A program made the translations under genes and the position numbers. A DNA stretch of 64,000 nt from Streptomyces sp. RKND-216 (lineage in GTDB: Bacteria > Actinomycetota > Actinomycetes > Streptomycetales > Streptomycetaceae). Every line of letters starts with the position of its first letter. The stretch's first letter is position 1. Shown piece by piece: positions 1 to 64,000 of this stretch. The stretch is taken from contig NZ_SSBQ01000002.1 in the NCBI RefSeq assembly GCF_004795255.1, forward strand, positions 3,683,501 through 3,747,500, in the 5' to 3' direction. The notes below the pieces were generated by a model. It saw nothing but the letters and a program-made list of their open reading frames with translations, was not told the DNA's origin and did no database searches.

Positions 1-62
1 GGGCCTGCGGGTTCCATGACTCCCAGCCTGTCATCCCCGCCGGGGGAATCCGACGGTGGTTG

Positions 63-90
63 TTGACTGAAAATATTCACTCCGTAGGGT
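63..90 (+). promoter_or_regulatory. Promoter of the hut operon
   Basis: TTGACT at 63-68 and TAGGGT at 85-90 are separated by 16 bases. This is a good match to a vegetative Streptomyces promoter (TAGRRT-type -10). The spacer holds an AT-rich dyad, TGAA-AATA-TTCA (68-79), in an otherwise GC-rich background, so a regulator could bind here and block RNA polymerase. The predicted start point near 97 leaves a leader of about 105 bases before hutU. Bases 1-62 hold nothing I can identify. No mapping data; inferred from sequence only. Confidence 0.6.
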
Positions 91-201
91 GTATGAATAG
101 ATGGATGCTCCGTGCCGGACACTCGGGGACACCCGGGCGGGCAGGAGCGGGCCGACACCGACCACTCACACCGACCGTCCACCGACCAGGGAGGCAGCGT
201 C

Positions 202-1866
202 ATGGCAGGACCCCGACCCGTACGGGCGCCGCGCGGCACCGAGCTGACCGCACGGGGCTGGCAGCAGGAGGCCGCCCTGCGGATGCTCCAGAACAACCTC
301 GACCCCGAGGTCGCCGAGCACCCCGACAAGCTGGTCGTCTACGGCGGTACGGGCAAGGCCGCCCGCGACTGGCGGTCCTTCGACGCGATGGTCCGCACGC
401 TGCAGACCCTCAAGGACGACGAGACGATGCTCGTCCAGTCCGGTCGCCCCGTCGGCGTCATGCAGACCCACGAGTGGGCGCCGCGCGTGCTGCTCGCCAA
501 CTCCAACCTGGTCGGCGACTGGGCGAACTGGGAGGAGTTCCGGCGCCTGGAACAGCTCGGCCTGACCATGTACGGCCAGATGACCGCCGGTTCCTGGATC
601 TACATCGGCACCCAGGGCATCCTCCAGGGCACCTACGAGACCTTCTCCGCCGTCGCCGCCAGGAAGTTCGGCGGCACGCTCGCCGGCACCCTCACCCTCA
701 CCGCCGGCCTCGGCGGCATGGGCGGCGCCCAGCCGCTCGCCGTGACGATGAACGACGGCGTGGTCATCTGCGTCGAGTGCGACCCCTCGCGGATCGAGCG
801 GCGCATCGAGCACCGCTACCTGGACGTGCGCGCCGACTCCCTCGAGCACGCCCTCCAGCTCGCCACCGAGGCGCGGGACGCCCGCCGTCCGCTGTCCGTC
901 GGCCTGCTCGGCAACGCCGCGGAGATCCTTCCCCGGATGCTGGAGATGGACGCCCCCATCGACATCGTCACCGACCAGACCTCCGCCCACGACCCGCTCG
1001 CCTACCTTCCCGTCGGCGTCGAGTTCGCCGACATGGCCGACTACGCGGCGGAGAAGCCCGCCGAGTTCACGCAGCGTGCGCAGGAGTCGATGGCCCGGCA
1101 CGTCGAGGCGATGGTCGGCTTTATGGACGCCGGCGCGGAGGTCTTCGACTACGGCAATTCGATCCGCGGCGAGGCCCGGACAGCGGGCTACACGCGCGCC
1201 TTCGACTTCCCCGGCTTCGTCCCCGCCTACATCCGGCCGCTGTTCTGCGAGGGCAAGGGCCCCTTCCGCTGGGCCGCGCTCTCCGGCGACCCCAAGGACA
1301 TCGCCGCCACCGACAAGGCGATCCTCGACCTCTTCCCCGAGAACGAGTCGCTCGCCCGCTGGATCCGGATGGCCGGTGAACGCGTCCGCTTCCAGGGCCT
1401 GCCCGCCCGTATCTGCTGGCTCGGCTACGGCGAACGCGACCGCGCGGGCGAACGCTTCAACGACATGGTGGCGAGCGGCGAGCTCTCCGCACCGCTGGCG
1501 CTCGGCCGCGACCACCTCGACTGCGGCTCGGTGGCCTCCCCGTACCGCGAGACCGAGTCCATGCTCGACGGGTCCGACGCCATCGCCGACTGGCCGCTGC
1601 TCAACGCCATGGTCAACGTGTCCTCCGGTGCGTCCTGGGTGTCGCTCCACCACGGTGGCGGCGTCGGCATGGGCCGGTCGATCCACGCCGGGCAGGTAAC
1701 CGTCGCCGACGGCACCGCACTGGCCGGCGAGAAGCTGCGCCGCGTCCTGACGAACGACCCGGGGATGGGCGTCATCCGCCACGTCGACGCGGGCTACGAC
1801 CGCGCCGACGCCGTCGCGGCGGAGCGCGGCGTCCGCGTCCCCATGCGCGAGGGTGACGACGCGTGA
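202..1866 (+). CDS. hutU: Urocanate hydratase
   Basis: Cytosolic enzyme of histidine degradation that hydrates urocanate to 4-imidazolone-5-propionate using a tightly bound NAD+. The 554-residue length is typical of the family. The protein shows the glycine-rich stretch [11 protein letters not shown] and the segment [16 protein letters not shown], which carries the conserved active-site-region cysteine, followed by [13 protein letters not shown]. The ATG at 202 is chosen because GGGAGGCAG lies just upstream; the frame stays open further 5' but that extension is arginine and proline rich and lacks family similarity. First gene of the hut operon. The stop codon overlaps the next gene's GTG start by four bases (GTGA), so translation is probably coupled. 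The histidase gene hutH is not in this window. Confidence 0.95.
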
Positions 1867-3107
1867 CCGTCGACGCCCAGGCGGGGCCGCCGTCCTTCCA
1901 GGAGATGTGGCGGGACCTCGCACCCGTCGGCCGGGACACGGCGACGCGCGGCTACCGGCGCTACGCCTGGACGGGCGCCGACGCCGACTGCCGTGCCTGG
2001 TTCCGGGAACAGGCCGAGTCCCGGGGGCTGACCTACGAGCTGGACCGCAACGGCAACCAGTGGGCCTGGCTCGGCGACCCCACAGCCGGCGACGCCGTCG
2101 TCACCGGCTCGCATCTGGACTCCGTGCCGGACGGCGGAGCCTTCGACGGCCCGCTGGGCGTCGTGTCGTCCTTCGCCGCGCTCGACGAGATGCTCGCCCG
2201 CGGCGCGCGGCCGAGCAGGCCGCTCGCCGTCACCAACTTCGGCGACGAGGAGGGCGCCCGCTTCGGCCTGGCCTGCGTCGGCTCCCGCCTGGCCGCCGGA
2301 CAGCTCACCGTCGAGAAGGCGCACGCGCTGCGCGACGCCGACGGCGTGACGCTGCCGCAGGCGATGGAGCGCGCCGGGTACGACCCGGAGGCCATCGGCC
2401 CCGACCCCGAACGCCTCGCCCGCATCGGCGCGTTCGTTGAGCTGCACGTCGAGCAGGGCCGTGCCCTGGCCGACACGCCGCACCCGGTGGGCGTCGCGTC
2501 CGCGATCTGGCCGCACGGCCGCTGGCGGTTCGACTTCCACGGCGAGGCCAACCACGCGGGCACGACCCGCCTGGACGACCGCCGGGACCCGATGCTCACG
2601 TATGCCAACACCGTCCTCGCCGCCCGCAAGAAGGCGCGGCTCGCCGGCGCCCTGGCCACCTTCGGCAAGGTGGCCGTCGAGCCGAACGGCGTCAACGCCA
2701 TCCCCTCGCTGGTGCGCGGCTGGCTGGACTCCCGAGCCGCCGACGAGGACACCCTCGCCGCCGTCGTCGCCCAGATTGAGCAGGCCGCGACCGAGCGCGG
2801 CGGCCGCGACGGCGTGCGGGTGAACGTCACCCGGGAGTCGTTCACCCCGGTCGTGGAGTTCGCGCACGCCCTGCGCGACCGGCTTGGGGCACGCCTCGGC
2901 GGGGTACCGGTGCTCCCCACGGGCGCCGGACACGACGCGGGAATCCTCTCCGCCGCCGTGCCGACCGCCATGCTGTACGTACGGAACCCGACCGGCGTCT
3001 CGCACTCGCCGGCCGAGTTCGCGGAGGAGGACGACTGCGTGGCCGGAGTGACCGCACTCGCCGACGTACTGGAGGATCTCGCGTGTCAGCCGACAACCAG
3101 CAGGTGA
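1863..3107 (+). CDS. M20-family amidohydrolase (allantoate amidohydrolase-like) in the hut operon
   Basis: Zinc-dependent hydrolase of the peptidase M20 / N-carbamoyl-amino-acid hydrolase group, 414 residues. Metal-ligand motifs are visible: [18 protein letters not shown] (His84 and Asp95), FGDEEG (Glu129-Glu130), ELHVEQG (His195) and a late [16 protein letters not shown]-like spacing ([13 protein letters not shown]) marks the dimerisation domain. Family homology alone suggests allantoate or carbamoyl substrates. Its position between hutU and hutF, with no separate N-formylglutamate deformylase gene nearby, makes N-formylglutamate a plausible real substrate; that is inference. It starts with GTG overlapping the hutU stop. 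It overlaps the next gene by 25 bases. Confidence 0.85.
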
Positions 3108-4447
3108 CGACGACGTACTGGGCCGAGTACGCCTGGCTCGACGGCACCGTCGAGCCAGGCGTCGCCCTCGACGTGAGCGCCGACGGCCGCATCCTGGCCG
3201 TCGGCACCGGCGTCACCGCGCCGCCGCCCGGCGCCGAGCCGCTGCGCGGCCTCACGATCCCCGGCCTCGCCAACGCCCACAGTCACGCCTTCCACCGCGC
3301 GCTGCGCGGCACCGTCCAGGTCGGGTCCGGCACCTTCTGGACCTGGCGGGAGACCATGTACCAGGTCGCCTCGCGGCTCACCCCCGAGTCGTACTTCGCG
3401 CTGGCCCGCGCCGTCTACGCGGAGATGGCGCTGGCCGGCATCACCTGCGTCGGCGAGTTCCACTACCTGCACCACGACCGCGACGGCCGGCCCTACGGCG
3501 ACCCGAACGCGATGGGCGGAGCGCTGATCGCGGCGGCGGCGGAGGCCGGCATCCGGCTGACCCTGCTGGACACCTGCTACCTCTCGTCCGGCTTCGGCCG
3601 GGAGCCGGAGCGACACCAGCTCCGCTTCTCCGACGGCACCGCCGAGGCGTGGGCGGAACGGGCGGGACGGCTGCACGCCGACGAGGACGGCACCGTGCGC
3701 CTCGGGGCCGCCGTGCACTCCGTGCGCGCCGTCCCCGCGCGGGAGCTGGGCACCGTGGCGCAGTGGGCGGAGGAGCGGCAGGCGCCGCTGCACGTCCACC
3801 TCTCCGAACAGCCCGCCGAGAACGAGGCGTGCCGCGAGGCGCACGGCTGCACCCCCGCCGAACTGCTCGCCGAGCACGGCGTCACCGGCCCGCGCACGAC
3901 GGCCGTGCACGCCACGCACCTCACCGACGGCGACATCGCGCTGCTCGGCGGCTCGTCGACCGGCGTGTGCATGTGCCCCACGACGGAGCGTGACCTCGCC
4001 GACGGCATCGGCCCGGCGGCCGCCGTGCGGCGCGCCGGCAGCCCCCTCTCGCTGGGCAGCGACAGCCACGCCGTCATCGACCTGCTGGAAGAGGCCCGCG
4101 CGATGGAGCTGGACGAACGGCTCCGCACGCGCAGCCGCGGCCACTGGACGGCCGCGCAGCTGCTGCGGGCGGCGACCGAGGACGGTCATCGGGCGCTGGG
4201 CTGGCCGCAGACGGGCAGGCTGGAGGCCGGGATGCTCGCGGACTTCACCACCGTCGCCCTGGACTCCGTGCGGACGGCCGGGCCCGCGGCCCGGATGGCG
4301 ACCGAGGCGGTGGTCTTCGCGGCGACGGCGGCCGACGTGCGGCACACGGTCGTCAACGGCACGCACGTCGTCCGGGACGGTGTCCACACGACGGTCCCGG
4401 ACGTCCCCGGAGCGCTGGCCGACGCCATCGCGGCGGTCCACATGTGA
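3083..4447 (+). CDS. hutF: Formimidoylglutamate deiminase
   Basis: Amidohydrolase-superfamily enzyme that converts N-formimidoyl-L-glutamate to N-formyl-L-glutamate and ammonia. It has 454 residues, the normal length. Metal-binding motifs are present in order: NAHSHAFHR, HVHLSEQPAE, HATHLT and LGSDSHAVIDLLEEAR. The GTG at 3083 is preferred because GGAGG lies seven bases upstream. A second GTG at 3104 would give a four-base overlap with the preceding stop but has no ribosome-binding site. Third gene of the hut operon; the presence of HutF implies the five-step route through N-formylglutamate rather than direct formamide release by a HutG formimidase. Confidence 0.92.
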   Translation: MSADNQQVTTTYWAEYAWLDGTVEPGVALDVSADGRILAVGTGVTAPPPGAEPLRGLTIPGLANAHSHAFHRALRGTVQVGSGTFWTWRETMYQVASRLTPESYFALARAVYAEMALAGITCVGEFHYLHHDRDGRPYGDPNAMGGALIAAAAEAGIRLTLLDTCYLSSGFGREPERHQLRFSDGTAEAWAERAGRLHADEDGTVRLGAAVHSVRAVPARELGTVAQWAEERQAPLHVHLSEQPAENEACREAHGCTPAELLAEHGVTGPRTTAVHATHLTDGDIALLGGSSTGVCMCPTTERDLADGIGPAAAVRRAGSPLSLGSDSHAVIDLLEEARAMELDERLRTRSRGHWTAAQLLRAATEDGHRALGWPQTGRLEAGMLADFTTVALDSVRTAGPAARMATEAVVFAATAADVRHTVVNGTHVVRDGVHTTVPDVPGALADAIAAVHM

Positions 4448-4522
4448 CCGACGGGCCACCTCACGCCACTCCCACCCCGCGACCCCGCCACGCCGCAGAA
4501 GCCCAGGAAGCCCAGGAAGCCC

Positions 4523-5695
4523 ATGACCAAGAGCACCCTCATCCGCAACATCGGCACCCTCGTCACCAACGACCCCACCCTCGGGGAGGGTCCCCTCGGC
4601 GTGATCGAGGGGGCGGCCCTCGTCCTCGACGGGGACCGCGTCGCCTGGGCGGGCCCGGGAGCCGACGCCCCCGCGACAGACGAGGCCCACGACGCCGAGG
4701 GGCGCGCCGTCCTCCCCGGCTTCGTCGACTCCCACTCGCACCTGGTCTTCGCCGGCGACCGCACCCGCGAGTTCGCCGCACGCATGTCGGGCCGCCCCTA
4801 CACCGCCGGCGGCATCCGCAGCACGGTCGCCGCGACCCGTGCCGCCTCCGACGCCGAGCTGGGCGCCAACCTGGCCCGCTACCTGCGCGAGGCGCTGTGT
4901 CAGGGCACCACCACGCAGGAGACCAAGTCCGGCTACGGCCTCACTCCCGAGCAGGAGGCCCGCGCGCTGCGCATCGCGGGGGAGCACACCGACGAGGTGA
5001 CCTACCTCGGCGCGCACATCGTCGCGCCGGAGTTCGCCGACGACCCGGCCGGATACGTCGCGCAGGTCACCGGTCCGATGCTGGACGCCTGCGCCCCGCA
5101 CGCCCGCTGGGTGGACGTGTTCTGCGAGCAGGGCGCGTTCGACGGCGACCAGGCCCGCGCCATCCTCACCGCCGGCAAGGCGAGGGGCCTCACCCCGCGC
5201 ATCCACGCCAACCAGCTTTCCTACGGTCCGGGGGTGCGGCTCGGCGTGGAGCTGGGCGCGGCCTCCGCCGACCACTGCACGCACCTCACCGACGCCGACG
5301 TGGACGCCCTGGCCCAGGGGGAGACGGTCGCCACGCTGCTGCCGGGCTGCGAGTTCTCCACCCGCGCCGTCTACCCGGACGCCCGGCGGCTGCTCGACGC
5401 GGGCGCGACCGTGGCGCTGTCCACGGACTGTAACCCGGGGTCGTCGTTCACCTCGTCCATGCCGTTCTGCATCGCGGTCGCGGTGCGGGAGATGGGCATG
5501 ACCCCGGACGAGGCGGTGTGGGGTGCCACCGCGGGAGGAGCCCGCGCCCTGCGCCGCGAGGACGTGGGCCGGCTGTCGCCGGGCGCGTACGCCGACCTGG
5601 TCCTGCTCGACGCCCCCTCCCACGTCCACCTGGCGTACCGTCCGGGCGTTCCCCTCACCGCCGCCGTGTGGCGCCGCGGCGTCCGCGAAGTCTGA
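4523..5695 (+). CDS. hutI: Imidazolonepropionase
   Basis: Hydrolyses 4-imidazolone-5-propionate to N-formimidoylglutamate, the step between HutU and HutF. It has 390 residues, with the amidohydrolase metal motif [12 protein letters not shown], the family segment [14 protein letters not shown], a central [10 protein letters not shown] and the late STDCNPGSS. The ATG at 4523 follows two tandem copies of AGGAAGCCC (4505-4513, 4514-4522), each containing a Shine-Dalgarno-like AGGAAG. It sits 75 bases after hutF and is the last clear member of the operon. Confidence 0.94.
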
Positions 5696-5753
5696 CCCGT
5701 CCGGCCGCCCGCCCCGCCGAGCGGCTCGTCACCTCGTGATCAGGAAGGTGCCC

Positions 5754-6704
5754 GTGTTCGCGCTGCCGCTCGGAGACGACGCTCAGCTCCGCCCCCTGGA
5801 GCCCTCGCACGCCGAAGAGTTCCTCGCCCACATCGACAGAGCCCGCCCGCACGTCGACCCGTGGATACCCTGGGCGACGTTCAGCACCGACCTGGCCTCC
5901 GCCACGGCCGTCCTCCAGCGCTACGCCGACCGCCAGGCCCAGGACGCAGCCCGGATCTACGGGGTGTGGCTGGACGGCACGCTGGTCGGCGGCGTCATGT
6001 TCACGAAGTTCGACGCCGCCGAGGGGGTGTGCGAGGTCGGCTGCTGGCTGGAGGCGGACGGGGCCGGCCGGGGGCTGGTGACCCGGGCGTGCCGGGCGCT
6101 GATCGACTGGGCGTTCACGGAGCGCGGCATGAGCCGGGTCGAATGGTGGGTCGCGACGGGCAACGACCGCAGCATCGACGTCGCCCGCCGGCTCGGCATG
6201 ACCCGCGACGGCGTGCTGCGGGGGCGTTCCGCGTACCGGGGCGTGCGGCGCGACACCGAGATCTGGTCGGTGCTCCGCGAGGAGTGGGAACGCCCGGCCT
6301 CTTCGGACAAGGCCGAGATCGACGCCCTGACACGGGTGTTCCTCGGCGCGTTCACCAACACCGGCGGTAGCCGGCCGGACGTCGACGCCATCCGTGAGGT
6401 GTTCATCCCGCAGGGGCGGATCATCAGCAACGTCGGGGGCGCCCTCGTGACGTACGACCTCGACGCCTTCATCGAGCCCCGGCGGGAGATGCTCACCGAC
6501 GGGAGGCTGACGGAGTTCTCCGAGCGGGAGGTCTCCGAGCGGACCGAGATCTTCGGCTCGATCGCGCACCGCTTCAGCGCATACCGCAAGTCCGGATACC
6601 TCGCGGGCGAGTGGTTCGAGGGCTCCGGTGCCAAGACCACCCAGTTCGTGCGGACGCCGGCCGGCTGGCGGATGAGCTCGCTGCTCTGGGACGACGCCGC
6701 GTAG
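5754..6704 (+). CDS. GNAT acetyltransferase fused to an NTF2/SnoaL-like domain
   Basis: Two-domain protein of 316 residues. Residues 1 to about 180 resemble RimJ/RimL-type GNAT N-acetyltransferases: an N-terminal LRPLEPSHAEE, a central GYWLEAD-like strand (CEVGCWLEADGAGRGLVTRACRAL when read across the acetyl-CoA loop), and NDRSIDVARRLGM near the end. Residues from about 185 onward (DALTRVFLGAFTNTGG to the C-terminus WRMSSLLWDD) look like an NTF2-like/SnoaL domain. No stop or plausible internal ribosome-binding site separates the two. GTG at 5754 is chosen for AGGAAGG five bases upstream; GTGs at 5736 and 5748 are alternatives. Substrate unknown. It may be read through from hutI, 58 bases away. 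Confidence 0.75.
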   Translation: MFALPLGDDAQLRPLEPSHAEEFLAHIDRARPHVDPWIPWATFSTDLASATAVLQRYADRQAQDAARIYGVWLDGTLVGGVMFTKFDAAEGVCEVGCWLEADGAGRGLVTRACRALIDWAFTERGMSRVEWWVATGNDRSIDVARRLGMTRDGVLRGRSAYRGVRRDTEIWSVLREEWERPASSDKAEIDALTRVFLGAFTNTGGSRPDVDAIREVFIPQGRIISNVGGALVTYDLDAFIEPRREMLTDGRLTEFSEREVSERTEIFGSIAHRFSAYRKSGYLAGEWFEGSGAKTTQFVRTPAGWRMSSLLWDDAA

Positions 6705-6711
6705 CGTCCGG

Positions 6712-6772
6712 CCGCCCGCGTACGTGAGGGAGCCCCCGCCCGAGGCGGGGGCTCCCTCACGTACGCGGGCGG
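6712..6772. terminator. Bidirectional terminator (29-bp perfect stem)
   Basis: Perfect inverted repeat with arms 6712-6740 and 6744-6772 and a three-base loop. It sits between the convergent GNAT gene and sigma-factor gene, so it can end both transcripts. No U-tract follows, as is usual in Streptomyces. Confidence 0.85.
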
Positions 6773-6782
6773 CCCGGGAGGC

Positions 6783-7760
6783 TCACTCCTCGATCATCAG
6801 GCCCTTGCGGAGCCTGCCCAGGGTGCGGGCGAGCAGCCGGGAGACGTGCATCTGCGAGATGCCCAGCTCCTCGCCGATCTCCGACTGCGTCATGTTCGCA
6901 ACGAAGCGCAGCGACAGGATCGTGCGGTCGCGCGGCGCGAGGTCGGCGATCAGCGGCTTCAGGGACTCGACGTACTCGATGCCCTCCAGGCCGTTGTCCT
7001 CGTAGCCGATGCGGTCGGCGAGGGCGCCTTCGGAGTCGTCCTCCTCCGGCTGCGCGTCCAGCGAGCTCGCGGTGTAGGCGTTGGAGGCGGCCATGCCCTC
7101 GACCACCTCGTCGCGGCAGAGGCCGAGCCGTTCGGCCAGCTCGTCCACGGTGGGGGCGCGGTCCAGGCGCTGGGCGAGCTCGTCGCCGGCCTTGGCCAGG
7201 TCGAGGCGGAGCTCCTGCAGCCGGCGCGGGACGCGCACGGACCACGAGGTGTCGCGGAAGAAGCGCTTGATCTCGCCGACGATGGTCGGCATCGCGAAGG
7301 TGGGGAACTCCACGCCGCGGTCGGTCTCGAAGCGGTCGATCGCCTTGATCAGGCCGATCGTGCCCACCTGGACGATGTCCTCCATCGGCTCGCTGCGGGA
7401 GCGGAAGCGGGAGGCCGCGAACTTCACCAGCGCGAGGTTGAGCTCGACCAGCGTGTTGCGGACGTAGGAGTACTCGTGCGTCCCTTCGTCGAGGCTCTCG
7501 AGGCGCTCGAAGAGGGTCTTGGACAGGGCCCGCGCGTCGACCGGTCCGACGTCCTCGAAGGAGGGCAGTTCCGGCAGGTGGAGCTGTTCGAGGATGTCGC
7601 CGACGACCCCCTCGGGGGCGTGGACCGCGGACGCCTCGACGGCGTGAGCGAGGGTGTCCGGGCTCGCGTCCGGGCTCGTGCCCAGGGACTCCAGGGACAG
7701 AGCGTCCGTAACGGCCGGGTCGGTGGTCTCCGATATCCCGTGATCGAGCCGGGGTGACAT
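6783..7760 (-). CDS. sigI: SigB/SigF-family RNA polymerase sigma factor
   Basis: Group 3 sigma factor of 325 residues. Region 2 is seen in EDIVQVGTIGLIKAIDRF and the following EFPTFAMPTIVGEIKRFFRD; region 4 in LAPRDRTILSLRF and MTQSEIGEELGISQMHVSRL. The ATG at 7760 is chosen because GGAGG lies five bases upstream; upstream in-frame ATGs exist. The divergent neighbours encode an anti-anti-sigma factor and an anti-sigma kinase-like protein. This arrangement matches the S. coelicolor SigI-ArsI-PrsI partner-switching module, so the symbol is given on family and context grounds. Expected role: stress-responsive transcription released when the anti-sigma factor is sequestered. Confidence 0.88.
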   Translation of the reverse strand: MSPRLDHGISETTDPAVTDALSLESLGTSPDASPDTLAHAVEASAVHAPEGVVGDILEQLHLPELPSFEDVGPVDARALSKTLFERLESLDEGTHEYSYVRNTLVELNLALVKFAASRFRSRSEPMEDIVQVGTIGLIKAIDRFETDRGVEFPTFAMPTIVGEIKRFFRDTSWSVRVPRRLQELRLDLAKAGDELAQRLDRAPTVDELAERLGLCRDEVVEGMAASNAYTASSLDAQPEEDDSEGALADRIGYEDNGLEGIEYVESLKPLIADLAPRDRTILSLRFVANMTQSEIGEELGISQMHVSRLLARTLGRLRKGLMIEE

Positions 7761-7998
7761 GGTGTCCTCCATGATTCTCGGCATATGGCTGCCGGAGCCG
7801 TGACGTGCACTGCGGAGTGCGGCGCCTCCAAGCCGACGTGGTTTCGAATATCTCTATAGGTCCTACCGGCAGATGCACGTGCATGGCAAGTCTGCGATGG
7901 CCGCTTTGTCCGGGTGCGCGGGCACTCGGCTACCGCATGCGACGGTGAGGGCGTAGGGTTCGGAACGTCTGCCGTGGGCAGCAGAGGGGGCTCATGTC

Positions 7999-8400
7999 AT
8001 GCGATCGGAAGGGCTTTTCATGGACCGCGGGGTACCCGGGGGAGCGAGCCGAGGTCGGCTGACGGTCGACGTCCGGCACCGGGGCGCCAGCGCCGTACTG
8101 ACGCCTGCGGGTGAGCTTGATCACCACACGGCCGAGCTGTTCAGCGAGCCGCTGGAGCGTTGCGTCGAGGAGGGGTACAGCCGCCTCGTCGTCGACTGCT
8201 CGCGGCTGGAGTTCTGCGACTCGACGGGCCTCAACGTGCTGCTCGGCGCCCGCCTCCGGGCGGAGGCCGCCGGAGGTGCCGTCCACCTGGCCGGGATGCG
8301 CCCGGCCGTCGCCCGGGTGTTCGAGATCACCGGGGCGGACGCCGTGTTCACCGTGCATCCGGACCTCGACAGCGCGCTGTCGAGCGCTGCCGGTGCGTAG
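7999..8400 (+). CDS. arsI: STAS-domain anti-anti-sigma factor
   Basis: Single STAS domain, 133 residues, like SpoIIAA and RsbV. The unphosphorylated protein would bind the anti-sigma factor and free the sigma factor; phosphorylation would reverse this. The conserved phosphoacceptor serine lies in CDSTGLNVLLG (about Ser75), preceded by the strand LVVDCSRLEF. Two ATGs are possible, 7999 (GAGGGGG upstream) and 8020 (GGAAGGG six bases upstream); the shorter form loses only seven residues. A TAGGGT -10-like box sits at 7954-7959. It lies divergent to sigI and 131 bases upstream of the anti-sigma gene. Confidence 0.88.
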   Translation: MRSEGLFMDRGVPGGASRGRLTVDVRHRGASAVLTPAGELDHHTAELFSEPLERCVEEGYSRLVVDCSRLEFCDSTGLNVLLGARLRAEAAGGAVHLAGMRPAVARVFEITGADAVFTVHPDLDSALSSAAGA

Positions 8401-8531
8401 CCCCTTCGCCTGTCCGTGATCCGCGCGTTATGCGCATCACACCATCCCGTCCGAATCCGTGGGTGTTCTCATCGTCCGGCAGGGCAGGAGACCTTTCGAA
8501 TCTTCAAGGTACCCGGTGAGGTGAACCACTG

Positions 8532-9038
8532 ATGAGCACCACCCGGCCGTTTCCGGCGGACCGCGGCCAGGAGCCCGACGGCGCCGCGCCGTCCGCTGCG
8601 GTGCCGGAGGCCGAGCGGGAGCGGCCGCTGAGCCAGGTGCGCAGGCTGCGCCTCGTCGGTGCCGGCGGCACCGTCTCGCGAGCACGTGACTTCACTCGCA
8701 GAGCGCTCCAGGACTGGGGCTGGCTGCCCGCTGTGAACGCGGATCAGCGTGCCGCGGCCGAGGACGTGCTGCTCGTCGTCTCCGAGCTGGTCACCAATGC
8801 CTGCCTGCACGCCGGCGGTCCCGAGGAACTGCGTATCGGCAGCGGCCCGAAGCTGCTGCGGCTGGAGGTCGTGGACGCCGGCAGCGGCGCCCCCTCCACC
8901 CGCACCCCGCACCGGCCCGGCCGTCCCGGCGGGCACGGCATGTTCATCGTTCAGCGGCTCTGCATGGACTGGGGCGTCGTCCGCAACGCCGACGGCGCCG
9001 GCAAGACGGTCTGGGCCGAACTGGCCGCCCCTGCCTGA
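8532..9038 (+). CDS. prsI: HATPase-domain anti-sigma factor (RsbW/SpoIIAB-like)
   Basis: Protein of 168 residues with a GHKL/HATPase_c fold. The N-box is in EDVLLVVSELVTNACLHAGG (about 76-95), followed by LEVVDAGSG and GGHGMFIVQRL, which form the ATP lid. The N-terminal 40 residues are variable and charged. Expected to bind and inhibit the neighbouring sigma factor and to phosphorylate the STAS protein. ATG at 8532 is preceded by GGTGAGGTGA. It ends just before a strong terminator. Confidence 0.85.
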   Translation: MSTTRPFPADRGQEPDGAAPSAAVPEAERERPLSQVRRLRLVGAGGTVSRARDFTRRALQDWGWLPAVNADQRAAAEDVLLVVSELVTNACLHAGGPEELRIGSGPKLLRLEVVDAGSGAPSTRTPHRPGRPGGHGMFIVQRLCMDWGVVRNADGAGKTVWAELAAPA

Positions 9039-9056
9039 TCCCCCGCCCGACCCTCC

Positions 9057-9118
9057 CGCACCACGGGTGAGGCCCCCGACCGGATCGCTCTGTGGTCGGG
9101 GGCCTCACCCGTGGTGCG
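9057..9118. terminator. Bidirectional terminator (25-bp perfect stem)
   Basis: Perfect inverted repeat, arms 9057-9081 and 9094-9118, with a 12-base loop. It lies between the convergent anti-sigma gene and peptide transporter gene. Confidence 0.85.
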
Positions 9119-9129
9119 TGGAGGACGCG

Positions 9130-10626
9130 TCAGTGCACGTCGCCCATGAGCCGGATGATCTTCTTGCGGTTCAGGAGGAAGGCGATGCCCGCGACGACGG
9201 CGAGCGCACCGATCACTCCGAAGTACACCGGCGAACCGGTCTTCTCACCGAAGATCAGCGCCATGATGGACGCCAGGCAGTTGCCGGCCGTGACGGCCAG
9301 GAACCACAGGCCCATGACCTGGCTGGAGTACTTCTCCGGGGCAAGCTTCGTGGAGACCGAGAGGCCGACCGGGGAGAGGCACAGTTCCGCCACGGTCATG
9401 ATGAGGTAGACGCTCGCCAGCCACAGCGGCGAGACCCTGTCGTCGGTGGCGGCGGCGACGCCCATGGCCAGCATCATCACGCCGAACGACAGACCGATGC
9501 CGGTGAGGCCCAGGCCGAACTTGGTGGTCGTGGTCGGGTTGCGGCGGCCCAGCTTCACCCACAGGGCGGCGATGACCGGGGCGAGCGCCATCACGTACAG
9601 CGGGTTCAGCGACTGGAACCAGCTCTCCGGGAAGGCGAACCCGAACAGCGTGGAGGCCGTCGACTCCTTGGCGAACACGGTCAGCGTCGAGCCGGACTGG
9701 TCGAAGATCAGCCAGAAGAGCGCGGCGGCGATGAAGAACCAGATGAAGCCGGTCATCTTCTTCCGCTCGTCCGGGGTGACGTCCTGGTCACGGCGGATGC
9801 GGGCGAAGTACAGGGCCGGCAGTGCGATGCCCGCGATGGACATGGGCCACAGCACCCAGTCGATGCTGAAGATGCCGGCGAGCGTGATGGTGCCGTAGAA
9901 GACCGCGGCGATCGCGACGCCGATGAGCGTCTTCCGGACGGCCGCGGACTTCTCGTCGGCGCTCAGCGGCGAGGGGACCAGGCTGCTGCGCGCGGACAGG
10001 CTGCGGGTACCCACCAGGAACTGGATGAGCCCCAGGCCCATACCGACGCCGGCCATGGCGAAGCCGAGGTGCCAGTTGACCTTCTGGCCGACGGTGCCGA
10101 TGACGAGCGGAGCGAGGAAGGCACCGATGTTGATGCCCATGTAGAAGATGGTGAAGCCGCCGTCCCGGCGCGGGTCGTTCGGCCCGTCGTAGAGGTGGCC
10201 GACCATCGTGGAGATGTTGGACTTCAGCAGACCGGAACCGGCCGCGATGAAGACCAGGCCGACGAAGAACGAGGCCTTGAACGGCACGGCCAGCAGGAAG
10301 TGGCCGGTCATGATGATGCCGCCGGCGATGGCGGTGGTCTTGCGCGGACCCCAGACGCGGTCGCCGAACCAGCCGCCGGGCAGTGCCAGCAGGTACACCG
10401 TGGCGTTGTAGACGGCGTACAGCGCGGTCGCCGTCGAGGCCTTCATGGCCAGGCCGCCGTCCGCCACCTGAGCCGTCAGGTAGAGGACCAGCAGGGCACG
10501 CATGCCGTAGAAGCTGAAACGCTCCCACATCTCGGTCATGAAGAGGGTGGCCAGACCGCGCGGGTGGCCGAAGAAGGTCCGTTCGCCGGTGGTACCGGTT
10601 CCGGCCTTCGTCAGGCTGGACGCCAT
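9130..10626 (-). CDS. POT/PTR-family proton-coupled peptide transporter
   Basis: Integral membrane symporter of 498 residues with about 14 hydrophobic segments. It has the family signature TEMWERFSFYGMRALL (the ExxERFxYY proton-coupling motif) in the first membrane helix, GGWFGDRVWGPRKTT (PTR2 signature 1), and FYMGINIGAF (signature 2). Predicted to import di- and tripeptides. ATG at 10626 is preceded by GGAG; the open frame runs another 67 codons upstream but that part is not family-like. It stands alone, facing away from the two-component genes. A TAAGGT -10-like box lies on this strand at 10789-10784. Confidence 0.9.
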   Translation of the reverse strand: MASSLTKAGTGTTGERTFFGHPRGLATLFMTEMWERFSFYGMRALLVLYLTAQVADGGLAMKASTATALYAVYNATVYLLALPGGWFGDRVWGPRKTTAIAGGIIMTGHFLLAVPFKASFFVGLVFIAAGSGLLKSNISTMVGHLYDGPNDPRRDGGFTIFYMGINIGAFLAPLVIGTVGQKVNWHLGFAMAGVGMGLGLIQFLVGTRSLSARSSLVPSPLSADEKSAAVRKTLIGVAIAAVFYGTITLAGIFSIDWVLWPMSIAGIALPALYFARIRRDQDVTPDERKKMTGFIWFFIAAALFWLIFDQSGSTLTVFAKESTASTLFGFAFPESWFQSLNPLYVMALAPVIAALWVKLGRRNPTTTTKFGLGLTGIGLSFGVMMLAMGVAAATDDRVSPLWLASVYLIMTVAELCLSPVGLSVSTKLAPEKYSSQVMGLWFLAVTAGNCLASIMALIFGEKTGSPVYFGVIGALAVVAGIAFLLNRKKIIRLMGDVH

Positions 10627-11051
10627 GGTTGGTGGCTCCTTGCTCGCTCGGGACGCGCGGCAAGAAGCGCGATGCGCGCCCGGTGGGGGGAGAGCAGGTC
10701 TGCCCGGAGACAGGCCCGCACGCCGACAGGCCCTGCGCCGCGGTGGCGGCCAGAGGTCGGCGTCGACTTGCAGAATCGACGACACCTTACGGCAGGGCAC
10801 CGCCCGAATTGGAAGTGAATGCGACACAGATCACAGGTGAAAGCTGAAACTTTCCCTTGCAACCGAAGGTAAATGAAGGGTCAAGTCGGTGATTCCCAGT
10901 GTCCGTCCGACTATCGGAGGTGATTGCCGGCCGAGCGGTGGGAGGCGCCGCGCCTGGTCCGTTCGCGTGCGCCGGCGTGCGGGGACACCGCTGCGGGCGC
11001 GGGGCAACGGGGACACACCACCCCCTGTGCTGCGAGGACTACCATCGGGCC
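10627..11051. other. Intergenic region between divergent transporter and response-regulator genes
   Basis: 425 bases without a credible gene. It must hold the promoters of the peptide transporter (minus) and the response regulator (plus). The part at 10810-10900 is relatively AT-rich (around GTGAAAGCTGAAACTTTCCC). I see no clear operator or structured RNA. Confidence 0.5.
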
Positions 11052-11732
11052 ATGACCCGTGTACTGCTCGCCGAGGATGACGCGTCCATCTCGGAACCGC
11101 TGGCCAGAGCCCTGCGCCGGGAGGGATACGAGGTCGAGGTCAGGGAGGACGGCCCCGGCGCCCTGGAAGCCGGGCTGCGCGACGCCATCGACCTGGTCGT
11201 GCTGGACCTGGGCCTGCCCGGCATGGACGGCCTGGAGGTCTGCCGGCGGCTGCGCAACGAGGGCCACGCGTTCCCTGTGCTGGTCCTCACCGCACGGGCC
11301 GACGAGGTGGACACGGTCGTCGGCCTCGACGCGGGCGCCGACGACTACGTCACCAAGCCCTTCCGCCTCGCCGAGCTGCTCGCCCGGGTCCGCGCCCTGC
11401 TGCGCCGGGGCGCCGCCACCGAGGCCGCCGCCCCGCCCGCCACGCACGGCGTACGCATCGACGCCGAGTCGCACCGCGCGTGGATGGGCGAGGAGGAACT
11501 TCACCTCACCGCCAAGGAGTTCGACCTGCTGCGGGTGCTGGTGCGGGACGCGGGCCGGGTCGTCACCCGCGACCAGCTGATGCGCGAGGTCTGGGACACC
11601 ACCTGGTGGTCGTCGACCAAGACCCTCGACATGCACATCTCCTGGCTGCGCAAGAAGCTCGGCGACGACGCCGCCAACCCGCGCTTCATCGCCACCGTGC
11701 GCGGGGTCGGCTTCCGTTTCGAGAAGAGCTGA
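11052..11732 (+). CDS. OmpR/PhoB-family response regulator
   Basis: Two-component transcription factor of 226 residues. The receiver domain (1-115) has the acidic pair Asp9-Asp10, phosphoacceptor Asp52 in VVLDLGLPGMDG, Thr80 and Lys102 in YVTKPF. The winged-helix DNA-binding domain follows (about 125-226), ending in TVRGVGFRFE. ATG at 11052 is the family-like start; upstream codons in frame are not conserved in type. It lies 12 bases ahead of its cognate kinase gene. The signal sensed is unknown. Confidence 0.92.
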   Translation: MTRVLLAEDDASISEPLARALRREGYEVEVREDGPGALEAGLRDAIDLVVLDLGLPGMDGLEVCRRLRNEGHAFPVLVLTARADEVDTVVGLDAGADDYVTKPFRLAELLARVRALLRRGAATEAAAPPATHGVRIDAESHRAWMGEEELHLTAKEFDLLRVLVRDAGRVVTRDQLMREVWDTTWWSSTKTLDMHISWLRKKLGDDAANPRFIATVRGVGFRFEKS

Positions 11733-11744
11733 GCCCTCCACCCC

Positions 11745-13007
11745 ATGCGCCGCCGTCTGATCCAGTCAACCCTCGCCGTGGTGCTCGTGGTCCTCGCCGT
11801 CTTCGGCGTCTCCCTGGTGGTGGTGGAGTCCCGCACCATCGAGGAGAGCGCCGAGGAGAGCGTCCGTTCCGAGGCCGTGCGCCTGGTGTCCGTGGTGGAG
11901 AGCAGGCTGGTCAACGAGGAGCCCGTCACCGAGGAGACGCTGCGCACCACGGTCGAGGGCGACCGCTACATCCGCGTCGAGGTGCCCGGCCGCCCGCCCA
12001 TCGTCTTCGGTGACAAGCCCGAGGACGACGTCATCGAGGCGCGGCAGGCCGGTGCCCAGGGGGAGACCGTCGTCGTCCAGCAGTCCGAGGGCGCGGTGCG
12101 CGCGGAGGTGGGCCGCACCCTGCTGATCATCCTCGCCGTCACGCTGCTCGCGATCGTCGCCGCCGCGATCCTCGCCGTACGGCAGGCGCACCGCGTCGCC
12201 GCCCCGCTCACCGACCTCGCCGAGACCGCCGAACGCCTCGGCTCCGGCGATCCCCGGCCCCGGCACCGCCGGTACGGCGTGCCGGAACTGGACCGGGTCG
12301 CCGACGTGCTCGACGCCAGCGCCGAACGCATCGGCCGCATGATCACCGCCGAGCGGCGTCTCGCCGCCGACGCCTCCCACCAGCTCCGCACTCCGCTCAC
12401 CGCCCTGTCGATGCGGCTGGAGGAGATCATCGCCACCGCCGACACCGACGACCCCGAGGAACGGGTCACGGTGAAGGAGGAGGCGACCATCGCGCTGGCG
12501 CAGGTCGAACGCCTCACCGACGTCGTGCAGCGGCTCCTCACCAACTCCCGCGACCCCCGCTCCGGCTCCGCCGTCGCCTTCGACCTCGACGAGGTCGTCA
12601 AGCAGCAGACGGAGGAGTGGAAGCCCGCTTACCGCGTCGACGGCCGGGCGATCGTACGCTCCGGCAAAACGGGGCTGCGGGTCGTCGGCACCCCGGGAGC
12701 GGTGGCCCAGGTGCTGGCCACCTGCATCGAGAACGCACTGATGCACGGCGGCGGCACGGTCGCGCTGCGCACCCGCGTCACCGGCAACCAGGTCGTCGTG
12801 GAGGTCACCGACGAAGGGCCGGGCGTCGACCCGACGCTCGGCTCGCGAGTCTTCGAACGCACCGTCAGCGGCCACAACTCCACCGGGCTGGGCCTCGCCG
12901 TCGCACGCGACCTCGCCGAGGCCGACGGCGGACGGCTGGAGCTGCTACAGCTGCACCCGCCGGTCTTCGCCCTCTTCCTGAGCCGTGACGCGGATCAGCC
13001 GGTCTGA
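11745..13007 (+). CDS. Two-component sensor histidine kinase
   Basis: Membrane kinase of 420 residues partnering the regulator just upstream. Topology: N-terminal membrane helix (about 5-27), an acidic extracytoplasmic sensor loop to about 124, a second helix (125-145), a HAMP segment, the H-box ADASHQLRTPLTAL with phosphorylated His212, then an HATPase domain with ENALMHGGG, DEGPGVD and STGLGLAVARDL. The last 63 bases overlap the 3' end of the convergent GtrA gene. Confidence 0.92.
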   Translation: MRRRLIQSTLAVVLVVLAVFGVSLVVVESRTIEESAEESVRSEAVRLVSVVESRLVNEEPVTEETLRTTVEGDRYIRVEVPGRPPIVFGDKPEDDVIEARQAGAQGETVVVQQSEGAVRAEVGRTLLIILAVTLLAIVAAAILAVRQAHRVAAPLTDLAETAERLGSGDPRPRHRRYGVPELDRVADVLDASAERIGRMITAERRLAADASHQLRTPLTALSMRLEEIIATADTDDPEERVTVKEEATIALAQVERLTDVVQRLLTNSRDPRSGSAVAFDLDEVVKQQTEEWKPAYRVDGRAIVRSGKTGLRVVGTPGAVAQVLATCIENALMHGGGTVALRTRVTGNQVVVEVTDEGPGVDPTLGSRVFERTVSGHNSTGLGLAVARDLAEADGGRLELLQLHPPVFALFLSRDADQPV

Positions 13008-13592
13008 CACCGTCACGGCGGCGCCCGGGTCCGGCGCCGCGGGGGCCGCTCGGGTCTGGAGGGGGACGCCGGCCTGCGTCGGCGCCTGCGCCGGGCCGGA
13101 TGGGTCGAGCGGGTCGGTCGAGGGGGCCGTCCCGCCCGTGGGAGCCGACCGTGCGCCGGCCCGATGGCGGAAGACCCAGGTGCGGTAGGACCAGAACCGG
13201 AACACGGTGCCCAGGCCGAGCCCGATCACGTTCTTGGCGACGTTGTCCGCCAGCGGCGAGGTGAAGTCCAGGCCGTAGTGGGACAACGCCAGCACGCCGT
13301 TCTCGATCACCAGGCCGACGCCGCTGAAGAAGAGGAACAGCGACAGCTCCCGCTGCACGCGGCTCTTGTCGGCGTGCCGGTACGTCCAGTAGCGGTTGCC
13401 GACGTAGTTGGTGCCGATCGCCACCGCCGTGGCGATCACCCCGGAGCGTACGGTCGCCAGGTCCAGCACCCGTATGCACAGGTTGAAGGCGACGACGTTC
13501 ACCAGCACGCCGAAAGCGCCGACGGTGCCGAACTTTGCGAGTTCGCGGGCGAGCCCCCGCAGGCGTGCCGAGACGCCGCGCCCTTCACTCAT
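12945..13592 (-). CDS. GtrA-family membrane protein
   Basis: Small polytopic membrane protein of 215 residues. The GtrA domain (about 18-145) has four membrane helices, with the motifs FGTVGAFGVLVNVVAF, GTNYVGNRYWTYRH and FRFWSYRTWVFRH. Family members are thought to help flip or move lipid-linked sugars. The C-terminal 70 residues form a proline- and alanine-rich cytoplasmic tail not usual for the family. That tail is encoded antisense to the end of the histidine kinase gene. ATG at 13592; a TAGCAT -10-like box lies upstream on this strand at 13655-13650. Confidence 0.85.
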   Translation of the reverse strand: MSEGRGVSARLRGLARELAKFGTVGAFGVLVNVVAFNLCIRVLDLATVRSGVIATAVAIGTNYVGNRYWTYRHADKSRVQRELSLFLFFSGVGLVIENGVLALSHYGLDFTSPLADNVAKNVIGLGLGTVFRFWSYRTWVFRHRAGARSAPTGGTAPSTDPLDPSGPAQAPTQAGVPLQTRAAPAAPDPGAAVTVSDRLIRVTAQEEGEDRRVQL

Positions 13593-13958
13593 AGCGATCG
13601 CTCGGTCCCCGTTTCTGGTCGGCTCCTCCGTGGAGGCGTTCGCCGCCTCATGCTAACCAGGACCCCCAACGCGGGCATCGTCCTCGAGTACTACGGCAAG
13701 CCCCGCCCGGGCCGACGACGCGACCCGCCGGGAGGGCGCCGGCCGTCAGGCCCGGACGGAGACCGGGAAGAGCCGCTCACCGCCGAGGTGTCCTCGGCCG
13801 CACCCCGCACCGGACGCAAGGGCGGAGGGCGTGTCCACCCCGCCTCGTGACGCACGTCGCCCGGCGACCGACGGGAGTGCGCCGACGACGCTGCGCGATC
13901 CTGCCTGCGAGGGGAGGGGCGACGGCCGGGCCGGGCGGCGGCGGATAGGCTGGAGACC
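13593..13958. other. Intergenic region between divergent gtrA-like gene and purK
   Basis: 366 bases holding the promoters of both flanking genes. A TAGCAT box serves the minus strand (13655-13650); GCGGATAGGCTGGAG just before purK includes TAGGCT (13945-13950), which would give a very short leader. No PurR-like operator is evident. I see no gene here. Confidence 0.5.
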
Positions 13959-15098
13959 GTGACGTTCCCCGTAGTCGGCATGGTCGGCGGCGGACAGCTC
14001 GCCCGTATGACACACGAGGCCGGCATCCCCCTCGGCATCAGATTCAGGCTCCTCTCCGACACCCCGCAGGACTCCGCGGCCCAGGTGGTGAGCGACGTCG
14101 TCGTCGGCGACTACCGCGACCTGGACACGCTGCGCGCCTTCGCCCGCGGGTGTGACGTGGTCACCTTCGACCACGAGCACGTGCCTACCGCGCACCTGCG
14201 CGCCCTGGAGGCGGAGGGCATCCCCGTACGCCCCGGTCCGGACGCGCTGGTGCACGCCCAGGACAAGGGCGTCATGCGGGCCCGGCTCGACGCGATCGGC
14301 GTGCCCTGCCCGCGGCACCGCATCGTCGCCGACCCGGCCGACGTGGCGGCCTTCGCCGCCGAGGGATCGGGCTTCCCGGTGGTGCTGAAGACCGTGCGCG
14401 GGGGCTACGACGGCAAGGGCGTGTGGGTCGTGGACGGCGCCGACGAGGCCGCCGAGCCGTTCCGCGCCGGCGTTCCGGTGCTCGCCGAGGAGAAGGTCGA
14501 CTTCGCGCGCGAACTGGCCGCGAACGTCGTGCGCTCCCCGCACGGCCAAGCCGTCGCCTACCCCGTCGTGGAGTCGGTGCAGGTCAACGGGGTCTGCGAC
14601 ACCGTGATCGCGCCCGCGCCCGGCCTCGACCCCGAACGGGCCTGGGCCGCCCAGGAACTCGCCCTGAAGGTCGCCGCCGAACTCGGCGTCGTCGGCCACC
14701 TCGCGGTGGAGCTCTTCGAGACCCGCGACGGCCGCATCCTCGTCAACGAGCTGGCCATGCGCCCGCACAACTCCGGCCACTGGACCATGGACGGCGCCGT
14801 CACCTCGCAGTTCGCCAACCACGTGCGCGCGGTGCTGGACCTGCCGCTCGGCGACCCGCGGCCGCGCGCCGACTGGACCGTCATGGCCAACGTGCTCGGC
14901 GGCGACTACCCCGACATGTACACCGCGTACCTGCACTGCATGGCCCGCGATCCGCAGCTCAAGATCCACATGTACGGCAAGGACGTGAAGCCCGGCCGCA
15001 AGGTCGGCCACGTCAACACCTACGGCGACGACCTGGCCGACGTACGCGAACGCGCCGCCCACGCCGCCGGCTACCTGCGAGGGACGATCCAGGAGTGA
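13959..15098 (+). CDS. purK: 5-(carboxyamino)imidazole ribonucleotide synthase
   Basis: ATP-grasp enzyme of de novo purine synthesis: converts AIR, ATP and bicarbonate to N5-CAIR. It has 379 residues; the N-terminus [13 protein letters not shown] is the family nucleotide fold, [14 protein letters not shown] is the ATP-grasp loop, and [21 protein letters not shown] (read in two parts, [12 protein letters not shown] and WTMDGAVTS) is the substrate-binding segment. GTG start at 13959 with GGAG close upstream. Its stop overlaps the purE GTG start by four bases. Confidence 0.95.
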
Positions 15099-15664
15099 CC
15101 CCACCCGCCACCCCGTCCGCCTCCCGGCCCGGCGCACCCGTCGTCGGCATCGTCATGGGCTCGGACTCCGACTGGCCCGTGATGGAAGCCGCCGCCAAGG
15201 CCCTCGACGAGTTCGAGGTCCCCTACGAGGTGGACGTCGTCTCCGCGCACCGCATGCCGCGCGAGATGGTCCGCTACGGCGAGGAGGCCGCCGGCCGCGG
15301 CCTGAAAGCGATCATCGCCGGGGCCGGCGGCGCCGCCCACCTGCCCGGCATGCTCGCCTCCCTCACCCCGCTCCCGGTCGTCGGCGTGCCCGTGCCGCTG
15401 AAGTACCTGGACGGCATGGACTCGCTGCTGTCCATCGTGCAGATGCCGGCCGGGATCCCCGTCGCCACCGTCTCCGTCGGCGGCGCCCGCAACGCAGGGC
15501 TGCTCGCCGTCCGCATGCTCGCCGCACAGGACCCGGACCTGCGGGAACGGATGACCTCCTTCCTGGACGACCTCAACGAGCAGGCCACCGAGAAGGGCCG
15601 GCGGCTGCGTGCCAAGGTCGCGGCCGCCGAGGACGGCTTCGGCTTCGGAGGGGGAGCCCGATGA
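15095..15664 (+). CDS. purE: N5-carboxyaminoimidazole ribonucleotide mutase
   Basis: Class I PurE, 189 residues, which moves the carboxyl group of N5-CAIR to form CAIR. Signature motifs: [23 protein letters not shown] and [15 protein letters not shown] at 15095 overlaps the purK stop (GTGA), which argues for coupling and gives a short variable N-terminal extension before the PurE core. Its own stop overlaps the dipeptidase start (ATGA). Confidence 0.95.
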
Positions 15665-16857
15665 ACGACGCCGCCGCACACCTCGACCGGGCGCGGGCCC
15701 TGCTCGCCGAACACCCCGTCGTGGACGGTCACAACGACCTGCCCTGGGCGCTGCGCGAGCAGGTCGCCTACGACATCGACCGGCGCGACATCGCCGGCGA
15801 CACCTCCGCCCACCTGCACACCGACATCCCGCGACTGCGGGCCGGAGGCGTCGGCGCGCAGTTCTGGTCGGTGTACGTGCGCACCGACCTCACCGGAGAC
15901 GCCGCCGTCAGCGCCACCCTCGAACAGATCGACGTCGTACGGCAGCTGCTCGACCGCTATCCCGGCGACCTCGCGTTCGCGGGTACCGCCGACGAGATGG
16001 AGGCCGCGCGGGCGCAGGGGCGCATCGCGTCGCTGATGGGCGCCGAGGGCGGCCACTCCATCGGCAACTCCCTCGCCACGCTGCGCGCGTTCCACGAGCT
16101 GGGCGTCCGCTACATGACGCTCACCCACAACGACACCATCGACTGGGCCGACTCCGCGACGGACGACCCGCGCCACGACGGCCTCTCCCGCTTCGGCGAG
16201 GAGGTCGTCCGCGAGATGAACCGCTGCGGCATGCTCGTCGACCTCTCCCACGTCGCCGCCACCACGATGCGCCACGCGCTGCGCGTCACCGAGGCGCCGG
16301 TGATCTTCTCGCACTCCTCCTCCCGGGCCGTCTGCGACCACCCGCGCAACATCCCCGACGACGTGCTGGAACTGCTGCCGCGCAACGGCGGCGTGGCGAT
16401 GGCCACCTTCGTGCCCAAGTTCGTGCTGCCGGAGGCCGTCGCCTGGACGCGGGCCGCCGACGAGAACATGCGCGCCCATGGCCTGCACCACCTCGATCTC
16501 AGCGCCGAGGGCAAGAAGGTCCAGCGCGCCTTCGAGGAGGCCAACCCGCGCCCGGTCGCCACCCCGTCGACCGTGGCCGACCACCTCGACCACATGCGCG
16601 AGGTCGCCGGCATCGACCACATCGGCATCGGCGGCGACTACGACGGCACCGCGTTCACGCCCTCCGGCCTGGACGACGTCGCCGGCTACCCCCACCTGAT
16701 CGCGGAGCTGCTGCGCCGCGGCTGGTCCGACGCCGACCTGGCCAAGCTGACCTGGTCCAACGCGGTCCGCGTACTCCGCGATGCCGAGGCCGTCGCCGCG
16801 GACCTGAGGACCCGTCGCGGGCCCTCCATCGCGACGCTCCAGCAGCTCGACGGCTGA
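15661..16857 (+). CDS. Membrane-dipeptidase (M19) family metallopeptidase
   Basis: Zinc dipeptidase of the renal-dipeptidase family, 398 residues, predicted to cleave dipeptides. Visible metal motifs: [10 protein letters not shown] (HxD, about His21-Asp23), [12 protein letters not shown] (bridging Glu), VDLSHVAA and [15 protein letters not shown] (two later His), and [16 protein letters not shown] (the late Asp). No signal peptide is seen, so it is likely cytosolic despite the family name. The ATG overlaps the purE stop, so it forms a three-gene coupled unit with purK and purE; the link to purine synthesis is unexplained. Confidence 0.9.
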
Positions 16858-16871
16858 ACCGCCTCCGCCCG

Positions 16872-16913
16872 GGACCCCGGCGCCGCCCTGTCAGGAGGGC
16901 GGTGCCGGGGTCC
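16872..16913. terminator. Terminator after the purK-purE-dipeptidase unit
   Basis: 18-bp stem with one G-T pair, arms 16872-16889 and 16896-16913, six-base loop. It lies between convergent genes. Confidence 0.75.
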
Positions 16914-16934
16914 TCCGGTGTGCGGCGCGGTCGC

Positions 16935-17606
16935 TCAGCCTGCCGAGCGCGCACCGGCGGAGGCCATGCCCAGCCAGGTGTGCGGGTTGCCCTCCCAGCA
17001 CCAGCCCAGCTTCGGTGCCCTCCTGCTGATCCAGAGGGCCGGTACGCGGCGGTCGCCGCACCGCGAGCCGCCCAGGGAGAAGCACTTGTTCTTCGCCAGC
17101 ACCTCGGGGAAGTGCGTGACGAGGGCGACGCCCTCCTCGATGGTGAGCGGCGTCCGCTTCCGCTCCGCGACGGTCTTCATCGCCTCGCCGGGCACGACGC
17201 CGCAGAACTCCTCCCCGCGCTCGACGTCGAGCAGCAGGTAGACATCGCCGTCCGGCAGTTCGATCTCCTCGGGGGCGACGAAACGCTCCAGGGAGCCCGG
17301 CTCGAAGGAGTGGTCCACGAACCCGGGGAGGCGACCGCGATGCAGGGTGGTGCGCGGCATCGTCTCCTCGATCGGGGCCGCGCCCCGCGTGACGACCAGG
17401 AGGAACGGTATAAGTCCGCCGGCGATGTCACGGAGGCCGGTCGTCGCCGTGGCCCGGTCGCGCAGCGGGGCGACGGCGGCGGCGAACGCCTCCGGGCCCA
17501 CGCCCGCCAGGGACGGGTACCCGCGGTCGATCAGGGTGCGGACCTGCCGGTCGAACTCGGCGGCGCGGTCGAAGGGTGTCTCGCCGGTCTCCGGTGTCTC
17601 GGTCAA
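16935..17606 (-). CDS. Uncharacterised protein, possibly DUF5701 family
   Basis: Soluble-looking protein of 223 residues with no signal peptide or membrane segment. It resembles what is annotated in actinomycetes as DUF5701, but I can only say that from memory of its pattern: an N-terminal EFDRQVRTLIDRGYPSLAG and a C-terminal part with LWISRRAPKLGWCWEGNPHTWLG-type tryptophan-rich sequence (shown here in two overlapping halves, LWISRRAPKLGW and CWEGNPHTWLG). Cysteines in KCFSLGGSRCGDRR could pair or bind metal. ATG at 17606 with GGAACG upstream. It is divergent from the TetR gene. Function unknown. Confidence 0.65.
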   Translation of the reverse strand: MTETPETGETPFDRAAEFDRQVRTLIDRGYPSLAGVGPEAFAAAVAPLRDRATATTGLRDIAGGLIPFLLVVTRGAAPIEETMPRTTLHRGRLPGFVDHSFEPGSLERFVAPEEIELPDGDVYLLLDVERGEEFCGVVPGEAMKTVAERKRTPLTIEEGVALVTHFPEVLAKNKCFSLGGSRCGDRRVPALWISRRAPKLGWCWEGNPHTWLGMASAGARSAG

Positions 17607-17675
17607 AGGCGTTCCTTCCGGGGTGGTGGGGCCGGCGGTGAAGTCAGCGATGGAGGGACATAGCGTAGTCCGAAG

Positions 17676-17685
17676 GTAAATTTAC
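17676..17685. promoter_or_regulatory. AT-rich palindrome between divergent genes, candidate TetR operator
   Basis: GTAAATTTAC is a perfect 10-bp palindrome in a very GC-rich neighbourhood. It sits 56 bases upstream of the TetR-type gene start and 70 bases upstream of the divergent uncharacterised gene. A local autoregulator would be expected to bind here. Inference only. Confidence 0.4.
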
Positions 17686-17741
17686 GACGGTGGTAAGGAG
17701 TGTGTCAAGGAAAAAGTAGGCTCGGGGTAGTATTTCCGTCC

Positions 17742-18416
17742 ATGGGAATCGAGTCGACCACCGCCACGGGCAGCACGACACAGGCCGTTGCGGCTCCCGG
17801 CCTGCGCGAGGCCAAGAAGCGCGAGACGCGGCAGCTGATCTCCGACCGGGCCACCGTTCTCTTCATCGAGCAGGGCTTCGAGCGCACCACCATCGCCGAG
17901 ATCGCCGACGCCGCCCGCGTGGCGAAGAAGACGGTCACCAACTACTTCCCGTACAAGGAGGATCTGGCCTTCGACCACCAGGAGGAGTTCGTCGGAGCCC
18001 TGGCCCGCACCGTCGCCGCCCGCGCGCCCGGGGAGACCGCCCTCGCGGCACTGCGGCGGACCTTCCTGGCCGCCGTCGCCGCGCAGGACCCCGTCGCCGG
18101 CTTCGCCGGGTTCGAGTTCACCCGCATGATCGCGGACAGTGCCACCCTGACGACCTGCCTGCGCGGCCTTCACGACCAGCGCGAGCACCGGCTCGCCGCC
18201 GCCCTCGCCGATGCCACCGGCGTCTCCGCCGACGCCATCACGCCGCGCACCGCAGCCGCCCTGCTCGGCGGCGTCCACCGCGTGCTGTTCGACCGCATCA
18301 TGGCCCTCACGCTCGCCGGGCGCACCAACCCGGAGATCGCCGCCGTCCTCCACGACGAGGCCGAACGCGCCTTCGCCCTCCTCGCTCCCGCTCTCGACGC
18401 CTACGCCCCCGCCTGA
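17742..18416 (+). CDS. TetR/AcrR-family transcriptional regulator
   Basis: Repressor-type protein of 224 residues. The helix-turn-helix is near the N-terminus: RATVLFIEQGFERTTIAEIA then DAARVAKKTVTNYFPYKEDL. The C-terminal ligand-binding domain is unlike any specific group I can name. ATG at 17742 gives a conventional N-terminus; an in-frame GTG at 17700 lies within an AAGGAG sequence and is less likely. Likely targets are itself and the divergent gene at 16935-17606, given the palindrome between them. Confidence 0.85.
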   Translation: MGIESTTATGSTTQAVAAPGLREAKKRETRQLISDRATVLFIEQGFERTTIAEIADAARVAKKTVTNYFPYKEDLAFDHQEEFVGALARTVAARAPGETALAALRRTFLAAVAAQDPVAGFAGFEFTRMIADSATLTTCLRGLHDQREHRLAAALADATGVSADAITPRTAAALLGGVHRVLFDRIMALTLAGRTNPEIAAVLHDEAERAFALLAPALDAYAPA

Positions 18417-18441
18417 CCGCGTCCCCCTCGCCTCGGCGCTC

Positions 18442-18930
18442 TCAGCCCTGGCCGCCGTGGACGACGAGGGCCCAGGCGAGGCAGCCGAGGGAGGCGATGC
18501 CGAGCAGGGTGCGGGCGTGGTTCCAGCGGACCCAGCGACGTTCGAACGCCTGCCGCGCGCCCGTCGGTTCGTCCGGCGCCGCGGCGTCCAGATCGTTGTT
18601 CAGCGGCACGTTCACGCGGAAGGTGATCGCGAGGGTGAACGCGTAGAGGAGGAAGGCGGCGAGCGTCCAGAACGACACGCGCGTCGTCTCGCCGCCGAGA
18701 TGCAGCACGCCCGCGACGAGCACCACGACGGGCGCGCCCGCGAACGCCAGGCCGAACCAGCCGTTGAGGATCTTGCGGTTGACCGCCCGCATGGCCTCGG
18801 TGAACGTACGGTCGTCGCACGCGCCGAGCCCCGGCATCACCGCGATGGAGAACGCGAAGTAGAGCCCGGCCATCACACCTGTGAGCAGCGTCGCCGCGAC
18901 CAGCGCGACCCCCTGCCAGACCTCCAGCAC
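18442..18930 (-). CDS. DUF1772 (anthrone oxygenase-like) membrane protein
   Basis: Membrane protein of 162 residues with about four hydrophobic helices: WQGVALVAATLLTGVMAG, a middle pair near WFGLAFAGAPVVVLVAGVL and LAAFLLYAFTLAI, and a C-terminal TLLGIASLGCLAWAL. The features FRVNVPLNNDL and WVRWNHARTLL are typical of DUF1772. Some relatives act as cofactor-free oxygenases in polyketide pathways but most are uncharacterised. GTG at 18930 is chosen because GGAGG lies five bases upstream. Convergent with the TetR gene. Confidence 0.75.
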   Translation of the reverse strand: MLEVWQGVALVAATLLTGVMAGLYFAFSIAVMPGLGACDDRTFTEAMRAVNRKILNGWFGLAFAGAPVVVLVAGVLHLGGETTRVSFWTLAAFLLYAFTLAITFRVNVPLNNDLDAAAPDEPTGARQAFERRWVRWNHARTLLGIASLGCLAWALVVHGGQG

Positions 18931-19099
18931 GGCACCCTCCTCGCGGCTTCCCGGCCCTCGACCTCCGTCGCTCGAGTCAAGCCGAATCCGCACGTGAGCG
19001 CCACCGATACCGAGGAGAATGTGCCGGCGACCCGACGCAGACGCGATCACCGCACGCCGCCGGGCGGTCGACGGGCCCGGTCGGGCGGGGCGCCACGCG

Positions 19100-19128
19100 G
19101 GACGCCCCCGCCGGGGGCGGGGGCGTCC
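19100..19128. terminator. Terminator downstream of the acyl-CoA dehydrogenase gene
   Basis: 13-bp perfect GC stem, arms 19100-19112 and 19116-19128, three-base loop, just beyond the end of the minus-strand gene. Confidence 0.75.
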
Positions 19129-19143
19129 GGGAAGAGGCGCAGG

Positions 19144-20304
19144 TCAGGGCAGGTTGCGGGCCATGACGATGCGCTGGACCTGGTTGGTGCCCTCGTAGAT
19201 CTGGGTGATCTTCGCGTCGCGCATCATGCGCTCCAGCGGGTAGTCGCGGGTGTAGCCGTAACCGCCGAGGAGCTGGACCGCGTCGGTGGTGATCTCCATC
19301 GCGGCGTCGGAGGCGTAGCACTTGGCCGCGGCGCCGAAGAACGTCAGGTCGGCGTCCACCCGTTCGGACTTCGCGGCGGCCGCGTACGTCAGCTGGCGGG
19401 CGGCCTCCAGCTTCATGGCCATGTCGGCCAGCATGAACTGCACGCCCTGGAAGTCGCCGATCGGCTTGCCGAACTGCTTGCGTTCCCTGACGTAGCCCTT
19501 GGCGTAGTCCAGGGCGCCCTGGGCGATGCCGAGGGCCTGGGCGGCGATGGTGATGCGAGTGTGGTCGAGGGTCTTCATCGCCGTGGCGAAGCCGGTGCCC
19601 TCGTCGCCGATCATGCGGTCGGCGGGGACGCGCACGTTGTCGAGGTAGACCTCGCGGGTGGGGGAGCCCTTGATGCCGAGTTTCTTCTCCGGGGCGCCGA
19701 AGGAGACGCCCTCGTCGTTCTTCTCGATCACGAAGGCCGATATGCCGCCGCGGGTCTTCTTCTCCGCGTCCGTCACGGCCATGACCGTGTAGAACTCGGA
19801 GACGCCGGCGTTGGTGATCCAGCGCTTGACGCCGTTCAGGACGTAGTGGTCTCCGTCACGTACCGCGCGGGTCTTCATGCCGCCCGCGTCGGAGCCGGCG
19901 TCGGGCTCGCTGAGGCAGTAGGAGAACATCGCGTCGCCCTTGGCCAGCGGCGTCATGTACCTCTTCTTCAGCTCCTCGGATCCGGAGAGGATCACCGGGA
20001 GCGAGCCCAGCTTGTTGACCGCCGGGATCAGGGAGGACGAGGCGCAGGCGCGCGCGACCTCCTCGATGACGATGACGGTCGCCAGGGCGTCCGCGCCCGC
20101 ACCGCCGTACGCCTCCGGGACGTGCACGGCGTGCAGGTCGTTCGCCACGAGGGCGTCGAGCGCTTCCTGGGGGAAGCGGGCCTCCTCGTCCACCGCCGTC
20201 GCGAATGGCGCGATCTTGGCCTCGACGAGTGCGCGCACCGAGTCGCGGAGCATGTCGTGCTCCTCGGCCGGCCGGTAGAGGTCGAAGTCGGGGACTCCTG
20301 CCAC
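19144..20304 (-). CDS. Acyl-CoA dehydrogenase
   Basis: FAD-dependent dehydrogenase of fatty-acid or branched acyl-CoA oxidation, 386 residues, normal for the family. Motifs: YCLSEPDAGSDAGGMKT (FAD and substrate contact), VYLDNVRVPADRMIG, QLLGGYGYTRDYPLERMMRD, and the terminal QIYEGTNQVQRIVMAR, whose Glu is in the position of the catalytic base in short/medium-chain enzymes. GTG at 20304 has GGGAG eight bases upstream. The 147-base region to the divergent dehydrogenase gene contains TAATGACCGTTA (around 20323-20334), a partial dyad. Chain-length specificity cannot be read from sequence alone. Confidence 0.9.
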   Translation of the reverse strand: MAGVPDFDLYRPAEEHDMLRDSVRALVEAKIAPFATAVDEEARFPQEALDALVANDLHAVHVPEAYGGAGADALATVIVIEEVARACASSSLIPAVNKLGSLPVILSGSEELKKRYMTPLAKGDAMFSYCLSEPDAGSDAGGMKTRAVRDGDHYVLNGVKRWITNAGVSEFYTVMAVTDAEKKTRGGISAFVIEKNDEGVSFGAPEKKLGIKGSPTREVYLDNVRVPADRMIGDEGTGFATAMKTLDHTRITIAAQALGIAQGALDYAKGYVRERKQFGKPIGDFQGVQFMLADMAMKLEAARQLTYAAAAKSERVDADLTFFGAAAKCYASDAAMEITTDAVQLLGGYGYTRDYPLERMMRDAKITQIYEGTNQVQRIVMARNLP

Positions 20305-20451
20305 GGTGTCTCACTCCCGGGATGCTAATGACCGTTAAGTAACACGGATTCTAGGCGCTTTTCTCGCCGAGCCCACGTGAGCTACCTCTCCGGGTATCCC
20401 TAGATATGCTGCGGGCACCCCACCGTTTCGCCCCGTCGTCCAGGAGTAGCC

Positions 20452-21807
20452 ATGGCCCACCAGGCCCCGCCCAGGATCACCGTGATCGGCACCGGCTACC
20501 TCGGTGCGACCCACGCCGCCGCGATGGCCGATCTCGGCTTCGAGGTGCTGGGACTGGACGTGCTGCCCGAGAAGATCGAGATGCTCTCGCGCGGCGAGGT
20601 GCCGATGTACGAGCCGGGCCTGGAGGACTTGCTGCGGCGGCACGTGGCCGGTCTCGAGGGCGCCAGCGGGCGGCTTCGCTTCACCACCTCCTACGAGGAG
20701 GTCGCCGACTTCGGCGACGTGCACTTCGTCTGCGTGAACACCCCGCAGCGGCACGGCGAGTACGCCGCCGACATGAGCTACGTGGACTCGGCGATCGAGT
20801 CGCTCGCGCCGCTGCTGCGCCGCCGGGCGCTGGTGGTCGGCAAGTCCACCGTGCCGGTGGGCAGCGCGGACCGGCTCGCCGCGCGCCTCGCGGAGCTGTC
20901 GCCGGCCGGGGAGGGCGAGGTCGAGCTGGCCTGGAACCCGGAGTTCCTGCGCGAGGGGTTCGCCGTCGACGACACGCTGCACCCGGACCGCATCGTGGTC
21001 GGCGTCCGCAGCGAGCGAGCGGAGGCCCTGCTGCGCGAGGTGTACGCGAAGCCGATCGCCGAGGGTTCGCCGTTCGTGGTCACGGACTTCCCGACCGCCG
21101 AGCTGGTGAAGGCCGCGGCGAACTCCTTCCTCGCCACGAAGATCTCCTTCATCAACGCGATGGCCGAGGTGTGCGAGGCCGCCGACGGCGACGTGGTGAA
21201 GCTGGCCGAGGCCATCGGCCACGACGAGCGGATCGGGCGCAAGTTCCTGCGCGCCGGTATCGGCTTCGGCGGCGGCTGCCTGCCGAAGGACCTGCGGGCG
21301 TTCATGGCCCGCGCCGGTGAGCTGGGCGCCGACCAGGCACTGACCTTCCTGCGCGAGATCGACTCGATCAACATGCGGCGCAGGGGTCACATGGTCGAGC
21401 TGGCCCGGGAGGCCGTCGGCGGCGGGCTGCTCGGCAAGCGGGTCGCGGTGCTCGGCGCCACCTTCAAGCCGGACTCCGACGACGTGCGGGACTCGCCCGC
21501 GCTGAACGTCGCAGGTCAGCTTCACCTCCAGGGTGCGCAGGTGACCGTCTACGACCCGAAGGGCATGGAGAACGCCCGCCGCCTCTTCCCGACGCTCGGG
21601 TACGCGGACAGCGCCCTGGCGGCGGTGCGCGGGGCGGACGTGGTGCTGCACCTGACGGAGTGGCGCGAGTTCGGCGAGCTGGACCCGGCGGTGCTGGCGG
21701 ACGCGGTGGCGGAACGGCGCATCCTGGACGGCCGCAACACCCTGGACGCCGCGCTGTGGCGGAAGGCCGGCTGGACGTTCCGCGCACTGGGCCGGCCGAC
21801 GGCCTGA
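20452..21807 (+). CDS. UDP-glucose/GDP-mannose dehydrogenase family protein (probable UDP-glucose 6-dehydrogenase)
   Basis: NAD+-dependent enzyme that oxidises a nucleotide sugar at C6, usually UDP-glucose to UDP-glucuronate. It has 451 residues. The NAD fold is GTGYLGATHAA (about 13-23), the catalytic cysteine is Cys276 in GFGGGCLPKDLRA, and the C-terminal domain has ATFKPDSDDVRDSPAL. ATG at 20452 is preceded by AGGAG. Product could feed envelope glycopolymers made by the genes downstream. Confidence 0.9.
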   Translation: MAHQAPPRITVIGTGYLGATHAAAMADLGFEVLGLDVLPEKIEMLSRGEVPMYEPGLEDLLRRHVAGLEGASGRLRFTTSYEEVADFGDVHFVCVNTPQRHGEYAADMSYVDSAIESLAPLLRRRALVVGKSTVPVGSADRLAARLAELSPAGEGEVELAWNPEFLREGFAVDDTLHPDRIVVGVRSERAEALLREVYAKPIAEGSPFVVTDFPTAELVKAAANSFLATKISFINAMAEVCEAADGDVVKLAEAIGHDERIGRKFLRAGIGFGGGCLPKDLRAFMARAGELGADQALTFLREIDSINMRRRGHMVELAREAVGGGLLGKRVAVLGATFKPDSDDVRDSPALNVAGQLHLQGAQVTVYDPKGMENARRLFPTLGYADSALAAVRGADVVLHLTEWREFGELDPAVLADAVAERRILDGRNTLDAALWRKAGWTFRALGRPTA

Positions 21808-21899
21808 GCCCGGCGGCGGCTCCCGCCTCCGGCCGACGCGCCGGCGCCTGCCGACGAACACGCGGGCGCACGCTGGTGCGCCCCGGCCGGGTCAGCGGA

Positions 21900-22523
21900 T
21901 CACGGCGGGACCTCGGACCTCGGGTCCGGTGAGCCCGTGCCGTGCGACGGGCCGGCGGAGCCCGTACGACGGCGGTCGCGGTAGGCGCGCATCTTCGCGC
22001 GGCTGCCGCAGAGCTGCATGGAGCACCAGCGGCCCCGGCCGGCCGGGCTGCGGTCGTAGAAGGCCCACAGGCAGTCCTCGGCCTCGCACGCCTTGAGGCG
22101 CTGCCAGCTGCCGTCGGCCGCCGCGGCGGCGATGTCCGCCGCGATGCGGGAGGTGAAGAGCGCGGCGCCGGCGAGCCCCGGGGCGGGGCGCAGGCGCGCA
22201 CCTCCGTCGGCGGTGACGGCGAGCACCAGCGGTGCGTCCGCCAGCATCGCGTCCAGCGTGCGTGAGGTCGCCTCGGGCAGGTCGCAGCCCGCGTGGGCGA
22301 GGCACGCCGCGCGCAGCGCCTCGCGGAGTTCCCGCAGTGCGGGCAGGTCGCCGGCGGCCAGGCGCATCCCCCGCAGGCCGTGTGCGGCGACGAACTCCTC
22401 AAGGCCGTCGGGGCGGTCGAACGCGTCGCGGTCGCCCTCGATGTCCCAGGTGTTGACCAGGTCCTGCACCAGAGCGAGCTGCTGCGGCGCTCTGCGGTCT
22501 CCCATGCTTGCCAGGTTACCCAT
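21900..22523 (-). CDS. CGNR zinc-finger / ABATE-domain putative transcriptional regulator
   Basis: Protein of 207 residues. N-terminal ABATE-type domain (about 15-140) and C-terminal zinc finger built from CEAEDCLWAFYDRSPAGR, then RWCSMQLCGSRAKMRAYR. The usual CGNR tetrad reads CGSR here. Such proteins are considered DNA-binding regulators. ATG at 22523 lacks a good ribosome-binding site; ATG at 22505 is an alternative. Divergent from the VOC-protein gene with repeated GGTAACC sequences between them. Confidence 0.8.
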   Translation of the reverse strand: MGNLASMGDRRAPQQLALVQDLVNTWDIEGDRDAFDRPDGLEEFVAAHGLRGMRLAAGDLPALRELREALRAACLAHAGCDLPEATSRTLDAMLADAPLVLAVTADGGARLRPAPGLAGAALFTSRIAADIAAAAADGSWQRLKACEAEDCLWAFYDRSPAGRGRWCSMQLCGSRAKMRAYRDRRRTGSAGPSHGTGSPDPRSEVPP

Positions 22524-22577
22524 CAGCGGCCATCATGAGGTAACCGCGTTACTGCTAGCACGCTATTGGCGGTAACC
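22514..22577. promoter_or_regulatory. Repeated GGTAACC motifs, candidate operator
   Basis: GGTTACC at 22514-22520, GGTAACC at 22539-22545 and again at 22571-22577; within this, GTAAC-CGC-GTTAC (22540-22552) is a perfect interrupted palindrome. They flank the start of the CGNR regulator gene and lie before the divergent VOC gene, so they are candidate sites for that regulator. Inference. Confidence 0.4.
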
Positions 22578-22603
22578 ATCGTGCCTACAGGGAGGAGCCC
22601 GTC

Positions 22604-22978
22604 ATGGCCGTCGCCACCATGGGCGTCACCGTGCTCGACTGTCCGGACCCCAAGGCGCTCGCCGAGTTCTACGGCGCGGTGCTGGGCTGGCAGGTGGATG
22701 TGGGGGACGAGCCGGACTGGGTCGAGCTGATCGGGCCGCACGGCCGGACGCTCGCGTTCCAGGAGGCGCCGGGCCACGTTCCGCCGCAGTGGCCGGGCAA
22801 CGAGCACCCACAGCAGTTCCACCTCGATCTGGACGTGACGAAGGACCGCCTGGACGAGGCGGAGCGGCAGGTGCTCGCGCTGGGCGCACGGCTCCTCGAG
22901 GGGGACGGCGGCGGCAAGCGTGACTGGCGCGTCTACGCCGATCCCGCCGGCCACCCCTTCTGCCTCTGCGCCTGCTGA
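22604..22978 (+). CDS. VOC-family (glyoxalase/bleomycin resistance-like) protein
   Basis: Small vicinal-oxygen-chelate fold protein, 124 residues. Paired motifs: VTVLDCPDPKALAEFYGAVLGW at the start (given here across a natural break, VTVLDCPDPKAL / AEFYGAVLGW), QQFHLDLDVTKDRLDEAE in the middle and VYADPAGHPFCL at the end. ATG at 22604 has GGGAGGAG upstream. Substrate unknown; may be a dioxygenase, isomerase or binding protein. Divergent from the CGNR regulator, which may control it. Confidence 0.85.
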   Translation: MAVATMGVTVLDCPDPKALAEFYGAVLGWQVDVGDEPDWVELIGPHGRTLAFQEAPGHVPPQWPGNEHPQQFHLDLDVTKDRLDEAERQVLALGARLLEGDGGGKRDWRVYADPAGHPFCLCAC

Positions 22979-23103
22979 CGGAGTCCGGCGCCCGCCGCGA
23001 CGCCCGGCCCCGGCGGGAACACCGGGTCCTGCCGCCGCCGCAGCACGAGACGACCTCCGCCTGGGCCTGCCGCCTCGGGGCCTGTTGCGCCCTCAGCATG
23101 CGG

Positions 23104-23142
23104 CGGCGGGTGCGACCCCGCTCCTCGGAGTCGCACCCGCCG
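23104..23142. terminator. Terminator downstream of the first LCP gene
   Basis: 13-bp perfect stem, arms 23104-23116 and 23130-23142, 13-base loop, between the convergent VOC and LCP genes. Confidence 0.75.
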
Positions 23143-23163
23143 GGCACCGCGTGGCGGTACGGG

Positions 23164-24411
23164 TCACTGGCCGCCTTCGACCGTGACCTTCGCGCCGGAG
23201 TTCATCTGCTCCACCAACTGCTCGACGCGCGCCATGTCCCACCTGAGCGAGCCGCCGGGCGCGGATCCGCTGAGCGGCATGTTCAGGGACTTGCCCTCGC
23301 CGCCGCTGACGCTCTTCATGGCCCAGAACATCTCCGCCAGGTCGAACAGGCTCATGTCCTTGTCGACCTTGAGAGTGTCCAGCCCGGCGCCCATCGTGGG
23401 GTACAGCCTGAACGGGTTGAGGACCGTGGACGGTGTCGCCGTCTGGCTGGCCAGCGCGGAGAGGAACTTCTGCTGGTTCTTGGTCCGCTCCAGGTCGCTG
23501 CCCGCCTCGTAGCGGTTGCGGACGAAGGCGAGGGCCTGCTTGCCGTCGAGGGTCTGCTTGCCGGCCTTGAAGTCGGCGCCGGAGTTCTTGTCCTTGATGT
23601 CGCGGGGGATGTCCATCTCGACGCCGCCGACCGCGTCCACGATCTTGGCGAAGCCGCCGAAGCCGATCTCCGCGTAGTGGTCGATCTTGAGGCCGGTGTT
23701 GTACTCCACCGTGCGCGTCAGCAGCGTGGGACCGTCCATCGAGTAGGACGCGTTCAGCTTGCTCTGCCCCGGCGAGGCGAACTCCTTGCCGCTCTCGGAG
23801 CCGGTGAATTCCGGGATGGTGACGTAGGAGTCGCGGGGGAGCGAGACCAGCGTGTTCCCCTCCGGCCCGACGTGCAGGATCATCATGGTGTCCGTGCGGC
23901 CGCCGTCGGTCGGGCCGCCGGTGTGCAGCTCCTTCATCTCCTCCTCGGTCAGCCCCTCGCGGCTGTCCGAGCCGACGATCAGGTACGTCGTCCCCTCGCC
24001 GTCCTCCGGCCGATCCTGGACTATGCCCAGGTCCACCTCGCGGCGCAGCTTGGAGTCGGCCCAGAAGTAGGTGCCGACCGACCACACCAGCAGCACCACG
24101 ACGACGGTCACCAGGATGCGCTTGAAGCGGGTGCCGGCGGACGCGCGCGGGCGGCCGGGCTCGGGGGCTCCCACGTAGCCGCCGCGGTCGCCGCCGCCCC
24201 GTCCGCCGTAGACCTGGCCCTGGCTGTAGCCGGAGTCGTGGACCGACCCGTCCCCGTACCCGTCGTCATACCGCGGCCCGCCCTGCGGCGGCACGGTCGG
24301 GGGACGCCGGACGTGCGGCATGGCGCGGGCGCCCTCCGGCTCGGAGGCGGCGGAGCCGCGCCCGTACCGGTCGCGAGGTTCGTCGATCCATCCGTCGGGC
24401 CACTGGTTCAT
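23164..24411 (-). CDS. LytR-CpsA-Psr (LCP) family glycopolymer transferase
   Basis: Membrane-anchored enzyme of 415 residues predicted to attach lipid-linked glycopolymers to peptidoglycan. A long cytoplasmic Gly/Tyr/Arg-rich N-terminus (1-95) leads to one membrane helix (about 97-115). The extracytoplasmic LCP domain shows YLIVGSDSREG, GGRTDTMMILHV, SLPRDSYV, KLNASYSMDG, VDAVGGVEM and VRNRYEAGSDLERTKNQQKF, which supply the arginine and aspartate residues that bind polyprenyl phosphate. There is no C-terminal LytR_C domain. Divergent from the thioesterase gene. Confidence 0.92.
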   Translation of the reverse strand: MNQWPDGWIDEPRDRYGRGSAASEPEGARAMPHVRRPPTVPPQGGPRYDDGYGDGSVHDSGYSQGQVYGGRGGGDRGGYVGAPEPGRPRASAGTRFKRILVTVVVVLLVWSVGTYFWADSKLRREVDLGIVQDRPEDGEGTTYLIVGSDSREGLTEEEMKELHTGGPTDGGRTDTMMILHVGPEGNTLVSLPRDSYVTIPEFTGSESGKEFASPGQSKLNASYSMDGPTLLTRTVEYNTGLKIDHYAEIGFGGFAKIVDAVGGVEMDIPRDIKDKNSGADFKAGKQTLDGKQALAFVRNRYEAGSDLERTKNQQKFLSALASQTATPSTVLNPFRLYPTMGAGLDTLKVDKDMSLFDLAEMFWAMKSVSGGEGKSLNMPLSGSAPGGSLRWDMARVEQLVEQMNSGAKVTVEGGQ

Positions 24412-24539
24412 GCACGGCAGTGTGCCCGGCCCCGTGGCCGCCGCACAGGGCGGGGTCGGAATCGGGGCGGGGCTGTAGCAGACCTGTCGAAAAACCGGGG
24501 GTGCGGGGTCCCGATTCGTCCCGGCCTAAAGTGGCCGTC

Positions 24540-25091
24540 ATGACCGAACAGGCATCCGCCGGTGCGGACGGCGCCCTCCCGGGCAAGCCGACCGCCGCCG
24601 CACGCACCACCCTCAGCCAGATCATGACCGCGGCCGACACCAACCTGCTGGGCACCGTCCACGGCGGGGTGATCATGAAGTTCGTCGACGACGCGGCGGG
24701 CGCGGTCGCCGGACGGCACTCGGGCGGGCCGGCGGTCACCGCATCGATGGACGAGATGGTCTTCCTCAACCCCGTGCACGTCGGCGACCTGGTGCACGTG
24801 AAGGCGCAGGTCAACTGGACCGGCCGGTCCTCCATGGAGGTCGGGGTGCGGGTACTGGCCGAGCGGTGGAACGAGTCCACCCCGGCGGTTCAGGTGGGCA
24901 GCGCCTACCTGGTGTTCGCCGCGGTCGACGAGAACGGCAGGCCGCGCCCCGTCCCGCAGGTCGTGCCGGAGACGGAGCAGGACAAGCGCCGCTACCAGGA
25001 GGCGCAGATCCGGCGCACCCACCGGCTCGCGCGCCGCCGCGCCATCAAGGAGCTGCGCGAGAAGCGTGCCGCGGAGGGGCTCGACGACTGA
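24540..25091 (+). CDS. Hotdog-fold acyl-CoA thioesterase
   Basis: Cytosolic thioesterase of the BFIT/ACOT group, 183 residues, hydrolysing acyl-CoA. Motifs: MTAADTNLLGTVHGGVIMKF (contains the active-site helix start), VTASMDEMVFLNPVHVGDLV and the C-terminal basic helix RRTHRLARRRAIKELREKR. ATG at 24540 has a TAAAGT -10-like box at 24527-24532, so its transcript may be leaderless. Confidence 0.88.
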   Translation: MTEQASAGADGALPGKPTAAARTTLSQIMTAADTNLLGTVHGGVIMKFVDDAAGAVAGRHSGGPAVTASMDEMVFLNPVHVGDLVHVKAQVNWTGRSSMEVGVRVLAERWNESTPAVQVGSAYLVFAAVDENGRPRPVPQVVPETEQDKRRYQEAQIRRTHRLARRRAIKELREKRAAEGLDD

Positions 25092-25103
25092 CGGCGGCGG
25101 CCG

Positions 25104-25122
25104 TCCCCGGCGGAGCCGGGGA
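25104..25122. terminator. Short GC hairpin between convergent genes
   Basis: 8-bp perfect stem (25104-25111 with 25115-25122), three-base loop, between the thioesterase and MscS genes. A modest terminator candidate. Confidence 0.45.
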
Positions 25123-25139
25123 GGCGCGGTGCGGATCGC

Positions 25140-26153
25140 TCAGCGCGTCACGGCGGCGGCGTCCCGGCCCTTCGGCACGGCGGCGCGGGCGTCCTCGTGC
25201 CGCATCCACACCGTGCGCTGCGGGAACGGGATCTCCACGCCCGCCGCGTCCAGGTTGTCCTTGACCCGGCGGCGCATCTCGCGGGTGACGCCCCACTGCT
25301 TCAGCGGCCGCGTCTTCACGGCCATCCGCACCACGACGGAGTCCGCGTCCAGCGACTGCACGCCCCACACGGATGGCTCCTCCAGCAGCAGCGCGCCCTG
25401 CTCCGGGTCCTCGTGCAGCTCGCGGCCGGTGCGCTCCAGCACCTCGTACACGGTGTCCAGGTTGGAGTCGTACGCCACGCCGACGTCGAGGACGGCACGC
25501 GCCCAGTCCTGGCTGTCGTTCTTCACGCGCCGGATCTCGCCGTTGCGGATGTGCCACAGGCCACCGGTCAGGTCACGGACCTGGGTGAGTCGCAGGCCCA
25601 CGTGCTCCACCTCACCGATCGCCTCGCCGAGGTCGACGGTGTCACCGACGCCGTACTGGTCCTCGACCATGATCAGCAGGCCGGAGAGGTAGTCGGCCAC
25701 CAGGCTCTGCGCGCCGAAGCCGATGGCCAGACCCACGACACCGGCGCTGGCCAGCAGCGGGCCGAGCGCGATGCCGACCTCGCCGAGCACCATGGCCAGC
25801 GCCATGATGCCGATCACCACGGTCACGATGCTGCTGAGCACCGCGCCGATGGTCCTGGCACGCTGCTCGCGGCGCTCGCGCGCCCGCCCGGCGTCGCGCT
25901 GGAGCACGGCGGGCCCGCGGCCGTTGCGGCGCGGTGTGCCGTCCTCCTCCCCCTTCGGGGGCTGGAGGATGCGGGCGACGACGCGGGCGATGGCCCGCTT
26001 GGCGAGGGCGCGGACGAGGAGGGCGCCGAGGATGATCGCCAGAATGCTGGCGGCGCCGGCGATGATCGCCTCGCCGTTGTCCCGGAGCCAGCCCGGCACC
26101 TCCAGCGCCAGAACGTTCGTGCTGCTGAGGGTGTGTGAGGTGGGCGCTTCCAC
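25140..26153 (-). CDS. MscS-family mechanosensitive ion channel
   Basis: Small-conductance mechanosensitive channel protein, 337 residues, protecting against hypo-osmotic shock. Three membrane helices: about 28-50, a second around IGAVLSSIVTVVIGIMALAM, and the pore helix GVVGLAIGFGAQSLVADYL-SGLLI. The beta domain follows (YGVGDTVDLGEAIGEVEHVG) and a C-terminal mixed domain. A charged Arg-rich loop lies between helices 1 and 2. GTG start at 26153. Confidence 0.9.
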   Translation of the reverse strand: MEAPTSHTLSSTNVLALEVPGWLRDNGEAIIAGAASILAIILGALLVRALAKRAIARVVARILQPPKGEEDGTPRRNGRGPAVLQRDAGRARERREQRARTIGAVLSSIVTVVIGIMALAMVLGEVGIALGPLLASAGVVGLAIGFGAQSLVADYLSGLLIMVEDQYGVGDTVDLGEAIGEVEHVGLRLTQVRDLTGGLWHIRNGEIRRVKNDSQDWARAVLDVGVAYDSNLDTVYEVLERTGRELHEDPEQGALLLEEPSVWGVQSLDADSVVVRMAVKTRPLKQWGVTREMRRRVKDNLDAAGVEIPFPQRTVWMRHEDARAAVPKGRDAAAVTR

Positions 26154-26357
26154 GGGAGGCTCTCCACTCCGTCGTCGGATGGCCGATCGGTCAGAGCATC
26201 CGAACGTACTCGGGGGCTTCTCCCGAGGTCAAAGGCGCGGTGCAGGCCGGCAACACCCCGGCGAAGTCTTCGCGGCGGCTGCGCACGGCGTACTCATCCG
26301 TGGTCTGAGTACCCCGACGGATTCCGCCCGCGCGCCCGGCGCGGGAACCTGCCGCGT

Positions 26358-29183
26358 ATGACGAACCGCACGCCGAACGCTCCCTGCCCGGACTGCGGGC
26401 GGCCGCTGCCCGCCCCGGCCGCGTCCGCGGCGAACTGCCCGCACTGCGGGCTGCCCGTCACCGGACCGGTCTTCGGCCGCGTGCGGTGGGTCGAGGGCGA
26501 GCTGCACCGTCTCGACCACCAGCGCGGCACGCTGCTCGCGGAGCGGCGGCGGCTGCTGGGCGAGCTGCGCGCCAAGGCGGCCCGGGCCACGGCGAACGGA
26601 CCGCAGTCCGACGGTCCGCCGGGCTTCGGCCCGCCCGCGTACGGCCCCGCGGGGTTCGGCCCGCCTGCCGCTTTCGGGCCGCCCCGGCACGGCGCCGTGC
26701 CGCCGTCCGGGCCCGGCAGAGAGACCTCGCCGGGCACCGCCCGCAACGTGCTGCTGGCCCTCGGCGGCGTTCTGCTCACCGTCGCCGCCCTCGCCTTCAC
26801 GCTCTTCAGCTGGGGCGAGATGGGCATCGGCGGCCGGGCCGCCGTTCTCGCCACCGTGACCCTCGCCGCCGTCGCCGGCCCCGTCCTCCTGCTGCGCCGC
26901 ACCCTGAACGCCACCGCCGAAGCGGTGGGCTGGGTGGCCCTGGTGCTGCTGCTCCTCGACGCCTACGCGCTCCGGCAGGTCCGGCTCCAGCACACCGAGG
27001 CCCTCGCCTACACGGCGACCGCCGTCGCGGTCGTCGCCGGTCTGTGGGCGGTGTACGGCACCCTCGTGCCCCGGCCGGGGCTGCGCGGGCCGGTACCGGC
27101 CGCGGTCGTGCTCGCTCAGTTGCCGGTGCCGCTGTGGGCCGGCGCGGCGGGTGCCGGGCTGCACGGCACGGCATGGGCCCTGCTTGCCACGGCCGCCGCT
27201 GACACGCTGCTCGCGGTCGCGCCGTGGACGGGCGCCAGGCGCCCGTCGCAGGCGGTGCGTGTCACCGCCTCGGTCACGGCGCTGCTCACCGGCATACCGG
27301 CCCTCCTGCTCGCCGGGTGGCTGTCGCTGGCCGCGCAGGACCCGGCGAGCGCCGTGGAGGCGGGCGCGCTGCTGCTCGCCGCGGCAGCCGTGCTGCTCTC
27401 CGCCGGGTGGCGGCGGCGCACCTACGCGGTGGCGCTGGGCTGCGCGGCCGGACTGCTCGCCGTCGCGGCCACCGGTGGACTGGTGCGCACGCTCGTGCCG
27501 TCCGTCACCTGGGTGGCCCCGGGCTACCTGCTGTGCGCCGTGCTGCTCGCGGCGGTCGTGCCCGGCGTACGGAGGCGGGGGAAGACCGGCGTCGCCGCGG
27601 AACCGAGGAGGTCGCCGCGGGCGGGCCTGCTCCTCGCCGCGGCCGGGGTCCATGCCTGTGCGCTGCTGTACGCGGCCCCGCCCCTGGCGTACGCGCTGTT
27701 CGCGCCGCTGGGGTGGGCGGAGTCTCCGTGGCGGGGAGTGCCCCGGGACGCGAGCGCTTTCGACGCCCACTGGACCGGCGACGCCGGAACCGTGGTGGTC
27801 CTCGGGGTCTGCGCCTCGGTCCTGGCGGTCGCGGGCCGGGTGTCCGTACCGGTGCCGGTGCCGGACGGGGTGCGGCGTGCGGCCGCCCTCGGTGCGCTCG
27901 TCCTGGGTGCGGCGGGCGTCGCCGTCGCGCCGACGGCTCTGGACCTGCCCTACGCGGCGGTGCGCGTGGTGCTCGTGGCGCTGGTCGTGGCCCTGCTCGG
28001 CCTCGCCGCTACCGGCACGGGGGACCGGTTGAGCGCCGCCACCGCCCTCGGCGCGGCGGTCGTGACCTCGCTGACCGCGCTCGGCTGGGCCCTGACGGAC
28101 CGCACGGCCACGCTGGTGACGCTGCCCGTGCTGAGTGCCGCCTTCACGGCCGCCGCGGTCCTGTCGGCGCGGCGGCACACCGCCCGGCCGACGCGGGACG
28201 GCGTGTCCGTCCCGCCGGGCGGCGCCGTTTCGCCGAGCGCCCCGAGCGCAGGGGCCCGTCCCGGGGGCGGCTTCGCCACCGAGGTCGCCGTGGCCGCGCT
28301 GTGCGCGGCGGTGGCCGTGCTGTACGCGGCCGGTTTCGCGTGGGCGGTGCCCGTCGCCCTGGACGTCCCGCACGAGCGGGCGGCCTTCGCCGTGTTCGCC
28401 TTCGCGGCAGTCGCCGCCTGGGTGGCCGCTCGCCTGGCCCGCCCGACCACCGGCACCAGCACCGGTACCGGCACCAGCACCGGTACCGGCACCGCCGCCG
28501 TGCCCTCCGGCTTCCTCGCGCCGGGGGCCGTCGTGTCGCTGGCCGTGGAAGGCGCCGGATACGTCGTCGCCGGCTGGTCGTTGCTGCCGGCCGCCGCAGA
28601 CGCGTCGCTGCTCGCCCTGGCGCTCGCCCTGTGCGGCGTGCTGGCCGGGTGCGTCGCGGTGCGCGAGGACCGCCGTCCTGCGGCGTACGTCGCGACCGCG
28701 TTGTTCCTGCTGGCCACGTGGGTGCGGCTGTACGCCTCCGACGTGGAGGTGCCCGAGGCGTACACCCTGCCCCCGGCCGTCGCCGCGCTGGCCATGGGCC
28801 TGCTGCGGCTCCGCGCCCAGCCGGGCCTGTCCTCGTGGGCGGCCTACGCCCCCGCCCTGACCCTCGCGCTGCTGCCCAGCCTGGTCGCCCTGCTCGGCGA
28901 CCCGCACGGGCTGCGCCCGCTGCTGCTCGGCATCGGCGCGCTGGCCGTGACGCTGCTCGGTGCCCGGTTCCGCCTTCAGGCGCCGCTGCTGCTCGGCGGT
29001 GCCGCGCTCGCGCTCGTCGCCGCGCACGAGCTCGCGCCGTATCTGGCGCAGGCCGTCGGCCTCCTCCCGCGCTGGCTGCCGCCCGCCGTCGCCGGGCTGC
29101 TGCTGCTCGCCGTCGGGGCCACGTACGAACAGCGCCTCCGGGACGCGCGCCGTCTGCACGCCGCCTGGCGCCGCCTCGGCTGA
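26358..29183 (+). CDS. Large polytopic membrane protein with N-terminal double zinc-ribbon motif
   Basis: 941 residues. The N-terminus has CPDCGRPLP and CPHCGLP, two CxxC knuckles about 15 residues apart that should bind one zinc. A short helical segment (VEGELHRLDHQRGTLLAERR) and a Gly/Pro/Phe-rich linker follow. From about residue 125 to the end there are more than 20 hydrophobic helices with no recognisable catalytic motif. The linker near residue 700 is a Thr/Gly repeat. Related large membrane proteins are common in Streptomyces without known function. ATG at 26358 is the natural start. It is flanked by genes for wall assembly but nothing shows its role. Confidence 0.75.
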   Translation: MTNRTPNAPCPDCGRPLPAPAASAANCPHCGLPVTGPVFGRVRWVEGELHRLDHQRGTLLAERRRLLGELRAKAARATANGPQSDGPPGFGPPAYGPAGFGPPAAFGPPRHGAVPPSGPGRETSPGTARNVLLALGGVLLTVAALAFTLFSWGEMGIGGRAAVLATVTLAAVAGPVLLLRRTLNATAEAVGWVALVLLLLDAYALRQVRLQHTEALAYTATAVAVVAGLWAVYGTLVPRPGLRGPVPAAVVLAQLPVPLWAGAAGAGLHGTAWALLATAAADTLLAVAPWTGARRPSQAVRVTASVTALLTGIPALLLAGWLSLAAQDPASAVEAGALLLAAAAVLLSAGWRRRTYAVALGCAAGLLAVAATGGLVRTLVPSVTWVAPGYLLCAVLLAAVVPGVRRRGKTGVAAEPRRSPRAGLLLAAAGVHACALLYAAPPLAYALFAPLGWAESPWRGVPRDASAFDAHWTGDAGTVVVLGVCASVLAVAGRVSVPVPVPDGVRRAAALGALVLGAAGVAVAPTALDLPYAAVRVVLVALVVALLGLAATGTGDRLSAATALGAAVVTSLTALGWALTDRTATLVTLPVLSAAFTAAAVLSARRHTARPTRDGVSVPPGGAVSPSAPSAGARPGGGFATEVAVAALCAAVAVLYAAGFAWAVPVALDVPHERAAFAVFAFAAVAAWVAARLARPTTGTSTGTGTSTGTGTAAVPSGFLAPGAVVSLAVEGAGYVVAGWSLLPAAADASLLALALALCGVLAGCVAVREDRRPAAYVATALFLLATWVRLYASDVEVPEAYTLPPAVAALAMGLLRLRAQPGLSSWAAYAPALTLALLPSLVALLGDPHGLRPLLLGIGALAVTLLGARFRLQAPLLLGGAALALVAAHELAPYLAQAVGLLPRWLPPAVAGLLLLAVGATYEQRLRDARRLHAAWRRLG
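28449..28493 (+). repeat. 18-bp tandem repeat, 2.5 copies
   Basis: ACCGGCACCAGCACCGGT is repeated at 28449-28466 and 28467-28484, with a half copy to 28493. It encodes TGTSTG repeats in a loop of the large membrane protein and is likely to vary in copy number. Confidence 0.8.
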
Positions 29184-29207
29184 CGCTTCCGCGTCCCCAA
29201 CCTTACG

Positions 29208-29235
29208 AGTCGCCTGCGACTAGTCGCAGGCGACT
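29208..29235. terminator. 28-bp perfect palindrome acting as bidirectional terminator
   Basis: A loopless perfect palindrome centred on ACTAGT. It lies between convergent genes and includes the stop codon and last codons of the minus-strand LCP gene (29220-30782). Confidence 0.75.
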
Positions 29236-30782
29236 TCGTCGCCGGTGACGGCCTCGAAGCCCTTGCCCTGGTCGCCGTCGTGTTTCTCCGCCGCGAACGG
29301 GTCGGCCGCCCGGACCGGGTGCACCTCGGCGAACCCCTTCCCCAGCGTGACCTCCATCAGAGGCCCGCGTCCCGGCTCCGCACGGAGTTTCGCGTCGGGG
29401 AAGGCCGCGGCGACCGTCCGCACCGAGCGGTCCCAGCGCGGGTCGTACGCGATCACCGTCCGCCGTACGTCCTGCGTCTCGGCGTTGCGCGGCAGCCCGG
29501 TGGTGCGGAAACCCGTCTCCCGCAGGGCCGTGTCGGCGCGTCCGGCCAGACCGGACCGGGTGGTGCCGTTCTGCACCTGGACCCGGACCTGTGCAGGCGG
29601 CACGTCCACGAGGGTGGGTTCGGCCCGCCGTCCGGTCGTGCCGCCGCCACCGGGATTGCCGCTGCCGCCGGCGTTCTTCGCGGTGTCGTGCCCGGCCAGC
29701 GGCCTGTCCTGACGGACGGCCTCGAACAGCCGGGCCGCCTTCTTCTCGTTCCACCGCACGGTCGAGCCGACGCCCTCGACGGCGTGGCTCGGGTCCGCGA
29801 CGGGCACCGACACGAACTCCGACGCGGAGGGGGTGAAGCCTCGCATGGCCTCCGCGAGGGCCAGCATCTCGTCGGTGCCGAAGTTCCGGTCGGCGCGCAC
29901 CGACTCCAGCATCGTGGAGGTCACCTTGCTCAGCTGTACCGGGCTGGTCAGCACGCCGTTGCTGGTCGCCTTCTCGATGACGGCGGCGATGAACCGCTGC
30001 TGACGGTGCATCCGCCCGAAGTCCGAGCCGCCGTCCACGTGCCGGGCCCGGACGTAACTCAGCGCCTCGCCGCCGTCCAGCGTGGACGTACCGGCGGGCA
30101 GGTCGAGGCCGGAGTAGGAGTCCTGCAGCGGGCGCACGGTGCACACCTTGATGCCGCCGAGCACGTCCACGGTCTTCACGAAGCTGGTGAAGTCGACCTC
30201 CAGGTAGTGGTCGATGTGCACGTCGGTCAGCTTTTCCACGGCCCGCACGGTCAGATGCGGGCCGCCGTGCGCATAGGCCGAGTTGATCTTCGCGGGGAGC
30301 GCGTCGTGGCGCTCCTTCGTCCGGCCGTCGGTGTGCGGGGGCAGCTCCACGTACGAGTCGCGCGGGATGCTGACCACACTGAGCCGGTCGCGGTCCTCCG
30401 AGACGTGCACCAGCATCAGGGTGTCCGTGCAGTCGCACGAGGCGCCGCCCAGCTTGTACCGGTCACGTTGCCGCTCGCTCAGCTCGTGCCGGTCGTCGAC
30501 GCCGACGACGAGGAAGTTGAGGCCGTTGCCGGTGGACTCCGGCCGGTCGGTGAGACCGGCGAACGCGTTGATGCGGTTCACCCCGCCCTCCAGCCCGTTC
30601 ACCACCAGGTGTCCGACGCCGCTGGTCAGCAGCACCAGCGCGGAGCCGCCGACCGCGACGCGGATCCCCCAGCGCGCGCGCCCTCTGCCCCGCCGCCGGC
30701 CCAGGGAGGCGTCCCCCGGGCCCGACGGGCCCTGGGGGAGGTCGGCGTCGCGGCGGGAGCGGGGACGGGGGGACAGGGGCAA
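29220..30782 (-). CDS. LCP family transferase with C-terminal LytR_C domain
   Basis: 520 residues. Basic N-terminus, one membrane helix (about 40-60), LCP domain with FLVVGVDDRHEL, DCTDTLMLVHVSED, SIPRDSYVELPP, KINSAYAHGGP, VDVLGGIKVCTV and VRARHVDGGSDFGRMHRQQ, then a Gly-rich linker and a LytR_C domain (VRVQVQNGTTRSGLAGRAD onward). The start is probably TTG at 30782, which has GGAGG six bases upstream; the frame is open far upstream, but that part overlaps the divergent glycosyltransferase gene and is not LCP-like. Its stop codon lies inside the terminator palindrome. Confidence 0.88.
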   Translation of the reverse strand: MPLSPRPRSRRDADLPQGPSGPGDASLGRRRGRGRARWGIRVAVGGSALVLLTSGVGHLVVNGLEGGVNRINAFAGLTDRPESTGNGLNFLVVGVDDRHELSERQRDRYKLGGASCDCTDTLMLVHVSEDRDRLSVVSIPRDSYVELPPHTDGRTKERHDALPAKINSAYAHGGPHLTVRAVEKLTDVHIDHYLEVDFTSFVKTVDVLGGIKVCTVRPLQDSYSGLDLPAGTSTLDGGEALSYVRARHVDGGSDFGRMHRQQRFIAAVIEKATSNGVLTSPVQLSKVTSTMLESVRADRNFGTDEMLALAEAMRGFTPSASEFVSVPVADPSHAVEGVGSTVRWNEKKAARLFEAVRQDRPLAGHDTAKNAGGSGNPGGGGTTGRRAEPTLVDVPPAQVRVQVQNGTTRSGLAGRADTALRETGFRTTGLPRNAETQDVRRTVIAYDPRWDRSVRTVAAAFPDAKLRAEPGRGPLMEVTLGKGFAEVHPVRAADPFAAEKHDGDQGKGFEAVTGDEVACD

Positions 30783-30939
30783 GCGGCACCTCCACGGCGG
30801 ACGACCCGGACGTATCGGCGTCGTGACCGGGACTGTAGGCACGTATGACCGGCCCGACCGGGTCACACGCCGCGCCGCGGCCCCCCGGGCACCCGGCTGG
30901 CGTGCGGGCGTGTCCCTCGTTCGCGGTAACGTGGCCGCC

Positions 30940-31965
30940 GTGAATCCCCGTGTTTCCCCCGCCGTGTCCGTGATCATGCCCGTCCTCGACGAGGAGCGGC
31001 ACCTGCGCGACTCCGTGCGCCACATCCTCGGCCAGGAGTACGACGGCGAGCTGGAGGTCGTCATCGCCCTCGGCCCGTCCACGGACCGCACGGACGAGAT
31101 CGCCGCGGAACTGGTCGCCGAGGACGCGCGGGTGAAGACGGTCCCGAACCCCACCGGCCGCACGCCCGCGGCACTCAACGCCGCGATCCGGGCGTCCCGG
31201 CACCCCGTCGTGGTGCGGGTCGACGGACACGGCATGCTCTCCCCGGACTACATCGCCACCGCCGTGCGGCTGCTGGCGGAGACCGGCGCCGCCAACGTCG
31301 GCGGTCTCATGCACGCCGAGGGCGAGAACGCCTGGGAGCAGGCCGTCGCCGCCGCGATGACCGCGAGGATCGGCGTCGGCAACGCCGCCTTCCACACCGG
31401 CGGCGAGGCGGGCGAGGCCGAGACGGTCTACCTGGGGGTCTTCCGCCGCGAGGTGCTGGAGCAGCAGGGCGGCTACAACGAGGAGTTCGTCCGGGCGCAG
31501 GACTGGGAGCTGAACTTCCGCATCCGGGAGGCCGGCGGGCGCATCTGGTTCTCGCCCGAGCTGCGCGTCTCCTACCGGCCGCGGCCGAACGTGCGGGCGC
31601 TGGCGCTGCAGTACCGCAACTACGGGCGCTGGCGGCACGTCGTCGCCCGCTACCACGCCGGCTCCATCAACCTCCGCTACCTCGCGCCGCCCACCGCACT
31701 CTGCGCCATCGCCGCCGGGCTCGTCGCGGGCGCGACGCTCACCCCGTGGGCGTTCGCCGTGCCCGCCGGCTACCTCGCCGCCATCACGGCCGGCTCCGTC
31801 CCGGCCGGGCGCGGGCTGCCGCTCGCCGCCCGGGTACGCATCCCGGTGGCGCTGGCGACCATGCACATGTCGTGGGGCTGGGGCTTCCTCACCAGCCCGC
31901 GCAAGCTCGCGCGCCGCGTCATCGCCTCCCGCCGCCCCGCCCCCACGGCGACCACGCCGCGCTGA
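30940..31965 (+). CDS. GT2-family glycosyltransferase with C-terminal membrane helices
   Basis: 341 residues. An N-terminal GT-A domain shows SVIMPVLDEERHLRDSV, the nucleotide-binding VVIALGPSTDRTDEIA, VVRVDGHGMLSPDYI in place of a DxD, and QDWELNFRIREAGGRIW (ED/QxxW-like acceptor motif). Two to three membrane helices follow near residues 245-310. It probably transfers a sugar to a lipid or polysaccharide acceptor at the membrane. GTG at 30940 is chosen; GTG at 30931 is equally possible. It lies divergent to an LCP gene, which fits a wall-glycopolymer role. Confidence 0.85.
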   Translation: MNPRVSPAVSVIMPVLDEERHLRDSVRHILGQEYDGELEVVIALGPSTDRTDEIAAELVAEDARVKTVPNPTGRTPAALNAAIRASRHPVVVRVDGHGMLSPDYIATAVRLLAETGAANVGGLMHAEGENAWEQAVAAAMTARIGVGNAAFHTGGEAGEAETVYLGVFRREVLEQQGGYNEEFVRAQDWELNFRIREAGGRIWFSPELRVSYRPRPNVRALALQYRNYGRWRHVVARYHAGSINLRYLAPPTALCAIAAGLVAGATLTPWAFAVPAGYLAAITAGSVPAGRGLPLAARVRIPVALATMHMSWGWGFLTSPRKLARRVIASRRPAPTATTPR

Positions 31966-31982
31966 CCGGAACCAGCGACGCG

Positions 31983-32014
31983 ACGACGCCCCCGCCGACC
32001 GGCGGGGGCGTCGT
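31983..32014. terminator. Bidirectional terminator (14-bp perfect stem)
   Basis: Arms 31983-31996 and 32001-32014 with loop GACC, between the convergent glycosyltransferase and secreted-protein genes. Confidence 0.8.
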
Positions 32015-32032
32015 CATGGGCGGGCGCGCACG

Positions 32033-32461
32033 TCACCCGCAGTGGAACCAGCCGGACGGCGGGACGTGGTCCTGCACGATGTTGCTGCCGGAGAAGTTCC
32101 ACATCGCCGTCTCCACGGCGATGCAGCGGTTCTTCCCGTAGAAGCGGTAATTGGCGTAGTAGAGGTAGTGGCCGTCGTCCTCGCCGACGTATCCCGTGGC
32201 GTCCGTCCACGCCTGGACCGCGATGCGGGACCGCTTCCCGTAGTAGTCGCCCCGCTTCACGGCCGCCACGCAGTTGTACGTGCCGTCCCAGTACAGGTAC
32301 GTCGTGGCCACCCGGGTGCCGTTGTGGTAGTTGTTCCAGCTGTCGATCTGCGTGCCGTTGCAGCCGTGGGCGGCCGCCTGCGCGGTGCCCGCCGGTCCCA
32401 GAAGCGTCGCCGCCGCGGCGATCGCGAGCGCGGTGAGCACACGTGTCGCGTTCCTGAGCAT
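32033..32461 (-). CDS. Small secreted cysteine-containing protein, resembling spore-associated protein A
   Basis: 142 residues. A Sec signal peptide (1-29) ends in GTAQA before AAHGC. The mature part is about 113 residues, rich in Tyr, Asn and Gly, with four cysteines (34, 64, 113, 141) that can form two disulfides. The layout, with a first Cys, YLYWDGTYNCVAAVK, AWTDATGYVGEDDGHYLYY and a late GKNRCIA, reminds me of Streptomyces SapA, but I cannot verify the relationship. ATG at 32461 has a GGGGG sequence upstream. It stands alone between a terminator and an LCP gene. Confidence 0.75.
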   Translation of the reverse strand: MLRNATRVLTALAIAAAATLLGPAGTAQAAAHGCNGTQIDSWNNYHNGTRVATTYLYWDGTYNCVAAVKRGDYYGKRSRIAVQAWTDATGYVGEDDGHYLYYANYRFYGKNRCIAVETAMWNFSGSNIVQDHVPPSGWFHCG

Positions 32462-32594
32462 GCCGAAGTCCCCCCTCGGTCGGAATTCCGTCCGTGCCCG
32501 TCGAGCGAGCCCGACGAGGTCGTGCGGGCCCGATCGTTCCACGGCGCGTAAGGCGCGCACAAAGGGTATTCCGGTCACCTTCTGGGCGGCGGAG

Positions 32595-34310
32595 TCACCA
32601 GCGGTAGGGCTCGTACACGGGCATGCACGTCCCGCTGTCGTCGGAGGCGTTGAGGGGGTCGGCGCTGTCGGGGACGGAACCGGCGCCGGGCGCCTCGTAG
32701 GAGGTGCCCTCACGCCAGTCGTCGCCCACGACGAGGGTGACGGACTGCACCTGGGACGACGCCTTCACCGCGTCCTCGGGGATGCGGAGTTCCTTCGCCA
32801 CGGAGAGCGCGTCGGCGCGGGACTGCTCGCCACCCGACTCCGGGTAGGTGAGCGTGGTGTCCGCCTGCGGCTGCGGCGTGGCGACGGTGATGGCCTGGCC
32901 GAAGCCCGCCGCCTGGAGCTGCTGCGTGACGCTGCCGGCGCGCCCGCCGACGGCCGGCTCGCCGTCGCTGCCGGTGCCGTTGAGCACCCGCACCGGGATC
33001 GCGGAGGCGGTCTGCGCTTCCGGCCCCTGCGACGCCCCGGCGCCCGGCGCCTTCCCGTCGTCGCCCTCCGTGTCCGCCTTCTCGCCGTTTCCGTCCAGCG
33101 GCACGTCGTCGCGCAGCATCGCCCAGAGGTGCGAGGCGTCCTCGCCGGGCAGCAGGTGGTTCGGGTTCGACGGGTCCTGGACGGTCGGCATGGTCGCCAT
33201 CGTGACGCGGTCGGTCGGCACGTTCTGGAACTGGACGCCTACGTTGTAGAGGTCCTTCACCGAGCCGATCTCGTTCGAGACGGTGAGGGCCTTCGTGGCG
33301 GACTCCGCCAGGTCCAGGAGCCGTCCGGTGTTGGTGAAGACGTTCTGCGACTTGAGCTTCCGCAGCATCGAGTTGAGGTACATGTGCTGGGCCTTGGCGC
33401 GGCCGATGTCGCTGTGGAAGGCGTGCCGGGTGCGCAGCCACTGGAGGGCGGTCTCGCCCTTGATCTCGTGTGTGCCGGCGGTGAGCTTCAGCCCCGATCC
33501 GCCGCCCGCGCCTGGCAGCGGCCGGTCCCACACGTTGTGCTCGACGCAGACCTCGACGCCGCCGACCGCGTCGGCCATGGCCACGACGCCCGCGAAGTCG
33601 ACGGTCACCCAGTGGTGGATGTAGACGCCGGTCAGCTTCTCCCAAGTGGCGAGCGTGCAGCCGGGACCGCCGCGGCCCAGGGTGGTGTTGATCAGCCCGT
33701 TGGTCTCCGGGTATGTCTTCCCGGTGTCGGCGTCGCTGCACTCGGGGATGTCCACCCGGGTGTCGCGGGGGATGCTGATCATCGAGGCGTCCGAGCGGTC
33801 GGCGGAGATGTGCAGCAGCATCTGGACGTCGGCCAGGGGCTTCTGCCCGACGCTGTCCCTGCTGCCGCCCAGTTCGAGGTTGGCGTCGGAGTTCCGGCTG
33901 TCGGAGCCGAGGACGAGGATGTTGAGCGGGGTGTCGCCCTGCGCGTTGGGTCCGGGGGCGGTGAGACCGCTGTCGGAGGCGCTGCGCTCGCCGGTACGGA
34001 GGTTGCCGTTCAGGTGCTGGTAGTAGAGGTAACCGCCGCCGGACGTGACGAGGACGAGGACGGCGAGGCCGATGGCGATCCAGCGCAGGGTGCGGCGCCG
34101 CGGACGCTTCCGCCCGCCGCCGGATATCTCCCCGGAGTCGTCGCCGGGCTCGCCGGGCTCGCCGGGCTCGCCGGGCTCGTCGTGGTCGCCGCTGCGCGGG
34201 TGGGGAGGGCGGTGGGAGTCGTCGTAGAGACCGTCGTCCCAGCCCAGATCGCCGGCCGAGGGCGCATCCGAACGTCTCCTGCTGTGCCGGATGTCGTCCT
34301 GCTGCCGCAC
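32595..34310 (-). CDS. LCP family transferase with C-terminal LytR_C domain
   Basis: 571 residues. Acidic N-terminus with GEPGEPGEPG repeats, a membrane helix (about 75-95), LCP domain with NILVLGSDSRNSD, ADVQMLLHISADR, SIPRDTRVDIPEC, GLINTTLGRGGPGC, ADAVGGVEVCVEH and LRTRHAFHSDIGRAKAQHMYL, then LytR_C (IPVRVLNGTGSDGEPAVGG onward) and a short tail with one Cys. GTG at 34310 has GAGAGG just upstream. Same strand and order as the next two LCP genes, but each is followed by its own hairpin. Confidence 0.92.
   Translation of the reverse strand: MRQQDDIRHSRRRSDAPSAGDLGWDDGLYDDSHRPPHPRSGDHDEPGEPGEPGEPGDDSGEISGGGRKRPRRRTLRWIAIGLAVLVLVTSGGGYLYYQHLNGNLRTGERSASDSGLTAPGPNAQGDTPLNILVLGSDSRNSDANLELGGSRDSVGQKPLADVQMLLHISADRSDASMISIPRDTRVDIPECSDADTGKTYPETNGLINTTLGRGGPGCTLATWEKLTGVYIHHWVTVDFAGVVAMADAVGGVEVCVEHNVWDRPLPGAGGGSGLKLTAGTHEIKGETALQWLRTRHAFHSDIGRAKAQHMYLNSMLRKLKSQNVFTNTGRLLDLAESATKALTVSNEIGSVKDLYNVGVQFQNVPTDRVTMATMPTVQDPSNPNHLLPGEDASHLWAMLRDDVPLDGNGEKADTEGDDGKAPGAGASQGPEAQTASAIPVRVLNGTGSDGEPAVGGRAGSVTQQLQAAGFGQAITVATPQPQADTTLTYPESGGEQSRADALSVAKELRIPEDAVKASSQVQSVTLVVGDDWREGTSYEAPGAGSVPDSADPLNASDDSGTCMPVYEPYRW
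34142..34180 (-). repeat. 9-bp microrepeat in LCP gene
   Basis: About four tandem copies of a GCCGGGCTC unit, encoding Gly-Glu-Pro repeats in the cytoplasmic N-terminus of the LCP protein. Prone to copy-number change. Confidence 0.7.
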
Positions 34311-34343
34311 GAGACCTCTCCGTCCTGATGTGGTGTTGTACGT

Positions 34344-34373
34344 CCCCTGCCGCCTCCCGGGAGGCGGCAGGGG
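34344..34373. terminator. 30-bp loopless perfect palindrome, terminator of an LCP gene
   Basis: Arms 34344-34358 and 34359-34373 with no loop bases, directly downstream of the LCP gene at 34381-36138 and upstream of the next start. It should end that transcript or insulate the downstream gene. Confidence 0.8.
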
Positions 34374-34380
34374 GTCCGCG

Positions 34381-36138
34381 CTATCCGGCGCAGAGGGACT
34401 TGTCGCCGGCGTTGACGGCGTCCACGGGGGCCTTGTCGGGCGCCTCCAGTTTCACGCCCGGTTCGACGAAGTCCGCGCCGAGCGTGAGGGTCATCCCCTC
34501 CTGCGGTCCGGCGTCCCCGGAGGTCTGCTTCAGCGCCGAGGAGGGCAGCCCCATCATCTCCGCCAGGGCGGCGGCCTGAGAGGCCTGGTTCGGGGCGTAT
34601 TCGAGCGTCGTCTTCTCCAGCTCCTTCGGGGCGTTGCCCGCGTTGGTGGAGAGCGGCACGCCCTGTTCGGTCTGGAGCCAGGTGAGCGTGGTCTGCGCGG
34701 ACCCGGCCGGGGCGCCGCCGTTGAGCACGTCGACCCGCACCTCGGACGCGGGCGCCTTCTCGACCTTCGACAGGTCGGCGCCCTGGTCCTTCTTCGCCTT
34801 CTTCTTGCCCTTGTCGGTCTTCGTCAGGGACTTGTCCTGCTGGACCATGCGGAAGAGCGGCTGGGCCTTGTTCGGGTCCAGTATGACCGTGTTCGGGTCC
34901 TCCGGGTTGTCCAGCACCGGCGCGGTGACGAAGCTGATGTTCTTCGTGTCGATCCGACGCAGGTCCTTGGCGAGGGCGATCAGCTTGTCCACCCCGCCGA
35001 TGCCGTCGTCCACCGTCAGCGACTTGGTGGCCACGTCCGCCAGGTCGAACAGCTTGCCCGGGTCGGTGAGGGTGTCGCTGGACTTCATCTTGCGCACCAT
35101 GGAACTCAGGAACTGCTGCTGGAGCTTGATCCGGTCCAGGTCGCTGGAGAAGCCGATCGACTTCCTCGTCCGTACGAAGGCCAGGGCCTGTTCGCCCTCG
35201 ACGACGCTGCGTCCGGCGGGGAGGTCCAGGTGGGACTTGGGGTCCTTGACGGGGTGTTCGAGGCATACCCCGACGCCACCGACGGCAGTGGAGAGTTCCT
35301 TCACCGCGTTGAAGTCCGCCAGCATGAAGTGGTTGGGCTGGACGCCCGTCACTTCATGCACCGTGCGCCAGGTGCAGCCCGGGTCCCTGCCGAACTGGCC
35401 CAGGCTGGTGTTGAAGCGCACGTTCTGGGTACCGGGGATGATCTTCTTGGAGCCGTCCTCCTGCGTCACCGGGCAGTCGGGGACGTCGACCATCAGGTCG
35501 CGCGGGATGGAGAGCACCGTGGCGTTGGAGCGGTCGGCGGAGACGTGGAAGAGCAGCGTGGTGTCGGCGTGGCCGACGCTCTCCGCGTCGCCGTAGCCGT
35601 CGTTGCCCTTGCCCTGCCGGGAGTCGGTGCCGATGAGCAGGATGTTCAGCGGGCCGTCGGAGACCGCCGGGTTGTCGATGCCGACGTCGACGGTCGTGAG
35701 GTTGCCGTTCAGCCGGTAGTACGTCCAGGCCACGCTCGCGCAGCCGACCAGCAGGAGCATGCCGAGTATGCCTCCGCCCCACTGCAGGGCGCGCTTCTTC
35801 CCGGTCGATTTCGGGCGGGGCTTGCGGCGGCTGGCGCGCGGCCCGCCGCCGTCGTCCCCGGAACGGGGGTGCTCGCCGTCGTCCTGCGGGCGGGTGCGGC
35901 GGCGTCCGCGCTGCGGCGGTACGTAGCCGTCGGTCGCCGCGCGTTGACGGTCGGTAGGCTTCGTGGAGGAGGACGTTCTCTGGCGTGGCGCCGTCATGCG
36001 GTCGCCGTTGCCGTACGTGTGGCGGGAGTTGTCGGCAGCAGGGCCCGACTGCAGTTCGTAGGTGCCGGTGCTCGGGTTGAACACCCACTGGTCTGCGGGG
36101 TCGATGTCGCCTGCGTGTCGCCGGCCTTGCGCGTCCAC
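34381..36138 (-). CDS. LCP family transferase with C-terminal LytR_C domain
   Basis: 585 residues. The cytoplasmic N-terminus (1-118) includes DQWVFNPSTGTYELQ, then charged Arg/Lys sequence and one membrane helix (about 119-140). The LCP domain has NILLIGTDSRQGKGN, HADTTLLFHVSADR, SIPRDLMVDVPDC, FNTSLGQFGRDPGC, VGGVGVCLEHPV and VRTRKSIGFSSDLDRIKLQQQ. A LytR_C domain follows (VRVDVLNGGAPAGSAQTTL onward). GTG at 36138 has GGAGGA 12 bases upstream, a rather long spacing. Confidence 0.9.
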   Translation of the reverse strand: MDAQGRRHAGDIDPADQWVFNPSTGTYELQSGPAADNSRHTYGNGDRMTAPRQRTSSSTKPTDRQRAATDGYVPPQRGRRRTRPQDDGEHPRSGDDGGGPRASRRKPRPKSTGKKRALQWGGGILGMLLLVGCASVAWTYYRLNGNLTTVDVGIDNPAVSDGPLNILLIGTDSRQGKGNDGYGDAESVGHADTTLLFHVSADRSNATVLSIPRDLMVDVPDCPVTQEDGSKKIIPGTQNVRFNTSLGQFGRDPGCTWRTVHEVTGVQPNHFMLADFNAVKELSTAVGGVGVCLEHPVKDPKSHLDLPAGRSVVEGEQALAFVRTRKSIGFSSDLDRIKLQQQFLSSMVRKMKSSDTLTDPGKLFDLADVATKSLTVDDGIGGVDKLIALAKDLRRIDTKNISFVTAPVLDNPEDPNTVILDPNKAQPLFRMVQQDKSLTKTDKGKKKAKKDQGADLSKVEKAPASEVRVDVLNGGAPAGSAQTTLTWLQTEQGVPLSTNAGNAPKELEKTTLEYAPNQASQAAALAEMMGLPSSALKQTSGDAGPQEGMTLTLGADFVEPGVKLEAPDKAPVDAVNAGDKSLCAG

Positions 36139-36223
36139 GATTGCGAGTGTCCTCCATTGTGCGCCTGGCGCCCCGGCGAGGGGCGGACCGGATCGCTCAC
36201 CATATCCGGCGGTCCGGGCGGTC

Positions 36224-36248
36224 GGCGATGCCGGTGACCGGCATCGCC
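36224..36248. terminator. Terminator between two LCP genes
   Basis: 12-bp inverted repeat, 36224-36235 with 36237-36248, downstream of the LCP gene that ends at 36262. Confidence 0.65.
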
Positions 36249-36261
36249 AGCTCCTAGTAGG

Positions 36262-37482
36262 TCAATTCCCCCCATTCCGTGCACCGTCCCCGCCGCATAC
36301 GCCGGTGGCATCGGAGGCCTCACGGTAAGGGGATTCTGGCTCCGGCGACGAGTCGGGCGTCGCTCCTGGTGTTGTGGTGTGTGTCACGCGCGCGGGTTCT
36401 CCGTCGCGCAGCCTTTCGAACAGCTGGTTTGCGGCGGGCTGTACGAGTTCGTCCCGGTTCGGGTCGAGGGTGTGGGGCTGCCGGGGCACAGTGAGGAAGT
36501 GCACCTCGCCCTCGGGCGTCTCCCGCAGGCTCCGCACCAGCCCGTACAGCTCGCGGAGCGAGTCCAGGCCCTCGTCCGCGGTCAGTGCCGACGTGGCGGC
36601 GTCGAGCAGCGGGTAGAGCTTGGACGGGTCGGTCAGCACCCCTTCCTCGCGCACCTCGTCCAGCAGCGAGGCGAGGAAGTCCTGCTGGCGGCCGATGCGT
36701 TGGGTGTCGCTGCCGTCGAAGGCCTTGCGGGCCCGCACGTAGCCGAGCGCCTGCTTGCCGTTCAGCGTCTGCCGCCCCGCCTCCAGGTCCAGGCTGGCGT
36801 CCCGGTCGTGGACGTCGTGCGGCAGGCAGACCTCGACGCCCCCGACGGCGTTCACGATGTTCTTGAAGCCCTTGAAGTCGACGATCAGGTGGTGGTCGAT
36901 CCGCACCCCGGTCAGCCTCTCCACGGTGCGGATGGTGCAGGCCGCGCCGCCGAACTGGAACGCCCAGTTGAACTGGGCGAACTGCGCCCGGGTGGTGGTG
37001 CCGTCGGACCGGCGGCACTCGGGGACGTCGACCATCAGGTCGCGCGGGATCGACACGGCGGTGGCGTGGCTGCGGTCGGCCGGCAGGTGCAGCAGGATCG
37101 TGGTGTCGCTGCGGGCGCCGATCGCGTCGCCGTAGCCGGAGTTACGCCCCTCCCGGCTGTCGGAGCCCAGCAGCAGGACGTTCCGCGTCTCGCCCGCCGT
37201 CGGGTCGGGGCGTTCGCCCGCGTGGCGGGCCAGTTCGCGGGCGGTCGAGGTGTCGGTGCGGATGTTGCCGTCGAGGTCCCGCAGCACCGCCCACGCCGTG
37301 CCGGCGCCGGTCAGCAGCGCCGCCGACGTGCCGAAGGCCACCCAGCGCAGTGCGCGGCGCCGCCGGTCCGAGGGGCGCGGCCGGGAAGCGGAGTTCGCCG
37401 GTCCGGCTTCGGTGGTCTCCGGGGAGGCCGCCGGGGTGGCGGCCGTTCCGTCGTCGCCGATGGGGCCGGTGTGCGTGGTCAC
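36262..37482 (-). CDS. LCP family transferase
   Basis: About 406 residues from GTG 37482. Cytoplasmic N-terminus, membrane helix (WVAFGTSAALLTGAGTAWAVL), then LCP domain with NVLLLGSDSREGRNSGYGDA, SDTTILLHLPADR, SIPRDLMVDVPEC, FNWAFQFGGAACTI, VNAVGGVEVCLPHD and VRARKAFDGSDTQRIGRQQ. No LytR_C domain; the tail is Pro/Glu/Ser rich. The frame is open to GTG 37644, but those extra 54 residues are low-complexity Arg/Pro sequence and neither start has a strong ribosome-binding site. Confidence 0.85.
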   Translation of the reverse strand: MTTHTGPIGDDGTAATPAASPETTEAGPANSASRPRPSDRRRRALRWVAFGTSAALLTGAGTAWAVLRDLDGNIRTDTSTARELARHAGERPDPTAGETRNVLLLGSDSREGRNSGYGDAIGARSDTTILLHLPADRSHATAVSIPRDLMVDVPECRRSDGTTTRAQFAQFNWAFQFGGAACTIRTVERLTGVRIDHHLIVDFKGFKNIVNAVGGVEVCLPHDVHDRDASLDLEAGRQTLNGKQALGYVRARKAFDGSDTQRIGRQQDFLASLLDEVREEGVLTDPSKLYPLLDAATSALTADEGLDSLRELYGLVRSLRETPEGEVHFLTVPRQPHTLDPNRDELVQPAANQLFERLRDGEPARVTHTTTPGATPDSSPEPESPYREASDATGVCGGDGARNGGN

Positions 37483-37745
37483 GTGGGCGTCCGTCCGTCC
37501 GGGGTTCGCTGGTGCGCGGGCGGACCGGCGCACCGCAGCGGAGCCGGGTGGCTCGGGCGGCGTGCGGACGTACGGGCGGCGCGCGGGTGGCGCAGGCGGA
37601 GTTCGGGCGCCAGGCCGCCGGGTGGCCGTACGGAAGCCGGTCACTCAGACAGACGTGCGGGACGGGCCAAGGGTTGTACGCACGGTCGCGCCGATGTGAC
37701 GCCGACGGTCGCGACGGCCCTGCCGACGAGCGTGGCGGGAGCGCG

Positions 37746-38501
37746 TCAGCCGGCGGTGTGGGTGACCCGTTCGGCGTCGCGGCGGTGCTCCAGCGCGGCG
37801 GCGTCCAGCCCGTCCGCGTTCCGGCACAGCACCACGGACGCCCCGGCGGCGAGCGGCGCGTACAGCCCGGCCGACACCCCGGCCCAGTCGTCGTACGGCA
37901 GGCGCGTCAGCAGTCGCGAGCCGGCTTCCAGGCCGAGCCCCGCCGCGTCCGCGCGTGCCCGCTCGACGAGCTGCGCCCCGGTCAGCTCCTCGCCGCCGGG
38001 GAGGACGAGCGCGGTGGTGTCGGCGTCCACCGGGGCGTACGGCGTGAAGCGGTCGCCCTGGCCGGGGACCTCCACCGCGTAGTCCGCGAAGCCCTCCGGG
38101 GGCTGCGGGAAGCGGGTGCCCATCGGCCGCAGCGCGAGGGCCACCCGTTCGCCGCCACAGGCGCGTGCCGCGTCGAGGGCGTCCGGGCCGGCGACGGCGA
38201 GATCCGCACCGGACGGGTCGCCGTGCAGGTCCACGGTCACCCCGACGGCGGAGCAGGCGAGCAGCCAGACGGCGGTCTGCCAGTGCGCCGGGAGCAGCAG
38301 CGCGAGCCGGTCGCCGGGCGCGGCGGACAGGTCGTCCTGGAGTAGGTTGCCGGTCTTCGCCACCCAATTGGCGAGGGTCGCGACGGAGAGTTCCACGCGT
38401 TCGCCGGTGGCGTCGTCGTAAAAGGTCACCAGCGGGCGCGCAGGGTCGGCGGCGAGCGCGGAAGACAGCAGGTCGGCGGGGGTGCGGTCGGTGGCGTTCA
38501 T
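37746..38501 (-). CDS. TIGR03089-like protein (truncated acyl-adenylate-enzyme fold)
   Basis: 251 residues, resembling the N-terminal part of AMP-dependent acyl-CoA synthetases, as in the actinobacterial family TIGR03089: TPADLLSSALAADPARPLVTFY, NWVAKTGNLLQDDL, PGDRLALLLPAHWQTAVWLLA. The ATP-binding and thioester C-terminal parts are absent, so a normal synthetase reaction is unlikely. ATG at 38501 is preceded by TAACCT, a possible -10 box for a leaderless transcript; 11 more codons are open upstream. Function unknown. Confidence 0.8.
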   Translation of the reverse strand: MNATDRTPADLLSSALAADPARPLVTFYDDATGERVELSVATLANWVAKTGNLLQDDLSAAPGDRLALLLPAHWQTAVWLLACSAVGVTVDLHGDPSGADLAVAGPDALDAARACGGERVALALRPMGTRFPQPPEGFADYAVEVPGQGDRFTPYAPVDADTTALVLPGGEELTGAQLVERARADAAGLGLEAGSRLLTRLPYDDWAGVSAGLYAPLAAGASVVLCRNADGLDAAALEHRRDAERVTHTAG

Positions 38502-38629
38502 CGGGGCCAGGTTACGCGTCCGACGGAACGTCACCCGCCGCGCGGGGCACCTGTTCGAGCGTTCCGGGGCCGACGGCGTGTCAGTTTCCGGATGGACAGA
38601 AGCGGGCTAATCGGCTCATTGTCGTATGT

Positions 38630-40188
38630 ATGCGTGCACTTCTCGCCACCTCGCTCGGTGTTCTGTCCACCGTGACTCTCCTGCTGCAGCCGGCCGCCGC
38701 GGCGGTCGCGCCCGGCGACGTCCGGACCCCCGGCGCCGCGCAGCGGGACGCGTCGCTCGCATCCCCCGTCACCGGCATGCCCGGCAGCACGCAGTCGCTG
38801 CCGCTCGCCCGAGTCGCGTCCCACGGCGACCCGACCGGTTCCCGGCGCTCGGGCAGCGCCCCGCACCCGCACGAGGCCCGTCCCGGGGAAGTGGACGGAC
38901 GAGCCGCTCCGGGAGACACGGTCGGTCTGGAACAGCGCACCGTGCGCCCCTTCTCCCTGGTCGGCATCGTCTGGCAGGACCCCGGGAGCGGCTCGACGCC
39001 GACGTGCGCATCCGTACCCGGAATGCGGCGACGGGCGACTGGTCGGGCTGGCGGACCCTCGCCACGCACAGCGAACACGCCCCGACGCCGTCCCACCGGG
39101 CCGGCGGCGAGGACGGCGCGCAGCGCGGCTCCACCCCGCCCCTGTGGGTCGGCCGTTCGGACGGCGTCCAGGTGCAGGTCCGCCCCGAGCACGGCGAACT
39201 CCCGCGCGGCCTGCGGATGGAACTGGTCGACCCCGGTGACGCCCCGGCCCGGATCGCCGACGCCGCCGGCGGACGTCCGGCCTCCGACGTACCGGGCACG
39301 AGCGCACGAGCCGGCGCTCCGCGAGGCGGCGGGGCGCAGAGCCTCGCGGAGGACGAGCCCGCGGAGAAGCAGGGCACCGAGAAGGAGCCTGCGGAGAAGC
39401 GGGCCGCCGAGAAGGCGCCCGTCGAGGAGCAGGCCGCCGAGGAGACTCCGGCCCGGGAGGAGTCGGCCGGGGAGAAGGCCGCCGCCGCGCCGGGCCGGCT
39501 GCCCGCGCTGACCATGGAGGAGACCCTGGCGGACGCGGCCGAGCACGACCTCACCCCCGAGGTGCGGGCGGCGGACGGCAAGCCGCACGTCGGGCCCCGG
39601 CCCGGCATCGTCATCCGCAGCGGCTGGGGTGCCGACGAGAGCGTGCGCGAGAGCGGCTACGCGTACGGCGACGACGTGAAGATGGCCTTCGTCCACCACA
39701 CCGCGGGCAGCAACGGCTACAGCTGCAAGGAAGCGCCCAAGGTCATCCGCGGAATCTACCGCTACCACGTCAAGAGCCTCGGCTGGCGCGACATCGGCTA
39801 CAACTTCCTCGTCGACAAGTGCGGCACCCTCTACGAGGGCCGGGCCGGCGGGGTCACCCAGCCGGTGCGCGGCGCCCACACTCTCGGCTTCAACAACGCC
39901 AGCATGGGCGTCGCCGTCCTCGGCGACTTCAGCAGCAAGAACCCGCCGAAGAAGGCCACCGACGCCATCGCCAAGCTCACCGCCTGGAAGCTCGGGCTCT
40001 ACGGCGTCAACGCCGAGGGCCGCACCCGTATGACGTCCGAGGGCGGCAAGTACAGCAAGGGCGCCAAGGTCAGGATGCGCACCATCTCCGGCCACCGGGA
40101 CGGCTTCTCCACCGCCTGCCCCGGCAAGCAGCTCTACGGGGATCTGGGCGCCGTCCGGAAGCTCGCCGCCAAGCTCCAGGGGCGCTGA
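38630..40188 (+). pseudogene. Secreted N-acetylmuramoyl-L-alanine amidase (PGRP domain) with apparent frameshift
   Basis: The gene reads in two frames. From ATG 38630 one frame gives a signal peptide (MRALLATSLGVLSTVTLLLQ, then PAAAA) and runs to about 38985 (VRPFSLVGIVWQDPG). From there the family-like sequence continues in the other frame (RLDADVRIRTRNAATGDWSG) to the stop at 40188. Adding one G to the GGG at 38984-38986 would restore DPGERLDADVRIRTR. The downstream part has a Glu/Ala/Lys-rich linker (39350-39490) and a PGRP/Amidase_2 domain with zinc-site motifs VHHTAGSN, RGAHTLGFNN and SGHRDGFSTACPG. Intact, it would cut the peptide from muramic acid in the wall. This is a sequencing error or a real inactivating mutation; the rest looks fully conserved in style. 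Confidence 0.8.
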
Positions 40189-40491
40189 CCTCGAAGGAGG
40201 CGTCCTCCCCGCGCCGACGGGCGTACTGCGGGTCGGTGGGCCGGCGGGCCGGAAGCGCTCACCCGCGGGCCGGGACGGGCGGCGCCGTCCGCATAGACTG
40301 GCTGCCGAACGCCCGGCGCCCGGGTCCCGGCCCCGCACGCTCCGAAGAACCGGGGCGGCGGTCGGCGTCGGCCCGGCCGGATCCCCGTCGACGGCAACCC
40401 GTCGGTCAACCCCGCGCGGCCGACGGCGCGTCCCACGTCATGCCGCGCGGCGCCGGCCCGCCGACGGCCCCGGTGTCAGGGGGGCGCAGGC
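40189..40491. other. Intergenic region upstream of the nucleotidyltransferase gene
   Basis: 303 bases. A small hairpin GGAGG-CGT-CCTCC (40196-40208) follows the amidase gene. TAGACT at 40294-40299 is a good -10 match and would give a leader of about 185 bases for the next gene, although no clear -35 is seen. No gene recognised. Confidence 0.45.
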
Positions 40492-41619
40492 GTGGCGGAC
40501 GAGACGGACCGGTCCCGGCAGGAAGCAGAGACGACGTTGACTGAGGCGATTCTCCTCGTCGGAGGCAAGGGCACCCGGCTGCGGCCGCTCACGGTGCACA
40601 CGCCCAAGCCGATGGTCCCGGCCGCGGGGGTGCCCTTCCTCACCCATCAGCTCGCCCGTGCCCGCGCCGCCGGGGTCGAGCACGTGGTGATGGCCACCTC
40701 CTACCTCGCGGAGGTGTTCGAGCCGTACTTCGGCGACGGCTCCGACCTCGGCCTGCACCTGGAGTACGTCACCGAGGAGGAGCCGCTGGGCACCGGCGGG
40801 GCCCTGCGCAACGTCGCCTCCCGCCTCACCTCCGGGCCGGACGAACCGGTGCTCGTCTTCAACGGCGACATTCTCACCGGCCTGGACATCCGCGCGCTGG
40901 TCCGCACGCACGCCGACACCGGAGCCGACGTGTCCCTGCACCTCACGCGGGTGGCCGACCCGCGCGCGTTCGGGCTCGTCCCGACTGACGACGACGGGCG
41001 CGTCACCGCCTTCCTGGAGAAGCCGCAGACGCCCGAGGAGATCGTCACCGACCAGATCAACGCGGGCGCGTACGTGTTCCAGCGGTCCGTGATCGACACG
41101 ATCCCCCACGACCGTCCGGTGTCCGTCGAACGCGAGACCTTTCCCGGCCTGCTCGCCGACGGCGCCCACCTCCAGGGCATGGTCGACTCCACCTACTGGC
41201 TGGACCTCGGCACCCCGCAGGCCTTCGTCCGCGGCTCCGCCGACCTGGTGCTGGGGCACGCTCCCTCGCCGGCCGTGCCGGGCCGCCGCGGCGCGTGCCT
41301 GGTGCTGGACGGAGCGACCGTCGCCGAGGACGCCAAGCTCTCCGGCGGCACCGCCGTCGGCGCGGGCGCGGTCGTCGGCACCGGAGCCCGCGTCGAGGGC
41401 AGCACCCTGCTCGACGACGCGGTCGTGGAGCCGGACGCCGTCGTACGCGACTCCTTGATCGGCGCGGGCGCGCGCATCGGTGCGCGCACCGTACTGGACG
41501 GCGCCGTCATCGGCGACCGCGCGGAGGTCGGCCCCGACAACGAGCTGCGCGACGGCATCCGCATATGGTGCGGTGCACGCATCGGGGCCGGTGCGGTGCG
41601 GTTCTCCTCCGACCAGTGA
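40492..41619 (+). CDS. Sugar-nucleotide transferase, probable mannose-1-phosphate guanylyltransferase
   Basis: 375 residues. N-terminal nucleotidyltransferase domain with LLVGGKGTRLRPLTVHTPKP (the GGxGTRLxPLT signature and its Lys), GTGGALRNV, VFNGDILTGLD (metal-binding Asp) and FLEKPQTPEE. The C-terminal third is a left-handed beta-helix of hexapeptide repeats (AVGAGAVVGTGARVEGSTLL). It likely makes GDP-mannose from mannose-1-phosphate and GTP, though glucose-1-phosphate enzymes look similar. GTG at 40492 follows GGGGGG; a TTG at 40537, where homology begins, is an alternative. Works with manA and manB further downstream. Confidence 0.85.
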   Translation: MADETDRSRQEAETTLTEAILLVGGKGTRLRPLTVHTPKPMVPAAGVPFLTHQLARARAAGVEHVVMATSYLAEVFEPYFGDGSDLGLHLEYVTEEEPLGTGGALRNVASRLTSGPDEPVLVFNGDILTGLDIRALVRTHADTGADVSLHLTRVADPRAFGLVPTDDDGRVTAFLEKPQTPEEIVTDQINAGAYVFQRSVIDTIPHDRPVSVERETFPGLLADGAHLQGMVDSTYWLDLGTPQAFVRGSADLVLGHAPSPAVPGRRGACLVLDGATVAEDAKLSGGTAVGAGAVVGTGARVEGSTLLDDAVVEPDAVVRDSLIGAGARIGARTVLDGAVIGDRAEVGPDNELRDGIRIWCGARIGAGAVRFSSDQ

Positions 41620-41650
41620 GCGAGAGACGCGGCGGACGTGACGTGAGGCG

Positions 41651-42664
41651 GTGGCGACGATGGCCCGACGAGGAGACAGGCCGTCCCCGGCCGACGGGCT
41701 GTCCCGGCCGAGGCCGGAGGCGCCCGGCGTGCGCCCGTCCCGGTCCGGCGTCCGCCGCCGATGGGACCCCGAAGGGCCGTACGACCTGCTGAGCAGTCTG
41801 CACGTGCTGCGTCGCGGCCCGTACGACCCCACCTGCCGGGTGGTGGACGGCGCGGTGTGGCGCACCATGCGGACGCCCGCCGGGCCGGTCACGCTGCGGA
41901 TCGCCGCCCGGGGCGGCGGGTCCGGCGTCCGCGTCGAGGCGGAGGCGTGGGGGACCGGCGCGGAATGGTCGCTGGACCGGCTTCCGGCGCTGCTCGGCGC
42001 CGACGACGACCCCGGCGCGTTCGTGGCCCACCACGACCTGCTGCGCGAGGCGCACCGCCGCAACCCCGGCCTGCGGCTCGTCCGCACCGGCCTGGTGATG
42101 GAGTCGCTGATCCCGTCGGTGCTGGAGCAGAAGGTCACCGCGGAGGAGGCGCACCGTGCCTGGCGCCGCCTGGTGCGCCGCTTCGGTGAGCCGGCACCCG
42201 GCCCGCGCGAGGACCTGCACGTCCTGCCCGCGCCGCGGACCTGGGCGCTGATTCCCTCCTGGGAGTGGCACCGCGCCGGGGTCGATTCCAAGCGCTCCGC
42301 GACGATCCTGCGTGCCGTGCAGCGCTGGTCGCGCATGGAGGAGGCCGCACGCATGGACCTCGACGCGGCGGTCGCCCGGCTCTGCGCCATCCCCGGCATC
42401 GGCCCGTGGACCGCTGCGGAGACGCTGCAGCGCAGCAACGGCGCGGCCGACGCGCTGACGGTCGGCGACCTGCACCTGCCGGGCATCGTGGGCTACGCCC
42501 TGACCGGACGCCGGGGCTGCGACGACGACGGCATGCTGGAACTGCTGGCTCCCTACGCGGCGCAGGGCCAGCGCCACCGCGCGGCCCGGCTCCTGCTCAC
42601 GACCGGCCGCATCCCGCCGCGCCGCGTGCCCAAGATGCCCCGCACCGACATCGCCACGCTCTGA
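41651..42664 (+). CDS. HhH-GPD family DNA glycosylase (AlkA-like)
   Basis: Base-excision-repair enzyme of 337 residues. The helix-hairpin-helix is LCAIPGIGPWTAAETLQRS, followed by the catalytic Asp region ALTVGDLHLPG. Upstream are SLIPSVLEQKVTAEEAHRAW and IPSWEWHRAGVDSKRSATIL, typical of the 3-methyladenine DNA glycosylase II group. It likely removes alkylated purines. The N-terminal 35 residues are Arg/Pro rich. GTG 41651 or ATG 41660 may be used. It lies 31 bases after the nucleotidyltransferase gene. Confidence 0.85.
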   Translation: MATMARRGDRPSPADGLSRPRPEAPGVRPSRSGVRRRWDPEGPYDLLSSLHVLRRGPYDPTCRVVDGAVWRTMRTPAGPVTLRIAARGGGSGVRVEAEAWGTGAEWSLDRLPALLGADDDPGAFVAHHDLLREAHRRNPGLRLVRTGLVMESLIPSVLEQKVTAEEAHRAWRRLVRRFGEPAPGPREDLHVLPAPRTWALIPSWEWHRAGVDSKRSATILRAVQRWSRMEEAARMDLDAAVARLCAIPGIGPWTAAETLQRSNGAADALTVGDLHLPGIVGYALTGRRGCDDDGMLELLAPYAAQGQRHRAARLLLTTGRIPPRRVPKMPRTDIATL

Positions 42665-42672
42665 GGCGGGGA

Positions 42673-42708
42673 GCGCCGGGCCGGGGAGGGGCAGCCGACG
42701 CCCGGCGC
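42673..42708. terminator. Weak hairpin between convergent genes
   Basis: GCGCCGGGC (42673-42681) pairs with GCCCGGCGC (42700-42708) across an 18-base loop, between the glycosylase and fbiB genes. Confidence 0.4.
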
Positions 42709-42729
42709 ACCGGAGCGGCCGGGGACGTC

Positions 42730-44073
42730 TCAGCGCACCACCGTGAACGCCTCGGCGCTCCGTGCCGGCCGTGCCTTCGGTGCGCCCGCCGCGTGACCGA
42801 TCGCCACCGCGCCCATCGGCTCCCACGTCCCGGGCAGCTCGAGCACCTCGCGCACCACGTCGCGGCAGAACATCGTCGAGGAGATCCACGCCGACCCGAG
42901 CTGCTCGCCGGCCAGCGCCACCAGGAAGTTCTGGATGCCCGCACCGTGGGCGACGACGAACATCTCGCGTTCGGCGGTGGCCCGACGTGCGTCCGGGTAG
43001 GTGTGCGACCCGTCCGCCACCATGCACGGCACCGCCAGGTAAGGCGCGTTGCGCAGCACGTCGCCGCGCCGCACGCGCTTGGCGATGCTCTCCTCGCTCC
43101 TGCCGTCGGCCTGCAGGTCGGCGATCCAGGCGTCCCGCATCGCGTCCAGCAGCCGCAGCCGCGACGCCTCGGACTCCAGCAGGACGAACCGCCAGGGCGT
43201 GGTGTGGTGCGGCGCGGGTGCGGTGACGGCCGCCGCGACGGCCCGGCGCACCGCCGCGCCGTCCACCGGCTCGTCGGTGAACTCGCGCACGGTGCGCCGC
43301 CCGGTCACCGCCTCCCGTACGGCCTCGGAGGTGCCGAGCCGGAACATGTCCAGCGCCGCGTCCCGTACGAGGGGCTGCGCCGTGGTGTCCCGGTCTCCGG
43401 CGCCGAGCACGTGCCGCCCCATGCCGCGCACGACCGCGACCGGTCGCCCGTCGGCCTTGCCCTTCACCAGTTCGCCAGCCGCGGCCAGTTCGTCGCCGAC
43501 GGCGGTGACCGTGACGCCCAGCGGATTGCCGTACGAGTCGACGCCGCCGCGCAGATCCTCCAGGACGCGCACGCCGGCCGCGCCGATCGCCACGTCGGTT
43601 TGCCCCTCGCGCCAGGGGCGTCCGAAGGTGTCGGTGACGACGACGCCCACTCGCGCGCCCAGTACGTCGTACAGGCCGTCCCGGATACGGGCGGCGGAAT
43701 CGTCGGGGTCCTCGGGCAGCAACAGCACGGTTCCGGCCGGGGTGTTGGACGCGTCGACGCCCGCGGCGGCCATCACGAAGCCGTGCCGGGTCTCGACGAT
43801 CCGCGCAGGCCCGCGTCGTGCGACGACGCGTACGGTCTCGGCGTCGATGGAGGCCTCCCGGTCGTCGGCGGCGACCGTACGGCCTTCCGCCTTGCTGACG
43901 ATCTTCGAGGTGACGACGAGTACGTCGCCGTCCATCAGGCCGTCGAGGCCCTCGGCCGCGGCCGCTTCGGCGATCAGCTTCACCAGGTCGTCGCCCTCGC
44001 GCACCTCGGGGATTCCGGGCAGCGCCCAGACGCGGTAGCCGGGGCGGGCGTCGCGGTGCTCCGGCGCGGTCAT
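42730..44073 (-). CDS. fbiB: Bifunctional coenzyme F420-0:L-glutamate ligase / nitroreductase-fold FMN reductase
   Basis: 447 residues, two domains as in mycobacterial FbiB. Residues 1-245 are the CofE ligase that adds glutamates to F420-0 ([51 protein letters not shown]). Residues 255-447 are a nitroreductase-like FMN domain ([46 protein letters not shown]) that reduces dehydro-F420-0. ATG at 44073 overlaps the stop of cofD by four bases, so the two are coupled. Confidence 0.93.
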
Positions 44074-45029
44074 GCCCGCACCTCCTCGGCGAGTGCCAGC
44101 GCGTCCGACGCCATCCGTGCGGTCGCCTCCGGGTCGCTCATCATCAGCGGCACCGCCCGGCAGCGGATGCCGGCCTCCTCGACCTCGTCGACCGCGCCCG
44201 CGTCGACCGTGTCGACGAGCCACCCGTCGAGCAGCCCGGAGCCGTAGTGCCGGGCGACGGCCGCGGCGGTGGACCGGACGCCGATCGCGGCGAGCACCTT
44301 GTCGGCCATGCCGCGGACCGGCGCGTCACCCACGATGGGGGAGAGGCCCACGACCGGCACGCCGGCCTCGGCGATGGCCTCCCGGATGCCGGGTACGGCG
44401 AGGATCGTGCCGATGCTCACCACCGGGTTCGACGGCGGGAACAGCACCACGTCCGCCTCGGCGATGGCCTCCAGGACACCGGGCGCGGGCTCGGCCTGGT
44501 CGGCGCCGACGGGCACGACGGCCTGCGCGTCCGGCTCGGCGCGCAGCCGGATCCAGTACTCCTGGAAGTGGAGCGCCTTGCGTTCGCCGCCCTCCTCGAC
44601 GGCGACGTGCGTCTCGACCCGGTCGTCCGTCATCGGAAGCAGCCGCACGCCCGGTCGCCAGCGCGCGCACAGCGCCTCGGTGACGGCGCTGAGGGGATAG
44701 CCGGCGCCGAGCATCTGCGTGCGGACGAGGTGCGTGGCGACGTCCCGGTCGCCGAGCCCGAACCACTGGGGCTGGACGCCGTACGCGGCCAGCTCCTCCT
44801 TCACCGCGAACGTCTCGCCCGCGCGGCCCCAGCCCTGCTCCTCGTGGATGCCGCCGCCGAGCGTGTACATCACGGTGTCGAGGTCGGGGCAGATCTTCAG
44901 CCCGAAGAGGTGGATGTCGTCCCCGGTGTTGCCGATGACGGTGATGTCCGCGTCCGGTGCGGCGGACTGGAGGCCGCGGAGGAAGCGGGCGCCGCCGATA
45001 CCCCCGGCCAGAACCACGATGCGCTGCAT
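44070..45029 (-). CDS. cofD: 2-phospho-L-lactate (phosphoenolpyruvyl) transferase of F420 biosynthesis
   Basis: CofD/FbiA, 319 residues. It joins the activated three-carbon phosphate unit to Fo, making (dehydro-)F420-0. Motifs: [49 protein letters not shown] and [21 protein letters not shown] at 45029 has no obvious ribosome-binding site, so it may be leaderless; the frame is open upstream through the cysteine dioxygenase gene on the same strand but that is not coding in this frame. It lies 44 bases after the dioxygenase gene and may be co-transcribed with it. Confidence 0.93.
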
Positions 45030-45073
45030 GACGGACAGTCTTGCAGCCCGGCCCGGCCGCAGGCAGCCGGGGC

Positions 45074-45607
45074 TCAGCGGGCGGTCGTCGCGCCGTCCGG
45101 CCGCACGGCCGTGGCGGGTACGGCTGCGGAGGGCACGGCCTCCGGGCGGACGGGGGCGTGCATGGGCATCTGCGTGAGGCCCGGGAAGTAGACGTGCAGG
45201 GTGACGGCCGGTTCGAGGCCGGTGTTGACGGCCTCGTGCACGTAGCCGGGGGCGAAGACCCGCTGCGCGCCGGACCGCAGCCGTCTGGTGCCGCCGCGGG
45301 AGTGCTCGGTGAGCTCGCCCTCCAGCACGGTCAGCACGCCGGACGACGGGCCGTGGTCGTGCCGTCCGCTGCCCTGCCCGGGCAGCCAGCTGAGCAGCCA
45401 CACCTCGTAGCCGGGGCCGGTGCGCAGCCGGTGGTACCAGCGGGTGGTGGCGTCGTAGCGCACCAGCGGCGCCCACGACGCGCGGTCGGCGGCCAGGGTG
45501 CGGGCCAGCCCGGCGAACTCCGCGACGGTCGTCGGGTGCGCGGGCGCGGGCTGGAGGAGGTGGCGGACGGCGAGCAGGTCGCCGGCGATCTGGACGTCGC
45601 TGTTCAC
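45074..45607 (-). CDS. Cysteine dioxygenase family protein
   Basis: Cupin-fold iron enzyme, 177 residues, predicted to oxidise L-cysteine to cysteine sulfinate. The iron-binding histidines are visible: His83 and His85 in GSGRHDHGPSSG and His124 in GYVHEAVN. The substrate carboxylate Arg is probably in WYHRLRTGPGYEVWLL. GTG start at 45607; AAGG lies upstream at about 11 bases. It is preceded by a Cys-rich leader ORF (45662-45748) and followed by cofD. Some cupins of this group act on other thiols such as 3-mercaptopropionate. Confidence 0.88.
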   Translation of the reverse strand: MNSDVQIAGDLLAVRHLLQPAPAHPTTVAEFAGLARTLAADRASWAPLVRYDATTRWYHRLRTGPGYEVWLLSWLPGQGSGRHDHGPSSGVLTVLEGELTEHSRGGTRRLRSGAQRVFAPGYVHEAVNTGLEPAVTLHVYFPGLTQMPMHAPVRPEAVPSAAVPATAVRPDGATTAR

Positions 45608-45661
45608 GGGGAAAGTCGCCTTCGTGCCGGAGGGGAGGGGGGTGTGGGTACCTCGGGTGCC

Positions 45662-45748
45662 TCAACAGCAGTGACAGCGACAGTGACCGGACGCAGCACC
45701 AGGGATCCCGCCGCGGCGGGCCGGAGTGAGCGAGCGGGTCACGGGCAT
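45662..45748 (-). CDS. Cysteine-rich leader peptide upstream of cysteine dioxygenase
   Basis: Short ORF of 28 codons: ATG at 45748, stop TGA at 45664-45662. The peptide starts MPVTRSLTPARRGG and ends GHCRCHCC directly before the stop, so four of the last six codons are Cys (TGT, TGT, TGC, TGT). It lies 54 bases upstream of the cysteine dioxygenase GTG, same strand. A TTGACA -35 box is 30 bases upstream and no ribosome-binding site precedes the ATG, which suggests a leaderless transcript; in-frame GTGs at 45754 and 45742 are other starts. The composition strongly suggests a regulatory leader that senses cysteine (Cys-tRNA supply) or possibly metal. Not proven to be translated. Confidence 0.65.
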   Translation of the reverse strand: MPVTRSLTPARRGGIPGAASGHCRCHCC

Positions 45749-45755
45749 GGGCACA

Positions 45756-45784
45756 AGGAGACCGGAGCCCGTGGGCGGTGTCAA
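45756..45784 (-). promoter_or_regulatory. Promoter of the leader peptide - cysteine dioxygenase unit
   Basis: On the minus strand a perfect TTGACA (45784-45779) is followed after 17 bases by TCTCCT (45761-45756), a weak -10 hexamer. The start point would fall at about the leader ATG. Confidence 0.5.
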
Positions 45785-46207
45785 CCGGATGTCGCGTTTG
45801 GCGGCGAAGGTCTCACCGCTTCGAGTGACGTCGGGGACAGAAGGGTTTGTGTTCCGGTGATCGCGGACACATGGCGCACCATCCCGGCCCGTGAGCGCCG
45901 TTGTGAATCTGTGATCCGGTTGTGATCCGCTTCGCTTCGGTCTGCGGTCGGGAACGTGATCGACGGCTGAGTCGTCACTCAGGGCGGGAGAGTGCCACGG
46001 GCGGATCGCCCGGTACGACTGTCATAGTTTGTGGAGAATTGAACACTTTCTGCAAGCTCTTGGTTCCGCAGAGTGAATATCGGGCTCAATAGCAGATCTC
46101 AGCTTGACCCTCCCGGATCGGCGCACTTGTAATTTCACACGTGTCGTTCAGGCGGGATCGATAACGACGACATCACGGGGAAGCAAAGACAGACGAGGGG
46201 CGCGCAC
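45785..46207 (+). promoter_or_regulatory. Long upstream region of whiB
   Basis: 423 bases with no gene I can support. The stretch 46020-46140 is clearly more AT-rich than its surroundings and is the likely promoter region. TGAGT-CGTC-ACTCA (45968-45981) is an interrupted palindrome, and AGAGTGAATATCGGGCTCA lies at about 46066-46084. whiB is known to have more than one promoter and to be a BldD target in S. coelicolor; whether these are those sites is inference. Confidence 0.5.
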
Positions 46208-46471
46208 ATGACCGAGCTGGTGGAGCAACTGCTGGTCGAAGAGGCGGACGAGGAACTCGGCTGGCAGGAGCGCGCGCTGTGCGCCCAGACCGATCCCGAG
46301 TCGTTCTTTCCCGAGAAGGGCGGTTCCACGCGAGAGGCGAAGAAGGTCTGTCTCGCGTGCGAAGTCCGGTCCGAGTGTCTCGAATACGCACTCGCCAACG
46401 ACGAACGTTTCGGAATCTGGGGCGGACTGTCCGAGCGCGAGCGCCGACGGCTGAAAAAAGCTGCGGTCTGA
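46208..46471 (+). CDS. whiB: WhiB sporulation regulator, iron-sulfur protein
   Basis: 87 residues, the exact size of Streptomyces WhiB, which acts with WhiA to control sporulation septation genes. The four cluster ligands are Cys25, Cys48, Cys51 and Cys57 (spacing C-X22-C-X2-C-X5-C), followed by GIWGG (69-73) and the basic C-terminus SERERRRLKKA that contacts DNA. The segment ALCAQTDPESFFPEKGGSTR is characteristic of WhiB itself rather than other Wbl paralogues. ATG at 46208 has GAGGGG upstream. Stand-alone gene with a long upstream region. Confidence 0.96.
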   Translation: MTELVEQLLVEEADEELGWQERALCAQTDPESFFPEKGGSTREAKKVCLACEVRSECLEYALANDERFGIWGGLSERERRRLKKAAV

Positions 46472-46505
46472 CCCGCGGTGGCCGACCCGCGGTGGCCGAC
46501 CACCG
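46471..46505. repeat. 14-bp direct repeat and hairpin just after whiB
   Basis: ACCCGCGGTGGCCG occurs twice in tandem (46471-46484, 46485-46498). The second copy forms the stem CGGTGG-CCGA-CCACCG (46490-46505), a plausible weak terminator. Confidence 0.55.
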
Positions 46506-46666
46506 GTGACGTCCCGGCGGCCGTGACGCGGGGCGGCGGACGGCGCGACGCGACGGGGCGGCGAGCGGAGGCCTGCACCGGCGGCGATCCCGCTCTCCGC
46601 CCGCACTCCGCGAGCGCGGCGGAGCCCCGTACGCGGGCGGACGGCGCCACCTCGGCGCCACTCCTC

Positions 46667-46672
46667 TAGTGT
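46667..46672 (+). promoter_or_regulatory. -10 box of the large glycosyltransferase gene
   Basis: TAGTGT is a perfect match to the Streptomyces vegetative -10 consensus, about 80 bases upstream of the ATG. No clear -35. The rest of 46506-46753 is GC-rich without features. Confidence 0.45.
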
Positions 46673-46753
46673 GGGCCCGTCCGAGACGCGTCCGGCCCCG
46701 CCTCGCGGGGGCGCGCGTCCACCGCCGTCCACTCAAACGGGGCCTGTACCTCG

Positions 46754-49700
46754 ATGTCCGTGCACAGTCATTCGGCGGCCCAACACCAGGCGGCCACACC
46801 TGACTTCCCCCGGCACGTCGTCACCGCCGTGCTCGTCTCCCACGACGGCGCGCGCTGGCTGCCCGAAGCACTGTCGGGACTGATCGGGCAGGAGCGCCCG
46901 GTCCAGAACGTCATCGCCGCCGACACCGGAAGCGCCGACGACTCCGCCCGCCTGGTCACCGACGCCCTCGGTACCGACCGGGTCCTGCACATGGCCCGGC
47001 GCACGGGCTTCGGCGCGGCCGTCGAGGAGGCCGTCCGCACCGCGGGCGAACTCACCCCCGACGACCTGCCGTACCTCAAGCGCCCCAGCGGCTGGGACCC
47101 CGTCACCCGCACCTGGCACGACGAGGCGTACGACATGCCCGAGCTGCCGCACGGCGAACCCGTGCAGTGGCTCTGGCTCCTGCACGACGACTGCGCCCCG
47201 GCCCCCGACGCCCTGCACCACCTGCTGCGGGTCGTGGACGCCGATCCGTCCGCCACCGTCGCCGGCCCCAAGCTGCGCAGCTGGTACGACAGCCGTCAGC
47301 TCCTCGAGACCGGCGTCACCATCGCCAACAGCGGCCGTCGCTGGACCGGCATCGAACGCCGCGAGCAGGACCAGGGCCAGCACGACCAGGTGCGCCCGGT
47401 GCTGTCGGTGTCCACCGCCGGCATGCTGATCCGCCGCGACGTCTTCCTCGCACTCGGCGGCTTCGACCGCCGTCTGCCACTGATGCGCGACGACGTCGAC
47501 CTGTGCTGGCGCGCCAACGCCGCCGGCCACCGCGTGCTCGTCGTCCCCGACGCCCACATGCGGCACGCCGAGGCCGCCTCCCGCGAACGCCGTCCCGTCG
47601 ACTGCGTCGGGCGCGGCGGAGGCGCCAGCCCGCACAAGGTGGACAAGGCGGGCGCCGTCTACACGATGCTGGCCAACGCCCCCGCCCGCGGGCTGCCGTG
47701 GGTGCTGCTGCGGCTCGTCTTCGGCACTCTGCTGCGCACCCTCGCCTATCTCGTCGGCAAGGTCCCCGGCCAGGCGCTGGACGAGGTGTCCGGCCTGGTC
47801 GGCACCCTGCTGCGGCCGGTGCGCATCCTCGGGGCCCGCAGGCGCCGGGGCAAGCCGGTGGTCGACCACCGCGACCTGCGCCCGCTCTTCCCGCCGCCCG
47901 GCGCGACCGTACGGGCCACCGTCGAACAGGTCGTCAGCAACTTCGCCGGCCGCGCCGAACCCGAACGGTCCTCCGGCGGCCGGCACGGCGCCGTCGAGTC
48001 GGGACCGACCGACGAGGACGCCGACTTCCTCGAGGTCGAGCAGTTCGCCCGGATGAAGCGCCTCGCGCAGAAGCCCGGACCGCTGCTCTTCGCCGTCCTG
48101 CTGCTCGTCTCGCTGATCGCCTGCCGTGCGCTGCTCTCCGGCGGCTCCCTCGCCGGCGGCGCACTCCTTCCCGCGCCGGAGAGCGTGTCCGACCTGTGGG
48201 CCCGGTACACCGACGCCTGGCACCCCGTGGGCATCGGCGGCACCCAGACCGCGCCGCCCTACCTCGCGGTGCTCGCGCTCGTCGCCACCCTCCTCTTCGG
48301 CAGCACCGGCACCGCGCTCACCCTGCTGCTGGTCTGCTCCGTGCCGCTGGCCGGCCTCACCGCCTACTTCGCCTCCCGGCCGCTCGTCGACTCCCGCCTG
48401 GTGCGCGCCTGGGCCGCCGTCGCGTACGCCTTCCTGCCCGCCGCCACCGGCGCCCTCGCGGGCGGCCGCATCGGCACGGCGGTACTCGCCGTCGTGCTGC
48501 CCCTGCTCGCCCGCACCGCCGTGGCCGCGAGCGGCCTGCGCGGACGGCCCTCCTGGCGCGCCGTCTGGGCGTACGCGCTGCTGCTCACCTTCACCACCGC
48601 CTTCACGCCCGTGACCTGGCCGATCGGCGTACTCCTCGCCCTCGCCCCGGTGGTGCTCGCGCAGCGCCGCGGCGACGGCGTCGCGGGCGCCGCACTCCGC
48701 GCCGCGGTCGTCGCCGTCACCCCGGCCCTGCTGCTCGCCCCCTGGTCGCTCGCCCTGCTGACCAGTCCCTCCCGCCTCTTCACCGAGGCGGGGCTGCCCT
48801 ACGGCACCGGTGCCGCCGACGCGCTCGACCTGGCCACCCTCTCCCCAGGCGGCCCCGGCGCGGCCGGGGGACTGCTGCTCGCGGGCATCGTGCTGGCCGC
48901 GCTCGCCGCACTGCTGCGCGCCGACCGGCAGACGCCCGTACGCGCCGCCTGGACCGTCGCCCTCACGGGCCTGGTCTTCGCGGGGCTCGCGAACGCCCAG
49001 GGCTGGGCCGGCCCCGCCACCCTGGTCTACGGGATCGCGCTGCTGGCCGCCGCCGCCGTCGGCGCCGAGGGCGCACGCGAACGGGTTGCCTCGCAGAACT
49101 TCGGCTGGAAGCAGCCGGTCGCCGCGCTGATCGCCGCCGCCGCCGTCGCCGCGCCCCTGCTGTCCGCTGTCGGCTGGATGATCGACGGCGCGCACGAGCC
49201 GCTGACCCGACGCAGCCCCGTCCAGGTCCCCGCCTTCGTCGCCGAGGAGAGCAACACCGAGGACCAGGCCCGCACCCTCGTCCTCGACGGAGAGGAAGGC
49301 GGCGACGCGACCGCCACCGGCCAGGTGTCCTACGCCGTGGTCCGTGGCTCCGGCGCCCGCCTCGGCGACGCCGACCTCGCGGCCGCGGCCGTCCGCGACA
49401 CCCGCTTCGACGAGACCGTCGCGCACCTCGTCGCCGGCTCCGGCGCCGAGCAGACCAGGCGCCTCGGTGACTACGCCGTGGCCTACGTGCTCGTCCGGGA
49501 GGGCGCGCCGCGGCAGTTGAGCCGCACGCTGGACGCCACACCCGGCCTCACCCGGCTCAGCCAGGAGGACGGCAGCGCCCTGTGGCGGGTGGACGCCGAG
49601 GTGGCCCGGATCCGGATCGTCCCCGGCGAGGAGAAGTCCGGGGACGGAACCGGCGCCGCGCCGGGGCCGGTACTCGTGCCCGCCGGGCCGGTCGAGGCGC

Positions 49701-50467
49701 ACACCGACCTCCCGTCGGGCTCCGACGGGCGCGTGCTGCGCGTTGCCGACCGTGCGGACACCGGCTGGCGCGCCACACTGGACGGCCGCGAACTGACCGC
49801 CGTCACCGTCGACGGCTGGGCGCAGGGCTTCGAACTCCCCGCCGAGGGCGGCCGCCTGGACCTCACCTACGAGACTCCGGTCACCCACACCGTGTGGCTG
49901 TGGACGCAGGCCGCGCTGGTCCTCGTCGTCCTCGTGCTCGCGCTGCCCGGCCGGCGCCGCGACGTGGACGACGACCTGCCCGAGGAGGAGACCGTCCCGG
50001 CGGAGCCCGTCGCCGGGGAGGGCCGCCGCGCCCGCCGCCTGCGGGCCGCGGCCGCCGAGGCCGAGGGCGCGGACCGGACGGCCGCGGAGCCGGACCCGGC
50101 CGACGGAGTACCCGGACACAGCCCCGACGCCGACGGACCGGCCGACGCCGAGCCGGGCTTCGAGCAGCCGCCCGCGCCCCCGATGCCCGAGCAGGTCCCC
50201 TACGGCCAGTACGCCGACCAGTACGGCACCGGATACCCCGACCCGTACGGTCAGGCCACCGTCCCCGCGCAGGGCGGCTACGGGGACGACCCGTACACGG
50301 GATACGACGGCGACGGTCAGGAGCCGTACGCGCAGCAGCCGTACGTGCCCGGACAGCAGTACGGCGAGTGGGACGGGCAGCAGCCGCAGCAGCCCCCGCA
50401 GAGTTACGGCTACGACCCCCGGACCGGCGGAGGAACGCCGTACGGCGACAGGAGTGAGAACCAGTGA
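46754..50467 (+). CDS. Very large GT2 glycosyltransferase with multiple membrane helices
   Basis: 1237 residues. GT2 catalytic domain (about 20-330): VVTAVLVSHDGARWLPEAL, VIAADTGSADDS, WLWLLHDDCAPAPDAL (HDD in the DxD position), GGFDRRLPLMRDDVDLCWRA. Then a linker, a membrane region of about 12 helices (435-850), an extracytoplasmic domain (860-1085), one more helix (WLWTQAALVLVVLVLALP) and a Pro/Tyr/Gln/Gly-rich cytoplasmic tail (YGQYADQYGTGYPDPYGQ). Probably polymerises or adds sugars to a lipid-linked wall glycan, using the helices to export it; the product is unknown. ATG at 46754. Its stop overlaps the next gene's start. Confidence 0.85.
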   Translation: MSVHSHSAAQHQAATPDFPRHVVTAVLVSHDGARWLPEALSGLIGQERPVQNVIAADTGSADDSARLVTDALGTDRVLHMARRTGFGAAVEEAVRTAGELTPDDLPYLKRPSGWDPVTRTWHDEAYDMPELPHGEPVQWLWLLHDDCAPAPDALHHLLRVVDADPSATVAGPKLRSWYDSRQLLETGVTIANSGRRWTGIERREQDQGQHDQVRPVLSVSTAGMLIRRDVFLALGGFDRRLPLMRDDVDLCWRANAAGHRVLVVPDAHMRHAEAASRERRPVDCVGRGGGASPHKVDKAGAVYTMLANAPARGLPWVLLRLVFGTLLRTLAYLVGKVPGQALDEVSGLVGTLLRPVRILGARRRRGKPVVDHRDLRPLFPPPGATVRATVEQVVSNFAGRAEPERSSGGRHGAVESGPTDEDADFLEVEQFARMKRLAQKPGPLLFAVLLLVSLIACRALLSGGSLAGGALLPAPESVSDLWARYTDAWHPVGIGGTQTAPPYLAVLALVATLLFGSTGTALTLLLVCSVPLAGLTAYFASRPLVDSRLVRAWAAVAYAFLPAATGALAGGRIGTAVLAVVLPLLARTAVAASGLRGRPSWRAVWAYALLLTFTTAFTPVTWPIGVLLALAPVVLAQRRGDGVAGAALRAAVVAVTPALLLAPWSLALLTSPSRLFTEAGLPYGTGAADALDLATLSPGGPGAAGGLLLAGIVLAALAALLRADRQTPVRAAWTVALTGLVFAGLANAQGWAGPATLVYGIALLAAAAVGAEGARERVASQNFGWKQPVAALIAAAAVAAPLLSAVGWMIDGAHEPLTRRSPVQVPAFVAEESNTEDQARTLVLDGEEGGDATATGQVSYAVVRGSGARLGDADLAAAAVRDTRFDETVAHLVAGSGAEQTRRLGDYAVAYVLVREGAPRQLSRTLDATPGLTRLSQEDGSALWRVDAEVARIRIVPGEEKSGDGTGAAPGPVLVPAGPVEAHTDLPSGSDGRVLRVADRADTGWRATLDGRELTAVTVDGWAQGFELPAEGGRLDLTYETPVTHTVWLWTQAALVLVVLVLALPGRRRDVDDDLPEEETVPAEPVAGEGRRARRLRAAAAEAEGADRTAAEPDPADGVPGHSPDADGPADAEPGFEQPPAPPMPEQVPYGQYADQYGTGYPDPYGQATVPAQGGYGDDPYTGYDGDGQEPYAQQPYVPGQQYGEWDGQQPQQPPQSYGYDPRTGGGTPYGDRSENQ

Positions 50468-52017
50468 ACCGCACCACCCTCACCCTCATCGGCGTGACGA
50501 CGGCGCTCGCGGCGGTCACCGGAGTCGCCGCGCTGACCGCGCCCGCGCCGCAGAGCCCGGACCAGGCGCCCGTCGCCGAACGGTTGCCGGTGCAGCGGTC
50601 CACTCTCGTCTGCCCCGAGCCGTCCTCCTCCGACCTGGCTGAGACCCGTTACACGGCCTTCAGCCCGCCGAACAAGACCGAGGGCGAGGGCGAGGCCGCG
50701 CTGCTGCCGGTCCCGGAGAAGGACACCGGTCTCACCGACGACCCGGAGAAGGGCGGCAAGGACGACAAGGGCGATGGCAAGGACGACAAGGACCCGCAGG
50801 ACGGTGAAGGCGAACAGCCGGACCCCGTACTGCCGTTGAAGAAGCCCGGCACGCCCGTCACCGACACCGACGGCAGCGCCGACGCGCCGGCCCTCGCCGG
50901 CTCCGCCGACGGGCCGTTCGCGCCCGGCTGGACGGTGCAGCAGACCACCGTCGTCAGCGCCGGTACCGGGCGCGGTCTGCACGGCACTGCCTGCTCGGCC
51001 CCCGACACGGACTTCTGGTTCCCCGGCGCCAGCACCGCCGAGGACCGGCAGGACTTCGTCCACTTGACCAACCCGGACGACACCGCGGCCGTCGTGGACC
51101 TGGAACTGCACAGCAAGGACGGCGCCCTGCCGGGGGAGAACGGGCGGGGCCTGACCGTGCCGCCGCGCTCGACGCTGCCGGTGCTGCTGTCCACGCTGAC
51201 CGACGAGCCCGTCACCAACGTCACTGTGCACGCCGTGGTCCGCGCCGGCCGGGTCTCCGCACAGGTGCACGCGTCCGACGAGAAGCTCGGCGGCGACTGG
51301 CTGCCGCCCGCAGGCGTGCCGCGGCCCACCGCCGTGCTCCCCGGTATCCCCGCCGACGCCACCTCCGTACGCCTGGCGGTGCACGCCCCCGGCGACAGCG
51401 ACGCCGACCTCAAGGTGGGCGTCGCCACGCCCAACGGCACCATCACTCCGGCCGGCCTCGAGACGCTGCACGTGAAGGCCGGCATGACCGCCGCCGTCGA
51501 CCTCGACGACCTCACCCAGGGCGCCGCCGCCTCGCTGGTCCTCACCCCGACCGAGAGCGGGGACGAGACGCCTATCGTCGCCGCCGCGCGGATCACCCGC
51601 GGGAAGAAGGGCGAGCAGGAGACCGCATTCCTCACCGGCACCCAGCCGGTCGAACAGCGCGCGACCGCAGCGGACAACCAGGAAAAGGGCTCCACGCTCT
51701 CCCTCCTCGCCCTCGACGGCCAGGCGAAGGTTCGCGTCACCGCCTCCGCAGGCAGCGAGGGCGGGTCCCCGCAGAGCAGCACCTACACGCTGAAGCCGGG
51801 CACCACCACCGCTGTCGAGGCTCCACGTCCGAAGGGCGCCGAGGGCACCTACGCGCTGACCGTGGAACGCCTCTCCGGCGGCACGGTCTACGCCGCCCGC
51901 ACCCTCGCCGAGGAGGACGGCGGCGTGCCGGCGTTCACCGTGCAGACGCTGCCGGACGACCGTGGCCGGGTCGCCGTACCGGAGGCCGGACAGGACCTCT
52001 CCGTCCTGCAGCGCTGA
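50464..52017 (+). CDS. Secreted or membrane-tethered protein, DUF5719-like
   Basis: 517 residues. The N-terminal hydrophobic helix (TLTLIGVTTALAAVTGVAAL) is a signal peptide or anchor. Then comes a low-complexity Lys/Asp/Gly linker (residues 90-120) and a long beta-rich extracytoplasmic region with one Cys pair (TLVCPEP and GTACSAPD). No catalytic motif. It resembles the actinobacterial DUF5719 family. GTG at 50464 overlaps the glycosyltransferase stop (GTGA) with AGGAG upstream, so the two proteins are made together and may form an extracellular complex. Confidence 0.8.
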   Translation: MNRTTLTLIGVTTALAAVTGVAALTAPAPQSPDQAPVAERLPVQRSTLVCPEPSSSDLAETRYTAFSPPNKTEGEGEAALLPVPEKDTGLTDDPEKGGKDDKGDGKDDKDPQDGEGEQPDPVLPLKKPGTPVTDTDGSADAPALAGSADGPFAPGWTVQQTTVVSAGTGRGLHGTACSAPDTDFWFPGASTAEDRQDFVHLTNPDDTAAVVDLELHSKDGALPGENGRGLTVPPRSTLPVLLSTLTDEPVTNVTVHAVVRAGRVSAQVHASDEKLGGDWLPPAGVPRPTAVLPGIPADATSVRLAVHAPGDSDADLKVGVATPNGTITPAGLETLHVKAGMTAAVDLDDLTQGAAASLVLTPTESGDETPIVAAARITRGKKGEQETAFLTGTQPVEQRATAADNQEKGSTLSLLALDGQAKVRVTASAGSEGGSPQSSTYTLKPGTTTAVEAPRPKGAEGTYALTVERLSGGTVYAARTLAEEDGGVPAFTVQTLPDDRGRVAVPEAGQDLSVLQR

Positions 52018-52126
52018 GCCACCGGACGGTCCGGACCGGCGCCTGCGCCGCCCCGGCCGGCCCGTCCGGTCCGGGGCCCGCCTCGGTCCGTCCGCTCCGG
52101 ACCGGTCCGGCTCAGTCCGGTCCGGC

Positions 52127-52570
52127 TCAGTCCTGTCCGTACCGGGGGTCGACGGACTCGGGGGAGAGGCCGAGCAACTCGGCGACCTGCTCCACCACGA
52201 CCTCGTGCACCAGCAGCGCGCGCTCGTCGCGGCTCTTCGTGCGCAGCTCCACCGGGCGCCGGTAGACCACCACGCAGTCCGGCCGGTGTCCGTGCGCCGG
52301 CACCAGGCGCCCCAGCGGCACGGTCACGCCGTCGGCGGGCAGGCCGTCGGCGCGCGGCACCTCCTGGACGGCGAAGTCGACGCCCGCCAGCTGCGGCCAG
52401 TGCCGCTCCAGCCGGTGCGCCGAGTCGCGAACCAGATCGTCGAAGGCCTCCGACCTGCTCACGGCCAGCGGCACCTGTGGCGGGGCGACCGGCCCGCGCA
52501 TGCCGCGGCCGTGTCGGTCCCGGTGGCGCGGCCGCCGGTCGGAGACCCGGGGCGGGACGGCGTCGCTCAT
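52127..52570 (-). CDS. Zincin-like metallopeptidase-family protein with degenerate active site
   Basis: 147 residues. It matches the small zincin-like family (PF06262-type) in length and in DDLVRDSAHRLE, VVVYRRPVELRTKSRDE and ERALLVHEVVVEQVAELLG. In active members the motif is HExxH; here it reads HEVVV (His122-Glu123), so the second zinc histidine is missing. It may be a non-enzymatic scaffold. The N-terminus is Arg/His/Pro rich. ATG at 52570 with TACGCT (52585-52580) upstream suggests a leaderless transcript. Convergent with the DUF5719-like gene. Confidence 0.8.
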   Translation of the reverse strand: MSDAVPPRVSDRRPRHRDRHGRGMRGPVAPPQVPLAVSRSEAFDDLVRDSAHRLERHWPQLAGVDFAVQEVPRADGLPADGVTVPLGRLVPAHGHRPDCVVVYRRPVELRTKSRDERALLVHEVVVEQVAELLGLSPESVDPRYGQD

Positions 52571-52934
52571 CACCGAAAAAGCGTAGCCGTCCCACCCGGG
52601 TCGGCACCCCTCCGGAGCCCCCGTGCGGCGGAAAGGACCGCACGGACGGGCGGAGGTGTCGCCGGGCGACCGTTCCGGTGCGCTTTGCCGTCCGTCTCCG
52701 TTCGTCCCCCGACCGGTGATCTCGCGCGGAACGACCGTTTCGCCGCACCTCCGCGACCGCCGTCCGGCCCGCCCGGCGGGGGCCGTCCGCCCGTCCGCCC
52801 GGTGGCCCGGACCGGGCCGCAGGTCAGTACGGCTCCCCACCAGTGGGGCGTTTCCGGCGAAGCGGACGACACGGCCGGGTGAGCTGAAGGAGAGTCGTCG
52901 CAGCCCGCTCACAAGTGCGGTACCGTCCAACGTC
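52571..52934. other. Intergenic region between divergent zincin-like and DUF3499 genes
   Basis: 364 bases. It holds TACGCT for the minus-strand gene (52585-52580) and TACCGT (52921-52926) eight bases before the plus-strand GTG. Short CGG/CCG-rich dyads occur throughout but none is convincing. No gene recognised. Confidence 0.45.
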
Positions 52935-53330
52935 GTGAGTCCTGTACGTCGCTGTTCACGCACCGCGTGCGGCCGCCCCGCCGTGGCCACGCTGACGTAC
53001 GTCTACGCGGATTCGACCGCCGTCCTCGGGCCACTCGCGACCTACGCCGAACCGCACTGCTACGACCTGTGCGCCGAGCACTCCGAACGCCTCACCGCCC
53101 CGCGCGGCTGGGAGGTCGTACGGCTCGCCCTCGACCCGGCGCACGTCCGCCCCAGCGGCGACGACCTGGAAGCCCTGGCCGACGCCGTCCGCGAGGCCGC
53201 ACGCACCCGCGGCCGCCCCGGCGCCGACGCCCCGCCCGCCGACCCGTCCGGGCCGCGGCGCCGCGACACCGACCCGATGGAGGTCGCCCGACGCGGCCAC
53301 CTGCGGGTGCTGCGCTCCCCCGACTCCTGA
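52935..53330 (+). CDS. DUF3499 family protein, predicted zinc ribbon
   Basis: 131 residues. The conserved N-terminal half has RRCSRTACGRPAVATLTYVY and AEPHCYDLCAEHSERL; Cys7, Cys12, Cys42, Cys46 with nearby His41 and His49 form a probable zinc site. It continues PRGWEVVRL and ends in a disordered charged tail. Broadly present in actinobacteria next to phosphomannomutase; function unknown. GTG at 52935 with a -10-like box eight bases away, so probably leaderless. Confidence 0.85.
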   Translation: MSPVRRCSRTACGRPAVATLTYVYADSTAVLGPLATYAEPHCYDLCAEHSERLTAPRGWEVVRLALDPAHVRPSGDDLEALADAVREAARTRGRPGADAPPADPSGPRRRDTDPMEVARRGHLRVLRSPDS

Positions 53331-53414
53331 CCGACGACGCCGCCCTCCCGCCACCGGCGCCGCGGTGGTGTGCCGGGTAGATTGGCGGCCCGCCGTCGAC
53401 CTCGGGAGTGCAGG

Positions 53415-54779
53415 GTGGCCGTGACAGACCTGTCGCAGATCGTGAAGGCGTACGACGTGCGCGGCGTCGTACCGGACCAGTGGGACGAGCACCTCGCCGA
53501 ACTCTTCGGCGCCGCGTTCGTGCAGGTGACGGGCGCCGAAGTGATCGTCGTCGGTCACGACATGCGGCCCTCCTCGCCGGGCCTGTCCGGCTCCTTCGCC
53601 CGGGGTGCCGCCGGACGCGGGGCGGACGTCATGGAGATCGGGCTCTGCTCCACCGACCAGCTCTACTTCGCCAGCGGCCATTTCGGCCTGCCCGGCGCCA
53701 TGTTCACCGCCTCGCACAACCCCGCGCAGTACAACGGCATCAAGATGTGCCGCGCCGGGGCCGCACCCGTCGGCCAGGACACCGGACTCGCCGACATCCG
53801 TGCACGCGTCGAGACCTGGGCCGCGTCCGGGCTTCCCGCCACCGACGCCACCCCGGGCACGGTCACCCGGCGCGACGTGCTCGGCGCCTACGCCGACCAC
53901 TTGCGCGCCCTCGTCGACCTCCGCAGCATCCGGCCCCTGAAGGTCGTCGTCGACGCGGGCAACGGCATGGGCGGCCACACCGTGCCCACTGTCTTCGAGG
54001 GCCTGCCGCTCGAACTCGACGCGCTGTACTTCGAGCTGGACGGCACCTTCCCGAACCACGAGGCCAACCCGCTCGACCCGAAGAACATCGTCGACCTGCA
54101 GGCCCGCGTCCGCGAGACCGGGGCCGACATCGGTCTCGCCTTCGACGGCGACGCCGACCGCTGCTTCGTCGTCGACGGAGACGGCGACCCCGTCTCCCCT
54201 TCCGCCATCACCGCACTCGTCGCCGAGCGCGAACTCGCCAAGGATCCCGGCTCCACGGTGATCCACAACTGCATCACCTCGTGGTCCGTGCCCGAGATCG
54301 TGCGCGAGGCCGGGGGCACGCCGGTACGCACCCGGGTCGGGCACTCGTTCATCAAGGAGGAGATGGCACGCACCGGCGCCCTCTTCGGCGGCGAGCACTC
54401 CGCGCACTACTACTTCCGCGACTTCTGGAACGCCGACACCGGCATGCTCGCCGCGCTGCACGTCCTCGCCGCCCTCGGCGGCCAGGACGGGCCGCTGTCC
54501 GACCTGGTCTCCCGCTACGACCGGTACGCCGCGTCGGGGGAGATCAACAGCATCGTCGACGACCAGGCCGCCAGCATGGCCGCCGTCCGCGAGGCCTACG
54601 CCGGGCGCGAGGGCGTCTCCCTCGACGAACTCGACGGCCTGACCGTCACCGCCGACGACTGGTGGTTCAACCTCCGCCCCTCCAACACCGAGCCCCTCCT
54701 GCGCCTCAACGTCGAGGCCCGCGACGCCGCGACGGTCTCCCGCATCCGCGACGAGGCCCTCGGCCTCCTCCGCGCCTGA
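53415..54779 (+). CDS. manB: Phosphomannomutase
   Basis: Interconverts mannose-6-phosphate and mannose-1-phosphate; alpha-D-phosphohexomutase family, 454 residues. Motifs in order: KAYDVRGVVP, the phosphoserine loop GAMFTASHNPAQYNG, metal-binding AFDGDADRCFVVD, GGEHSAHYYFRDFWNADTG (sugar binding) and the phosphate-binding NLRPSNTEPLLRLNVEA. GTG at 53415 has GGGAG six bases upstream. With manA and a nucleotidyltransferase in the window it supports GDP-mannose supply for protein and wall glycosylation. Confidence 0.94.
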   Translation: MAVTDLSQIVKAYDVRGVVPDQWDEHLAELFGAAFVQVTGAEVIVVGHDMRPSSPGLSGSFARGAAGRGADVMEIGLCSTDQLYFASGHFGLPGAMFTASHNPAQYNGIKMCRAGAAPVGQDTGLADIRARVETWAASGLPATDATPGTVTRRDVLGAYADHLRALVDLRSIRPLKVVVDAGNGMGGHTVPTVFEGLPLELDALYFELDGTFPNHEANPLDPKNIVDLQARVRETGADIGLAFDGDADRCFVVDGDGDPVSPSAITALVAERELAKDPGSTVIHNCITSWSVPEIVREAGGTPVRTRVGHSFIKEEMARTGALFGGEHSAHYYFRDFWNADTGMLAALHVLAALGGQDGPLSDLVSRYDRYAASGEINSIVDDQAASMAAVREAYAGREGVSLDELDGLTVTADDWWFNLRPSNTEPLLRLNVEARDAATVSRIRDEALGLLRA

Positions 54780-55140
54780 GGGGCTCCTCGCCCGCCGAGC
54801 AGTCGGCCGACCGCGGCGGAAGCCCTCGCCGGCGGTGCGCTCCGTCCGACGGTGCCCGCGGCCGAGCCCGTACGGCTCTCTGCCCGGGCGCCCGCCCGGT
54901 GCCGTCGCTCCGGAGCGGCACTCCAACTCGGCTGTGGTGGCGCGTCGTTCGACGGCGCAGCCTGGTGGTGCCGCGCCGCCGCAGCCGGGGTGCACCGGGG
55001 CCCCGGAGGCGATGGCCCAGGGGCACGGGACGGGCGGGACGGAGCGCTCCCTGCGGTGCGGCCTTACGGGCGACCCGGCCGTCCGGCCCGCAGCGGTACC
55101 CTGACCCCACAGCCGAGCCCGCCTCGCGAAGGGACCGTCC
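54780..55140. other. Intergenic region between manB and the Trm112-like gene
   Basis: 361 bases. TACCCT at 55097-55102 is a possible -10 box for the next gene. Otherwise GC-rich sequence with no gene or structured element I can support. Confidence 0.4.
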
Positions 55141-55371
55141 ATGCCGCTCGAAGCCGGCCTTCTCCAAATCCTCGCCTGCCCGGCGTGCCACGCCCCGCTC
55201 CGCGAGGAGGAGACCTCCGCGGAGGCGGCCGCCACGGCCCCGGCGGGGAGCACCGACAAGCCCGGCGCCACCGCCGAGCTGGTGTGCACCAGCTCCACGT
55301 GCGGCCTCGCCTACCCGGTCCGGGACGGCATCCCGGTCCTGCTCGTCGACGAGGCCCGCACCCCGGCCTGA
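55141..55371 (+). CDS. Trm112-family small zinc-binding protein
   Basis: 76 residues. Cys13 and Cys16 (LACPACHAPL) with Cys49 and Cys54 (LVCTSSTCGLAYPV) form a zinc site, and the C-terminal YPVRDGIPVLLVDEA is the family signature. In eukaryotes and archaea Trm112 activates methyltransferases; bacterial members are mostly uncharacterised. An Ala/Glu/Thr-rich insert sits between the two Cys pairs. ATG at 55141 has AAGGGA six bases upstream. Confidence 0.85.
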   Translation: MPLEAGLLQILACPACHAPLREEETSAEAAATAPAGSTDKPGATAELVCTSSTCGLAYPVRDGIPVLLVDEARTPA

Positions 55372-55527
55372 CGCCGCCACCGGGCGCCGCGGCGGGTGCC
55401 CGCACCCGTGCACCCGCACCGCCCACCGGCAGCGCACCCCGCGCCGGCACACCCGCACACCCCACGGCCGCGCGGCCCCGGCGACGTCCGACGCCATCCG
55501 CGTTCGACCGACAGGAGGCTCCGTACG

Positions 55528-56694
55528 ATGCTCGACGAGTCGCTGCTGGACGACCCGGACGCACTCGCCCGCGCCGACGCCGACGGCCTGCTGCGCGACG
55601 CCGCCGGGTCGGGCGCCCGCGTCCGCACCGCCGTACGGCAGGCCCACGAGGCCGGCCTCGCCGACCTGCGTCCGGACGGCCGCCCTCGTTCCGTCCTGGT
55701 GGCGGGCCCCGGACCGGTGACCGCCTGCGTCGCGGAACTCCTCGACGCCCTGGGCAACGGCACCGTGACAGTGAACCTGGTGCACCCCACCGGTGACCTC
55801 CCCGCGCCGGGTGCGCTGCGCTGGGCACTGCCGGGCTGGGCCGGCCCGCTGGACCTGCTGCTGCTCACCTCGCCGTCCGGCGACGAACCGGGCCTCACCG
55901 CGCTGACCGACCAGGCGTACCGGCGCGGCTGCAGCGTCGTCGGTGTGGTCCCGCCCCGCACGCCGGTGGCCGAGGCGGTCACCGAGACACACGGCCTGGC
56001 CGTACCCCTGGCCCCCGGCCCGTCTGCGGGCTCTCTCGACGCCGACGCGCCCACCGGCACCGGGGGCCTGGCACGTACCGCCCCCGGCACCCTGTGGGCC
56101 CTGCTCACCCCCCTCCTCGCGCTGACCGACCGACTCGGCCTGCTTCCAGCGCCGTGGGCGGCGCTGGAGGCGCTGGCCGACCGGCTCGACGAGGTGGCCG
56201 AGCGCTGCGGCCCGGCCGTGGAGACGTACGGCAACCCCGCCAAGACCCTCGCCGCCGAACTCGCCGGAGCCCTGCCGCTGCTGTGGAGCGAGGGCCCGGT
56301 CGCGGGCGCCGCCGCCCGGCACTCCGCCACCGTGCTGGCCGCGCAGGCGGGGCGTCCCGCACTGGTGGCCGCGCTGCCGGAGGCGATCGAGGTGCACGGC
56401 CGCCTGCTCGCTGACGCGTTCACCCCCGGAGGATCTGCGGAGGACGACTTCTTCCGCGATCGCGTCGACTCACAGGAACCACTGCACACCCGTGTCGTGC
56501 TGCTCCGCGAGCACGCGCCCGGCGCGGACTCCGCCGTGGTGGCGGCCCGCGACCTCGCGTACACGCGGGGCACGCCGCTCAGCGAGCTGGAGCCCGGCGA
56601 GGGCAGCGACCCCCTGCAGGCCGCCGCGGAACTGATCGCCACGCTGGATTTCGCCGCCGTTTACCTCACGCTCGCTCTCGGCGACGCATCCTGA
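55528..56694 (+). CDS. SIS-domain protein related to bifunctional phosphoglucose/phosphomannose isomerase
   Basis: 388 residues. It opens with MLDESLLDDPDALARADADG and has a SIS-type sugar-phosphate-binding fold: SVLVAGPGPVTACVAELLDA and LLLLTSPSGDEPGLTALTDQ replace the usual GGSAIGGD-like loops. The C-terminal part (VETYGNPAKTLAAELAGALP, DDFFRDRVDSQEPLHTRVVL) resembles the PGI/PMI family. Active-site residues are not clearly retained, so it may be regulatory. ATG at 55528 has GGAGG nine bases upstream. It lies directly ahead of manA. Confidence 0.8.
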   Translation: MLDESLLDDPDALARADADGLLRDAAGSGARVRTAVRQAHEAGLADLRPDGRPRSVLVAGPGPVTACVAELLDALGNGTVTVNLVHPTGDLPAPGALRWALPGWAGPLDLLLLTSPSGDEPGLTALTDQAYRRGCSVVGVVPPRTPVAEAVTETHGLAVPLAPGPSAGSLDADAPTGTGGLARTAPGTLWALLTPLLALTDRLGLLPAPWAALEALADRLDEVAERCGPAVETYGNPAKTLAAELAGALPLLWSEGPVAGAAARHSATVLAAQAGRPALVAALPEAIEVHGRLLADAFTPGGSAEDDFFRDRVDSQEPLHTRVVLLREHAPGADSAVVAARDLAYTRGTPLSELEPGEGSDPLQAAAELIATLDFAAVYLTLALGDAS

Positions 56695-56787
56695 CCCGGC
56701 CGTCGCGGCGGTGCGGCCGCCGCCGCACCCCAGGCCGGGGCCCGCCGGCGGCACGTACACGCACTCGCACGGAAAGCCCGTCACCCC

Positions 56788-58038
56788 ATGGACCGTCTGC
56801 AGAACACCGTTCGCCCCTACGCCTGGGGCTCGCCCACCGCCCTGCCCGAGCTGCTCGGCGAACACCCCACGGGCGCACCGCAGGCGGAGCTGTGGATGGG
56901 CGCCCACCCGGGCGCGCCGTCCCTGGTCGACCGGGGCAGCGGGCCGGTCCCCCTCTCCGAGGTGATCGCCGCGGACCCGGAGGGCGAGCTGGGCGCGGCC
57001 GCGGTCGCCGCCTTCGGCCCCCGGCTGCCGTTCCTGCTGAAGCTGCTCGCCGCCGCGCAGCCACTCTCCCTCCAGGTGCACCCGGACCCTGCGCAGGCCG
57101 TCGCCGGCTTCGCGGACGAGGAGGCCCGGGGCATCCCGCGCGACGCGCCGCACCGCAACTACAAGGACGACCAGCACAAGCCCGAACTCCTCGCCGCGCT
57201 CACACCGTTCGAAGGGCTGTGCGGCTTCCGGCCGGCCGCCGAGGCCGCCGGACTGCTGGCCGCCCTGGACGTCGACGGACTCAAGCCCTACGCCGACATC
57301 CTGAGGGCCAGCCCCGAGGAGGCCGCCCTGCGCGAGGTGCTCACCGCTGTCCTCTCCGCGGACCGTGACGAGGTCGCGGACACCGTCCGGCAGGCGGCGG
57401 CCGCGGCGAGCCGCCTCGCCGGGGAACCGGGACCGCACGCCGAGGACTACGCCGCCTACGCGGGCATCGCGCGCCACCATCCTGGCGATCCCGGCCTGCT
57501 GGCCGCGATGCTGCTCCACTTCGTCCGCCTGCGACCGGGGGAGGCGCTCTACCTCGACGCCGGGGTGCCGCACGCCTACCTGTCCGGGCTGGGCGTGGAG
57601 ATCATGGCGAGCTCGGACAACGTGCTGCGCTGCGGCCTCACACCGAAGCACGTGGACGTGCCCGAACTGCTGCGCGTTGTGCGGTTCGAGGCGACCGGGC
57701 CGGGTGTGCTGGTGCCCGAGGCCGACGCTGACGGTGCGGAGGTGTACCGGACGCCCGTCGGCGAGTTCCGGCTGTCCCGGCACGTCCTCGCGGCGGGCGG
57801 CGCACCGCGGAGCCTGAACGCGCCGGCGGCGCAGATCGTGCTGTGCACGGACGGGGAGGTGACCCTCGTCGACGAGGCGGGGCAGCAGGCCGCGGCGGGC
57901 GGGGACCCGTCCGGCACCACGGGGGAGCCGGGCGGCGAACTCCGCCTGGCCCGGGGGCGATCCGTCTACCTTCCGGCCTCCGCCTGTCCGCGCGTTTCCG
58001 GCGAAGGTACGATCTTCCGCGCCACAGTGGCCGTCTGA
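56788..58038 (+). CDS. manA: Mannose-6-phosphate isomerase, class I
   Basis: Zinc cupin enzyme linking fructose-6-phosphate and mannose-6-phosphate, 416 residues. Motifs: NTVRPYAWGSPTALPELLG, AELWMGAHPGAPS, LSLQVHPDPAQA (zinc ligands Gln/His), YKDDQHKPELLAALTPFEGL (zinc Glu), GEALYLDAGVPHAYLSGLGVEI written as GEALYLDAGVPHAYL, and SSDNVLRCGLTPKHVDVPEL. First step of the mannose pathway with manB. ATG at 56788. Confidence 0.94.
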   Translation: MDRLQNTVRPYAWGSPTALPELLGEHPTGAPQAELWMGAHPGAPSLVDRGSGPVPLSEVIAADPEGELGAAAVAAFGPRLPFLLKLLAAAQPLSLQVHPDPAQAVAGFADEEARGIPRDAPHRNYKDDQHKPELLAALTPFEGLCGFRPAAEAAGLLAALDVDGLKPYADILRASPEEAALREVLTAVLSADRDEVADTVRQAAAAASRLAGEPGPHAEDYAAYAGIARHHPGDPGLLAAMLLHFVRLRPGEALYLDAGVPHAYLSGLGVEIMASSDNVLRCGLTPKHVDVPELLRVVRFEATGPGVLVPEADADGAEVYRTPVGEFRLSRHVLAAGGAPRSLNAPAAQIVLCTDGEVTLVDEAGQQAAAGGDPSGTTGEPGGELRLARGRSVYLPASACPRVSGEGTIFRATVAV

Positions 58039-58080
58039 CACGAGGCGGCTGGGCCTCCACCAGAAAGGGACCCTTCGCAC

Positions 58081-59019
58081 ATGAGTGCATCAGGCGGAAC
58101 GAAGGCGATCGTCGCCGCCCTGGCAGCCAACCTGTCCATCGCGGTGGCCAAGTTCGTGGCGTTCGCCTTCAGCGGCTCGTCCTCGATGCTCGCCGAAGGG
58201 GTTCACTCCCTGGCTGACTCGAGCAACCAGGCGCTCCTGCTGGTCGGCGGCAAGAAGGCGAAGAAGACCGCCAGCGAGGAGCACCCGTTCGGCTACGGGC
58301 GCGAGCGCTACATCTACAGCTTCATCGTCTCCATCGTGCTCTTCTCGGTCGGTGGCGTCTTCGCCCTCTACGAGGGCTACGAGAAGATCGTTCACCCCCA
58401 CGAACTCAGCAACTGGTGGTGGCCGGTCGGCGTGCTGGTCTTCGCGATCATCGCGGAGGCGTTCTCCTTCCGCACCGCCATCCAGGAGTCCAACGCGGTC
58501 CGCGGCTCCCTCACCTGGACGCAGTTCGTGCGCCGGGCCAAGGCGCCGGAGCTTCCGGTCGTGCTGCTGGAGGACCTGGGCGCGCTCGTCGGCCTCTTCC
58601 TCGCGCTCCTCGGCGTGGGCCTCGCGGTGCTCACCGGCGACTCCTTCTGGGACGGCCTCGGCACCATCTGCATCGGCGTCCTGCTGGTGCTGATCGCGAT
58701 CGTGCTCGCCGCCGAGACCAAGTCGCTGCTGCTGGGCGAGTCCGCGGACGCGTCGCAGGTCCGCGCGATCCGCGAGGTGCTGGTCGACGAGGAGACCGTG
58801 ACCGGCGTGATCCACATGCGCACTCTGCACCTCGGCCCGGAGGAACTGCTCGTGGCGGCCAAGATCGCCGTCCGGCACCACGACTCGGCCGCCGACGTCG
58901 CCCGCGCGATCGACGCGGCGGAGGCCCGTATTCGCGAGGCGGTGCCGATCGCTCGGGTGATCTACCTAGAACCGGACATCTACCGGCCGGCCACCGAGAA
59001 GGCGGACGCCGGAGTCTGA
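58081..59019 (+). CDS. Cation diffusion facilitator family transporter
   Basis: Divalent metal efflux protein, 312 residues, with about six membrane helices. Metal-site motifs: MLAEGVHSLADSSNQALLL in helix 2 (HxxxD-type), EEHPFGYGRERYIYSF in the loop before helix 3, and LLEDLGALVGLFLALLGVGL in helix 5. A cytoplasmic C-terminal domain (LGESADASQVRAIREVL onward) is present. Likely exports Zn2+, Fe2+ or Mn2+. ATG at 58081 with AAAGGGA upstream. It follows manA by 42 bases. Confidence 0.9.
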   Translation: MSASGGTKAIVAALAANLSIAVAKFVAFAFSGSSSMLAEGVHSLADSSNQALLLVGGKKAKKTASEEHPFGYGRERYIYSFIVSIVLFSVGGVFALYEGYEKIVHPHELSNWWWPVGVLVFAIIAEAFSFRTAIQESNAVRGSLTWTQFVRRAKAPELPVVLLEDLGALVGLFLALLGVGLAVLTGDSFWDGLGTICIGVLLVLIAIVLAAETKSLLLGESADASQVRAIREVLVDEETVTGVIHMRTLHLGPEELLVAAKIAVRHHDSAADVARAIDAAEARIREAVPIARVIYLEPDIYRPATEKADAGV

Positions 59020-59036
59020 CCTGCGGGAACGCGTGA

Positions 59037-59065
59037 GGGCGGCCGGGCGGAAGCCCGAGCCGCCC
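59037..59065. terminator. Terminator after the cation efflux gene
   Basis: 12-bp GC stem with a one-base bulge (59037-59048 with 59053-59065), loop GGAA, followed by TTGCGTTTCCCC. Confidence 0.75.
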
Positions 59066-59107
59066 TTGCGTTTCCCCCACCCCATCCGTTCGACTGGACG
59101 GGCGGTG

Positions 59108-60783
<1,676 letters not shown>

Positions 60784-60830
60784 GCGGCCGGGCCGGGCCC
60801 GTCCGTCCGGCCCCGCCCACCGCACACCCC

Positions 60831-60862
60831 GCAGGCCCCCGACCTCCCGGTCGGGGGCCTGC
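60831..60862. terminator. Terminator after sahH (14-bp perfect stem)
   Basis: Arms 60831-60844 and 60849-60862 with loop TCCC. Confidence 0.85.
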
Positions 60863-60953
60863 GCCCGTCGCACGCGGGCCGCCCGCCGGGCCGGCACGGC
60901 CGGTCGGCAGGCGCCGCGCGTACCCGTTTGCGCACGCACGTAGGCTCGCTGCC

Positions 60954-61652
60954 ATGCCTCGCGGCCGCTACTCCCTCCACGACCCCGACGACCACGCCCC
61001 GCTCGGCGAGGAGCACTTCCACTGCGCCACCGGCCCTTCCGGTTGGAGGTACGTCTCCCAGCTCCTCACCCCCTCCGGCGATCCCGCCGGTTCCGTCGAC
61101 CTCACCCTCGACACCCTCGGGCGCACTCTTCGCCTCGAACTGCGGGCCGGTGACTGGCAGGTGCGCGGCGCCACGATGGACGGCGTCACCTGGGTCCGCA
61201 CCGACCCGGCCGGGCGGCACGCGCAGGAGGGGAACGCCAAGGCCCACGGCTTCACCGGAGCTTCCCCCGCCTTCCTCGTGGCGACGGCCCGCCTGCTGCG
61301 ACCCAGGCCCGGAGCCCCCGCCACCCGCGTTCGCCTCGTCTCCTTCGCACCCCCCGTTCTCGCGCCCCGCACCCTCGACCGGTCCTGGCACCTGCGTTCC
61401 ACGGAAGCACACGCCACCGACAACGACCCGCTAACGGTGGAGAACTACCAGGTCACCGACCTGGAAACCGGCGAGGAGCAACCCGTGCACCTCGCGGGGG
61501 ACGTGGTGCTCGCAGCCCCGGGCGTCGAGCTGGAGGACCTGGAATCGCCGCCGTCCACCTTCCCGGAGATCCCCGCCGGCTTCGCGGATCATGACCAGGA
61601 CCCCGACCAGGACCCCGACCAGACCCACGGGGAGGACCCCCGGGAGGCGTGA
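60954..61652 (+). CDS. Hypothetical cytosolic protein
   Basis: 232 residues; I do not recognise the family. No signal peptide or membrane helix. Sequence begins MPRGRYSLHDPDDHAPLGEE, contains the beta-rich segments GWRYVSQLLTPSGDPAGSVDL and VDLTLDTLGRTLRLELRAG, AHGFTGASPAFLVATARLL and a late NYQVTDLETGEEQPVHLAGD, and ends in a DQDP repeat. The pattern suggests a beta-barrel ligand- or lipid-binding protein. ATG at 60954 is preceded by TAGGCT (60941-60946), so its transcript is probably leaderless. Confidence 0.75.
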   Translation: MPRGRYSLHDPDDHAPLGEEHFHCATGPSGWRYVSQLLTPSGDPAGSVDLTLDTLGRTLRLELRAGDWQVRGATMDGVTWVRTDPAGRHAQEGNAKAHGFTGASPAFLVATARLLRPRPGAPATRVRLVSFAPPVLAPRTLDRSWHLRSTEAHATDNDPLTVENYQVTDLETGEEQPVHLAGDVVLAAPGVELEDLESPPSTFPEIPAGFADHDQDPDQDPDQTHGEDPREA

Positions 61653-61678
61653 GGCCCGTGCCGCCCGCGCGGCGACGC

Positions 61679-62662
61679 TCAGGCCGGAGGGACGAACCCG
61701 GTGCCCGGGCCCGGTGACGTGCCGCCGTCCACGGCCCGGTCCTGAGAGCGGCGAGCAGCCGCGGACCGGGCACCCGCCCCGCAGCCACCCCGGGGCGCGT
61801 CCCCGCCCGGCGGAGTCCACCGCTGTCCGAGGGACGGCGCAGCCGACGGGGCGGCTCCTGCCGCCGGGGCCCCGACGTAGCGCGGGGCCGTTCCCCGCGC
61901 GGCTCCGGCGCCCGCCGGGCCGAAAGCGCGCCGGGCGTCCCGTGCCTGCCGTTCCGCCAGCACGCCCGCGAGGTAGTGGGGTGGCGGCACGTCCGCAGGA
62001 GGCGGCGCGCCGGTGCAGGCAGCGAGGTCGGCCGTGAGCCGTTCCGCCATCCCCCGGCTCACCGCCTGATCCAGCTGGCCCGCGCGCATCAGGTACTGCC
62101 GGACCGCCAGCCACAGCCCCTCCGGCACCCCGGACAGATCCAGCCCCGCGAAGCGTCCCTCCAGCCGGACCGGAGGCGGCGGAGCCTGCTCGGAGCGCAC
62201 GGACGGTACCCGCTCCCGCACGACCAGCGTCCCCGCGAACACGTCGCCGAGCCGTCGGCCACGCTCCGACACCAGTGACGCGACGCACGCCACCACCCCC
62301 GAGGTCAGCAGGATCTCCACGACCCCGACGGCACCACGGGTCAGCGCGTGCCGGAAGCGCACGGGGCCGCCGTCCTCCCGCACCACGCGCAGGCCGAACA
62401 CCAGCTTCCCCACCGACCGCCCGCGGCTCAGCGTCTCGACCGCGATCGGCAGCCCGACCGGCACCAGCAGGAACAGCGCCACCTGCACCGCCGCCACCGC
62501 CGCAAGGTCCAGCGAGGAGACGGTGCTGAGCAGCAGCAGGGACAGCGCGACGTACAGCGACCACACGAGCAGCAGGTCGATCAGCACCGCGCAGGCGCGG
62601 CTGGGCAGGCGCGCCGGCCGCAGCCCGAGGACGACCGCGTCCCCCGTCACCAGCTCGTTCAC
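61679..62662 (-). CDS. RDD-family membrane protein
   Basis: 327 residues. The RDD domain (about 8-155) has three membrane helices with LPSRACAVLIDLLLVWSLYV (R and D of the name), SRGRSVGKLVFGLRVV and SERGRRLGDVFAGTLVV. The C-terminal half (160-327) is cytoplasmic: LEGRFAGLDLSGVPEGLWLA, a helical section and a disordered Ala/Gly/Pro tail. Function of RDD proteins is mostly unknown; transport of ions or solutes has been suggested. GTG at 62662 has GGAGG nine bases upstream. Divergent from the SpoIIM-family gene. Confidence 0.85.
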   Translation of the reverse strand: MNELVTGDAVVLGLRPARLPSRACAVLIDLLLVWSLYVALSLLLLSTVSSLDLAAVAAVQVALFLLVPVGLPIAVETLSRGRSVGKLVFGLRVVREDGGPVRFRHALTRGAVGVVEILLTSGVVACVASLVSERGRRLGDVFAGTLVVRERVPSVRSEQAPPPPVRLEGRFAGLDLSGVPEGLWLAVRQYLMRAGQLDQAVSRGMAERLTADLAACTGAPPPADVPPPHYLAGVLAERQARDARRAFGPAGAGAARGTAPRYVGAPAAGAAPSAAPSLGQRWTPPGGDAPRGGCGAGARSAAARRSQDRAVDGGTSPGPGTGFVPPA

Positions 62663-62817
62663 CCGGCACACCCTCCTCGCCCACCGATGAATCCCCGGAA
62701 CCTGAACCCGGAACCGACGGCCTCCGCCTCGATGCGGCACCGGTCCCGGCCGGAACGTCGTCGCTCCGGGTAGCAACAGTCTGCCGCCCCCGCCAACGAG
62801 TCTGCCAAGCTCTCCGC

Positions 62818-63825
62818 ATGGACCTGGACGTCTTTGTCTTTGCCCACCGCGCGGACTGGGAGCGCCTGGAGACGCTGCTGCGCCGCCGTCGCAAGCTGAC
62901 CGGCGCCGAGGCCGACGAACTGGTCGCTCTCTACCAGCGCACCTCGACCCATCTCTCCCAGGTCAGGTCTGCTTCGCCCGACCCGGAGCTCACCGGCCGC
63001 CTGACGAGCCTCGTCGCCCGGGCCCGCAGCACCGTGACGGGCGCCCGCCGGTCGTCCTGGCGCGACGTCGGGCGCTTCTTCGCGGCCGGATTCCCGGCTG
63101 CTGTCTATCGCGCGCGGCACTGGTGGGTCCCCACTGCGCTGCTCTCCACGGTCGTGGCAGCTGCTCTCGGTTGGTGGATCGGCGCGCACCCGGAGATCCA
63201 GGCGGCCATCGCCGCGCCGGACGAACTACGGGAGCTGACCCGCCCGGGCGGCCAGTACGAGTCCTACTACTCCAGTCATCCGGCGACCTCCTTCGCGGCC
63301 CAGGTGTGGACGAACAACGCCCGCGCGGCGGCGATCTGCCTGGTCTTCGGTGTGCTGCTCGGCATCCCCGTCCTGTGGGTGCTGTTCCAGAACATGCTGA
63401 ACCTCGGCATCGGCATCGGACTCATGTCCTCCGCAGGGCGGCTGGACACCTTCCTCGGTCTGGTCCTCCCCCACGGCCTCCTCGAACTGACCGCCGTCTT
63501 CGTCGCCGCCGGAACGGGCCTGAGACTCGGGTGGACCGTGATCGACCCCGGACCGCGAACCCGACGAGCCGCGCTCGCGCAAGAGGGCAGATCCGCACTG
63601 GGCATGGCTCTCGGCCTGGCCGCCGTGCTGGCGGTGTCGGGCGCCATCGAGGGCTTCGTGACCCCCTCCGGCCTGCCGACGTGGGCACGCATCGCCGTCG
63701 GAGTCGCCGCGGAAGTCGCGTTCCTCGTCTACGTCTACGCGGTGGGCCGCCGGGCCGCTCGCGCGGGCGAGACGGGAGACGTCGAAGCGGCCGACAGGAC
63801 GGCCGAGGCGCCCGTCGTCGCCTGA
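62818..63825 (+). CDS. Stage II sporulation protein M (SpoIIM/DUF95) family membrane protein
   Basis: 335 residues. A cytoplasmic helical N-terminus (DVFVFAHRADWERLETLLRR, EADELVALYQRTSTHLSQVR) precedes about six membrane helices, with the family segments YYSSHPATSFAAQVWTNNA, LFQNMLNLGIGIGLMSSAG and LVLPHGLLELTAVFVAAGTG. In Bacillus SpoIIM is part of the engulfment complex; in actinomycetes the role is unknown. It forms a divergent pair with the RDD gene, an arrangement common in actinobacteria. Confidence 0.87.
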   Translation: MDLDVFVFAHRADWERLETLLRRRRKLTGAEADELVALYQRTSTHLSQVRSASPDPELTGRLTSLVARARSTVTGARRSSWRDVGRFFAAGFPAAVYRARHWWVPTALLSTVVAAALGWWIGAHPEIQAAIAAPDELRELTRPGGQYESYYSSHPATSFAAQVWTNNARAAAICLVFGVLLGIPVLWVLFQNMLNLGIGIGLMSSAGRLDTFLGLVLPHGLLELTAVFVAAGTGLRLGWTVIDPGPRTRRAALAQEGRSALGMALGLAAVLAVSGAIEGFVTPSGLPTWARIAVGVAAEVAFLVYVYAVGRRAARAGETGDVEAADRTAEAPVVA

Positions 63826-63877
63826 TGTGCATCGGGGGCGATCAACCTGCTACGCTTTCCGAGCCCCCAGGGAACCG

Positions 63878-63906
63878 TTGACGCGGTGCTCCAGGGGGTG
63901 TAGATT
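63878..63906 (+). promoter_or_regulatory. Strong promoter at the window edge
   Basis: TTGACG (63878-63883) and TAGATT (63901-63906) are separated by exactly 17 bases, a near-ideal vegetative promoter pointing off the right end. From 63907 to 64000 no gene start is visible, so the transcript has a leader of at least 85 bases. Confidence 0.65.
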
Positions 63907-64000
63907 GGTGAAGTTGCCCCAAACGCGGTCAGCGTGGGAGCATCATCACTGAACTTCTGAAGCTTCGAGGTCGCCACCTTTTCGAAGGAAAGCGACAGGG

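Follow-up and report, generated by a model that had tools for sequence, protein, structure and literature searches.

A conserved cysteine-rich leader ORF ahead of cysteine dioxygenase in Streptomyces, a candidate translational attenuator

A short, unannotated cysteine-rich ORF lies directly ahead of a putative cysteine dioxygenase (CDO) gene in Streptomyces sp. RKND-216 and recurs, together with its promoter geometry, in nearly all loci examined from the genus. Between its Cys codons and the beginning of the dioxygenase gene there is complementarity, which depends on the choice among synonymous codons in the leader. The reading we prefer, with a probability of roughly two in three, is that the leader is a translational attenuator: a ribosome paused on its Cys codons when Cys-tRNA is scarce would free the CDO start. 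We analyzed a stretch of 64,000 nucleotides (henceforth, the window) of this 5.6 Mb genome, together with CDO loci of related genomes.

A leader ORF upstream of the cysteine dioxygenase gene

The initial annotation had pointed to a 28-codon, Cys-rich ORF on the minus strand, 54 nt ahead of the CDO gene (counted from the leader stop to the GTG at 45607). We confirmed both its coordinates and its C-terminus, GHCRCHCC followed directly by the stop. The coding elements of the locus are listed below.

45662..45748, minus strand: leader ORF of 28 codons, MPVTRSLTPARRGGIPGAASGHCRCHCC, plus TGA; ATG at 45748, TGA at 45664–45662 (direct reading and ORF list)
45665..45682, minus strand: candidate sensor codons TGT CGC TGT CAC TGC TGT (Cys Arg Cys His Cys Cys)
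45604..45699, minus strand: second frame, its TGA overlapping the GTG of CDO; judged incidental
45619..45623, minus strand: Shine–Dalgarno (SD)-like GAAGG of CDO (direct reading; SD-like sequences were also tallied across relatives)
45074..45607, minus strand: CDO gene with a GTG start, the putative target of the leader (Pfam CDO_I, PF05995, 63.6 bits, cut-off 23)

The downstream gene is a cysteine dioxygenase as judged by its CDO_I domain, with a putative substrate; the best PDB match of its protein (41.5 bits) was 8qfr, labelled cysteine dioxygenase, from an entry group that we take to be that of an ergothioneine dioxygenase. In the window, the gene is divergent from a whiB-family gene and followed by cofD (fbiA; 44070–45029), which begins about 44 nt past CDO, so that the attenuator might extend its reach to coenzyme F420 biosynthesis. 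The second frame had been suggested as a device for translational coupling. Its TGA does overlap the CDO GTG, but we rejected the coupling role since a comparable ORF was present in just 68 of 141 loci.

The Cys run had also been called extremely unlikely to arise by chance. This was too strong a claim from the window alone, where three of the 1165 stops having eight open codons upstream were preceded by at least four Cys within those eight codons; the other two Cys-dense stops were out-of-frame reads within long ORFs. The argument from chance being weak in a single window, conservation was needed as the deciding evidence.

A first set of 111 loci consisted of 80 CDO loci kept of 563 confirmed ones (labelled Streptomyces, with one labelled Streptomycetaceae) and 31 loci from two genome searches. 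A leader was present within 450 nt of CDO in 109 of them, the two misses being the second CDO gene of the source genome (L002) and a locus whose Cys-rich frame runs off the extracted stretch (L014). For an even sample of the genus we then used 150 genomes including that of the window, each with some CDO match, which gave 147 orthologous loci; three genomes with distant CDO matches only (G008, G010, and G050) were left out. Leaders were called when an ORF of 15–60 codons with at least three Cys started at an ATG that lay 36 or 37 nt past the first TTGAC base. The survey upstream of CDO genes for short Cys-rich ORFs, which had been proposed along with the initial annotation, recovered the leader in 141 of these 147 Streptomyces loci (including six with odd tails, L144, L185, L191, L194, L219, and L222, which were retained), separated from CDO by a gap of 48 to 477 nt. 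The six loci without a leader were L209, L213, L214, L221, L226, and L227. Five of them and a further locus (L209, L213, L214, L226, L227, and L273) kept the TTGAC, lacked the Cys-rich leader, and showed a different CDO N-terminus (MDNDN, MYSDN, or MNNDN), a pattern consistent with joint loss of the leader and of the pairing sequence described below.

Elsewhere in the family, where we sampled 16 other genera and asked for at least two Cys in the last 15 codons of the leader, 50 of 52 loci had one; the misses were a second gene copy (L308) and a locus of 128 bases only (L280). The peptides had diverged strongly, while the spacing of the promoter, the type of start codon (ATG or GTG), and the Cys-rich end were kept. 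On the strength of this conservation we regard the Cys-rich leader ORF as real. What is conserved does not look like a peptide: substitutions at codon positions 1, 2, and 3 numbered 4036, 3695, and 2593 (1097 pairs) and thus were not concentrated at third positions. The C-terminal residues differ from species to species (for example CCCCCPSC, CRCSSCRSH, or CCRCS), and so does leader length.

Promoter geometry of the leader

Upstream of the leader ORF lie two promoter-like elements, the first of which had been noticed in the initial annotation and is indeed present at 45784–45779.

45779..45784, minus strand: −35 element TTGACA; in 141/147 loci a TTGAC occurs 36 or 37 nt before the ATG of the leader
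45756..45761, minus strand: weak −10-like TCTCCT, with 7 nt between its end and the leader ATG (direct reading)

The two are separated by a 17-nt spacer in the window. A consensus scan of the window reported no sigma-70 promoter, TCTCCT being a poor −10 box. Aligned across 99 distinct loci, the base preceding the leader ATG was C in all 99 and the base at −8 was T in 98; no ribosome-binding site was seen upstream of the ATG. The leader transcript is probably leaderless, starting at or near the leader AUG, since the promoter spacing, the lack of an SD sequence, and the invariant C before the ATG all fit such a start.

Leader Cys codons are complementary to the start of CDO

At the RNA level, the Cys codons of the leader (such as CGCUGUUGCUGUUC) show complementarity to the opening codons of CDO (GAACAGCGACAGCG). 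In the window, the two strands of the resulting helix are as follows.

45674..45682, minus strand: upstream strand of the predicted helix, UGUCGCUGU, within the sensor codons; 9 bp including one G-U pair, in both the predicted MFE and the centroid structure
45595..45603, minus strand: downstream strand of the same predicted 9-bp helix, ACAGCGACG, CDO codons 2–5

Over 138 distinct loci of the genus the best contiguous helix measured 6 to 19 bp, most commonly 14 bp (45 loci); that of the window has 9 bp. The helix was weakened when the leader was recoded with synonymous codons: the natural version was better at p ≤ 0.05 in 112 of the 138 loci, and none of 200 recoded leaders equaled that of the window. 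Recoding the CDO start alone gave significance in 81/138 loci (window, p 0.155), and permuting the order of the leader codons in 88/138 (window, p 0.06).

Other measures returned null results. The whole leader of the window folded no better than its shuffles (z 0.07), and of 134 pairs compared by intermolecular duplex energies with loops, only 25% favored the natural over the recoded leader at p ≤ 0.05; looped duplex energy was a poor measure in this GC-rich RNA, and the contiguous helix was adopted after that result. Neither did leaders match the CDO of their own species better than that of others, be it by duplex energy (4887 of 5000 permutations did at least as well) or by helix score (28.29 versus 28.07 when permuted; 660/5000 permutations). 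A finer signal emerged at CDO codon 5. Where this codon is AAC rather than AGC, the opposing leader base is usually U rather than C, with a tally of C-G 43, U-G 12, U-A 10, and C-A 2 (Fisher p 1.1e-4) from the 93 of 140 distinct loci that have this CDO start, less 26 without the leader motif. The AAC type of CDO start likewise scored 29.4 on average with leaders from AAC species, versus 24.6 with leaders from AGC species. As most of the AAC species may be relatives of one another, we read this covariation as a trend and not as a series of independent events. In the other genera of the family, a significant contiguous helix was found in only 4 of 46 testable loci (of 52, six being dropped for want of a leader or a recognizable start).

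The choice of Cys codon bears on the same point. Leaders of the 141 same-genus loci use TGT and TGC in a ratio of 547:167. For comparison we took the longest plus-strand ORFs from 80 named loci, counting only those with third-position G+C above 0.85; here the ratio was 6:57. TGT thus makes up about three quarters of the Cys codons in leaders and one tenth in nearby long ORFs. Within the helices, the third base of the Cys codon was U opposite A in 265 cases, C opposite G in 89, and U opposite G in 18, and the preference for U opposite A fits the excess of TGT. This excess persists outside the genus (153:69), where the helix is mostly absent, and pairing may therefore not be its sole cause.

Ribosomes on the Cys codons are predicted to open the CDO start

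To model translation of the leader, we folded the RNA with a 30-nt stretch masked to mimic the ribosome—the footprint of which was taken as 30 nt—and computed the cost of opening the CDO start. Across the 141 loci, the median cost was 17.5 kcal/mol for unmasked RNA and 17.5–18.3 kcal/mol with the ribosome at earlier positions on the leader. It came to 11.8, 10.8, and 12.1 kcal/mol with the A-site on the first, second, and last Cys codon, respectively, and to 13.0 kcal/mol at the stop. In 102 of these loci, masking at the stop lowered the cost by over 2 kcal/mol.

This release, too, hinged on codon choice. In a random draw of 90 of the 140 distinct loci, with the window included, masking the Cys codons released 6.42 kcal/mol in natural leaders versus 0.68 kcal/mol in recoded ones, the natural value being larger in 80/90 (Wilcoxon 8e-15). 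For the window, the cost fell from 16.1 to 10.7 kcal/mol, whereas five recoded versions started at 9.6–11.9 kcal/mol and gained at most 0.5. The other genera showed a smaller effect in the same direction (2.01 versus 0.16 kcal/mol when recoded; natural larger in 32/46, p = 9e-4).

We further resolved the release by A-site position in 64 loci. It averaged 5.73 kcal/mol on Cys codons, 3.15 at the stop, and 0.71 on other codons, and the best Cys codon exceeded the stop in 58 of the 64. Up to five codons before the first Cys of the cluster the release was about zero or negative; it climbed over the last three codons ahead of the cluster, reaching 3.7 kcal/mol just before it. In the window, release set in three codons ahead of the first Cys and amounted to 7.7–9.1 kcal/mol on the sensor Cys codons and 8.5 at the stop, a profile too even between the two to separate a response to low from one to high cysteine. 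In silico, then, an RNA structure covers the CDO start, and a ribosome occupying the Cys codons relieves it. Sequence and folding agree with the initial proposal of an unannotated regulatory leader, leaderless by its promoter geometry, that would act on CDO through its Cys codons.

Cys-containing leaders in other families and at other sulfur genes

A class search returned 51 matching genomes outside the family, from which 40 loci were taken. In one genus of another family (f19/g53; six of eight matching genomes examined), CDO was preceded at a distance of 43–50 nt by a minimal leader, MRCCC in five loci and MQSCR in one, predicted to fold over the SD sequence and start of CDO. Placing the A-site on codon 3 (Cys in five loci; in L345, a Ser preceding Cys) lowered the opening cost by 3.3–8.9 kcal/mol in 6/6 loci, as computed for the natural leaders alone, and masking at the stop lowered it by a further 0.2–1.8 kcal/mol in all six. 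The larger release at the stop in these six loci, like the equal release in the window, weakens the argument for a low-cysteine response. Elsewhere outside the family, leaders scored above the cut-off of NCBIfam NF042934 in L318 and L340, a similar one in L353 fell below it, and four loci (L326, L348, L349, and L354) had Cys-containing leader-like ORFs by eye. Two scans yielded no leader judged convincing in the remaining loci.

With regard to other sulfur genes, 15 loci around sulfite reductase, rhodanese, JAB/CysM, and second CDO genes of the source genome contained no plausible leader with at least three Cys (a GTG ORF in L364 was discarded for lack of a −35 element), and scans of its paralogous CDO gene likewise showed no leader. 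We observed NF042934-type leaders in this genome before a sulfite reductase gene (L357:704-784) and before the CysO–CysM genes (L371:2018-2110), so that its sulfur genes have Cys-containing leaders of two kinds. Second CDO genes of other genera had HVDL-type leaders, above the NF042934 cut-off in L310 and below it in L315 and L316.

Direction of the response and alternative explanations

The attenuator that we favor would operate as follows. Transcription would begin at or close to the leader AUG, and ribosomes would load on this 5′ AUG. With ribosomes fast or absent, initiation at CDO would be blocked by pairing of its first codons with the leader Cys codons; with Cys-tRNA(Cys) scarce, a ribosome waiting for it, a Cys codon in the A-site, would cover the pairing strand and keep the CDO start accessible. 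Rho may in addition terminate leader RNA early where this C-rich RNA is not translated. Given that release is greatest, on average, on Cys codons, CDO is predicted to be switched on at low Cys-tRNA.

Published expression data point the same way. In the table of an RNA-seq study of S. coelicolor under H2O2, SCO3035, listed there as hypothetical, rose 6.5-fold alongside cysNDCHI, ssuABC, cysA, cysM, metNIQ, and SCO5772 (PMC4991794). SCO3034 is given as whiB (PMC4255298) and a whiB-family gene adjoins CDO in the window, from which we infer that SCO3035 is the ortholog of CDO; its rise with the cysteine-biosynthesis genes would place CDO among the genes that are on at low cysteine. According to the same study, the induction was lost in an hsr mutant (PMC4991794), making a transcriptional cause possible. 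We put the low-cysteine sign ahead of the high-cysteine sign, though not as proven.

The initial annotation had assumed the reverse logic, with plentiful cysteine bringing ribosomes to CDO, and induction by high cysteine is the alternative that survives best, even if we consider it unlikely. Here the helix would stay open, and CDO would be made, either because ribosomes run smoothly through the Cys codons or because a high level of free cysteine provokes a TnaC-like arrest at the stop. This would suit an enzyme that degrades cysteine, for which a low-cysteine signal is odd and counts against the sign that we prefer. The CDO start is opened by a ribosome at the stop as well, as the mean over the 64 loci shows, and the release there equals that of the Cys codons in the window and slightly exceeds it in all six f19 loci. 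In Streptomyces SCUT-3, moreover, cdo1 and cdo2 are reported to rise 50.2-fold and 8.3-fold on feather medium (PMC7181669); either may be the leader-bearing copy. Three observations speak against a high-cysteine switch: the advantage of the best Cys codon over the stop in most of the 64 loci, the wide variation of C-terminal residues and leader length, unlike an arrest peptide, and the induction of SCO3035 together with cysteine-biosynthesis genes (PMC4991794).

It seems improbable to us that Rho-dependent transcription attenuation is the principal device, with the ribosome position governing Rho loading on the C-rich gap RNA and the helix being secondary. Such a device would be in line with a gap RNA of 48% C (141 loci), with the lack of an intrinsic terminator in the window, with the change in SCO3035 mRNA level (PMC4991794), and with the proposal of Rho for mycobacterial cys leaders in the work of Seliverstov et al.; C-rich gaps are, however, expected anyway in a GC-rich genus, and the complementarity between Cys codons and CDO start, along with its loss on recoding, would be left unexplained. 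Finally, the Cys/His-rich C-terminus in the window had raised the prospect of a small metal- or redox-binding protein with a function of its own, which we deem very improbable as the Cys/His pattern differs among species, no conserved peptide is apparent, and the constraint found is one of RNA pairing.

Discussion

The attenuator that we propose has its closest counterpart in mycobacteria, where, as Canestrari et al. reportedly described in 2020, ribosomes stalled in the Cys tract of polycysteine leaderless ORFs block a structure that hides the RBS. Like these, the CDO leader is Cys-rich with a run of Cys near its stop and co-oriented upstream of a cysteine-metabolism gene; by its geometry, it is probably leaderless too. 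Unlike these, it belongs to another sequence family and genus, precedes a gene for the degradation of cysteine, and carries Cys codons that themselves pair with the first codons of the target. It shares with NCBIfam NF042934 (cis_reg_atten), NF042936 (Ms4527A), and NF042933 (Ms5788A) the nature of a Cys-containing leader ORF, the first being a general 'putative leader peptide' model and the other two mycobacterial, but neither the window leader nor the four CDO leaders of relatives that were compared matched any of the three; in Pfam and NCBIfam overall, the window leader matched no family, and an Rfam scan of the region upstream of CDO gave a single match far below the gathering score. Our best reading is thus that the leader works like the mycobacterial polycysteine leaders while belonging to a leader family that has no match in Pfam or NCBIfam.

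As an ORF preceding an amino-acid catabolic gene, the leader also resembles tnaC of the tryptophanase operon, an arrest peptide that senses free Trp. It departs from the arrest peptides tnaC and SpeFL in that its peptide is not conserved, its C-terminal length varies, and its codons pair with the target. As for attenuation of the trp type, a scan of the window revealed no intrinsic terminator between leader and CDO.

Cys-run leaders were already known in actinobacteria (Seliverstov 2005; Shell 2015). In the part of the literature considered here, Seliverstov et al. (2005) describe Cys leader peptides before cys or cbs genes in Mycobacterium, Propionibacterium acnes, and Bifidobacterium longum, with runs of Cys codons close to the stop and no intrinsic terminator, as in the CDO leader; in contrast to the latter, the leaders they report there include none in Streptomyces. 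For S. lividans TK24, the table of eight leader peptides in a reannotation contains no cysteine leader (PMC8079986). The metN leader in the same table, annotated there as dependent on methionine, has three Cys in its terminal residues RCMCRRMCAF (PMC8079986) and may in fact sense cysteine, metNIQ being co-induced with cys genes in S. coelicolor. Within the titles and abstract openings that we searched, the CDO leader was not described.

Three leader designs now stand before CDO genes: the long Cys-rich one of the Streptomycetaceae, the five-codon MRCCC of another family, and the NF042934 type elsewhere. Tentatively, and with less than even confidence, we suggest that actinobacterial CDO is a cysteine-limitation gene, on which at least three unrelated designs would independently sense shortage of Cys-tRNA, implying a role in sulfur salvage or repair of oxidative stress as opposed to the disposal of surplus cysteine.

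Synonymous recoding offers a means to separate the peptide role of the leader from its RNA role. If our preferred reading holds, ribosome-sensed control by cysteine would extend from mycobacteria to streptomycetes, and a cysteine-degrading enzyme would stand under an apparent cysteine-shortage switch—so that either the role assumed for bacterial CDO would be overturned or the attenuator would run in reverse.
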